IMG/VR virus record: IMGVR_UViG_3300036715_000140
Coordinates: 1-25,615 of that record
Source of the DNA: a virus
Length of the DNA: 25,615 nt
Strand: one strand, 5' to 3'
Shown here: positions 1 to 25,615 of the stretch, piece by piece
Numbering within the stretch: the first letter of the stretch is position 1
Layout of the letters: each line of letters opens with the position of its first letter
Translations under genes and position numbers: made by a program
The notes under the pieces: generated by a model
Databases searched by the model: none
What the model was told of the DNA's origin: nothing
What the model saw: only the letters and a program-made list of their open reading frames with translations

Positions 1-378
1 GCAGACGCGATCGACAAGGGAGCAGAAGCCGTGCTCAGCGCTGAGTTCGCCCGCATGGACTTGCCGGTGACAAGTGTGAAGAACTACAGCACCTACGTCA
101 ACACGCTGGCGGCCAGTGCCAGCGTACCTCCGTACGCCGCCGTGGCAGAAATCACCGTGACCCCTGACGTGAAGACGCAGTTCAAGGTTAACTTCCGTCC
201 CATGCGCGTGGTGCCGAGTGAGGAGATCCTGGAGGCGATTATCAAGCGTATGGAGGCAGCAGAGAAATTGGCGCTCGAGCCGTACGAAGAAACCGCGCTG
301 CTCGACGACGGTAGCAGTGATGAAGAGGACAAGAAAGCTACTGCCCCAGCCAAGTCCAAGACGAAGAGTAAGTTCTAA
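1..378 (+). CDS. Hypothetical phage protein, C-terminal part (5' end outside the window)
   Basis: The reading frame is open from the first base of the window, so this is the last 125 codons of a longer gene; a GTG at 31 is only an internal codon as far as I can tell. The visible part has an alpha/beta-looking stretch, then a helix rich in Glu and Ala, then an acidic patch (DDGSSDEED) and a very basic tail ending in KSKTKSKF. A charged, disordered tail of this type is common in phage DNA-binding proteins, and the gene lies just upstream of the DNA polymerase, so a replication or DNA-binding role is plausible. I do not recognise the family and assign no function. The gene is followed by a non-coding gap ending in a terminator, so it closes an upstream transcript. 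Confidence 0.7.
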   Translation, partial: ADAIDKGAEAVLSAEFARMDLPVTSVKNYSTYVNTLAASASVPPYAAVAEITVTPDVKTQFKVNFRPMRVVPSEEILEAIIKRMEAAEKLALEPYEETALLDDGSSDEEDKKATAPAKSKTKSKF

Positions 379-399
379 CCACGGCTAGAAGCCTAGTGA

Positions 400-468
400 G
401 CAGCGCGGCGGTAGGATAGCATAACTGCCAAAGGGGCTGCGCTGCAATAGCCCGGGGCTGCGCCCGGG
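400..468 (+). other. Structured non-coding segment with two hairpins
   Basis: The gap 379-615 has no credible gene. Within it, GCAGCGC (400-406) pairs with GCGCTGC (439-445). Inside that stem, GGCGGT (407-412) pairs with ACTGCC (424-429) with one G-U pair, giving a 13-bp two-part stem with an asymmetric bulge. Immediately after, CCCGGG (451-456) and CCCGGG (463-468) form a second 6-bp hairpin. Neither is followed by a T-run, so they are not simple terminators. With the terminator at 501-554 this could be a structured 3' UTR or a small RNA. The pairing is visible; any function is inference. Confidence 0.4.
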
Positions 469-500
469 TCGTGGACCAACACCCTAGTTCTAGGTTCCAA

Positions 501-554
501 CCCCACGTACGCCAGACAGTTGCCAGAGACTCTAGTGCGTGGGGGCCTTTTATT
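501..554 (+). terminator. Rho-independent terminator upstream of the DNA polymerase gene
   Basis: CCCCACGTAC (501-510) pairs with GTGCGTGGGG (535-544) over 10 bp with a single U-G pair and a 24-base loop. It is followed by GCC and a T-rich run TTTTATT (548-554). This would end transcription coming from the gene that finishes at 378. A weaker inverted repeat (AGGCCC at 563-568, GGGCCT at 593-598) lies between the terminator and the polymerase ribosome binding site. I found no convincing promoter for the polymerase gene here. Confidence 0.65.
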
Positions 555-615
555 AAGAAAGCAGGCCCTGAGGATCCAGTGTGTGGAGCTCGGGGCCTAG
601 CTTTAAGGAGATTCG

Positions 616-2451
616 ATGCTGACTTACGACTACGAAACTGAGGGCATTGTAGGTAATCCTATCTACAACCCACCCAAGCCTGTGGGAGTGTCCCTCAAGG
701 TGGATGATGCCCCCAGCGAATACCTCGCCTGGGGGCATCCCACGGGGAATAACTGCAGGTGGGAGGACGCCCGCGCCCGGGTGCTGGAAGCATTCCACAA
801 GCATAAGGAACGGCTAGCGCACAACGCGCCGTTCGAATCCGCTATTGACCGAGCACACTTTGGTTGGCACAACAAGGATCCACTCAACCAGCACGACACA
901 CAGTACCTACTATTCCTGGCTGACCCGTACGCGTTCAGCTTTAGTCTTAAGCCCAGCGCGCACCGCATCCTCGGCCTGCCCCCTGACGAGCAGGATGACG
1001 TAAAGTCCTGGGTACTGACTAACGTGCCGGAGTCCAAGGCCAGCGACTGGGGCGCCTACATCTGCCGCGCTCCGGGCGACTTAGTGGGCCGCTACGCCAT
1101 TGGTGATACCGACCGCACCTACGCACTGTTCCAACATCTGTACCCCAAGGTGCTGGAGGCTGGCATGCTGGAACCATACCGGCGAGAGCAGAAACTAGCC
1201 CCCATACTCTCTGCAAGCAGTCTGCGGGGCGTACGGCTGGACTGTCAGGGACTCAGTAGGGACATTGAGGTGTACTTACGGTCCAAGCTCATGGCGGAGG
1301 ATTACATTCACCGCATGCTGGGTGACTTCAACATAGACAGCGATCGGGAGCTGGCCGAGGCTCTGGACCGTGCCGGGCAAGTGTCCAGCTGGGTACTTAC
1401 CCCCACGGGCAAGCGTAGCACTGCGCGCAAGAACCTTGTGGGACGCGTCAAGGACCCCGCCCTGCTGCACTGCCTAGCCTACAGGGGTGTGCTGGCTACG
1501 TGCCTGGGTACGTTTGCGGGGCCGTGGCTGGAGCAAGCGCTAGCCGAGGGCGGCCGGGTGCACCCGCAATGGAACCAAGTGCGCGGAGACAAGGGCGCGG
1601 ATGGCGACATGTCCGGCGCACGCACGGGGCGCATGTCTTGCCGCGGACCCAATCTACAGAACCCGCCCAACGACTTTGAAGGTCTTGTGGTCCCTACAGA
1701 CATTGAGGAGTTCTTCCTCAAGCAGGGACTTGATATTCCTATGGTCCCCCACATGCGGCGCTACCTGCTGCCGGAGGAGGGCCACATATGGATTAAGCGT
1801 GACTTCAGCGCCCAAGAGATGCGCATCATGGCCCACTTTGCCGAGGGGCGGCTGTACAGCGCATTCCGAGCAGACCCGACTACGGACCCCCACGTGGCAG
1901 TACAGAAAATGATCAAGGAACTGCTGAACATCGACATGCCGCGCAAGTTTGTGAAGATCACGGGCTTCGGCATCATGTACGGACGAGGGGTGCCTAACTT
2001 GTCCCTGGCACTGGGAGTCGACCCCGTGGAGGGTAAGCGAGTGCGGGATGCGTACTACGCTGCCCTGCCGGAGATCCAGCAACTGAGTTACGACACACGC
2101 AGCCGTGGCAAGCGGGGCCAGTTTATCCGTACGTGGGGAGGCCGGGTGTACTACCGAGAGCCAGATCCTGCACGAGATCTGTCCTACAAACTTCTCAATT
2201 ATCTCGTGCAGGGAAGTGCCGCAGACCAGACCAAGCAGTCCATCATTGATCACGACACTGAGCGTGCTCCCACAGACGTGCTGCTGGCCGCCGTGCATGA
2301 TGAAATTAATGTCAGCGCCCCCATTGACGACCGTGCCGGTGCCATGCTGCGGCTGCGCGTCGCCATGGATAAGGACCGGTTTGACGTGCCCTTCCGTAGC
2401 GAAGGGTTTAGCGGCCCCAACTGGGGCGACATTACGGAGTACGAAGTATGA
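616..2451 (+). CDS. Family A DNA polymerase with 3'-5' exonuclease domain
   Basis: This is the phage replicative DNA polymerase of the PolA/T7 type, 611 residues. The N-terminal proofreading domain shows exonuclease motif I with Asp5 and Glu7 (YDYETEG), motif II around LAHNAPFES, and motif III in YAIGDTDRTY. The polymerase domain shows motif A (DFSAQEMR, metal-binding Asp396), motif B (RKFVKITGFGIMYG, residues 443-456, with the O-helix Lys and Tyr), and motif C (HDE, residues 561-563). No 5'-3' exonuclease domain is present, as usual for phage enzymes of this type, and at 611 residues it is shorter than T7 gp5 (about 700). The ATG at 616 follows AAGGAG at 605-610 at good spacing. The stop overlaps the next start as ATGA, so it begins a translationally coupled run of replication and nuclease genes. 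Confidence 0.95.
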   Translation: MLTYDYETEGIVGNPIYNPPKPVGVSLKVDDAPSEYLAWGHPTGNNCRWEDARARVLEAFHKHKERLAHNAPFESAIDRAHFGWHNKDPLNQHDTQYLLFLADPYAFSFSLKPSAHRILGLPPDEQDDVKSWVLTNVPESKASDWGAYICRAPGDLVGRYAIGDTDRTYALFQHLYPKVLEAGMLEPYRREQKLAPILSASSLRGVRLDCQGLSRDIEVYLRSKLMAEDYIHRMLGDFNIDSDRELAEALDRAGQVSSWVLTPTGKRSTARKNLVGRVKDPALLHCLAYRGVLATCLGTFAGPWLEQALAEGGRVHPQWNQVRGDKGADGDMSGARTGRMSCRGPNLQNPPNDFEGLVVPTDIEEFFLKQGLDIPMVPHMRRYLLPEEGHIWIKRDFSAQEMRIMAHFAEGRLYSAFRADPTTDPHVAVQKMIKELLNIDMPRKFVKITGFGIMYGRGVPNLSLALGVDPVEGKRVRDAYYAALPEIQQLSYDTRSRGKRGQFIRTWGGRVYYREPDPARDLSYKLLNYLVQGSAADQTKQSIIDHDTERAPTDVLLAAVHDEINVSAPIDDRAGAMLRLRVAMDKDRFDVPFRSEGFSGPNWGDITEYEV

Positions 2452-2636
2452 AGCACTTTCTACGTGCATTTGGCTGGTCTGGCATGCTGCTAACCGGAAT
2501 GTCAAATGGAATAGCCGTATATTTAGACGTTCTACCGTATCGACTAGGCGTGGCAGCGTTTGATGGAATGCTGATAGGTGGAATGATAGTCATGCACCTA
2601 GTTGATAAGTATCTAATTTCTGGGGACCAAGAATGA
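2448..2636 (+). CDS. Small two-helix membrane protein of unknown function
   Basis: This 62-residue protein starts at an ATG inside the stop of the polymerase gene (ATGA overlap) and ends in another ATGA overlap with the following nuclease, so it is translated as part of that transcript. Two hydrophobic stretches, about residues 8-28 and 34-52 (VAAFDGMLIGGMIVMHLVD), look like membrane helices. Codon use is more AT-rich than in its neighbours. I do not recognise the family. The size and hairpin topology fit a holin or an inner-membrane host-takeover peptide, but no lysis genes lie nearby, and lodging between a polymerase and a nuclease is unusual for a holin. The tight overlaps on both sides support it as a real gene. 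Confidence 0.65.
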   Translation: MKHFLRAFGWSGMLLTGMSNGIAVYLDVLPYRLGVAAFDGMLIGGMIVMHLVDKYLISGDQE

Positions 2637-3358
2637 CTGACCTTCTTTCCAAGCCCGTGTTCCGCTGGAGCTTTAGCCAGTGGGAGTCTTACAACCAGTG
2701 CCCGCAGAAGTGGAAGTTCCAGTCTCGGATGAAGCTGCCACGCAAGCCCCCAGGTCCAGCGGCTGCACGCGGACTGCGGATGCACGACAGCGTGGAGCGC
2801 TACATTCAGGGCGAGCCAGTTAGCGTTCTGCACCCAGACATCAAGACTAAGTACATTCCAATTCTGGATGCGTTCCGCAACCACCCCAACGGGGACCGGC
2901 ACACGGAAAAGAAACTGGCGTTCGACGCTGACTGGTCCTTGTGCGGCCCCACTAGTCAGTACGCGAGCTGTATCGCGGTGCTGGATGCAGCTCGCTACTG
3001 CAAGGACGTGCGTAACACGCTCAACGATCCTCCACTTGGGGTACTGCACATTGGAGAGTGGAAGAGCGGCAAGCCCAAGGATACGCACGCGGACCAGCGC
3101 AAGCTATATGCCATGTTCGGTAAGCGGGCATGGCTGGCTGACCGCGTAGAAGTGACTACCTACTACCTGGAAGACACTGCACCCCCGCAGCGCATCGTAC
3201 TGGAGTCCGACTCTGGGTACGAGAAACTGAGACTCCTGTGGGAGGATCGTATCAGCACCATGCAGCGCGACCAAATCTGTGCCCCGCTTCCGGAGTTCTA
3301 CTGCCGGTTCTGCGACTACGCTAAGGCGTTCGGCGGACCGTGTCAGTTCGGGACATAG
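2633..3358 (+). CDS. RecB/Cas4-like PD-(D/E)XK nuclease with a four-cysteine (Fe-S type) cluster
   Basis: A 241-residue nuclease of the PD-(D/E)XK superfamily, probably acting on DNA ends or single strands in phage replication or recombination. The N-terminus has the WSFSQWESYNQCPQKW motif typical of AddB/Cas4-type proteins, with Cys23. Candidate active-site residues are His51, Asp118, and the pair Glu142 and Lys144 in GEWKSGK, followed by a DQRKLYA helix matching the Q-x3-Y motif (Gln155, Tyr159). The C-terminus has Cys224, Cys227 and Cys237. With Cys23 these match the four ligands of the 4Fe-4S cluster in AddB, Cas4 and related phage exonucleases. The start overlaps the preceding stop (ATGA). 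The family is confident; the substrate is not visible from sequence. Confidence 0.85.
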   Translation: MTDLLSKPVFRWSFSQWESYNQCPQKWKFQSRMKLPRKPPGPAAARGLRMHDSVERYIQGEPVSVLHPDIKTKYIPILDAFRNHPNGDRHTEKKLAFDADWSLCGPTSQYASCIAVLDAARYCKDVRNTLNDPPLGVLHIGEWKSGKPKDTHADQRKLYAMFGKRAWLADRVEVTTYYLEDTAPPQRIVLESDSGYEKLRLLWEDRISTMQRDQICAPLPEFYCRFCDYAKAFGGPCQFGT

Positions 3359-3364
3359 CGCGCT

Positions 3365-3685
3365 GTGCGCGAGTCCTACATAGAGGGTCGCGTAGTGTCA
3401 TGGGCCAAGGCCCATGACATTCTGCCCCTAAAGCTAAGCGCGGATAGCGACACGGGCTGGCCGGACCGATTCTGGCTGTTCTATTATCCAGCAGTAGCGT
3501 TCATCGAGTTTAAGGCCCCTGGCAAGCGGCCCCGCAAGCTCCAAGAACTGCGCATTGCTGAACTCAAGCGACGGGGCTACCCCGTGGAGGTGATTGATGA
3601 TGTCGATGCAGGAATCCAATTTCTTAAGTCTGCCCTCCTGGGTGCCCCGCAAGTACCAGGAACAGGCCGTACGGCTGGGCGTTAG
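3365..3685 (+). CDS. VRR-NUC domain endonuclease
   Basis: A 106-residue stand-alone VRR-NUC (PD-(D/E)XK) nuclease. The core motifs are an N-terminal Glu7, GWPDRFW with Asp34, EFK with Glu48 and Lys50, and Gln60 on the following helix (RKLQELRIAELKRRGYPVEVIDD). Stand-alone VRR-NUC proteins are frequent next to SNF2-type helicases in phages, and that is the arrangement here. The start is a GTG at 3365, seven bases after the previous stop, with only a weak ribosome binding site, so expression may rely on coupling. The last 89 bases overlap the helicase gene in another frame. The C-terminal tail after about residue 90 is low in recognisable features and is probably constrained mainly by that overlap. 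Confidence 0.85.
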   Translation: MRESYIEGRVVSWAKAHDILPLKLSADSDTGWPDRFWLFYYPAVAFIEFKAPGKRPRKLQELRIAELKRRGYPVEVIDDVDAGIQFLKSALLGAPQVPGTGRTAGR

Positions 3686-5009
3686 CCAAGCGTGTGCGGG
3701 GTTCCTGCTGCGCCCTGGCATGGGCAAGACCACGATCATGTACGCTATAATCAGTATACTGCTTAAGAAGAAGATCAATAAGCGAGCGTTAGTCATTGCC
3801 CCCATAAAGCCGATGTACAACGTATGGCCCCGCCAGTGCGCCGCGTGGGAGGACTTTAAGCACCTCCGCGTGGGGGTGGCACACGGCAAAGCCCGAGTAC
3901 AGGTGCTTAAGAACTCAGAGCTTGACATCGTAGTAATCAACCCTGAGGGGCTAGAGTGGCTAGAGGACCACGCGGAGTATGTGCGTGCCAACTTCGACAT
4001 ACTAGTTACCGATGAATCAACTAAGTTCAAGAACACGGGTAGTCAGCGGTTCAAGCGACTGAAGAAGCTGGTTAAGCACTTCAAGCGCAGGTACATACTC
4101 ACGGGCAGCTTTACACCCCAGGGGCTACTAGACCTGTTTGGACAGGTGTATATTCTGGACGAGGGGGCCGCATTGGGAAGATACATCACGCACTACAGGT
4201 CTAAGTACTTCTATCCTACGGACTACATGGGGTACAGCCTAGCACCGCACCCCTGGGCCGCGGAAGAGATTGCCAAGAAGATAGCCCCGCTTACTCTGGT
4301 CTTGGAGCGAGAGGGCAACTTAGTGATGCCGGAACTACTCCCCTGCAATGACATACTGGTAGATATTCCCACCGCTGCCCGCGCAAAGTACGACACTATG
4401 CTCCGAGAACTCGTTGCTAAGCTGGACACAGATGAGTTTGCTGTGGCTGCGAATGCCGCCGTGGCTACCAGCAAGTGCAGGCAAATCGCTAACGGGTTTA
4501 TGTTCACTGGCCTACGAGAAGGCGAGTGGGAGGACGTGCACACTGAAAAGATCGACGCGCTTACCGACCTTATTGACCAACTGTCTGGGGAGTCTCTACT
4601 CGTAATCTACGAGTTTACTCCGGACTTGGAAAAGTTGAAGAAGGCGCTGCCCGGCGCCCTAGTGCTGACTACCGGGAATGCCAGGAAGGATGATCAGTCT
4701 ATCGCGGTGTTCGCGGCTGGGTTGGCCCCTGTGGCGCTGGCGCAGGTCACCAGCATCAGCCTAGGCATTGACGGTCTGCAGAATGGGTGCAGTAACGTAT
4801 GCTTCTACAGTCTTACGTGGAACTTGGAGGCGTATAGTCAGACCATAGACCGAGTGTGGCGTAGTGGACAGAAGTCTCCCGTAGTGAGCGTTCATCGACT
4901 GATTGCAAAGGACACAGTAGACGAGAGGGTACTATCTGTGCTGGGGAACAAGGAGGCCACTCAGACAGACTTCCTTGCACTGCTAAAGTCCATGCGGGAT
5001 AGCGTGTAG
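3597..5009 (+). CDS. SNF2-like superfamily 2 helicase/ATPase
   Basis: A 470-residue SF2 DNA helicase or translocase of the SNF2 type, common in phage replication modules. The N-terminal ATPase lobe has a Q-motif-like RKYQEQAV, Walker A RPGMGKTT (residues 39-46), motif Ia LVIAPI, motif II DEST (139-142) and motif III LTGSFTPQ. The C-terminal lobe has motif V around SISLGIDGLQNG and motif VI QTIDRVWRSGQ (415-425), which is the SNF2 form with the arginine finger. I chose the ATG at 3597 because GGAGG at 3586-3590 sits six bases upstream; ATGs at 3600 and 3606 are alternatives. It overlaps the VRR-NUC gene by 89 bases, suggesting a nuclease-helicase pair. It ends the replication block, before a promoter-like element at 5044. 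Confidence 0.9.
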   Translation: MMSMQESNFLSLPSWVPRKYQEQAVRLGVSQACAGFLLRPGMGKTTIMYAIISILLKKKINKRALVIAPIKPMYNVWPRQCAAWEDFKHLRVGVAHGKARVQVLKNSELDIVVINPEGLEWLEDHAEYVRANFDILVTDESTKFKNTGSQRFKRLKKLVKHFKRRYILTGSFTPQGLLDLFGQVYILDEGAALGRYITHYRSKYFYPTDYMGYSLAPHPWAAEEIAKKIAPLTLVLEREGNLVMPELLPCNDILVDIPTAARAKYDTMLRELVAKLDTDEFAVAANAAVATSKCRQIANGFMFTGLREGEWEDVHTEKIDALTDLIDQLSGESLLVIYEFTPDLEKLKKALPGALVLTTGNARKDDQSIAVFAAGLAPVALAQVTSISLGIDGLQNGCSNVCFYSLTWNLEAYSQTIDRVWRSGQKSPVVSVHRLIAKDTVDERVLSVLGNKEATQTDFLALLKSMRDSV

Positions 5010-5043
5010 CTATTACAGAATGATTCTAATTACAAAATACTAC

Positions 5044-5072
5044 TTGCTGTGGGACGCTCCGTACGGCATACT
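5044..5072 (+). promoter_or_regulatory. Candidate sigma70-type promoter for the DNA-modification block
   Basis: TTGCTG (5044-5049) and CATACT (5067-5072) are separated by exactly 17 bases, the optimal spacing. The downstream part of the spacer contains CTCCGTAC. The same layout (TTG at -35, CTCCGTAC in the spacer, CATACT at -10) recurs at 8959-8987, and both copies lie in rightward non-coding gaps. The repeat of the whole arrangement makes a real promoter more likely than either copy alone would. It would drive the genes from 5103 to 8932. Confidence 0.5.
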
Positions 5073-5102
5073 GGGTACACAGTAAGACCAAGGTGCTAGT
5101 TT

Positions 5103-5417
<315 letters not shown>

Positions 5418-5882
5418 ATGGCAAAGAAGAAGCAAGTGAAGTCTGATGAAGCTTCGACCCCCGCTGCGGCAGACGCACCGCAAGCACTCGCAACCGCCCC
5501 GGCAGTTGGTGTGCGGGGTCCCAAGGGCGTGGAATTGAGCGCCAAGATCACCATTCTGGCTGCACAGAACCCCAAGCGCCTCGGCAGCAAGGCGCATGCG
5601 GTGTTTTCCAAGTACGTGGACGGCATGACCGTAGAAGCGTTCCTGGAAGCCAACGGCAACGACCCCTACACCACTCCCAACATGGTGTACGATGCCGCGC
5701 ACGGCTTTATCGCCATCGAGGGCTACAGCCCCAAGCTGGTGGAAAAGAAGGAGCCCCGCGTAAAGAAGGAAAAGCCTGTCAAGGTCCCCAAGGCCAAGAA
5801 GGTAAGGGCTGAGAAGACTGAGGAACAGGTTGTAGCCGAGTCCGAGGTTGAGCAGGCTGTGGAAGCCGAGACTATCGACTGA
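5418..5882 (+). CDS. Small basic phage protein of unknown function (lysine-rich tail)
   Basis: A 154-residue protein. I start it at the ATG at 5418, preceded by AAGGAAAG at 5401-5408, because the sequence from here (MAKKKQVKSDEAS) looks like a genuine N-terminus. The same frame is open further upstream into the degenerate gene. After an Ala/Pro-rich linker comes a compact central domain, about residues 31-100. It contains GVRGPKGVELSAKITILA and NPKRLGSKAH, then a VDGMTVEAFLEA stretch that I have seen in other phage hypothetical proteins. The C-terminus is a charged tail of Lys-Pro-Lys repeats followed by an acidic end. The shape suggests a nucleic-acid-binding accessory protein. It lies upstream of the modification genes and is separated from them by a hairpin at 5911-5931. 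Confidence 0.75.
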   Translation: MAKKKQVKSDEASTPAAADAPQALATAPAVGVRGPKGVELSAKITILAAQNPKRLGSKAHAVFSKYVDGMTVEAFLEANGNDPYTTPNMVYDAAHGFIAIEGYSPKLVEKKEPRVKKEKPVKVPKAKKVRAEKTEEQVVAESEVEQAVEAETID

Positions 5883-5910
5883 GCACAGCACCCCGAGTAA
5901 CCCTCTTTTG

Positions 5911-5931
5911 GGAGCCGCGTAGTGCGGCTCC
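5911..5931 (+). other. Perfect 8-bp hairpin just upstream of the glycosyltransferase start
   Basis: GGAGCCGC (5911-5918) and GCGGCTCC (5924-5931) form a perfect stem with a five-base loop. No T-run follows, so a strong intrinsic terminator is unlikely. The ribosome binding site (GGAG, 5933-5936) starts within two bases of the stem, so the structure could influence translation or mark an RNA cleavage site. A hairpin of the same geometry lies at 8993-9013. Confidence 0.5.
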
Positions 5932-5944
5932 TGGAGTCTTCGAA

Positions 5945-6736
5945 ATGCAAATATTCATTCCGACGATGCGTCGTATTGGTCTCCAGCATACGCTGGAAGA
6001 TCTAACTGGCGCCAGTCCGTACCCCATTACGCTCGTGTGTCCGTATGATGAGTGGGACAACTACTCCGCGGAGTATTCAACTCGTCTTGATGTGAGTACA
6101 GTATCCCCACCCAAGGGCGTTGTGGGCATTGCAGCCACGCGCCAGTGGATCATGGAACAGGCTACTGCGGATCATGTTCTGATGCTGGATGATGACTTGA
6201 CCTTTGCCAAGCGCAGACACGACGAGCCAGAGAAGTTCTGCACCCCCACGAAGGACGATCTTCGTTGGATGCTACAACAGGTCCACGCGCTGCTGCACAA
6301 GTACGCGCACGTGAGCATCGCCACCCGGGAGGGGGGAAACCGCAACACAGAGGAACTACTGCACTGCACCCGGGTAACCCGGGTTATCGGCTACGACAGG
6401 GCCAAGTTCTTCGAGGCGGGCACTGACTTCCGTAGTTCCACTGTGATGGACGATTTTGAAGCCACTCTGCACCTACTCACCCGTGGGTACGAGAACGTGA
6501 TTTTGAACAGCTTTGTGCAGAACCAGCGCGGCAGCGGAACCAAGGGCGGAGCATCTACGTACCGCACACTGGAGATGCACCGGCAGGCAGCCCTGACTCT
6601 GGCGGCGCGCTACCCTAAGTTTGTGCGCGCTGTGCAGAAGCGTACGAAGACCGCATGGGGTGGCGCTGAGCGCACCGACGTCGTCGTACAGTGGAAGAAG
6701 GCCCTGCAATGGGGCAAGGAGCACCATAGTGTCTGA
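5945..6736 (+). CDS. TET/JBP-associated-type glycosyltransferase (TAGT-like), putative DNA base glycosyltransferase
   Basis: A 263-residue GT-A-fold glycosyltransferase. The nucleotide-sugar and metal-binding acidic motif is LMLDDDLTF (Asp82-84). Other conserved-looking blocks are GIAATRQWIM (61-70), STVMDDFEATLHLL (165-178), GTKGGASTYRT (198-208) and a terminal VVVQWKKAL (246-254). These blocks, in this order, resemble the family that Iyer and Aravind described as TET/JBP-associated glycosyltransferases, which are thought to glycosylate hydroxymethylated bases in phage DNA. That assignment is from memory of motif order and needs a profile search. Context supports it, because the next two genes belong to thymine hypermodification families. 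The sugar donor is unknown; ADP-heptose made by the downstream block is a candidate. The end overlaps the next gene by 8 bases. Confidence 0.75.
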   Translation: MQIFIPTMRRIGLQHTLEDLTGASPYPITLVCPYDEWDNYSAEYSTRLDVSTVSPPKGVVGIAATRQWIMEQATADHVLMLDDDLTFAKRRHDEPEKFCTPTKDDLRWMLQQVHALLHKYAHVSIATREGGNRNTEELLHCTRVTRVIGYDRAKFFEAGTDFRSSTVMDDFEATLHLLTRGYENVILNSFVQNQRGSGTKGGASTYRTLEMHRQAALTLAARYPKFVRAVQKRTKTAWGGAERTDVVVQWKKALQWGKEHHSV

Positions 6737-7613
6737 CCATCTAACTGCTGAGCTTGTGTACTGGATTACTGAGCGCTACGCTGTAAAGCTCCGGCGCCAG
6801 GAGGGGCTAGCAAGGCCCTGGAGCGCAGACCGCATTTTCCAGACCGTGCGCTTCTGCAACGTACACCGAGAGGATGATGCTGTAACCCAGTGGATTCGTC
6901 AGAACTGGTCTGATTATCACAGCCCTGCGTGGTGGTTTGTTCTTGGTAGAACGTTGAACTACGTTCCTACTCTGGAAGACATCGTTTTCTATGGAGTAGA
7001 TTCTGTAGACGGTGCTCGCGGCGAGGACTCACTACCGACCTTGGATGGCCTTCGTGATGGTCTTAAGGCCAAGAGAGAAGCAGGAGAAAAGATATTCACC
7101 AGTGCGTACACCATCAGCACATGTGGTAAGAAGATGGACAAGATTGATTACGTGCTAGAGGTAGTCGAGGCAGTAAAGGCCGCGGATGCGATGACCCTAA
7201 CTAGGTTCCCACGAACTACCAGTCTGCAGTCTGCGTGGGAAGACCTACAGGGCATAGACGGCCTTGGCAGTTTCCTGGCCGCACAAGTGGTGGCAGATAT
7301 GAAGAACACCCGGAACCACCCCCTAGCCATGGCCCCGGACTACTGGACGTTCAGTGCCCCTGGCCCCGGCAGCCTGCGCGGTCTGAGCTGGTACTTCTAT
7401 CCGGAGGACATGAAGAATGAGCGTCAATGCGTGACCGCTGGGGGGTACGCTGTAGCGCTTAGAGAGTGTCGTGCAGAGGTTGACCCGCTGGTGGCGGCCT
7501 ACGTGCCGCGCATTTCTGATCAAGATTTCCAAAACTGCCTGTGCGAGTTCAGCAAGTACTGCAAGGTCAAGTACCTGAGCGGGCACGTGCGCAATAAGTT
7601 CCAAGGAGCATGA
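6729..7613 (+). CDS. 5-hmdU DNA kinase/amino-acid:DNA transferase helical-domain family protein (thymine hypermodification)
   Basis: A 294-residue protein of the helical family once called alpha-glutamyl/putrescinyl-thymine pyrophosphorylase, later linked to 5-hydroxymethyl-dU DNA kinases and amino-acid transferases in phages such as ViI, M6, SP10 and phiW-14. Diagnostic blocks are RPWSADRIF with RFCNVHREDD (29-50), FTSAYTIST (123-131), a helix-hairpin-helix-like DGLGSFLAAQVVADM (177-191) and TFSAPGPGSLRGL (207-219). No Walker A/P-loop is visible, so this protein alone is unlikely to be the kinase; it more likely recognises or processes the modified base in DNA. The start is a GTG at 6729 with AAGGAG seven bases upstream, overlapping the glycosyltransferase gene by 8 bases. 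Product-level function is inferred. Confidence 0.8.
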   Translation: MSDHLTAELVYWITERYAVKLRRQEGLARPWSADRIFQTVRFCNVHREDDAVTQWIRQNWSDYHSPAWWFVLGRTLNYVPTLEDIVFYGVDSVDGARGEDSLPTLDGLRDGLKAKREAGEKIFTSAYTISTCGKKMDKIDYVLEVVEAVKAADAMTLTRFPRTTSLQSAWEDLQGIDGLGSFLAAQVVADMKNTRNHPLAMAPDYWTFSAPGPGSLRGLSWYFYPEDMKNERQCVTAGGYAVALRECRAEVDPLVAAYVPRISDQDFQNCLCEFSKYCKVKYLSGHVRNKFQGA

Positions 7614-7616
7614 ATT

Positions 7617-8579
7617 ATGAGCCACATACTGAACGCCACGAATGTGAACCAAGCGTTTAAGGACGCGCTGTGGTGGCTGCGTGCCGCTGGCAAGGAGGAG
7701 CGTAGCCGCAGTGGCCCGGTGCTGGTGGCGCCGGGCACATTCCAAACGCAGTACCACCGTCCCACGGAGCGCGTGCTGTTCAATCCGGACCGAGACTGTA
7801 ATCACGTGTTCCACCTGATGGAAGCTATCTGGATGTTTGCAGGCCGCAAAGATGTCGCGTACCTGCTACCGTTCAACTCCAAGTACAGTAGCTACGCCGA
7901 TAGTGGCGAAGTGCACGGTGCCTACGGCTGGCGCTGGCGGAACAGTTGGGGGGACCAGCTTACGGAAATCGTCAATGTCCTTCGCGCTGACAGATACAGC
8001 CGGCAGGCAGTCCTACAGATGTGGGACTACCACGAAGAGGACTTGACTGGCACGTGGAAGGACCGACCATGCAATACGCACGCGTACTTCGATCTCCGAG
8101 AGGGTGTGCTGAACATGACGGTGTGCTGTCGCAGTAACGACATGCTGTGGGGCGCCTACGGGGCCAACGTGGTGCACTTTAGCATGCTCCAGGAGCTGTT
8201 AGCCTGCGCCCTGGGTGTGCCTGTGGGGGTGTACAGGCAGTTTAGCAACAACTTCCACGTGTACACAGATCTTCCCATGGTCAAGAAGCTGCTGGACACC
8301 CCTCCTGCTGACGACTGGGACCTGTACGCCCGGGGCTTGGTAGCGCCCATCCCGCTGCTGGCACCGCGGGAGGAAATGTCCATGTTCTTGGAGGACTGCC
8401 AGTGGTTCTGTGACGGTAAGCCGCCGCGCACTAGCTTCCTCCGTACGGTGGCGGTCCCTCTGAGGGATGCCTATCTTGCTCGCAAGGCTGGGCAAGCGTG
8501 CGACCTCCGCAGCATACCACACTGCGACTGGAAGGTAGGCTTCGAGTACTGGCTTAAGAACCGGGGGATTGAGAAATGA
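7617..8579 (+). CDS. Thymidylate-synthase-family enzyme, probable dUMP (or dCMP) hydroxymethylase
   Basis: A 320-residue thymidylate-synthase-fold enzyme. The catalytic cysteine is Cys152 in DRPCNTHAYF. The phosphate-binding and substrate segment CRSNDMLWGAYGANVVHF (171-188) is the form seen in phage hydroxymethylases rather than in housekeeping ThyA (RSxDxxLGxPFNxxxY), and NFHVY (212-216) replaces the usual DxHxY. Asn184 occupies the region of the Asn that selects dUMP, whereas dCMP hydroxymethylases usually carry Asp there, so dUMP hydroxymethylase is my first choice. It would make 5-hydroxymethyl-dUMP with methylene-tetrahydrofolate, which the phage would incorporate in place of dTMP. It follows the hmdU-family protein directly (AAGGAG at 7603-7608), and both flanking genes fit a modification cassette. 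dCMP specificity is not excluded. Confidence 0.85.
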   Translation: MSHILNATNVNQAFKDALWWLRAAGKEERSRSGPVLVAPGTFQTQYHRPTERVLFNPDRDCNHVFHLMEAIWMFAGRKDVAYLLPFNSKYSSYADSGEVHGAYGWRWRNSWGDQLTEIVNVLRADRYSRQAVLQMWDYHEEDLTGTWKDRPCNTHAYFDLREGVLNMTVCCRSNDMLWGAYGANVVHFSMLQELLACALGVPVGVYRQFSNNFHVYTDLPMVKKLLDTPPADDWDLYARGLVAPIPLLAPREEMSMFLEDCQWFCDGKPPRTSFLRTVAVPLRDAYLARKAGQACDLRSIPHCDWKVGFEYWLKNRGIEK

Positions 8580-8932
8580 AAGAAGGACACGTAGAACAGG
8601 TCGGCGGCAGTCACTACCAGCGGGGGGATAAGTCCCAGCACTGGGACCTCGTTGCTGAGTACGAGTGGGACTACTTCCAGGCACAGATTATCAAGTACCT
8701 CATGCGGTGGAAGAGCAAGGGCACTACCCGCGCCAAGCGCCTTGAGGATTTGCAAAAGGCACGCAGCTTCCTGGACAAGTACATTCTGCTTGCCAGCGTC
8801 TACGACCAGCGCGAGGACGGCGGCGTACTGCACCCAACTGGGGCACGCGCCACCCCCAGCGCAGCGCAGCAGGAGCCCTCAGGTGCCGCCAGCGGCAGCC
8901 ACCCGGGGCCTGGGTACGTAAACCAGGGCTAG
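8576..8932 (+). CDS. DUF3310 (SaV-like) phage protein, putative nucleotide-kinase-associated
   Basis: A 118-residue protein that starts inside the stop of the hydroxymethylase gene (ATGA). The first 70 residues carry the DUF3310 signature: VGGSHYQ near the N-terminus, a WDLVAEYEWDYFQAQIIKYL helix, and RWKSKGTTRAKRLEDLQKARSFLDKY. The family is widespread in phages and is loosely annotated as a nucleotide kinase of unknown specificity, but I see no P-loop here. The C-terminal 40 residues are a low-complexity Ala/Pro/Gly tail that looks disordered. Coupling to a dNMP-modifying enzyme suggests a role in nucleotide supply; this is inference. Confidence 0.85.
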   Translation: MKEGHVEQVGGSHYQRGDKSQHWDLVAEYEWDYFQAQIIKYLMRWKSKGTTRAKRLEDLQKARSFLDKYILLASVYDQREDGGVLHPTGARATPSAAQQEPSGAASGSHPGPGYVNQG

Positions 8933-8958
8933 GTGCCCTGGGAGGGGTGTAACACTGC

Positions 8959-8987
8959 TTGGTACGGACCACTCCGTACCCCATACT
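8959..8987 (+). promoter_or_regulatory. Candidate sigma70-type promoter for the heptose block, with an internal dyad
   Basis: TTGGTA (8959-8964) and CATACT (8982-8987) are 17 bases apart, and CTCCGTAC lies in the spacer, as in the element at 5044-5072. Of the 29 positions, 20 agree between the two copies by my alignment. In this copy GGTACGGA (8961-8968) and TCCGTACC (8973-8980) form a perfect 8-bp dyad over the -35 end and the spacer, which could be an operator. The element lies in the gap 8933-9032 and would drive the genes 9033-11787. Confidence 0.55.
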
Positions 8988-8992
8988 AACAC

Positions 8993-9013
8993 CCGTGGGC
9001 GCCGTGCCCACGG
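8993..9013 (+). other. Perfect 8-bp hairpin upstream of the heptose block
   Basis: CCGTGGGC (8993-9000) pairs perfectly with GCCCACGG (9006-9013) around a five-base loop. It lies just downstream of the candidate -10 box, so it would be at or near the very 5' end of the transcript. No T-run follows. It has the same stem and loop lengths as the hairpin at 5911-5931. A 5' stabilising stem or a processing site is possible. Confidence 0.5.
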
Positions 9014-9032
9014 TAACCAGGAATCAAGTATC

Positions 9033-9236
9033 ATGTGTACGTTCCAAGTGTACTACGTTCAGCGCACGCTGGAGAAGCACTACGGGGTGCTCACAGCGTT
9101 CATCCACATGGAGCCGGTGGGTCGAATACGGGCCACCTCTCCCACGGACGCGCTCCACGCTGCCAAGGAGCAGCATCCGCTCTACCGCACGATGATTGCG
9201 GTTGGTCCCGTCTACGGCAAGGACTACCTGCAATGA
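9033..9236 (+). CDS. Small hypothetical protein
   Basis: A 67-residue protein starting at an ATG at 9033; the best ribosome binding site is AGGA at 9018-9021, rather far upstream, so initiation may be weak. The sequence FQVYYVQRTLEKHYGVLTAFIHMEPVG followed by an ATSPTDALHAAKE helix looks like a small alpha/beta fold. I do not recognise the family. It ends in an ATGA overlap with the next gene, which supports it as real. It is the first gene after the promoter at 8959. Confidence 0.6.
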   Translation: MCTFQVYYVQRTLEKHYGVLTAFIHMEPVGRIRATSPTDALHAAKEQHPLYRTMIAVGPVYGKDYLQ

Positions 9237-9436
9237 TCAAGATATTCAACAGATTCCAGCCCACTCTAGTGGACGAAGTAGCTCGCCAACTGCGAGAGAT
9301 GGAATTCCAAGCGCTGGACGCAGCTCGTCACAAGGAGCACTACGCCGCCTTGGAGATTGCGGCTACACAGGGCATTGGCAGGCTACGTGCACAGTTCAAC
9401 AAGCTGACGGCTACAAAGGGAGCGCAGGATGCCTAA
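9233..9436 (+). CDS. Small helical hypothetical protein
   Basis: A 67-residue protein starting at the ATG at 9233 within the previous stop. The sequence is almost all amphipathic helix (TLVDEVARQLREMEFQALDA through LEIAATQGIGRLRAQF), with no cysteines or catalytic-looking motifs. I do not recognise it. The end overlaps the heptose kinase start by 8 bases, so it is translationally coupled to the ADP-heptose genes. It may be only a passenger in the transcript. Confidence 0.6.
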   Translation: MIKIFNRFQPTLVDEVARQLREMEFQALDAARHKEHYAALEIAATQGIGRLRAQFNKLTATKGAQDA

Positions 9437-10325
9437 GATCTTAGTGCTGGGGGACACAATGCTGGACGTAGCGTACGTGGGCCAGTGTACACGGGTCAGC
9501 CCAGAGGCTCCCGTACCCATCTTGTCTGTGCTGAGCAGGCACAATTACGCGGGCGGAGCGGCCAACGTCGCACTGAATCTCCGTGCCATGGGGGCGGACG
9601 TCACTATTGTGCATGCCTGTGGAGTGGATCCGGCTGGCAAGCTGCTGCACCGCATGCTCACAGCAGCAGGAGTGCGCAGCTTGCAGGCCGCCACAGAGCG
9701 CACAACCACCAAGACTCGTGGGTTTGTGGACCACCGCCAGGTATTCCGGTTTGACGAAGACAACCCCGCAAGCGCTCCCACGGCCAGAGAGTGTATGGCA
9801 CAGGCGGCGGGGCTGCTTGCCAGCCACGACGCGCTAGCGATTGCTGACTATGGCAAGGGCGTCACTGACTACCTGGGTACTGCTTTAATACAGCAGGCGT
9901 ACGACGAACACAAGCCTGTCTATGTGGATCCGCATGGTCATGACTGGGACAAGTATGCGGGTGCCCTGGTGATAAAGGCCAACGAGCACGAGGTTGCCGA
10001 CTGCTTGCAGTATGACGAGGATGCTGTCACGCGCATTCGCGCTAGACATCTTGTTGTGACCATGGGAAAGCATGGGTCTAAGCTCGTGACACGAGAGTCG
10101 GATCACCTGTACCCCGCCCCCAACGCGCTGCACGACTGCGACCCCACGGGTGCGGGGGATAGCTTCTTCGCACAGATGGTGCTGGCACACGTGGATGGCA
10201 ACCCCTGGCCCGTGGTGATGCGCCGCGCCAATGTGGCCGGCATGCTGGCAGCGCGGCAGCGCGGCATCGCGGTCATTTCTGAACGAGACATTAAGGAGTA
10301 TCTGGATGAAAACGACTCTGTCTGA
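9429..10325 (+). CDS. hldA: D-glycero-beta-D-manno-heptose-7-phosphate kinase (HldA / HldE kinase domain)
   Basis: A 298-residue PfkB/ribokinase-fold kinase closely resembling the N-terminal domain of HldE (RfaE). It would phosphorylate D-glycero-D-manno-heptose-7-phosphate to the 1,7-bisphosphate. Diagnostic features are VLGDTMLD at residues 5-12, the heptose-kinase-specific RVSPEAPVP, the substrate loop YAGGAANVALNL, ADYGKGV, YVDPHGHDWDKYAGA, and the PfkB signature DPTGAGDSF with the catalytic base Asp244. The SPEAPVP motif separates heptose kinases from ordinary ribokinases. The length fits a stand-alone kinase, with the adenylyltransferase encoded separately two genes downstream; such split HldA/HldC forms occur in several beta-proteobacteria. 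The start at 9429 overlaps the preceding gene by 8 bases, and the end overlaps gmhA by 20. Confidence 0.92.
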   Translation: MPKILVLGDTMLDVAYVGQCTRVSPEAPVPILSVLSRHNYAGGAANVALNLRAMGADVTIVHACGVDPAGKLLHRMLTAAGVRSLQAATERTTTKTRGFVDHRQVFRFDEDNPASAPTARECMAQAAGLLASHDALAIADYGKGVTDYLGTALIQQAYDEHKPVYVDPHGHDWDKYAGALVIKANEHEVADCLQYDEDAVTRIRARHLVVTMGKHGSKLVTRESDHLYPAPNALHDCDPTGAGDSFFAQMVLAHVDGNPWPVVMRRANVAGMLAARQRGIAVISERDIKEYLDENDSV

Positions 10326-10896
10326 CACCCTTGCTGAGCTAGATAAGCAAGTGGAGCACCTTGTATCTGTTCTTCGCACCACGAGCGATCAATCCACTGT
10401 GGTTGGTTCCATGCTGCACGCGCTGTACACGTGTCTGCAGACAGGGGGGACCGTCTACTTCTGCGGTAATGGGGGTAGCGCTGCGGACTGCCAGCACCTA
10501 GCCGCAGAGATGATGGGTAGGTTCAAGGATCATCGTCGATACGGATGGCCCGCCGTATCTCTAACGACCGATACATCCGTACTTACCGCCATAGCCAACG
10601 ACTATGGCTACGAGCACGTGTTTGAGCGCCAGGTGCAGGTACTGTGTGGTCCGGCGGACGTGCTGGTGTGTATGAGTACTTCTGGGACTAGCAAGAATGT
10701 TCTACTCGCTGCGGAAGCTGCCCGCAGGAACGAGTCCACTGTTCTTGCATTCACGGGGCATGGCGGAAGTGCCCTGGCCGCGCTGGCACACACCACGCTG
10801 ATAGTACCTAGTACTGACACCGCGCGTATCCAGGAAGCGCACATATTCATCGGTCACGTGTTGTGCGGTCTGCTTGAGGAGGAGCTAGCGCAATGA
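10306..10896 (+). CDS. gmhA: Sedoheptulose-7-phosphate isomerase (GmhA)
   Basis: A 196-residue SIS-domain isomerase that converts sedoheptulose-7-phosphate to D-glycero-D-manno-heptose-7-phosphate, the first step of ADP-heptose synthesis; the length is normal for GmhA (about 192). Recognition features are FCGNGGSAADCQHLAAE (residues 52-68), STSGTSKNVLLAA for phosphate binding (124-136), and RIQEAHIFIGHVLC (174-187). His64, Glu68, Gln176 and His184 match the His-Glu-Gln-His zinc set of E. coli GmhA. I chose the ATG at 10306 because AAGGAG lies seven bases upstream (10293-10298). It overlaps the kinase gene by 20 bases, and its own stop overlaps the next start (ATGA). Confidence 0.92.
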   Translation: MKTTLSDTLAELDKQVEHLVSVLRTTSDQSTVVGSMLHALYTCLQTGGTVYFCGNGGSAADCQHLAAEMMGRFKDHRRYGWPAVSLTTDTSVLTAIANDYGYEHVFERQVQVLCGPADVLVCMSTSGTSKNVLLAAEAARRNESTVLAFTGHGGSALAALAHTTLIVPSTDTARIQEAHIFIGHVLCGLLEEELAQ

Positions 10897-11306
10897 TCAA
10901 GATCGCATTCACCAACGGGTGCTTTGACCTCCTGCACGCGGGACATGTACAGTTCCTGCAGAAGTGTGCAACGCTGTGCGATGAACTGCACATCTTCCTT
11001 AATGAGGATGTCTCCGTAGCTAGACTAAAAGGCACTGGCAGGCCCATAGCGCCCCTAGAGCAGCGCAGGACGATGGTGCTTGCGGTGGTTCCTACGGCGG
11101 TGCTACGCGGGTTCCAAGAAGACAACCCGCTTAACCGTATGATACAGTGCGGAGTTACTCCAGATCTGTACATAAAGGGCGGAGATCTAAATCTCAAGAG
11201 CCCAGAAGTTGAGTGGTTCATGCAGCAGGGGGTGCCCGTGGTACTGGTGCCTAGAACGCTGGACATAAGCACTTCCCGCATCATCGGAAAGATCAAAAAT
11301 GGATAA
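10893..11306 (+). CDS. hldC: D-beta-D-heptose-1-phosphate adenylyltransferase (HldC / HldE C-terminal domain)
   Basis: A 137-residue nucleotidyltransferase of the cytidylyltransferase fold, matching the C-terminal domain of HldE. It would join ATP and heptose-1-phosphate to give ADP-D-glycero-beta-D-manno-heptose. Key motifs are FTNGCFDLLHAGH with the catalytic HxGH (His15, His18), RLKGTGRPIAPLEQR, the substrate motif YIKGGDLNLKSPEV, and STSRIIGKI near the C-terminus, equivalent to the usual STTxII. The ATG at 10893 overlaps the gmhA stop. It is a separate polypeptide, not fused to the kinase as in E. coli. The specific motifs (KGGD, PLEQR) point to the heptose enzyme rather than to glycerol-3-phosphate cytidylyltransferase. 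Confidence 0.92.
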   Translation: MIKIAFTNGCFDLLHAGHVQFLQKCATLCDELHIFLNEDVSVARLKGTGRPIAPLEQRRTMVLAVVPTAVLRGFQEDNPLNRMIQCGVTPDLYIKGGDLNLKSPEVEWFMQQGVPVVLVPRTLDISTSRIIGKIKNG

Positions 11307-11787
11307 GGCTCTATTTCTAGATCGAGACGGTACGCTGATCTTCGATCAAGGCTACATTGGGGACCCTGCGTACGTGCGCTTGCTGCCGGGCGTGGTGCAG
11401 CAGCTACGCCTAGCCGCTGCTGCGGGCTTCCTGCTGTTAGTGGTGACTAACCAGAGCGGCGTGGGACGAGGCAAGTTTACTAGACACCAAGCTGCACTAG
11501 TGCAGTCCCGGTTCTTAGATCTTTTGGAGAAGGAGGGGGTAGAACTAGATGGCTACTACGCCTGCTACCACGCACCAGAAGACGGCTGCCAGTGCCGTAA
11601 GCCGGCCCCTGGGCTGCTGCGGCTTGCCGCTGAGGATTACGAAATAGACTTCCGTAAGTCTATTATCGTAGGAGACCACGAGAATGATGTGGGGGTGACT
11701 GAACACTTCCCTGGATTGATGGCGTACCGGGTACTCAAGAATGAGCCGTGGGAACTATTTGCCGCCCCGCTGGCTACTACCCCCTAG
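11299..11787 (+). CDS. gmhB: D,D-heptose 1,7-bisphosphate phosphatase (GmhB)
   Basis: A 162-residue HAD-family phosphatase that removes the 7-phosphate from heptose-1,7-bisphosphate. It shows HAD motif I LDRDGTL (Asp8, Asp10), motif II VTNQSGVGRGKF (the GmhB/histidinol-phosphatase form), the zinc loop with Cys89, His91, Cys97 and Cys99, CRKPAPG with the motif III Lys101, and motif IV GDHENDV (Asp126, Asp130). The zinc loop is a few residues shorter than I would expect in the bacterial enzyme. It starts within the end of hldC (8-base overlap) and is the last rightward gene. With the previous three genes it completes ADP-D-glycero-D-manno-heptose synthesis. HldD, the 6-epimerase, is not encoded in this window. 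Confidence 0.9.
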   Translation: MDKALFLDRDGTLIFDQGYIGDPAYVRLLPGVVQQLRLAAAAGFLLLVVTNQSGVGRGKFTRHQAALVQSRFLDLLEKEGVELDGYYACYHAPEDGCQCRKPAPGLLRLAAEDYEIDFRKSIIVGDHENDVGVTEHFPGLMAYRVLKNEPWELFAAPLATTP

Positions 11788-11794
11788 GCCCCGC

Positions 11795-11837
11795 AAAATA
11801 AACGCAGCCTGAGCGCTCCTAGAGCCTCCGCGCTGCG
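11795..11837 (-). terminator. Rho-independent terminator of the leftward (late) transcript
   Basis: Read leftward, CGCAGC (11837-11832) pairs with GCTGCG (11808-11803), and the stem is followed directly by TTTATTTT (11802-11795). An alternative inner stem AGCGC/GCGCT is also possible. It begins at the base after the ATP-grasp gene's stop codon. The rightward transcript has no T-run here, so the terminator mainly serves the leftward genes. Confidence 0.65.
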
Positions 11838-13154
11838 CTACTTGTACTGGCAGTGCAGCGCGTAGCCCAGCGCATGCAGCGCGGGGAGCTGAGTCCTCAG
11901 TTCCTCGCCGACATCATCACGGACAATGGGGTTGGCAACATGCAGTTTTTCCACAGTGCCATAGGCGCGCTTAGCCGCCTGACTCACGCTAGCCCCGTAA
12001 CCCGTGATAACTGCCACGTAGTCCCCAGCGGTGGCCCACATTTCTCTCTCCACAATTCCCTTACCGTCCGGTCCCTGGTCCGGCAACTTCATAATCTGTA
12101 CGGCCTGTGGGTGGACGTGTATAGCTGTGCCCTTCGTCACCCCATACACTGGCACCCCGCTGACTTGCTTCTTGGTGAAGTTCCCATGCGGAAAGTCCCC
12201 GTGAGCAAGCACCAAGCAGCAGCCGATGTCTTCAGAGAATGTGGTAGTGTCTTTACCCTGGAGCGCGTCCCGCATCCACTCCACGGGATCACCCTTCGTA
12301 GCACCGAGCATCATGTTTGCTATGGGCCAGCCCAAGCGGCAGGTCCATTCCGTGGGCCAGGGCTTGCCCTTGTCGTCAATCATAAAGCCCAGTGCGGTGT
12401 CCCCCCGGTGCCCACGCTTGAGCAGCTCGTCCTCCAGCTTACCGAGCGTGTCACGGCCGAGCTTGGACTGCTCTGTGAAGTACGCGATGGTCCCCATCTC
12501 TCCGGTATTTGGGCCATAGTTACTAGACATCAGCTTCTTATGCTCGAAGCTCTCGTTCCACTGACCTACCCAGCCCTTACTGCCCATAAAGCGGGACACG
12601 CCCATTTCAATCCCCTTGACGAACTGCTGTAGCATCACCTCCCCCTTGGGTGGGGGCGTGCGGCGCATCCAGGCAACAAGGTCCGCAGGGCTCTTGGAAA
12701 CGTAAGTCAGGCTCTTGTCTTCATTGTCTCCCAACGTCTTGAATACGTACCGCTCTTCAGTCTTGAGTACGTGCTTCTCCGCTGCGGCCATGCTAGGAAA
12801 CGTCTGATACGGAACGCACTCGATCCCCGCCTTCTCAAGAATCTGCATTCCGTCCTTGCGAGAAATTTCCAGCTTGGCGCTGGCCGGCGTGGGGGCGAAT
12901 ACGGGGTAGCCCTTCTTGCTGAAGAACTCTAGACGTTCCAGATAGTCATCATTGCTGGTAGCAATGACTAGGTCCGCCCAGCCCATGCTGGGAACCCAGT
13001 TATCTACCTTGGCGATGTTCTTGAACCCCTTGCCGATGTCTTTGCTGTTAGACTCTCGCGGCTTAACGAACCAGCGCACTTGGTGCCCAGCATCACGTGC
13101 ACGGATTGCAAAGCTGAGACCTACACCGTCATGATCAATTATTAGCAGCTTCAT
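11838..13154 (-). CDS. PurD-like ATP-grasp ligase (phosphoribosylamine-glycine-ligase family), substrate unknown
   Basis: A 438-residue ATP-grasp enzyme with PurD-like order: a diverged N-terminal domain (MKLLIIDHDGVGLSFA), an ATP-grasp domain from about residue 95, VMLQQFVKGIEMGVS (173-187), YGPNTGEMGT (213-222; PurD has GPNTGGMG), PTEWTCRLGWP (267-277; PurD has EfNxRfGDPE) and a PurD-like C-terminal domain. The glycine-rich ATP loop is altered (FKTLGDNEDKSL in place of a GKGV type), and the RfGDPE motif has lost its acidic residues, so true purine synthesis is doubtful. It is the last gene of the leftward virion transcript and overlaps the preceding ejection-protein gene by 20 bases, with GAGGAG upstream of its ATG. 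It may ligate an amino acid to a nucleotide, base, sugar or protein; that is speculation. Confidence 0.75.
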   Translation of the reverse strand: MKLLIIDHDGVGLSFAIRARDAGHQVRWFVKPRESNSKDIGKGFKNIAKVDNWVPSMGWADLVIATSNDDYLERLEFFSKKGYPVFAPTPASAKLEISRKDGMQILEKAGIECVPYQTFPSMAAAEKHVLKTEERYVFKTLGDNEDKSLTYVSKSPADLVAWMRRTPPPKGEVMLQQFVKGIEMGVSRFMGSKGWVGQWNESFEHKKLMSSNYGPNTGEMGTIAYFTEQSKLGRDTLGKLEDELLKRGHRGDTALGFMIDDKGKPWPTEWTCRLGWPIANMMLGATKGDPVEWMRDALQGKDTTTFSEDIGCCLVLAHGDFPHGNFTKKQVSGVPVYGVTKGTAIHVHPQAVQIMKLPDQGPDGKGIVEREMWATAGDYVAVITGYGASVSQAAKRAYGTVEKLHVANPIVRDDVGEELRTQLPALHALGYALHCQYK

Positions 13155-14826
13155 CTTTCTTCTCCTCAGCTGTTGCGATTTCTGCGGCGGCGGCCCCCTT
13201 GGCGGCCTCTTTCATACTATACTGGCGGGTGGGCTTGCTTGGCTTCACCTGCCCCAGCTTATCCTGGTACAGCTTACTGGACAGAGCTGCCCGAGTGCCA
13301 GGGCGCACCAGAGCTCCCGCAGCAAGCCCAGGGTGCAGCGTGGCAGCACCAGCAGCCACGCCAGCAGCACCCCAGTCTCCTATGTGGCTGTACACGTCGG
13401 GGGATATGCTCTCTGGACTGCGCATCACGCTGGGCATGGCTGCGGCAGCGTCGGCGACTTCCCGTAGCCCGCCAGACAAGGTGCCCCCGCGCTCAACGAT
13501 CTTACGTAACTTCTGAGGATCCACAACGCCAGAGACAAGGTTAGTTGCAGCCTCTACGTCGTACGTCTTGGCTATCTGTTCTCGCGCCTTGCGGAAGTCT
13601 TGCACCGCCCTGAAGTTAGTAGCTACTCTCTGGGTGCCCGTGGGGGTAAGCTGGCGCTCAAGCAAATCCTCCATCGCGGTGGCGCCAGCCTTAAGCGCTG
13701 CGGCCTCGTTAAAGGCTTCGTCAGACACATCCTTCTGCTTCAGGACTCGATTGGCCTTTTCTCGAAGATTCTGGCTAATCTCAAGAAGAGACTTGGGGGT
13801 CCACGTGTTGGGGTGTGCGGGACTCTTGGGCTGCGCCAGGGCGCCCCGCACACGCTCCAGGTCTGGGTGGCGGTACAGGTCTGGCGCAAACTCTTTAAGA
13901 GATTCAAACTTAGAATCTAGTGCCTTGATCGTGTCAAGGTACGTCTGATCCATTGGAATGTCTACCTTAAGATCCTTAATTGCCTGGTACTTCTGGCCCG
14001 CGGCCCCCCGGATACCCTCCAGCGTTGGTAGGTCAAGCCGGCCATCAGGGGCAATGCCCAGGTCTTTCTTCAGCTTGGTGGCTGCAATCTCCGCGTTCTT
14101 TACAGACAGATTATCCTGCACACGCCTGCGGTCCGCAATAGTGCCCGCCAACTTAGTCCCCATACTGGGGTTTGCTTCCACAGGATCAGCCATGAACCCA
14201 GACCTCTGTGCGGATGCGATCGCTTCACGCGCCTGGGAAAGCGGAGCCCCCGGAGTAAGCGCGCCGCGAGACTTAAGCATCTGCTTGGCGCCCAGCAGTG
14301 CGGCAGCGGCCTCGGGCACAGCTTCACCAATAGATTCTCCGGCGATGGGGGCGCTCACCTTCTCACCAATGGCGCGGCCCACCTTGCCGGAGTACGCCTT
14401 TGCCATCTCCATAGGCTTGCCCAGCAGCGCAGCTCCGGCCTGTCCCTCCTCCGTACGAGGCGCCCAGGTCATGCGTTCTTGCACAGACTTCTGAGTCTCT
14501 GCTCCTGCGCGCATGGGGTCGTCCTTGCCCGTGAGCGCGGCGTACACCGCAGACCCCACGCCCGCAAGTCCGCTTACGGGCGTGGCCAGCCCCCCAGTGG
14601 TAGCGCTCAGCGCCACGTCCCCAAGACCCAGCAGCCCCTTCTTAAGCGCGGTGGCGGTTTCTCCGGCTGTCTGGGGCAGCCGGACGGGGTCATCTTGCTT
14701 GGGGGTAGGCTTGGCGGCGGGGGCAGTTAAGCGCTTAGCGTACTCGCTAAGCTGAGCATCCGTGAGTGGATTGTCAGACTCAATTTCATGAGTCTTGCCA
14801 CCAATGTCCAGCTCGTAGGTTGGCAT
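13135..14826 (-). CDS. Internal virion / DNA ejection protein (P22 gp16 position)
   Basis: A 563-residue virion protein. The N-terminus (MPTYELDIGGKTHEIESDNP) is a short beta domain seen in many large phage internal proteins, followed by LTDAQLSEYAKRL. Next come Gly/Ala-rich hydrophobic stretches around residues 60-100 and 160-185 that could insert into a membrane. A long helical region (about 190-460) follows, then another hydrophobic segment (GAAGVAAGAATLHPGLAAGALV) and a charged tail. The pattern fits proteins ejected from the capsid to help DNA cross the envelope. It is third in a run of three such genes, the position of P22 gene 16. The family is inferred from architecture and order. It starts one base after the preceding stop. 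Confidence 0.7.
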   Translation of the reverse strand: MPTYELDIGGKTHEIESDNPLTDAQLSEYAKRLTAPAAKPTPKQDDPVRLPQTAGETATALKKGLLGLGDVALSATTGGLATPVSGLAGVGSAVYAALTGKDDPMRAGAETQKSVQERMTWAPRTEEGQAGAALLGKPMEMAKAYSGKVGRAIGEKVSAPIAGESIGEAVPEAAAALLGAKQMLKSRGALTPGAPLSQAREAIASAQRSGFMADPVEANPSMGTKLAGTIADRRRVQDNLSVKNAEIAATKLKKDLGIAPDGRLDLPTLEGIRGAAGQKYQAIKDLKVDIPMDQTYLDTIKALDSKFESLKEFAPDLYRHPDLERVRGALAQPKSPAHPNTWTPKSLLEISQNLREKANRVLKQKDVSDEAFNEAAALKAGATAMEDLLERQLTPTGTQRVATNFRAVQDFRKAREQIAKTYDVEAATNLVSGVVDPQKLRKIVERGGTLSGGLREVADAAAAMPSVMRSPESISPDVYSHIGDWGAAGVAAGAATLHPGLAAGALVRPGTRAALSSKLYQDKLGQVKPSKPTRQYSMKEAAKGAAAAEIATAEEKKDEAANN

Positions 14827-14827
14827 G

Positions 14828-16555
14828 TTATCCCTTTACGCGCACACGCACGCCTGGAGCAAGCTCTTTCCACTCAGCGTCAGAATCCTTCACAGGGGCG
14901 CCGGGCTCTGGCACATCCACGCCCTTGCGCTTGAGCTCTGCACGCTGGGCGCGTGCGTCCACCAGCAGGCGAGTACGCTCGTCGCCCTTGGCTGTCTTGA
15001 GCTTGGATACTGTGTCGTTGTACTCGTCTCGGATAATCTTCACTGCGTCCGAGTCTCTGCTAGACTGCACATCCTTAGGCACACTGCCTTCCCCGCCAGC
15101 GGGGCGTGTGGGACCAGCAATGTCTTTCTTGAGGCTGCCTATGGTCTCTATCATGGACTCTTCTCGAGCCTTGAACAGCTTGCCCATGGTGTCACCGAGC
15201 TTAGAAATCTGCTCAAGGTTGGGGTTGTCGCCAAGACTCTTCTTTGCCAGCTCCAGGTAGGAGACTGGCGTACCTCCCGCGCCGGTCTGTCCACTAAGAA
15301 CACGAGCACTAGTTTCCAAGAAGTTGGCGTATGCTGCGTTGATGCCGCTAAACTCTGGATTACCAGACCACTCGGTCGCGCCCTTGTTCCACAGGGCGCG
15401 CAGCTTGGGGCTATCAGGACCCCCGAGCTTCTGTAGCTCGTCCTTAAGCACCTTGGTCACCTTCTCAATGTCCTTTTCGCCAGAAACGATGACTGCGTTC
15501 TGAGTCGTGAGGCGCTTAATTGCCTCCTTGCTCGCATCTCGGGACAGACCGGCTACCGCAGCGTCTGTGGGGGTGGTGCCCAGCTTATCCAGGTTGTCGA
15601 AGAAGCTCCTATAGAACTCCCTGCGCGCTTGGCTAGCTGCCACCCCCGTACCAAACTGCGGACTGGGCGGAGCCTTGCCATTAACACGGACGTACTCAGC
15701 CATCTTTTCCGAGTACTCGGGAGGAAGTTCCATGATGGCGCCCGCACGACTGCCAGCGGCGCCCATCTTCTGCGCGCCGGGGGGTATGGCCTGCGTGGGC
15801 TCCCACGTCTGTCCGTCCTCGCCCAGTTTGAGTGCGGTTCCTGTCTTAGAATTGTACTTGTATGTTCCGTCCTTGGCCGTGTACATGTCCCAGTTACCGG
15901 GGGTCTTCATCGCCTCAGCCTTAGCTTCTTCCAGCTTAGTGGAGTAGAACTGCTTGCCGTGCGCGCTGCCACGGTAGGCCGCATCTAGATTCTGGGGATT
16001 TAGGGATGGAAGAATCTTTGCAGTTTCTTCATCCATTAGCCCACCCTGCTGGAGCTGCACGGCTACCCGATTACGGTTCTGTTCGAACTGCTGCTGCGCG
16101 TACTGCTCGCCCTTGGAGGCCACGTCGCTCTGATACGAATCGCTCAGTTGCTTGATCTGAGGCATTAGGAACTCAAGACGAGCGTTCTTGGCTGCAAGCT
16201 GCTCTACGGACATCCTTGATGCCCCTTCCCGCATCTTAAGATCTGCGGCCTTCAGCTTGTTGGAGTGATCCACGAGACCAGCGTAGCTCTCAGGACTAAG
16301 CTGTCCCTTCAGTGTACCAAGCGCCTTTTCCACTCCCTGTGGAGTATAGAGGTCAAACTCGGGGTCTTTCATAGCCTGCTGAATCGTGGCTCTGTCAGAT
16401 TCTGCGGTCTGAGACACGCGAATCTTTTCCTTTGTATCCACCGCCTTACCAGCAAGATCGTAGGCTGCTTCAACATTACCCACCGCATCCATAGGCTTGA
16501 ACTGAGACCGCAGAGGGATTTGGTCAGAGCTTAGAAGTCCAAAATCTGCTGGCAT
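14828..16555 (-). CDS. Internal virion / DNA ejection protein, coiled-coil (P22 gp20 position)
   Basis: A 575-residue, strongly helical, highly charged protein without a signal peptide or obvious enzymatic motif. Long stretches between about residues 30 and 200 (for example MREGASRMSVEQLAAKNARL) look like coiled coil and are rich in Gln, Lys and Glu. The C-terminal part has further charged helices (SKLKTAKGDERTRLLVDARA). This is typical of podovirus ejection proteins stored in the capsid. The position between a gp7-like and a gp16-like gene matches P22 gp20. The ATG at 16555 lies two bases from the preceding stop and has only a weak ribosome binding site, so translational coupling is likely. 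Confidence 0.7.
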   Translation of the reverse strand: MPADFGLLSSDQIPLRSQFKPMDAVGNVEAAYDLAGKAVDTKEKIRVSQTAESDRATIQQAMKDPEFDLYTPQGVEKALGTLKGQLSPESYAGLVDHSNKLKAADLKMREGASRMSVEQLAAKNARLEFLMPQIKQLSDSYQSDVASKGEQYAQQQFEQNRNRVAVQLQQGGLMDEETAKILPSLNPQNLDAAYRGSAHGKQFYSTKLEEAKAEAMKTPGNWDMYTAKDGTYKYNSKTGTALKLGEDGQTWEPTQAIPPGAQKMGAAGSRAGAIMELPPEYSEKMAEYVRVNGKAPPSPQFGTGVAASQARREFYRSFFDNLDKLGTTPTDAAVAGLSRDASKEAIKRLTTQNAVIVSGEKDIEKVTKVLKDELQKLGGPDSPKLRALWNKGATEWSGNPEFSGINAAYANFLETSARVLSGQTGAGGTPVSYLELAKKSLGDNPNLEQISKLGDTMGKLFKAREESMIETIGSLKKDIAGPTRPAGGEGSVPKDVQSSRDSDAVKIIRDEYNDTVSKLKTAKGDERTRLLVDARAQRAELKRKGVDVPEPGAPVKDSDAEWKELAPGVRVRVKG

Positions 16556-16557
16556 AC

Positions 16558-17475
16558 TCAGCTCACTTTGTTGTAGTCCACCATGCGGAAGCCGGCACGG
16601 TCCCGGGTTACGGCGTCTGGACGCACGCGCTCCATATCCTGAGCCATGACGCCCATCTTGGTGGGGCCGCCAAACTTCATCCGGTAGGTGTAGATTGGTA
16701 GGCCGTCGTTGGTGGTGCCTACCTGCCGCACATCGTCCTTAAGGCGTTCATCCGAGTAGTCGCCCGCCGTAGCGGCACCGCCAAGCATACCCGCAGGATC
16801 AATACCAGCACCAGAGGTGTCGAAAGCAGAGAATCCGCCGCCGCTGGAGGGGGAGAATAGACTCTTAAGCACGCCGAACTGCTGTAGCTGGTTACTCACA
16901 CTCCCAAGCGCGTTCCCCCATGCGTTGGCAGCGCCTACCTGCCCGGCCGCCTGCGCGCCCCCCGCAGCAAGTAGGGCATTCGCGCCCGTGTCCGCAGTCT
17001 GGCTAGCCATGGTCTGCCCTAGCCCCGCCAGAGACTGCTGAGCTCCAAGCTGCTGCTGCTGCTGTGCCAGCCACTGATTAAATGCCTGATTCTCAAACGT
17101 GGATGCCACGCCCTCAGCGTATTTAGTGGAGTCCTGAATGGCGTTGGTGCTCAGTAGTCCGCCCTTGGCTGCCGCCGTATTGCCGATAGACTGTAGCCCC
17201 TGGTCCAGAGTGAACTTCATGGCTGGCATATTCTGCGCGTCTGCCATGCTGAACTTCTGAGCGTACTCCCCGCCAGGAGCTAGACCTGCCGAAAGACGAT
17301 CAAGAGCCTTGGAACCCGCATCCACCCAGGGCTGGCGCTGCTTTGCAGCAAGCTCTGCCGCAGCGGTGGCTGCGTTTGCCTGGGTCTGCGCGGCGCTCTT
17401 GGCCCCACTAGACGCCAGCGCACCGCCCAATAGGGCACCCCCCGCACCAATTACCGCAGCAGCAATAAAGCTCAT
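16558..17475 (-). CDS. DNA transfer/ejection protein with C-terminal S74-type chaperone-like domain (P22 gp7 position)
   Basis: A 305-residue protein. The N-terminus (MSFIAAAVIGAGGALLGGALASSGAK) is a hydrophobic, Gly/Ala-rich segment typical of phage injection proteins. The middle is an Ala/Gln-rich helical region including a run of five Gln (WLAQQQQQLGAQQ). From about residue 239 the sequence DYSDERLKDDVRQVG, then YTYRMK, MGVMAQDMERVRPDAV and MVDYNKV matches the intramolecular chaperone/peptidase S74 pattern (SDxRxK). This domain normally trims tail spikes, but it also occurs at the end of this ejection-protein type. Ser241 would be the cleavage nucleophile if active. The start overlaps the cupin stop (ATGA) with GAGGAG six bases upstream. 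Confidence 0.75.
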   Translation of the reverse strand: MSFIAAAVIGAGGALLGGALASSGAKSAAQTQANAATAAAELAAKQRQPWVDAGSKALDRLSAGLAPGGEYAQKFSMADAQNMPAMKFTLDQGLQSIGNTAAAKGGLLSTNAIQDSTKYAEGVASTFENQAFNQWLAQQQQQLGAQQSLAGLGQTMASQTADTGANALLAAGGAQAAGQVGAANAWGNALGSVSNQLQQFGVLKSLFSPSSGGGFSAFDTSGAGIDPAGMLGGAATAGDYSDERLKDDVRQVGTTNDGLPIYTYRMKFGGPTKMGVMAQDMERVRPDAVTRDRAGFRMVDYNKVS

Positions 17476-17900
17476 GTCAGTCTCCTCAGAGTATTGCCCG
17501 GTCCGTACAGAGACAGTGGGTCTTCCTCTACCAGATCAGCTTCCGCATCTTCCACAGTCTTTGCTTCAGTGCGGTGTACTGTCATGCATACACTGTCCTC
17601 TAGAGCCACCACGGCCCGCTGAGTTCCTGGGCGACTGACCAGCACAGCGGGTGCAACCACATCTACGGCCTCATCTTCTCCGTTTGTGATTCTGACTGCG
17701 CCAGACATCACTATGTAGAAGTGCTCTTTCTTATGAACCCGGCCGACGATCGTCGCACCCCGCGGACGAGGCAGCATCCGTGCGTACATCCCGTCTGCCC
17801 AGAAGTGATATGTCTCCAGCTCCATCTGCGGCATCGTCAGCATTTCCGCCTTCATGCGCTGTACTGCGTCACCGATGTTGGTCTTAGTGGTCAGTTCCAT
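17472..17900 (-). CDS. Cupin-fold virion-block protein (P22 gp14 position)
   Basis: A 142-residue protein with a single conserved beta-barrel: GRVHKKEHFYIVMSGAVRI holds the cupin HxxxH...G pattern, and APAVLVSRPGTQRAVVALEDSVCMTVHRT gives the second motif with its PxGxxxxx and final His. The N-terminal part (TMPQMELETYHFWADGMYARML) is common to small cupins in tailed phages. It may be structural or regulatory rather than enzymatic. It lies exactly where gene 14, an assembly factor, lies in P22. I used the ATG at 17900; it lacks a clear ribosome binding site, and an internal ATG at residue 16 is an alternative. Confidence 0.75.
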   Translation of the reverse strand: MELTTKTNIGDAVQRMKAEMLTMPQMELETYHFWADGMYARMLPRPRGATIVGRVHKKEHFYIVMSGAVRITNGEDEAVDVVAPAVLVSRPGTQRAVVALEDSVCMTVHRTEAKTVEDAEADLVEEDPLSLYGPGNTLRRLT

Positions 17901-17919
17901 AGTGCGGCATTGTAGCGCC

Positions 17920-18324
17920 CTACTGGGTGCGATACCAAGTGGTGTTTGCCTTATTGAACACGTAGCTAACTGCCTGCCCAGCAGTCAGCGTGGCGGGGGC
18001 ATTCTTAACTGTGTAGCCGGCTGGATCCGTGAGCGTAAACGCAGTCACTGACTGAGTAGTAGTTATCTGTATCTGGCGCTGGTCTCTAGGGGCAGCGGGC
18101 AGCACAGCGGTGCCCACAGCATAGGCGGCCACGGGGTCCAGAATAAGGATGCCCGTACTGCTGCCAATCTGATAGCTGAACCCGCTAGCGCTGGGGGCCT
18201 GATACTCTGTAATTCCGTAGAACTGCGTGTTCAGAAGAACATTGAACGCTTGATTCAGCCACCGCAGCCACGGCGTGTAGGTGGGATCCTGTGGCAGACT
18301 CTTGTAGGGTGGAGATTCAATCAT
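17920..18324 (-). CDS. Small tail-block protein with a beta-rich C-terminal domain (P22 gp26 position)
   Basis: A 134-residue protein. The start is set at the ATG at 18324 because GGAGG lies six bases upstream, giving an 8-base overlap with the gp10-like gene; a longer form beginning at 18345 lacks support. The N-terminal 40 residues (SLPQDPTYTPWLRWLNQAFNVLL) look like an interaction helix. The rest is beta-rich (IQITTTQSVTAFTLTDPAGY, then ATLTAGQAVSYVFNKANTTWYR), a pattern that I have seen at the ends of head- and tail-associated phage proteins. In gene order it replaces P22 gp26, the tail needle, but it lacks the long coiled coil of a needle. I leave the function open. Confidence 0.65.
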   Translation of the reverse strand: MIESPPYKSLPQDPTYTPWLRWLNQAFNVLLNTQFYGITEYQAPSASGFSYQIGSSTGILILDPVAAYAVGTAVLPAAPRDQRQIQITTTQSVTAFTLTDPAGYTVKNAPATLTAGQAVSYVFNKANTTWYRTQ

Positions 18325-19768
18325 CCGCAGCCTCCACCTCTGCACTTCCGCCAGAGATTACGAACTTTACCGGGTCAGTGACTACGATTCTTACAACGAA
18401 GTCCCTTGCTGCTCCAAGACGGTTGAACACTACTCGAGTGAGGTATGACGCGGCTGCGCCAAGGCTCTTAGTCTTCGCTACTCCGAAGGTATTGCCCCCA
18501 TCCCGGCTGACGTTGATCGTCACCGTGGGGTTGGGAGCAGCCCCGTTGCCCACGCCGGTTTCGAAGTCTAGCATTAGCTGAGAAAGAAACACCTCGTTCC
18601 CATTCGCACGAATGTGCCGGGTGCAGGCTTCTCTTCGGATGCCAGTGCCGTTTTCTGTGTACACAGCCTCGTCTATCTTGTAGATACGGCCAGTAGAGAA
18701 GTCAGCAGCTAGCCGGGCGACAGTAGCCACTCCGTACTGACTAACCCAACGCCAAAACTGATACGCATAGCTGGTAGACAGACCGCTCTGCGCCTCGTGC
18801 CACATACCAGATGAATGATCGTATGCCAGTGTGCGATTCGCCGACTGAAACGTGAAGTGCGTAATGGCATGACCTAGAGTCATGTACGTTGTCACGGTAC
18901 AGTCATTAATTCTAGACAAGGAAGACAGAATGGAATCTATGTCCGACGTGCTGATGGGAACCGGGGTATATCCATTCAGCTTGAATATGCGAATTTCTCC
19001 CTCTGCACCCTTTCCCAGGAACACCAGAGTATTGACCGCGTACCCCACTCCCTCTCTAGAAATGAGACCCACATGCTGGGTAGCCCCCGTCACGCGCTGG
19101 TAGGGTAGGGGTGAAGATCCTACATCTTGCCAAACCTCAAGCGTATCTTCTCCGAACAGCACTAGTGCGCCGTTCATCTCCATCACTCGGACCAGTGGAT
19201 CCCCAGAGGATTCCTTAGTGCCGAAAATTACGGGCGTCCATGTCTGGAAGTCTAGCTGAGCACTGACGTAGAACGTCCTAGATCCTAGCTTGGACAAGAT
19301 GACTCGACTGTCCAGGTTAGTTAGAGAATTGATGTATCCACCAGATGGGCCGGCAGGGAAGTTGACATCTGTAACCGTCAAGAACACCCCGGTAGATGGG
19401 GTGTACGTGTACCCGTGGTCTCCGAACCCGTCCGACGAAACGATGCAGAGCTGAAGACCATTGTCGGTCATGAACACTACACTGTTAGAAGACCCGAGGC
19501 CCGTGCGCAGCGTAGTGTAGCTGGAATCAGACAGAGAAAACAGAGTGGTCCCCGCTACGGCGTACACGTTCCCCTGGAAGCGATACATGCACTTCACAGG
19601 AGCGTCCGGCAGAGTATAGATAAGCGAGCAGCCGGGAGTACCCACCAAGATGATCGAGGACCTGTCTCCATCCGGACGAATGTCATAGATGCAGTTCAGC
19701 CTACGCTGCGCAGTGGCAAGAGTAGAGTAACTCTTTACTCCAGTACCGAACAGCGGAATCTGCTTCAT
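18317..19768 (-). CDS. Packaged DNA stabilization / tail hub protein, P22 gp10-like
   Basis: A 483-residue protein, close to the 472 residues of P22 gp10. It begins MKQIPLFGTGVKSYSTLATAQRRLNCIYD, comparable to the gp10 start in which a short loop is followed by an LPVN-type strand. The body is beta-rich and repetitive, with blocks such as GNVYAVAGTTLFSL, NGALVLFGEDTLEVWQDVG and VNTLVFLGKGAEGEIRIF, consistent with the beta-propeller-like fold of gp10. The protein plugs the portal vertex and links it to the tail needle. Its ATG overlaps the stop of the gp4-like gene. The order gp4-gp10 supports the call strongly; sequence similarity is moderate by eye. Confidence 0.8.
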   Translation of the reverse strand: MKQIPLFGTGVKSYSTLATAQRRLNCIYDIRPDGDRSSIILVGTPGCSLIYTLPDAPVKCMYRFQGNVYAVAGTTLFSLSDSSYTTLRTGLGSSNSVVFMTDNGLQLCIVSSDGFGDHGYTYTPSTGVFLTVTDVNFPAGPSGGYINSLTNLDSRVILSKLGSRTFYVSAQLDFQTWTPVIFGTKESSGDPLVRVMEMNGALVLFGEDTLEVWQDVGSSPLPYQRVTGATQHVGLISREGVGYAVNTLVFLGKGAEGEIRIFKLNGYTPVPISTSDIDSILSSLSRINDCTVTTYMTLGHAITHFTFQSANRTLAYDHSSGMWHEAQSGLSTSYAYQFWRWVSQYGVATVARLAADFSTGRIYKIDEAVYTENGTGIRREACTRHIRANGNEVFLSQLMLDFETGVGNGAAPNPTVTINVSRDGGNTFGVAKTKSLGAAASYLTRVVFNRLGAARDFVVRIVVTDPVKFVISGGSAEVEAADD

Positions 19769-20721
19769 TCTTCAGCTCCCGGTTGGAAGAATAGCTCTGT
19801 GTTCTCAGACCCCTGGTTCCTAGCGATAGCAATCGCGCTATTCTTCAACTGTTCCATCTTCTGGCTCCAGCTGGACTTGAACATGGGAGAAATCTGTTCA
19901 CTGAGTCCCCAGCACAGAGCCAAGTACCACTCCTGGGGGTAGTATGGCGTATCCCCTGCGGCATTGAAGTCCTGCACTGGTTCCAGGTAGGTGATCACGA
20001 TGTGCTTAGACACATCTTGCGCACCGCCACAGTCAGTGTACACAGTGGCAGAAGAAATTCCGCGCTCGTAGTAGATGGCCGTGGGATCACTGATGTTAGT
20101 GGGGTCTACCTTGTTGGGGAGGTAGTCGTACGACTGTACTGTCATCAGCTTAAGCTGGGTGTCCGTCTGGTCGGAGTCCCGAAGCAGCGCGGTCTCTACG
20201 TGTACAGGAACCTGCGCCGCAGTCTGGTACACGAAAGCTGAATTCCCACTACTGGCCTGACTAGGCAGAGCCCCCACAAGGTTGACCACACTGCCAACAA
20301 CTGAGGACACGGTAGTCCAGTAGATAATCCCGCTATCCAGCTCTACGCCGATAGCATACGTACTGGCGATGCCCGTTACGCTGCTCACAGCCACCGAAGT
20401 AGCCGCCGCTGCGGACGCCACAGTCAGCGTAGGATAGACGTAGCTGTTGGTCCAGCCAGTGGCGCTGGGGCCAACTGTGTACGCCCCAGTGTTCCCCTGC
20501 AGAAACAGATGGCCCCGTTTGCGTGTCCACACCTTTAGCCCAGGCGCGAAGTCAGCCTTGCCCATCCACTGCTTGCACATCAGATTCAGCACCCGTGCGC
20601 AGTCCGAAGTTTCTGACGTCGTAGGGCTCTCGTCTGGGTCCAGCCGCTGAATATTCAGCATGGCCTGACGGATAATGTCGTCACGAGTGACGGTGAAGCT
20701 GTATGTGCCGCTGGTAGTCAT
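19765..20721 (-). CDS. Tail accessory / head-completion adaptor protein (P22 gp4 position)
   Basis: A 318-residue protein starting at the ATG at 20721, inside the stop of the FkbM-like gene (ATGA). The N-terminus (SFTVTRDDIIRQAMLNIQRLDPDESPTTSE, then CARVLNLMCKQWM) is the helical adaptor segment common to podovirus tail accessory proteins. It is followed by a beta-rich insert (residues about 80-170, many Ser/Thr/Val) and a C-terminal helical part (YYPQEWYLALCWGLSEQISPMF). Such proteins form the ring joining portal and tail. It is larger than P22 gp4 (166 residues) because of the beta insert, and it has no visible lysozyme-like catalytic motif. The assignment rests on N- and C-terminal pattern and position. 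Confidence 0.75.
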   Translation of the reverse strand: MTTSGTYSFTVTRDDIIRQAMLNIQRLDPDESPTTSETSDCARVLNLMCKQWMGKADFAPGLKVWTRKRGHLFLQGNTGAYTVGPSATGWTNSYVYPTLTVASAAAATSVAVSSVTGIASTYAIGVELDSGIIYWTTVSSVVGSVVNLVGALPSQASSGNSAFVYQTAAQVPVHVETALLRDSDQTDTQLKLMTVQSYDYLPNKVDPTNISDPTAIYYERGISSATVYTDCGGAQDVSKHIVITYLEPVQDFNAAGDTPYYPQEWYLALCWGLSEQISPMFKSSWSQKMEQLKNSAIAIARNQGSENTELFFQPGAEE

Positions 20722-21200
20722 TGCGCATACTCCATACCTGGAAACAGGTCCGTAGTCACTGGTGCCAGCCACTCCACCGGCAGCCCGTGGGGGACGCACA
20801 GCATATTCAAAGACCCAACGCCAGGGAATACGTCCACTGGGTTGTCCGCATGGATGTCCAGGTCTGCGCAGCCAAGTTCTCCGTCTACATCTCCTACGGC
20901 AATCTGCAAAGGAGTCACGTTGTACAGACTATTCAGCGCCAGGGTGCCGCGCAGGGCGTTCATTACCATGCGCTGCGGCTCCACCGCGCAGACGTGCGCG
21001 GCACGCTTGGCGAACACCAGAGTATGCGCGCCGAAGTTAGCCCCAATGTCTGCGACTACCATGCCCGGTTGGACGATAGCGTCAAACAGCCCCACCTCTC
21101 CCTCCGAGAATTCTCCATACTCCACCAAGCTGCGGCCAAGGTAGCGGTCAGTGCTGGGGACGATAATCCGTCCGTGCCTAGAATCGACGACGGTAATCAT
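20718..21200 (-). CDS. FkbM-type SAM methyltransferase, C-terminally truncated
   Basis: A 160-residue protein starting at the ATG at 21200, with GGAG six bases upstream. The Rossmann SAM-binding motif VVADIGANFGAHTLVFAK (48-65), the CAVEPQ acidic loop (71-76) and LNSLYNVTPLQIAVGD (89-104) identify an FkbM-family O-methyltransferase, usually acting on sugars or glycans. Full FkbM domains continue with a TLD...IKIDVEGxE segment carrying catalytic residues. Here the frame stops at about the TLD position (PVTTDLFPGMEYAQ), so the last 50-80 residues are missing. The stop is an ATGA overlap with the gp4-like gene. It may be inactive or repurposed. Its pairing with the GT9 fusion suggests glycan modification. 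Confidence 0.8.
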   Translation of the reverse strand: MITVVDSRHGRIIVPSTDRYLGRSLVEYGEFSEGEVGLFDAIVQPGMVVADIGANFGAHTLVFAKRAAHVCAVEPQRMVMNALRGTLALNSLYNVTPLQIAVGDVDGELGCADLDIHADNPVDVFPGVGSLNMLCVPHGLPVEWLAPVTTDLFPGMEYAQ

Positions 21201-22734
21201 TAAGCGCTCCACTGATGGCGGCCCACGCTTGGTCCACCGTAATGTCTGCTTGGCACTGCGCGGTGCCCGTGGCAGGGTCTCGCTTGCAGTGCTCCCAGCC
21301 ATAGTGTAGCACGTGGCAGGCGGGGGCAGTGTCGTTACCCCGGCCAGGGCACACCGTACCCACGGAAGTCAGCGGGTACACGTTGGTCCAGTCTCGCGTC
21401 AGGTTCTCGTGTGTAGAATGACTGAGGAACACCACCTTGGGCATGGGCATACAGGCCGCAGCGTTGAGTACGCCAGTCTCAGGTCCAATTACGAGATCAC
21501 ACTCTTCTAGGAATGACAGCGTCTGACGAATGGTCCACTCACCTGACTTGCATATCACACGCTTTTCCTGCTCCCAGCCGGCTTCTAGCATCTTGCATTC
21601 CGGTCCACCGGCCAGCACCACGCGGCAATGCGGGTACTCTAGCATTAGCGCGGCCAGCACGTGGTCCAGCCCAGCCCACGTCTTGTGCACGGAACTACCG
21701 GCCAGGGACCAGAGAATAACCTGCTCCCCACCCATGCGCTGCCGTTGCTGGCGTGCCCATGCCTTTTCCTCCACGGTAGCGTAAAACTTAACGGCCAGCC
21801 TGTAGGGCACCTCGGCAATAGCGTGCTGCATCTCTACGTAGTTCTTGTCAGTGAGCAGGTGGCGGACCCGTGGGGGGTAGAAGTGTAGGGTACGCCCAGG
21901 CATGGCGAGGAATGTGCCCTCCACTGACTCACTGAGGTTTACGAACTTAGTGAACTTCTTCCGCTGCCAGTTCCAGAAGTCCACCAGGTTCCCATTGGGC
22001 ACCTGGTCCTTGTCGAAGAGAACATGCTTGTCGACGTTGGGATCATTAGCCACAGCGTCAGAGCCCGGCAGACTAGAGAACAGAGTTACGTGGTAGCCCT
22101 CGGACTTAAGTGCTGCGAACACACTGCTGGCCTGCATCAGATCACCAAACGCGCCGTACCGCACCACACACGCAGTCTTTTCTGGTCTGGGGTCCAGGTA
22201 GCTAGCCTTCCGTTCCTTGCCCTGTAGCTTCTGCACCACGAGCAGGAAGCTGTATTCCTGGTTTTCGTTCCGCTCTTGGCACTCCAGCACATCGTGCCCA
22301 TTGGGGAGCATTGCGATGACGTCAGCAGGTAGAAAATCGTGCTTGTGGTCTGGATTGCAGCCCCTGGTGCCTATGTTGGGGTAGAACAGCTTGTGCGGCA
22401 GGTACAAAACCAAGTAGCCCCCGTGCCGTAGCACGCGCCACCACTCTCGTACGGCTCCAGCAGCGTCCTCGATGTGCTCCAGCGTATGACTGGAGTACAC
22501 AAAATCCATGGACTGGCTACCAAATACGTCTAGCTTAGCGGCGTCGCACAGTACGTCGGGCCTAGTCTGGAACCCGAACGCCGCATGGTGCATGTTATCT
22601 ACCGTGGTGGCGTGGGGCAGAATGCGGAAGTCTCCAGCCCCAATATCAAGCCCCCTACCCTTGAGGTAGGGGGCTACTTCCCACACGATCTTCTTAGATT
22701 CGTTGCACTGCGGGTCGTCAATTTTCCATACCAT
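21178..22734 (-). CDS. Fusion of SAM methyltransferase and GT9 (ADP-heptose:LPS heptosyltransferase-like) domains
   Basis: A 518-residue two-domain protein. Residues 1-170 are a class I methyltransferase: GLDIGAGDFRIL (28-39), the acidic VTVDN strand end, HTLEHIED (83-90) and WWRVLRHGGYLVLYLPH. Residues 187-515 resemble glycosyltransferase family 9: VVRYGAFGDLMQASSVFAALK (split at 190-210), a nucleotide-side loop LWSLAGSSVHKTW (341-353), VVLAGGPE, and DLVIGPETGVLNAAACMPMPKV (413-434). In classical heptosyltransferases the last block reads D-T/S-G-x-x-H; here it is ETGVLN, so two usual residues are changed. GT9 enzymes transfer heptose from ADP-heptose, which this phage appears able to make. 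The acceptor is unknown. It lies between the tail spike and tail genes. Confidence 0.85.
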   Translation of the reverse strand: MVWKIDDPQCNESKKIVWEVAPYLKGRGLDIGAGDFRILPHATTVDNMHHAAFGFQTRPDVLCDAAKLDVFGSQSMDFVYSSHTLEHIEDAAGAVREWWRVLRHGGYLVLYLPHKLFYPNIGTRGCNPDHKHDFLPADVIAMLPNGHDVLECQERNENQEYSFLLVVQKLQGKERKASYLDPRPEKTACVVRYGAFGDLMQASSVFAALKSEGYHVTLFSSLPGSDAVANDPNVDKHVLFDKDQVPNGNLVDFWNWQRKKFTKFVNLSESVEGTFLAMPGRTLHFYPPRVRHLLTDKNYVEMQHAIAEVPYRLAVKFYATVEEKAWARQQRQRMGGEQVILWSLAGSSVHKTWAGLDHVLAALMLEYPHCRVVLAGGPECKMLEAGWEQEKRVICKSGEWTIRQTLSFLEECDLVIGPETGVLNAAACMPMPKVVFLSHSTHENLTRDWTNVYPLTSVGTVCPGRGNDTAPACHVLHYGWEHCKRDPATGTAQCQADITVDQAWAAISGALNDYRRRF

Positions 22735-22794
22735 GAGCTTAGGTCCTGTAGAAGTGGGAGTGTTGAGCTTGGTGCGTATCAGTGGGGAACGGGA

Positions 22795-24759
22795 TTAGGG
22801 AGCCGCCTCGTATTCGTCCACCTTGACCAGGCCAAGCTTCGCCGTCAGGCTGCCAGCAGCAAGGCTGCAGGTGAGATACAGTTGGAACTTGAAGGTGGTC
22901 ACTGCGCCGGCGGGCAGTAGCATGGGCGCAGTCTTGAAGTGGAAGGCCGAAAGGTCAGAATTCAGGCAGGGGCCGTCGGCGTAGCCATTCATCGAATAGA
23001 TCTGGTAGGTCGTGCCTCCCACAATCACAACGAGGTTGGGCCTGATTTCAGTCAGTCCGACTGAGGCCACACCGCTCAGATTCAACTCGCCCTCGAAAAC
23101 GTAATAGCGCCCGGCCTGTACTTGCGCCGGCCAGTTGACAGAGCCGGTGCTTGACGCCCAGTTGAAATCAGCTTCAATCCAGGCCTGATCGCCGACAGCG
23201 GTAGGAGTCACCACGATCTGTTGATCGTTGCCCTTGCCATCAGCGCGAGCTACCACCGAAGCCACGATACCTGGCGTGCCGGTGCCGTTGCCCACCTTGA
23301 ATCCGCTGGCAGCAACGCCGGTGGCTGTGCCCGCTAAGGCACCGCCCGTCGCCGTTGTCAGTAGCGGGTTGTCCAACAGGTTGCGCGCGCTACTTACCTT
23401 GATCGTGCCAGTCACGCTGCCCGGAGTGTTCCCTGTCTGAAATGTGACAGCTGTGCCGACTGCCGACGCAATCGTCACGTATTCATTGAACGCTGGCGAG
23501 CCGCCCCATACCTTGGCGCGCTGACCAGCGCGAAGCGCGCCGCTGGTGCTGACCGTGGCGGAGCACAGGCCGTTCGCAGCGATCGTGACAGACGACAGCG
23601 TGAACGCGCTGTTGGGGAGGCTATCGAGTATGCTGGTCGGAAGCTTGCCCAACTGGCTGGGGAACCAACCCTTGACCTTACCCCAGATGTACTCTGCCAG
23701 AGCGCGGCCGCCACGCATGCTTTGGTGGATGTTGTCGGTGGTGCGCAGATAGCCCAGCGATGTCTTGGCTAGGCCTGTCGTGCTAGTTGGGTCGACGAAG
23801 ATGCTGTAGGCATCAACTACCAGAACGTTGGGCTTGCCTGCGCAGTATTCAATCAGGCGCTCGTTCATGAAGCGCACGGCACTCATGGCTGCCAGGGTGG
23901 CCCGCGCATCGCCCGTTTGAACTGGGAGCGTCGTTAGGCAGATGAGGCGGGCGCCGTACGCAAGGATTCGATCCACCAACGTGTGTCGGTCTGCAATGAT
24001 CGAGGACAGGTCGCGGCTAGTGTTGCCTGCGCTCATATCGTTCACACCTGGCATCAGCATTAGGACGGTATCCGGACTGTAGGCCAGGCAGTCAACCTGC
24101 AGACGTGTCAGGCATTCATCAACACGATCGCCTGAAGCTCCGCCGCTGTAGATGATGTTGAATGCTTGGTCGGAGACGCCCTGCAGCCACGTCACGAAGT
24201 TCTGAGACGAGCGCCAAGACTGGGCTCGGTAGCGCCAGTTCGCGTCATTGGCTGGAATCAGCGGGCGATTGGCGCCGATGTTGACCACGTAGTTGTTGGC
24301 ATCTGGAACGCTGCTGACCACGCAATTGAACAGCCCGTTTTGAGCCGGATAGCCATAGTTCCGATTCCATATACAAACCTTCCAGCCAACAGCCTGCTGG
24401 TGCCCGTTGCTAGTGACTGTGAGATCGCCGGTAGCCGCGTTATAGGCGCAGTTACTCGGCAATGAGATCGTCTCGTAGGTGTCGGTCTCAGAGTCGCCAT
24501 ACAGCACTGTTCGGGGGCTTTTCCCAGCCCCTGACACCATGGCATTGAGCGCTGTCAGTGGCTTACCCCCCGCGCTCAGCACTCCAGAAGAATCTGCCCC
24601 CACCGTGCTAAGAGGTGCCGCCCATCCATTACGCTTGCTCTTGGGAACTGTGGCCCACTGATTACCGAACCTGTCGTACGTATACGCCCCCTGAGAGAAG
24701 TATATCTCACCCTCGGCGTCCGTGGTCGTGGTGTATGGACTGTTGGGATCAAATGACAT
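22795..24759 (-). CDS. Tail spike/fibre with SGNH (GDSL-type) esterase domain
   Basis: A 654-residue receptor-binding protein. The first 80 residues (SFDPNSPYTTTTDAEGEIYFSQ) look like a virion-anchoring domain. Residues 84-365 form an SGNH hydrolase: block I YGDS (87-90, nucleophile Ser90), block II Gly in SGGASGD (205-211), block III GVND (238-241) and block V DNIH (342-345, catalytic Asp342 and His345). The C-terminal 290 residues are beta-rich with Ser/Thr/Gly repeats, typical of carbohydrate-binding or trimerising parts. The likely role is to remove acetyl groups from host surface polysaccharide during adsorption. The ATG at 24759 follows GAGGAGG seven bases upstream; a TTG two codons earlier is less likely. 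Its codon use looks less idiosyncratic than that of its neighbours. Confidence 0.85.
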   Translation of the reverse strand: MSFDPNSPYTTTTDAEGEIYFSQGAYTYDRFGNQWATVPKSKRNGWAAPLSTVGADSSGVLSAGGKPLTALNAMVSGAGKSPRTVLYGDSETDTYETISLPSNCAYNAATGDLTVTSNGHQQAVGWKVCIWNRNYGYPAQNGLFNCVVSSVPDANNYVVNIGANRPLIPANDANWRYRAQSWRSSQNFVTWLQGVSDQAFNIIYSGGASGDRVDECLTRLQVDCLAYSPDTVLMLMPGVNDMSAGNTSRDLSSIIADRHTLVDRILAYGARLICLTTLPVQTGDARATLAAMSAVRFMNERLIEYCAGKPNVLVVDAYSIFVDPTSTTGLAKTSLGYLRTTDNIHQSMRGGRALAEYIWGKVKGWFPSQLGKLPTSILDSLPNSAFTLSSVTIAANGLCSATVSTSGALRAGQRAKVWGGSPAFNEYVTIASAVGTAVTFQTGNTPGSVTGTIKVSSARNLLDNPLLTTATGGALAGTATGVAASGFKVGNGTGTPGIVASVVARADGKGNDQQIVVTPTAVGDQAWIEADFNWASSTGSVNWPAQVQAGRYYVFEGELNLSGVASVGLTEIRPNLVVIVGGTTYQIYSMNGYADGPCLNSDLSAFHFKTAPMLLPAGAVTTFKFQLYLTCSLAAGSLTAKLGLVKVDEYEAAP

Positions 24760-24761
24760 GA

Positions 24762-25109
24762 TCAAGCCTCCTCAGGCAGCTTCCAGGTCTCGGCGTTGCC
24801 GTACTGGAACTTCACAATCTTCAGATCATCGAACGCAGACTTGACCTGTGGCCAGGGCTGGTTGTTCTGCTCAGCCGCCTTGTACACTGCGGCCTTACTC
24901 AGCGGCCCGCTCTTAAGAATATTCTTCAAGAACTCCGCAGCGGCAGCGAGGTCATCCGTAGGAATCTTCATGCCTTGCTGCTTGGTTCCTTCCTTGCTAG
25001 GACCACCAAGCAAGGAACCTGCGCCGTCGAACAGACGACCATTCTGCTCAAACATGGCGTGTGGGTGCCCGTGGATGGTGCCGTAAGGCTTAGACCTGTC
25101 TAACTTCAT
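24762..25109 (-). CDS. Hypothetical protein with C-terminal winged-helix-like segment
   Basis: A 115-residue protein. The start is placed at the second ATG (25109, MKLDRSKPYG) because AGAGGA lies six bases upstream; the first ATG at 25127 would put that site inside the gene. The N-terminal part YGTIHGHPHAMFEQNGRLFD is a short motif I have seen in phage structural-region proteins. The C-terminal part, FLKNILKSGPLSKAAV then YKAAEQ, AFDDLKIVKF and ETWKLPEE, follows a winged-helix pattern seen at the end of some plasmid/phage helicases. The DNA inside the gene holds a 9-bp perfect hairpin (24990-25017). It sits two bases before the tail spike gene. Function unknown. Confidence 0.65.
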   Translation of the reverse strand: MKLDRSKPYGTIHGHPHAMFEQNGRLFDGAGSLLGGPSKEGTKQQGMKIPTDDLAAAAEFLKNILKSGPLSKAAVYKAAEQNNQPWPQVKSAFDDLKIVKFQYGNAETWKLPEEA

Positions 25110-25193
25110 ACTGTGTCCTCTGTCCATTCGACTGAAGTATCTACTACCATGTCAGCACGGCACTGCACGAACCCAGAGCGTGGGGCGGCATGA

Positions 25194-25586
25194 CTAGATC
25201 CGATCCAGGTAGTTATTGCGCTCGACGAACCCGCCAGCATCCCCGTAGAAATGATCTACGTGCTCGCCGGTGTAGCAGTCGTCGCTGGGTCGCATTTCCT
25301 GCTTCTTAAATCCACGCGCAAGGCTCTGCGCATTAGCGTCCTTGCTGACGTCTGTTTCGCCCTCCATGCTCAGCGGCATATTGTCTTGCTGAGAACGGAA
25401 CTGATTCTCGATCTCCATGCCCGGAGGAGGAAGATTGAACTTCCGATAATCTTCCTGGGTAGATGTAGCATTGTTCCAGGATTCCATGCCACGCAGGTCT
25501 CGCTGACTGGCTTGGCTGACCCAGGGGTCTTCTCCCTCTTCCTTAACAGGAACGATTACTTGGAACTTCTCTTGCAGGGGGTGCAT
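25194..25586 (-). CDS. Hypothetical virion-region protein
   Basis: A 130-residue acidic, hydrophilic protein with no clear hydrophobic core or catalytic motif. It contains many Asn, Gln and Asp residues (STQEDYRKFNLPPPGMEIENQ, split by a Pro run) and an SLARGFKKQEMRPSDDCYTG stretch. The ATG at 25586 is preceded by GGAGG six bases upstream (25594-25598), so the start is well supported. In P22-like order this region lies between the coat gene and the tail accessory genes, but I do not recognise the protein. The 29 bases upstream, to the window edge, show no separate complete gene. Confidence 0.6.
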   Translation of the reverse strand: MHPLQEKFQVIVPVKEEGEDPWVSQASQRDLRGMESWNNATSTQEDYRKFNLPPPGMEIENQFRSQQDNMPLSMEGETDVSKDANAQSLARGFKKQEMRPSDDCYTGEHVDHFYGDAGGFVERNNYLDRI

Positions 25587-25615
25587 ACCAATCCTCCATG
25601 TGAATCTGGGGGCGC

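Follow-up and report, generated by a model that had tools for sequence, protein, structure and literature searches.

A viral gene cassette predicted to make and glycosylate 5-hydroxymethyl-deoxyuridine, next to an ADP-heptose operon

The window (the whole stretch of viral DNA analyzed here, 25,615 nucleotides) corresponds to positions 1-25,615 of IMG/VR record IMGVR_UViG_3300036715_000140, which is of the linear class and probably a fragment. It carries a three-gene cassette that probably produces 5-hydroxymethyl-deoxyuridine (hmdU) and then glycosylates it in phage DNA, as judged from protein families and gene order. The gene for the predicted glycosyltransferase (TAGT family) sits in a slot that is filled by a 5-hmdU kinase in Pseudomonas phage M6. 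The kinase and glycosyltransferase routes appear to be alternatives on one common core, consisting of hmdU and the protein HMUDK_hel.

The sequence-only reading had described three overlapping or adjacent genes at 5945-8579, and the ORFs are indeed present at 5945-6736 (gene 1), 6729-7613 (gene 2) and 7617-8579 (gene 3), all on the plus strand. The mechanically called ORF of gene 2 begins with a TTG at 6621, but GTG 6729 is the most likely start codon; with this start, gene 2 shares 8 bp with gene 1. The start of gene 3 follows 4 bp after the stop of gene 2. The motifs that had been pointed out are real (MLDDDLTF in gene 1, RFCNVHRE and GPGSLRGL in gene 2, and the TS-fold segment RSNDMLWGAYGAN in gene 3). 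Profile searches with TAGT, HMUDK_hel and Thymidylat_synt, proposed by the same reading, all gave scores above the Pfam cut-offs, which confirms the predicted families. Upstream in the same module, and also on the plus strand, are genes for a family A DNA polymerase (616-2451; PF00476, 3.6e-43), a PD-(D/E)XK nuclease (2633-3358; PF12705, 1.7e-11) and a SNF2-family helicase, which is conserved 5' of the slot (3594-5009; phrog_62, 1e-109; PF00176, 4.1e-12). The conserved next gene of the cassette codes for a DUF3310-like protein (8576-8932, plus strand; PF11753 at 1.1e-4, just below the cut-off; phrog_5839, 4.5e-15), with 51 clustered homologs across the neighbourhoods. Searches for tRNAs and Rfam elements found none, and scans for promoters and terminators stayed at chance level. 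A search of genome contigs returned only five MAG matches, which provide no firm host.

Gene 3 codes for a TS-fold enzyme, a predicted dUMP 5-hydroxymethylase (PF00303 at 5.2e-18, 65.6 bits versus a cut-off of 24.3; phrog_5131 at 5.6e-91). It is most closely related to TS-like phage enzymes of the Pseudomonas M6/PaMx11/Bordetella type (about 42% identity). Sequence identity is 43-45% to the M6 and Pam3 counterparts (43% to M6 gp058), but only 23% to the dCMP hydroxymethylase of phage T4 (gp42). The catalytic-cysteine region (RPCN) and RSND-(L/I)WGAYGAN are common to gene 3, M6 gp058 and Pam3, whereas the T4 enzyme differs there. The sequence-only reading had left the base open as modified thymine (or cytosine). 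As gene 3 is closer to the M6/Pam3 enzymes than to that of T4, thymine is the better prediction and the cytosine option is not upheld. The modified base would thus be hmdU.

The product of gene 2 belongs to HMUDK_hel (aGPT-Pplase1) and lacks a kinase domain; the Pfam match covers the whole protein (PF18723 at 5e-36, 124.9 bits versus a cut-off of 25; phrog_2396 at 4.3e-43). The label "hmdU-family" given to it by the sequence-only reading is thus correct as to the family, but the protein corresponds to no more than the helical protein that accompanies the 5-hmdU kinase, with TAGT in the kinase position. An alignment of 38 sequences has 21 invariant columns. The core consists of R16, C43-N44-V45, R47-E48, D50, T53, R74, N77, A126, F182, D190, D204, G212-P213-G214, G218, C272-E273 and K276, and these residues are found in 24 of 24 proteins next to a glycosyltransferase slot and in 12 of 12 next to a kinase slot. 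A PDB sequence search gave no credible match. The AF2 model (pLDDT 90) has as structural neighbours DUF2419 queuine-salvage enzymes, DNA glycosylases and the PaMx11 5-PmdU glycinyltransferase (PUGT). These fold matches are middling for an all-helical protein (Z 8-9, Foldseek E >0.5), and so is the indication of an HhH-glycosylase-like fold. We infer that HMUDK_hel is a base-recognizing or base-presenting partner in both chemistries. The beta-GT of T4 can glucosylate 5hmU when it lies in single-stranded DNA or is mispaired with G, but not when it is paired with A in a duplex (PMC4111573), which makes a base-presenting helper plausible.

Gene 1 codes for a GT-A glycosyltransferase of the TAGT family, predicted to be a DNA 5-hmdU glycosyltransferase (PF20691 at 3.1e-16, 60.4 bits versus a curated cut-off of 27.5; phrog_842 at 1.5e-43). 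The DDD/DXD metal-binding motif is found not only in the window but, as DDD, also in nearly all homologs. A PDB sequence search with this protein gave no credible match. A TAGT pattern scan over the viral contigs likewise had no match, yet TAGT genes are seen beside HMUDK_hel. Characterized TAGTs (from T2 and T6) attach a second sugar to already glucosylated hmC and not a first one to hmU, which counts against the role proposed for gene 1; solitary TAGTs, with undefined function, occur in 288 of 753 phage genomes (PMC13216743). In one complete circular phage genome of 40 kb, TAGT and hydroxymethylase genes are present and no HMUDK_hel gene is annotated between them, so the HMUDK_hel partner is not required in every case.

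Relatives of gene 2 were found at 75 viral loci, nearly all with an adjoining TS-like gene, and the order of the trio is kept in dozens of viral contigs. Together with the family matches of the cassette, this is far beyond chance. The common neighbourhood comprises polA, the PD-(D/E)XK nuclease, the SNF2 helicase, the slot gene, HMUDK_hel, the TS-like gene, and DUF3310 and/or an HD nucleotidase. It is the slot gene that varies: it codes for TAGT, for a P-loop kinase, for a beta-GT-like protein (family c37) or for a weakly GT4-like protein (family c45). In M6, the order is kinase (gp054), HMUDK_hel (gp055, PF18723) and TS (gp058), and gp051 is the amino acid:DNA transferase (ADDT). M6 gp054 matches Pfam HMUDK_HMUD1 (PF18748) at 7.7e-18, and a profile built from the slot kinases matches gp054 at 8e-32. 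Among the compared contigs, the HMUDK_hel tree shows five or more changes of the slot between kinase and glycosyltransferase. The assignment of c37 to the T4 beta-GT family is not firm. It has no match in Pfam or PDB, and its hhalign score against T4 beta-GT (24.25) is within the range of shuffled BGT sequences (maximum 26.59). Of the 13 invariant residues that could be aligned, nine agree (among them D100, R191, R269 and E272), compared to at most eight in 150 shuffles; a kinship of c37 to T4 beta-GT is suggestive only.

A replacement of phosphorylation by TAGT should make the reaction that follows the kinase disappear, and the distribution of ADDT matches this expectation. ADDT (PF18724) was detected in 12 of 17 contigs with a kinase slot, in none of 28 with a glycosyltransferase slot (TAGT or c37) and in none of five with both c37 and a kinase. 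The contrast has a Fisher p of 2e-7, uncorrected for kinship; in three supported independent pairs, an average of 2.5 is in favour and none against, which is not significant. Fragmentation should not produce this contrast alone, because several of the contigs with a glycosyltransferase slot are 50-95 kb long. With TAGT in the kinase position, the expected product is glycosylated hmdU, and the absence of ADDT from all 28 contigs makes this base-J-like product the most likely one for the window, rather than an amino-acid-decorated thymine. In the proposed sequence of events, the TS-like enzyme would hydroxymethylate dUMP, with the product replacing T, as suggested by its homology to the M6/PaMx11 enzymes. 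After replication, HMUDK_hel, as a possibly DNA-glycosylase-like helical protein, may recognize and present hmdU. TAGT would then transfer the sugar of a nucleotide-sugar donor onto the hydroxymethyl group at position 5, and the nucleotide formed would resemble base J. In M6-like relatives, the 5-hmdU kinase in the slot would instead feed the amino-acid:DNA transferase.

Two other products of the cassette have to be weighed. The pathway might be of the M6 type, with hmdU being phosphorylated and then modified by addition of an amino acid or amine. The kinase and ADDT would be encoded in a part of the genome outside the record, while TAGT acts elsewhere. In favour of this are the presence of HMUDK_hel and of a TS resembling that of M6, and the probably fragmentary state of the window, among whose scanned ORFs neither the PF18748 kinase nor ADDT (PF18724) was found. 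Against it, TAGT fills the very slot of the kinase, and contigs with such a slot lack a detected ADDT even when they are long, so that we regard this pathway as very unlikely. It is slightly less probable still that cytosine is the base modified (as hmC) and that it is glucosylated in a T-even-like manner. TAGT (phrog_842) is best known from T-even hmC phages (PMC13216743), but the similarities of the TS-like enzyme described above, including RSND-(L/I)WGAYGAN, point away from T4 gp42, and HMUDK_hel is tied to hmdU systems. Glycosylated hmdU is the preferred reading.

Directly 3' of the cassette, four overlapping genes on the same strand (9429-11787, plus) code for a complete ADP-heptose pathway; this operon was not listed in the sequence-only reading. 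The genes code for an HldE-type kinase (9429-10325; TIGR02198 at 4.3e-61, under the equivalog cut-off, with an intact DPTGAGD), the sedoheptulose-7-phosphate isomerase GmhA (10306-10896; PF13580, 3.1e-23; TIGR00441, 7.1e-51), an HldE-type heptose 1-phosphate adenylyltransferase (10893-11306; TIGR02199, 1.6e-32; GCFDLLHAGH) and the heptose bisphosphate phosphatase GmhB (11299-11787; NF006506, 1.5e-38; TIGR00213, 1.1e-34; DRDGT). The GmhA motifs NGGSAAD..H...E and Q..H....H are conserved in most homologs. All four activities of the ADP-D-glycero-D-manno-heptose pathway (GmhA-HldE-GmhB) are thus predicted to be encoded, with intact catalytic motifs. All of the heptose genes score below the NCBIfam equivalog cut-offs (for example, 206.8 versus 345 bits for TIGR02198 and 172.3 versus 209.45 bits for TIGR00441), which is typical of diverged phage versions. 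This operon recurs at the corresponding position in the sister contigs L002, L003, L005, L006, L008-L010, L012 and L097, and in L007 only GmhB remains. On the HMUDK_hel tree, this corresponds to essentially a single gain, followed by losses or truncation; on the TAGT tree, the heptose-positive phages are not grouped together.

A gene on the opposite strand (21178-22734, minus) codes for a fusion of a SAM methyltransferase (PF08241, 3.3e-11) with a domain of the GT9 (heptosyltransferase) fold. Its PF01075 score is just below the cut-off (20.1-21.8 versus 22 bits), but a homolog in contig G055 exceeds it (23.7). A PDB sequence search with a GT9 profile gave no credible match. The best PDB matches of the AF2 model (pLDDT 72) are the GT9 protein 3tov (9.4e-15), WaaF (1psw, 2.6e-13), TibC, which was solved with ADP-D-D-heptose, and WaaC. 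The gene belongs to the core of a structural module in more than 80 viral contigs and is present in every heptose-positive contig that is large enough to show it. It also co-occurs with heptose genes independently of HMUDK_hel: of 15 viral contigs examined that contain HldE or GmhA but no HMUDK_hel match, eight have (near) full-length methyltransferase-GT9 homologs, with the limitation that five of the 15 were picked because the homolog had already been seen; among the other ten, picked with no strong homolog apparent beforehand, three are positive. In one of these (L243), the homolog adjoins the gene for the HldE-type kinase. A strict dependence of the GT9 gene on heptose genes of the phage was rejected, as many contigs carry it without them.

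Two consumers of the ADP-heptose can be considered. We think it fairly likely that the operon serves the methyltransferase-GT9 protein, which would attach heptose to a protein of the virion or to a glycan on a surface, possibly in methylated form, and that the operon has no connection with the DNA cassette although it lies beside it. The fold predicted from the model and the co-occurrences described above argue for this. The PF01075 score just under the cut-off argues against it, as do six contigs of 54-57 kb which contain the GT9 gene but no HldE-type kinase; in these, host ADP-heptose or another donor may serve GT9. The other possibility is that the operon provides the donor for DNA modification and that TAGT (or c37 in sister phages) attaches D-glycero-D-manno-heptose to hmdU presented by HMUDK_hel. 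It is tempting to connect the two, as the operon is contiguous, on the same strand, with overlapping genes and right behind the cassette. Moreover, heptose cassettes among the HMUDK_hel contigs, whether full or partial, occur only together with a glycosyltransferase, no full operon being found in contigs with only a kinase in the slot. In an unrelated contig of 95 kb, which has no GT9 match, a gene between HMUDK_hel and c37/TAGT codes for an HldE-type kinase (TIGR02198, 5.5e-87). However, the slot gene switches within the heptose clade (two TAGT lineages and c37) while the operon remains constant, and many TAGT phages lack heptose genes. The DNA glycosyltransferases that we know of are users of UDP-sugars, which also counts against heptosylated DNA. 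We know of no description of heptose on DNA, and a literature search for heptose in DNA found no report. Because the eight contigs pair heptose genes with methyltransferase-GT9 homologs but lack HMUDK_hel, heptosylated DNA was demoted from being the leading hypothesis, and we now consider it unlikely. The GT9 protein appears to be a likelier consumer of ADP-heptose than TAGT. Its assignment as consumer is compatible with glycosylated hmdU as the product of the cassette, since it is about the neighbouring operon.

If the preferred reading of the cassette is true, the hypermodification of thymine has a modular design: a shared pair, the enzyme that makes hmdU and the protein that recognizes it, would serve either route, and the swap of a single upstream gene would select between phosphorylation with amino acid attachment and glycosylation. 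HMUDK_hel, up to now seen as a "kinase domain", would be redefined as a general hmdU-recognition module.

The cassette resembles known systems but differs from each of them. It shares with the systems of the Pseudomonas phage M6/PaMx11 type the TS-like enzyme (43% identical), the HMUDK_hel family and the order slot-hel-TS, but has TAGT instead of the kinase, and its relatives with a glycosyltransferase slot are devoid of a detected ADDT. The DNA of M6 carries 5-(2-aminoethyl)deoxyuridine, made via hmdU (PMC6449724). Pelagiphages of the HTVC023P type have the same gene combination near polA (TS, aGPT-Pplase1, beta-glucosyl-HMC-alpha-glucosyltransferase and 5'-deoxynucleotidase; PMC9599517). Clusters of TS, aGPT-Pplase1 and TAGT are thus already known from these phages, and a possible broadening of the M6 system has been noted in that report; slot exchange and ADDT contrast are not described in its available portion. 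What is new is that kinase and glycosyltransferases replace each other in a single slot and that ADDT differs between the slot types; the candidate family c37 and the neighbouring heptose operon, with GT9 as its probable partner, are new as well. The operon and the GT9 module are features of the clade of the window that set it apart from the HTVC023P-type clusters. With the T-even TAGT (beta-glucosyl-HMC-alpha-glucosyltransferase, PF20691), gene 1 shares the Pfam family and the DDD motif. The T-even enzyme extends a sugar on hmC, whereas the TAGT of the window adjoins an hmdU system, in a fragment that shows no alpha-GT. The predicted product class, a sugar on hmdU, is that of base J of kinetoplastids (beta-glucosyl-hmU). 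Base J is made by JBP oxidation and JGT, whereas the hmdU of the window would arise at the nucleotide level via the TS-fold enzyme.

The window codes on the minus strand for a protein in which a SAM methyltransferase is fused to a domain of heptosyltransferase fold (GT9) (21178-22734). In more than 80 viral contigs, this gene is the core of a structural module, and genes for head/tail connectors always adjoin it. The two domains, which form one protein in the window, are split in some relatives. The protein is perhaps involved in virion glycosylation. The adjoining gene (20718-21302, minus strand) codes for an FkbM-family methyltransferase that few relatives have. In many relatives, the structural operon ends with a conserved gene for a PurD-like ATP-grasp protein (11838-13154 in the window, minus strand; TIGR00877, 7.6e-22, below the cut-off).

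At one locus (L052:3318-5060), TAGT glycosyltransferase, radical SAM and SPASM domains are united in a single protein, encoded next to HMUDK_hel; further modified sugar or base chemistry is possibly associated with this fusion. A separate hmdU cassette (L217:7025-15530, on the 95 kb contig G062) encloses an HldE-type kinase together with c37, TAGT and a P-loop protein; GmhA (SIS_2) and GT9 have no matches across this contig. The TAGT-HMUDK_hel-TS cassette is also carried by a contig from a Methylobacter sp. MAG (L223), which may hint at the host range or may reflect a phage binned into the MAG.

The c37 family (L012:4591-5496 and 37 other loci) consists of unannotated proteins of ca. 300 aa, encoded adjacent to HMUDK_hel/TS. 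The collection of phage isolates gave no match for this family. Invariant residues of c37 line up with those that serve catalysis and UDP binding in T4 beta-GT, an alignment that is at most suggestive of a likeness between the two.

Follow-up and report, generated by a model that had tools for sequence, protein, structure and literature searches.

The 25,615-nucleotide stretch of viral DNA analyzed here (IMG/VR record IMGVR_UViG_3300036715_000140, hereafter the window) carries four overlapping genes that together resemble a bacterial route to ADP-heptose, an activated sugar that normally goes into the outer coat of bacteria, and this raises the question of what a phage would do with the product. 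Heptose genes as such are already known in cyanophages and in Caulobacter phage Cr30. The first-pass annotation had concluded that the phage needs its own supply of the sugar nucleotide; this conclusion is partly supported, in that the pathway genes are there, but it overlooked a neighboring DNA-hypermodification cluster and a fusion protein, here called MT-GT9.

The heptose cassette

The cassette occupies 9429-11787 on the + strand, and its genes overlap in order by 20, 4, and 8 bp, which resembles the arrangement in translationally coupled operons. The HldA-like gene (9429-10325, 298 aa; PF00294) has as its top NCBIfam match the HldA domain TIGR02198 (206.8 bits, E = 4e-61; equivalog cut-off 345) and as its top PDB match the heptose 7-phosphate kinase 4e84 (E = 1.7e-29). 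The GmhA-like SIS-domain protein, a putative sedoheptulose-7-phosphate isomerase (10306-10896, 196 aa), matches phosphoheptose isomerase PRK13936 best (185.7 bits, 8e-55; cut-off 276), scores 171.8 bits against TIGR00441, and has the phosphoheptose isomerases 2xbl (E = 1.8e-45), 1tk9, and 2x3y as its top PDB matches; its mechanical ORF runs from 10231, and the ATG at 10306 lies behind AAGGAG. The HldC-like putative heptose-1-phosphate adenylyltransferase (10893-11306, 137 aa) matches TIGR02199 HldC (112.3 bits, 2e-32; cut-off 181.5), with the putative cytidylyltransferase 5x9q first among PDB entries and 3glv, an "LPS core biosynthesis protein," lower in the list. The GmhB-like protein, a putative HAD-type heptose-1,7-bisphosphate 7-phosphatase (11299-11787, 162 aa), matches PRK08942 GmhB (132.2 bits, 2e-38; cut-off 178) and the GmhB structures 3l8e (E = 1e-24) and 2gmw. 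None of the four reaches its curated equivalog cut-off, and for this reason we call them "-like."

Motifs that we take to be the catalytic sites were located in all four: GGAAN and TGAGD (HldA), GNGGSAAD, QHLAAE, and QEAH (GmhA), HAGH, KGGD, and ISTSRI (HldC), and DRDGT, TNQSG, C-x-H...C-x-C-RKP, and GDHEND (GmhB). They are retained with small changes in L013, the relative that is nearest in the polymerase-TAGT region, even though its cassette proteins are only 32-48% identical to those of the window (32% for HldA). The presence of four heptose-pathway homologs with their motifs kept is confirmed, at the level of sequence, to lie far beyond chance. Thus the gene content, the intact motifs, and the coverage of all four steps claimed in the first-pass annotation stood up to the HMM and structure searches that it had proposed: all four enzyme families appear to be represented, and the best curated match of every protein is the family expected for its step of the pathway.

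The predicted activities and their reaction order are those of the bacterial ADP-glycero-manno-heptose pathway (GmhA, HldE or HldA plus HldC, GmhB, HldD). Unlike that pathway, the genes here are phage-encoded, HldA and HldC are separate, no LPS genes lie alongside, and an HldD-type epimerase (PF01370) was found in none of 21 records (control 14/14). Because the epimerase was not found, the expected end product would be ADP-D,D-heptose. Cyanophages P-SSM2 and S-CAM1 also carry genes of the HldC and HldA types together with a gene annotated as an isomerase, and in Cr30 a heptokinase and a phosphoheptose isomerase are annotated alongside a glycosyltransferase of family 2; these proteins are about 28-33% identical to those of the window. 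The cyanophage sets differ in lying near tail-fiber and carbamoyltransferase genes, and in the stretches of cyanophage and Cr30 sequence covered, GmhB is not annotated and no hypermodification cluster adjoins the heptose genes.

Cassette carriers and origin

Nine further IMG/VR records (ten with the window) have the complete cassette at the corresponding slot, between phage replication genes and virion genes, and the carriers keep the order PolA-exo-helicase-GT-aGPT-HMase-DUF3310-cassette. Because several carriers nearly duplicate one another (L117/L118/L132; L121/L122), these counts overstate the number of independent events. Relatives were recovered with alignment queries; HldC and HldA used singly as queries against IMG/VR gave no matches. 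In the GmhA tree (145 of 161 rows kept after removal of fragments and duplicates) the proteins of seven carriers form a single clade apart from the bacterial rows, and the trees suggest two origins, that is, two gains or replacements at one slot. We reject bacterial contamination, given this separate clade and the phage genes for replication and for the virion on either side of the cassette. A survey of 80 bacterial loci showed no prophage carrying the cluster.

A thymidine-hypermodification cluster upstream

Immediately upstream, on the same strand and in the same operon, lies a thymidine-hypermodification cluster. Its first member is a TAGT glycosyltransferase (5945-6736; PF20691, 60.4 bits against a cut-off of 27.5; phrog_842), a candidate DNA glycosyltransferase whose DxD-type motif LDDDL is invariant in four relatives. 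An aGPT-PPlase1/HMUDK_hel protein follows (6621-7613; PF18723, 124.3 bits against a cut-off of 25), probably starting at the GTG at 6729; it has relatives in Pseudomonas phage M6 and in Pam3. Next come a thymidylate-synthase-like pyrimidine hydroxymethylase (7617-8579; PF00303, phrog_5131) and a small DUF3310/nucleotide-kinase-like protein (8576-8932); in most relatives the latter lies ahead of the cassette slot. The base-specificity position of the hydroxymethylase is an asparagine (N184), invariant in the alignment, so dUMP rather than dCMP is its expected substrate. By homology, the hydroxymethylase and aGPT-PPlase1/HMUDK_hel constitute the pair expected of a thymidine-hypermodification cluster.

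M6-type clusters likewise have the thymidylate-synthase-like enzyme next to aGPT-PPlase1, and passages of PMC9599517 describe pelagiphage clusters that also include a TAGT-type gene. The window differs from both in its added heptose cassette, and an M6/Pam3-type P-loop kinase was not found in it, the window being a fragment; the Pam3 kinase query matched one of 14 records (G085). Since this cluster adjoins the cassette, it is a second possible consumer of ADP-heptose.

A methyltransferase-GT9 fusion in the virion operon

The earlier statement that the cassette lies "without LPS core genes beside it" holds for the immediate neighbors, but the window as a whole contains a protein of the GT9 heptosyltransferase family. 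This is MT-GT9 (21178-22734, - strand, in the virion operon), an N-terminal methyltransferase domain (Methyltransf_11, PF08241, 44.1 bits) joined to a GT-B domain of the heptosyltransferase type. In a structure model of pLDDT 71 the best PDB fold match is the E. coli ADP-heptose:LPS heptosyltransferase II WaaF (1psw, E = 1.2e-13, TM 0.67 by target), followed by the GT9 protein 3tov and, lower, the protein heptosyltransferase TibC (4rap/4rb4). The modeled C-terminal domain thus looks like GT9, with solved GT9 heptosyltransferases as its closest folds. Its score against PF01075 (20.1 bits) is under the cut-off of 22, which weighs against a role in heptose transfer.

MT-GT9 resembles WaaF and TibC/AAH (BAHT) in its GT-B fold match and in an Asp and a Lys in its motifs RYGAFGD and SSVHKTW; a further motif is GPETG. 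It differs from WaaF and TibC in its methyltransferase domain. The BAHT family is marked by a four-cysteine iron finger and a dodecameric ring; MT-GT9 has four C-terminal cysteines (462, 473, 483, and 494), but they are spaced unlike those of TibC (339/342/358/370). There are 476 MT-GT9 relatives in IMG/VR. Two of its neighbors in the window recur beside MT-GT9 in relatives: a virion gene (19765-20799, -; phrog_12985) in 78 of 80 loci and head closure Hc3 (18317-19768, -) in 70 of 80. A Methylococcaceae match (L361) was rejected as support, as it covers the methyltransferase part only; its neighbors look by eye like a GDP-heptose set.

Co-occurrence of the cassette with MT-GT9

All nine cassette carriers of the window's lineage with records of at least 25 kb (the window, G001, G051, G052, G055-G058, and G079 (= L213/L285)) encode MT-GT9; the two carriers that lack it are pieces of 15.8 and 17.8 kb. 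Of the sampled TAGT records that lack the complete cassette, one of 49 has MT-GT9 (50 of 80 TAGT loci were used, mostly longer contigs), and the association is significant when kinship is ignored (Fisher p = 0.0024, 51 records). A GmhA-type gene was found in none of the 48 TAGT records without MT-GT9.

A separate lineage (L161/L164/L166/L188) has MT-GT9 (39-40%) directly before HldA-HldC, which in L188 form one HldE-like 495-aa ORF. There MT-GT9 lies, by eye, downstream of a capsid-like gene, GmhA is 5-6 kb upstream, and PF18723 and TAGT are absent from the records.

The converse survey, for PF18723, GmhA, and TAGT around MT-GT9, used 28 of 80 fusion loci, mostly on contigs near or above 19 kb. 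In the MT-GT9 lineage the cassette is present in nine of 13 records with PF18723 and in none of 24 without it, and those 24 records, many of them fragments, have no GmhA-type gene; this favors a tie between the cassette and the DNA-modification cluster and speaks against MT-GT9 as its partner. A cassette gene is absent from 79 of the 80 kept MT-GT9 loci, so most such phages may manage without one, using host ADP-heptose or another donor.

Possible uses of the ADP-heptose

We consider the chances about even that the cassette supplies MT-GT9, which would heptosylate, and perhaps methylate, a component of the virion. ADP-D,D-heptose would then be consumed mainly by the phage's own MT-GT9, which would move the heptose onto a protein of the particle, or onto some other late acceptor, and possibly O-methylate its target; donor use, acceptor, and methyl target are all inferred. 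The reading is built on the set of genes present, their domain and fold matches, the co-occurrence of cassette and MT-GT9, the recurrent virion-operon neighbor, and the second lineage with MT-GT9 beside HldE. According to passages of PMC4358343, the natural donor of TibC is ADP-D,D-heptose. If the reading is true, hundreds of phages own an enzyme of the heptosyltransferase type with a phage-specific acceptor, and a few of them supply the whole donor pathway as well; the decoration could conceal the particle or adjust how it adsorbs.

Two further observations run against a link to MT-GT9. The cassette lies in an early/middle operon by DNA-modification genes, away from MT-GT9, and four records (G011, G072, G081, and G085) have MT-GT9 and PF18723 but not the full cassette.

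The main rival, which we regard as rather unlikely, is that TAGT, or the GT-B-like ALT305 that replaces it in some carriers, uses ADP-heptose to place heptose on 5-hydroxymethyl-deoxyuridine-derived phage bases as a shield against restriction; if so, the sugar would be new to DNA. It would account for the shared strand, operon, and conserved order, for the cassette's restriction to PF18723 records within the MT-GT9 lineage, and for two gains or replacements at one slot, and DNA modification would presumably demand much donor. Passages of PMC13390438 offer a precedent in RB69-type arabinosylation, where putative sugar-donor genes lie by DNA glycosyltransferases, although there arabinose is on cytosine and the window would need heptose on a uracil-type base; no heptose modification of a hydroxymethyluracil-derived base was found in the literature searched. 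We place it lower because TAGT phages mostly lack the cassette, because the slot glycosyltransferases differ, and because of the MT-GT9 link. TAGT fills the slot in seven of ten carriers, as two distant types, and ALT305 in three (L119:5886-6803; L146:4257-5165; L285:4594-5499); because the model of ALT305 is of low quality (pLDDT 57), we treat its fold search with caution. In addition, G072 has a carrier-like TAGT yet, of the cassette, only GmhB, and the TAGT of T2/T6 adds glucose (passages of PMC13216743).

It is less probable still that the phage tops up host ADP-heptose to keep the LPS core intact, or alters LPS for superinfection exclusion, with host LPS or LPS precursors as the target of MT-GT9. 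The missing epimerase argues against this, as heptosyltransferases of LPS work with the L,D form, though the host could supply that form; MT-GT9 also adjoins a virion-operon gene, and no further LPS genes were seen in the window. The WaaF-like fold fits such a role, and marine viromes contain LPS-type viral auxiliary genes including waaF and rfaE (passages of PMC10653327 and PMC7029224).

Finally, the sub-cut-off scores and the low HldA identity to L013 might mean that the four enzymes have drifted from sedoheptulose 7-phosphate to another sugar phosphate and make a different nucleotide sugar for phage glycosyltransferases, but this is very improbable, as heptose-pathway families are the best match for all four, the motif residues are retained, and the full set stays together in ten records.

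The heptose cassette and neighboring genes

The first-pass annotation described four overlapping ADP-heptose biosynthesis genes with intact motifs at 9429–11787, and both points hold. An HldA-like gene (9429–10325) overlaps a GmhA-like gene (10306–10896), which overlaps an HldC-like gene (10893–11306), which in turn overlaps the last of the four, a GmhB-like gene (11299–11787); all four proteins match heptose-pathway families (Pfam, NCBIfam and PDB), and the motifs that we take to belong to each enzyme are found in its sequence. The GmhA-like gene starts at the ATG at 10306, which is preceded by AAGGAG, and not at 10231. All four proteins score under the curated NCBIfam equivalog cut-offs and are accordingly called "-like" here; in a PHROGs search GmhB had no match and the other three fell mostly into unnamed families. 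Cyanophages and Caulobacter phage Cr30 provide precedent for heptose genes in phages, and LPS genes of viruses have been reported as auxiliary genes (PMC10653327 and PMC7029224).

Upstream, on the same strand, lie DNA polymerase, exonuclease and helicase genes and then, in order, TAGT (PF20691, a glycosyltransferase), aGPT-PPlase1/HMUDK_hel (PF18723, here aGPT), a thymidylate-synthase-like protein and a DUF3310 protein. Base specificity in thymidylate-synthase-like enzymes follows an Asn/Asp rule; the window's protein has Asn at the position that is Asn in thymidylate synthase and Asp in the PDB CMP 5-hydroxymethylase, so judging by this residue its substrate is likely a uracil base. The upstream genes make up a thymidine-hypermodification cluster of the type found in M6-like phages and in pelagiphages (PMC9599517). 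The opposite strand carries virion genes (head closure, short tail fibre, DNA ejection), a PurD-like ATP-grasp gene, a GDSL lipase and the fusion gene discussed below. The PurD-like gene (11838–13154, minus strand) is at the end of the virion operon; its TIGR00877 match is far under the cut-off, and it is present in many relatives with identity up to 84% (G072). Inside the ORF at 5103–5882 are 8.5 perfect copies of CGTG (5246–5279); such tetranucleotide arrays can slip, switching the reading frame. The 25,615-base IMG/VR record may be a fragment.

Carriers of the cassette

A TAGT profile scan found 212 relatives (80 kept), and in most kept loci the TAGT, aGPT and thymidylate-synthase-like hydroxymethylase genes occur together. 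In the 50 of these 80 records that were searched whole there is, besides the window, an HldC match in five and a GmhA-type SIS domain in one (G001). A GmhA profile scan (95 relatives, 80 kept) and a scan with ALT305, a protein of about 305 aa discussed below, place the full cassette in the same slot after DUF3310 in L013 (the same genome as L123 and G001), L117, L118, L119, L121, L122, L132, L146 and L285 (G079); L120 has a cassette piece that begins within HldA. A GmhA tree with 145 rows, whose bootstrap is not fully settled, puts the window and six other carriers in one clade (100/89) and L146 and L285 in another (100/99). The carrier label requires two changes on this tree, which points to two separate gains or replacements at the same site, either of the whole cassette or at the least of GmhA. 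One relative (L289:8225–8701; G072) has only a GmhB-like gene in the slot, HldA, GmhA and HldC being absent; it may be what is left of a cassette that was lost.

The methyltransferase–glycosyltransferase fusion

The minus-strand gene at 21178–22734 encodes a methyltransferase fused to a glycosyltransferase-family-9 domain (Pfam), here MT-GT9; its PF01075 match, at 20.1 bits, is slightly under the cut-off of 22. The top PDB match of an AlphaFold2 model (8-sequence alignment, pLDDT 71) is E. coli ADP-heptose LPS heptosyltransferase II, followed by another GT9 and, lower, by the protein heptosyltransferase TibC, some entries having ADP-D,D-heptose. Its motifs are RYGAFGD (residue 192), SSVHKTW (347) and GPETG (417), and D198, K351, E419, T420 and G421 are among the invariant positions in alignment A6. 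IMG/VR holds 476 relatives; in the 80 kept loci it is neighbored by a gene of the 19765–20799 type in 78 and of the 18317–19768 type in 70.

In six carriers (G001:10697–12726, G051, G052 and G055–G057) several hundred bases part the methyltransferase and GT9 pieces, with a TGA inside the match in some; an inserted domain, two genes and a frameshift are the candidates. A small methyltransferase-like ORF (20718–21302, minus strand; phrog_8156) is flanked by MT-GT9 and the next virion gene; a 55% relative of this ORF lies directly upstream of TAGT in L039, and weaker relatives (30–31%) lie about 1.9–2.4 kb upstream of GmhA in L158, L162, L173, L186 and L189.

Proposed use of the heptose

In the best-supported mechanism the cassette would make ADP-D,D-heptose, which would supply MT-GT9, and MT-GT9 would act on a virion component; we give this an even chance of being correct. 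Donor and acceptor are inferred, and so are the task of the methyltransferase domain and even the catalytic activity of the cassette's four enzymes. A literature search, mostly without subscription papers, found none on a phage methyltransferase–heptosyltransferase fusion or on phage ADP-heptose with DNA modification.

MT-GT9 is present in all nine carriers with records of at least 25 kb (the window, G001, G051, G052, G055, G056, G057, G058 and G079, the last having come to light via MT-GT9 itself) and was not seen in carriers G053 (17.8 kb) and G054 (15.8 kb). Among 51 records compared, the cassette occurs in two of the three with MT-GT9 and in none of the 48 without it (Fisher p 0.0024, kinship not corrected for); four of the 48 have an HldC-like match without GmhA. 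In a second lineage (L161, L164, L166 and L188, a biased sample, since these loci were picked up via GmhA), an MT-GT9 relative (39–40%) directly precedes HldA–HldC, which is a single 495-aa ORF in L188; GmhA is 5–6 kb upstream and the genes around look structural. PF18723 and PF20691 are absent from the records G062–G064, G066 and G069, three of which are shorter than 13 kb. In this lineage the donor genes accompany MT-GT9, with no DNA-modification cluster seen.

The NAD-dependent epimerase PF01370 was found in none of 21 records and in 14 of 14 control genomes, and the D,D form is therefore the expected product. The natural ligand of TibC is ADP-D,D-heptose (PMC4358343). The epimerase result is supportive only, because the host may supply the epimerase.

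The strongest rival, and the boldest reading, is heptosylation of the phage DNA, which we consider rather unlikely. The T2/T6 TAGT puts a glucosyl group on DNA (PMC13216743), and RB69-type phages have DNA arabinosyltransferases beside putative arabinose-donor genes (PMC13390438). The cassette occurs in 9 of the 13 records with both PF18723 and MT-GT9, and a GmhA-type gene in none of the 24 MT-GT9 records without PF18723, a contrast that counts against MT-GT9 as the consumer and favors a tie to the modification cluster; in that 28-record sample the difference (1/4 vs 0/24) is not significant (p 0.14). Against this stands the glycosyltransferase of the modification cluster. Three carriers (L119, L146 and L285) have, instead of TAGT, ALT305 between helicase and aGPT; the family (L119:5886–6803, L146:4257–5165, L285:4594–5499 and L286:9983–10807) is near aGPT in all four loci found. 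The L119 and L146 proteins have no Pfam or PHROG match, and a poor model (pLDDT 57) matches mostly GT-B glycosyltransferases, with unrelated proteins mixed in; on this model ALT305 is GT-B-like and a candidate new DNA glycosyltransferase. The TAGTs of the remaining carriers are of two distant types (window and L013; L117, L121 and L132), unlike the polymerase and helicase, which group these phages closely. The glycosyltransferase in this position has therefore changed repeatedly among phages that all keep the cassette, which makes a donor-specific tie between the two less likely.

One phage with MT-GT9 and neither TAGT nor cassette (G085) has an M6/Pam3-type P-loop kinase (L287:8172–8750) adjoining aGPT, and is a natural comparison genome.
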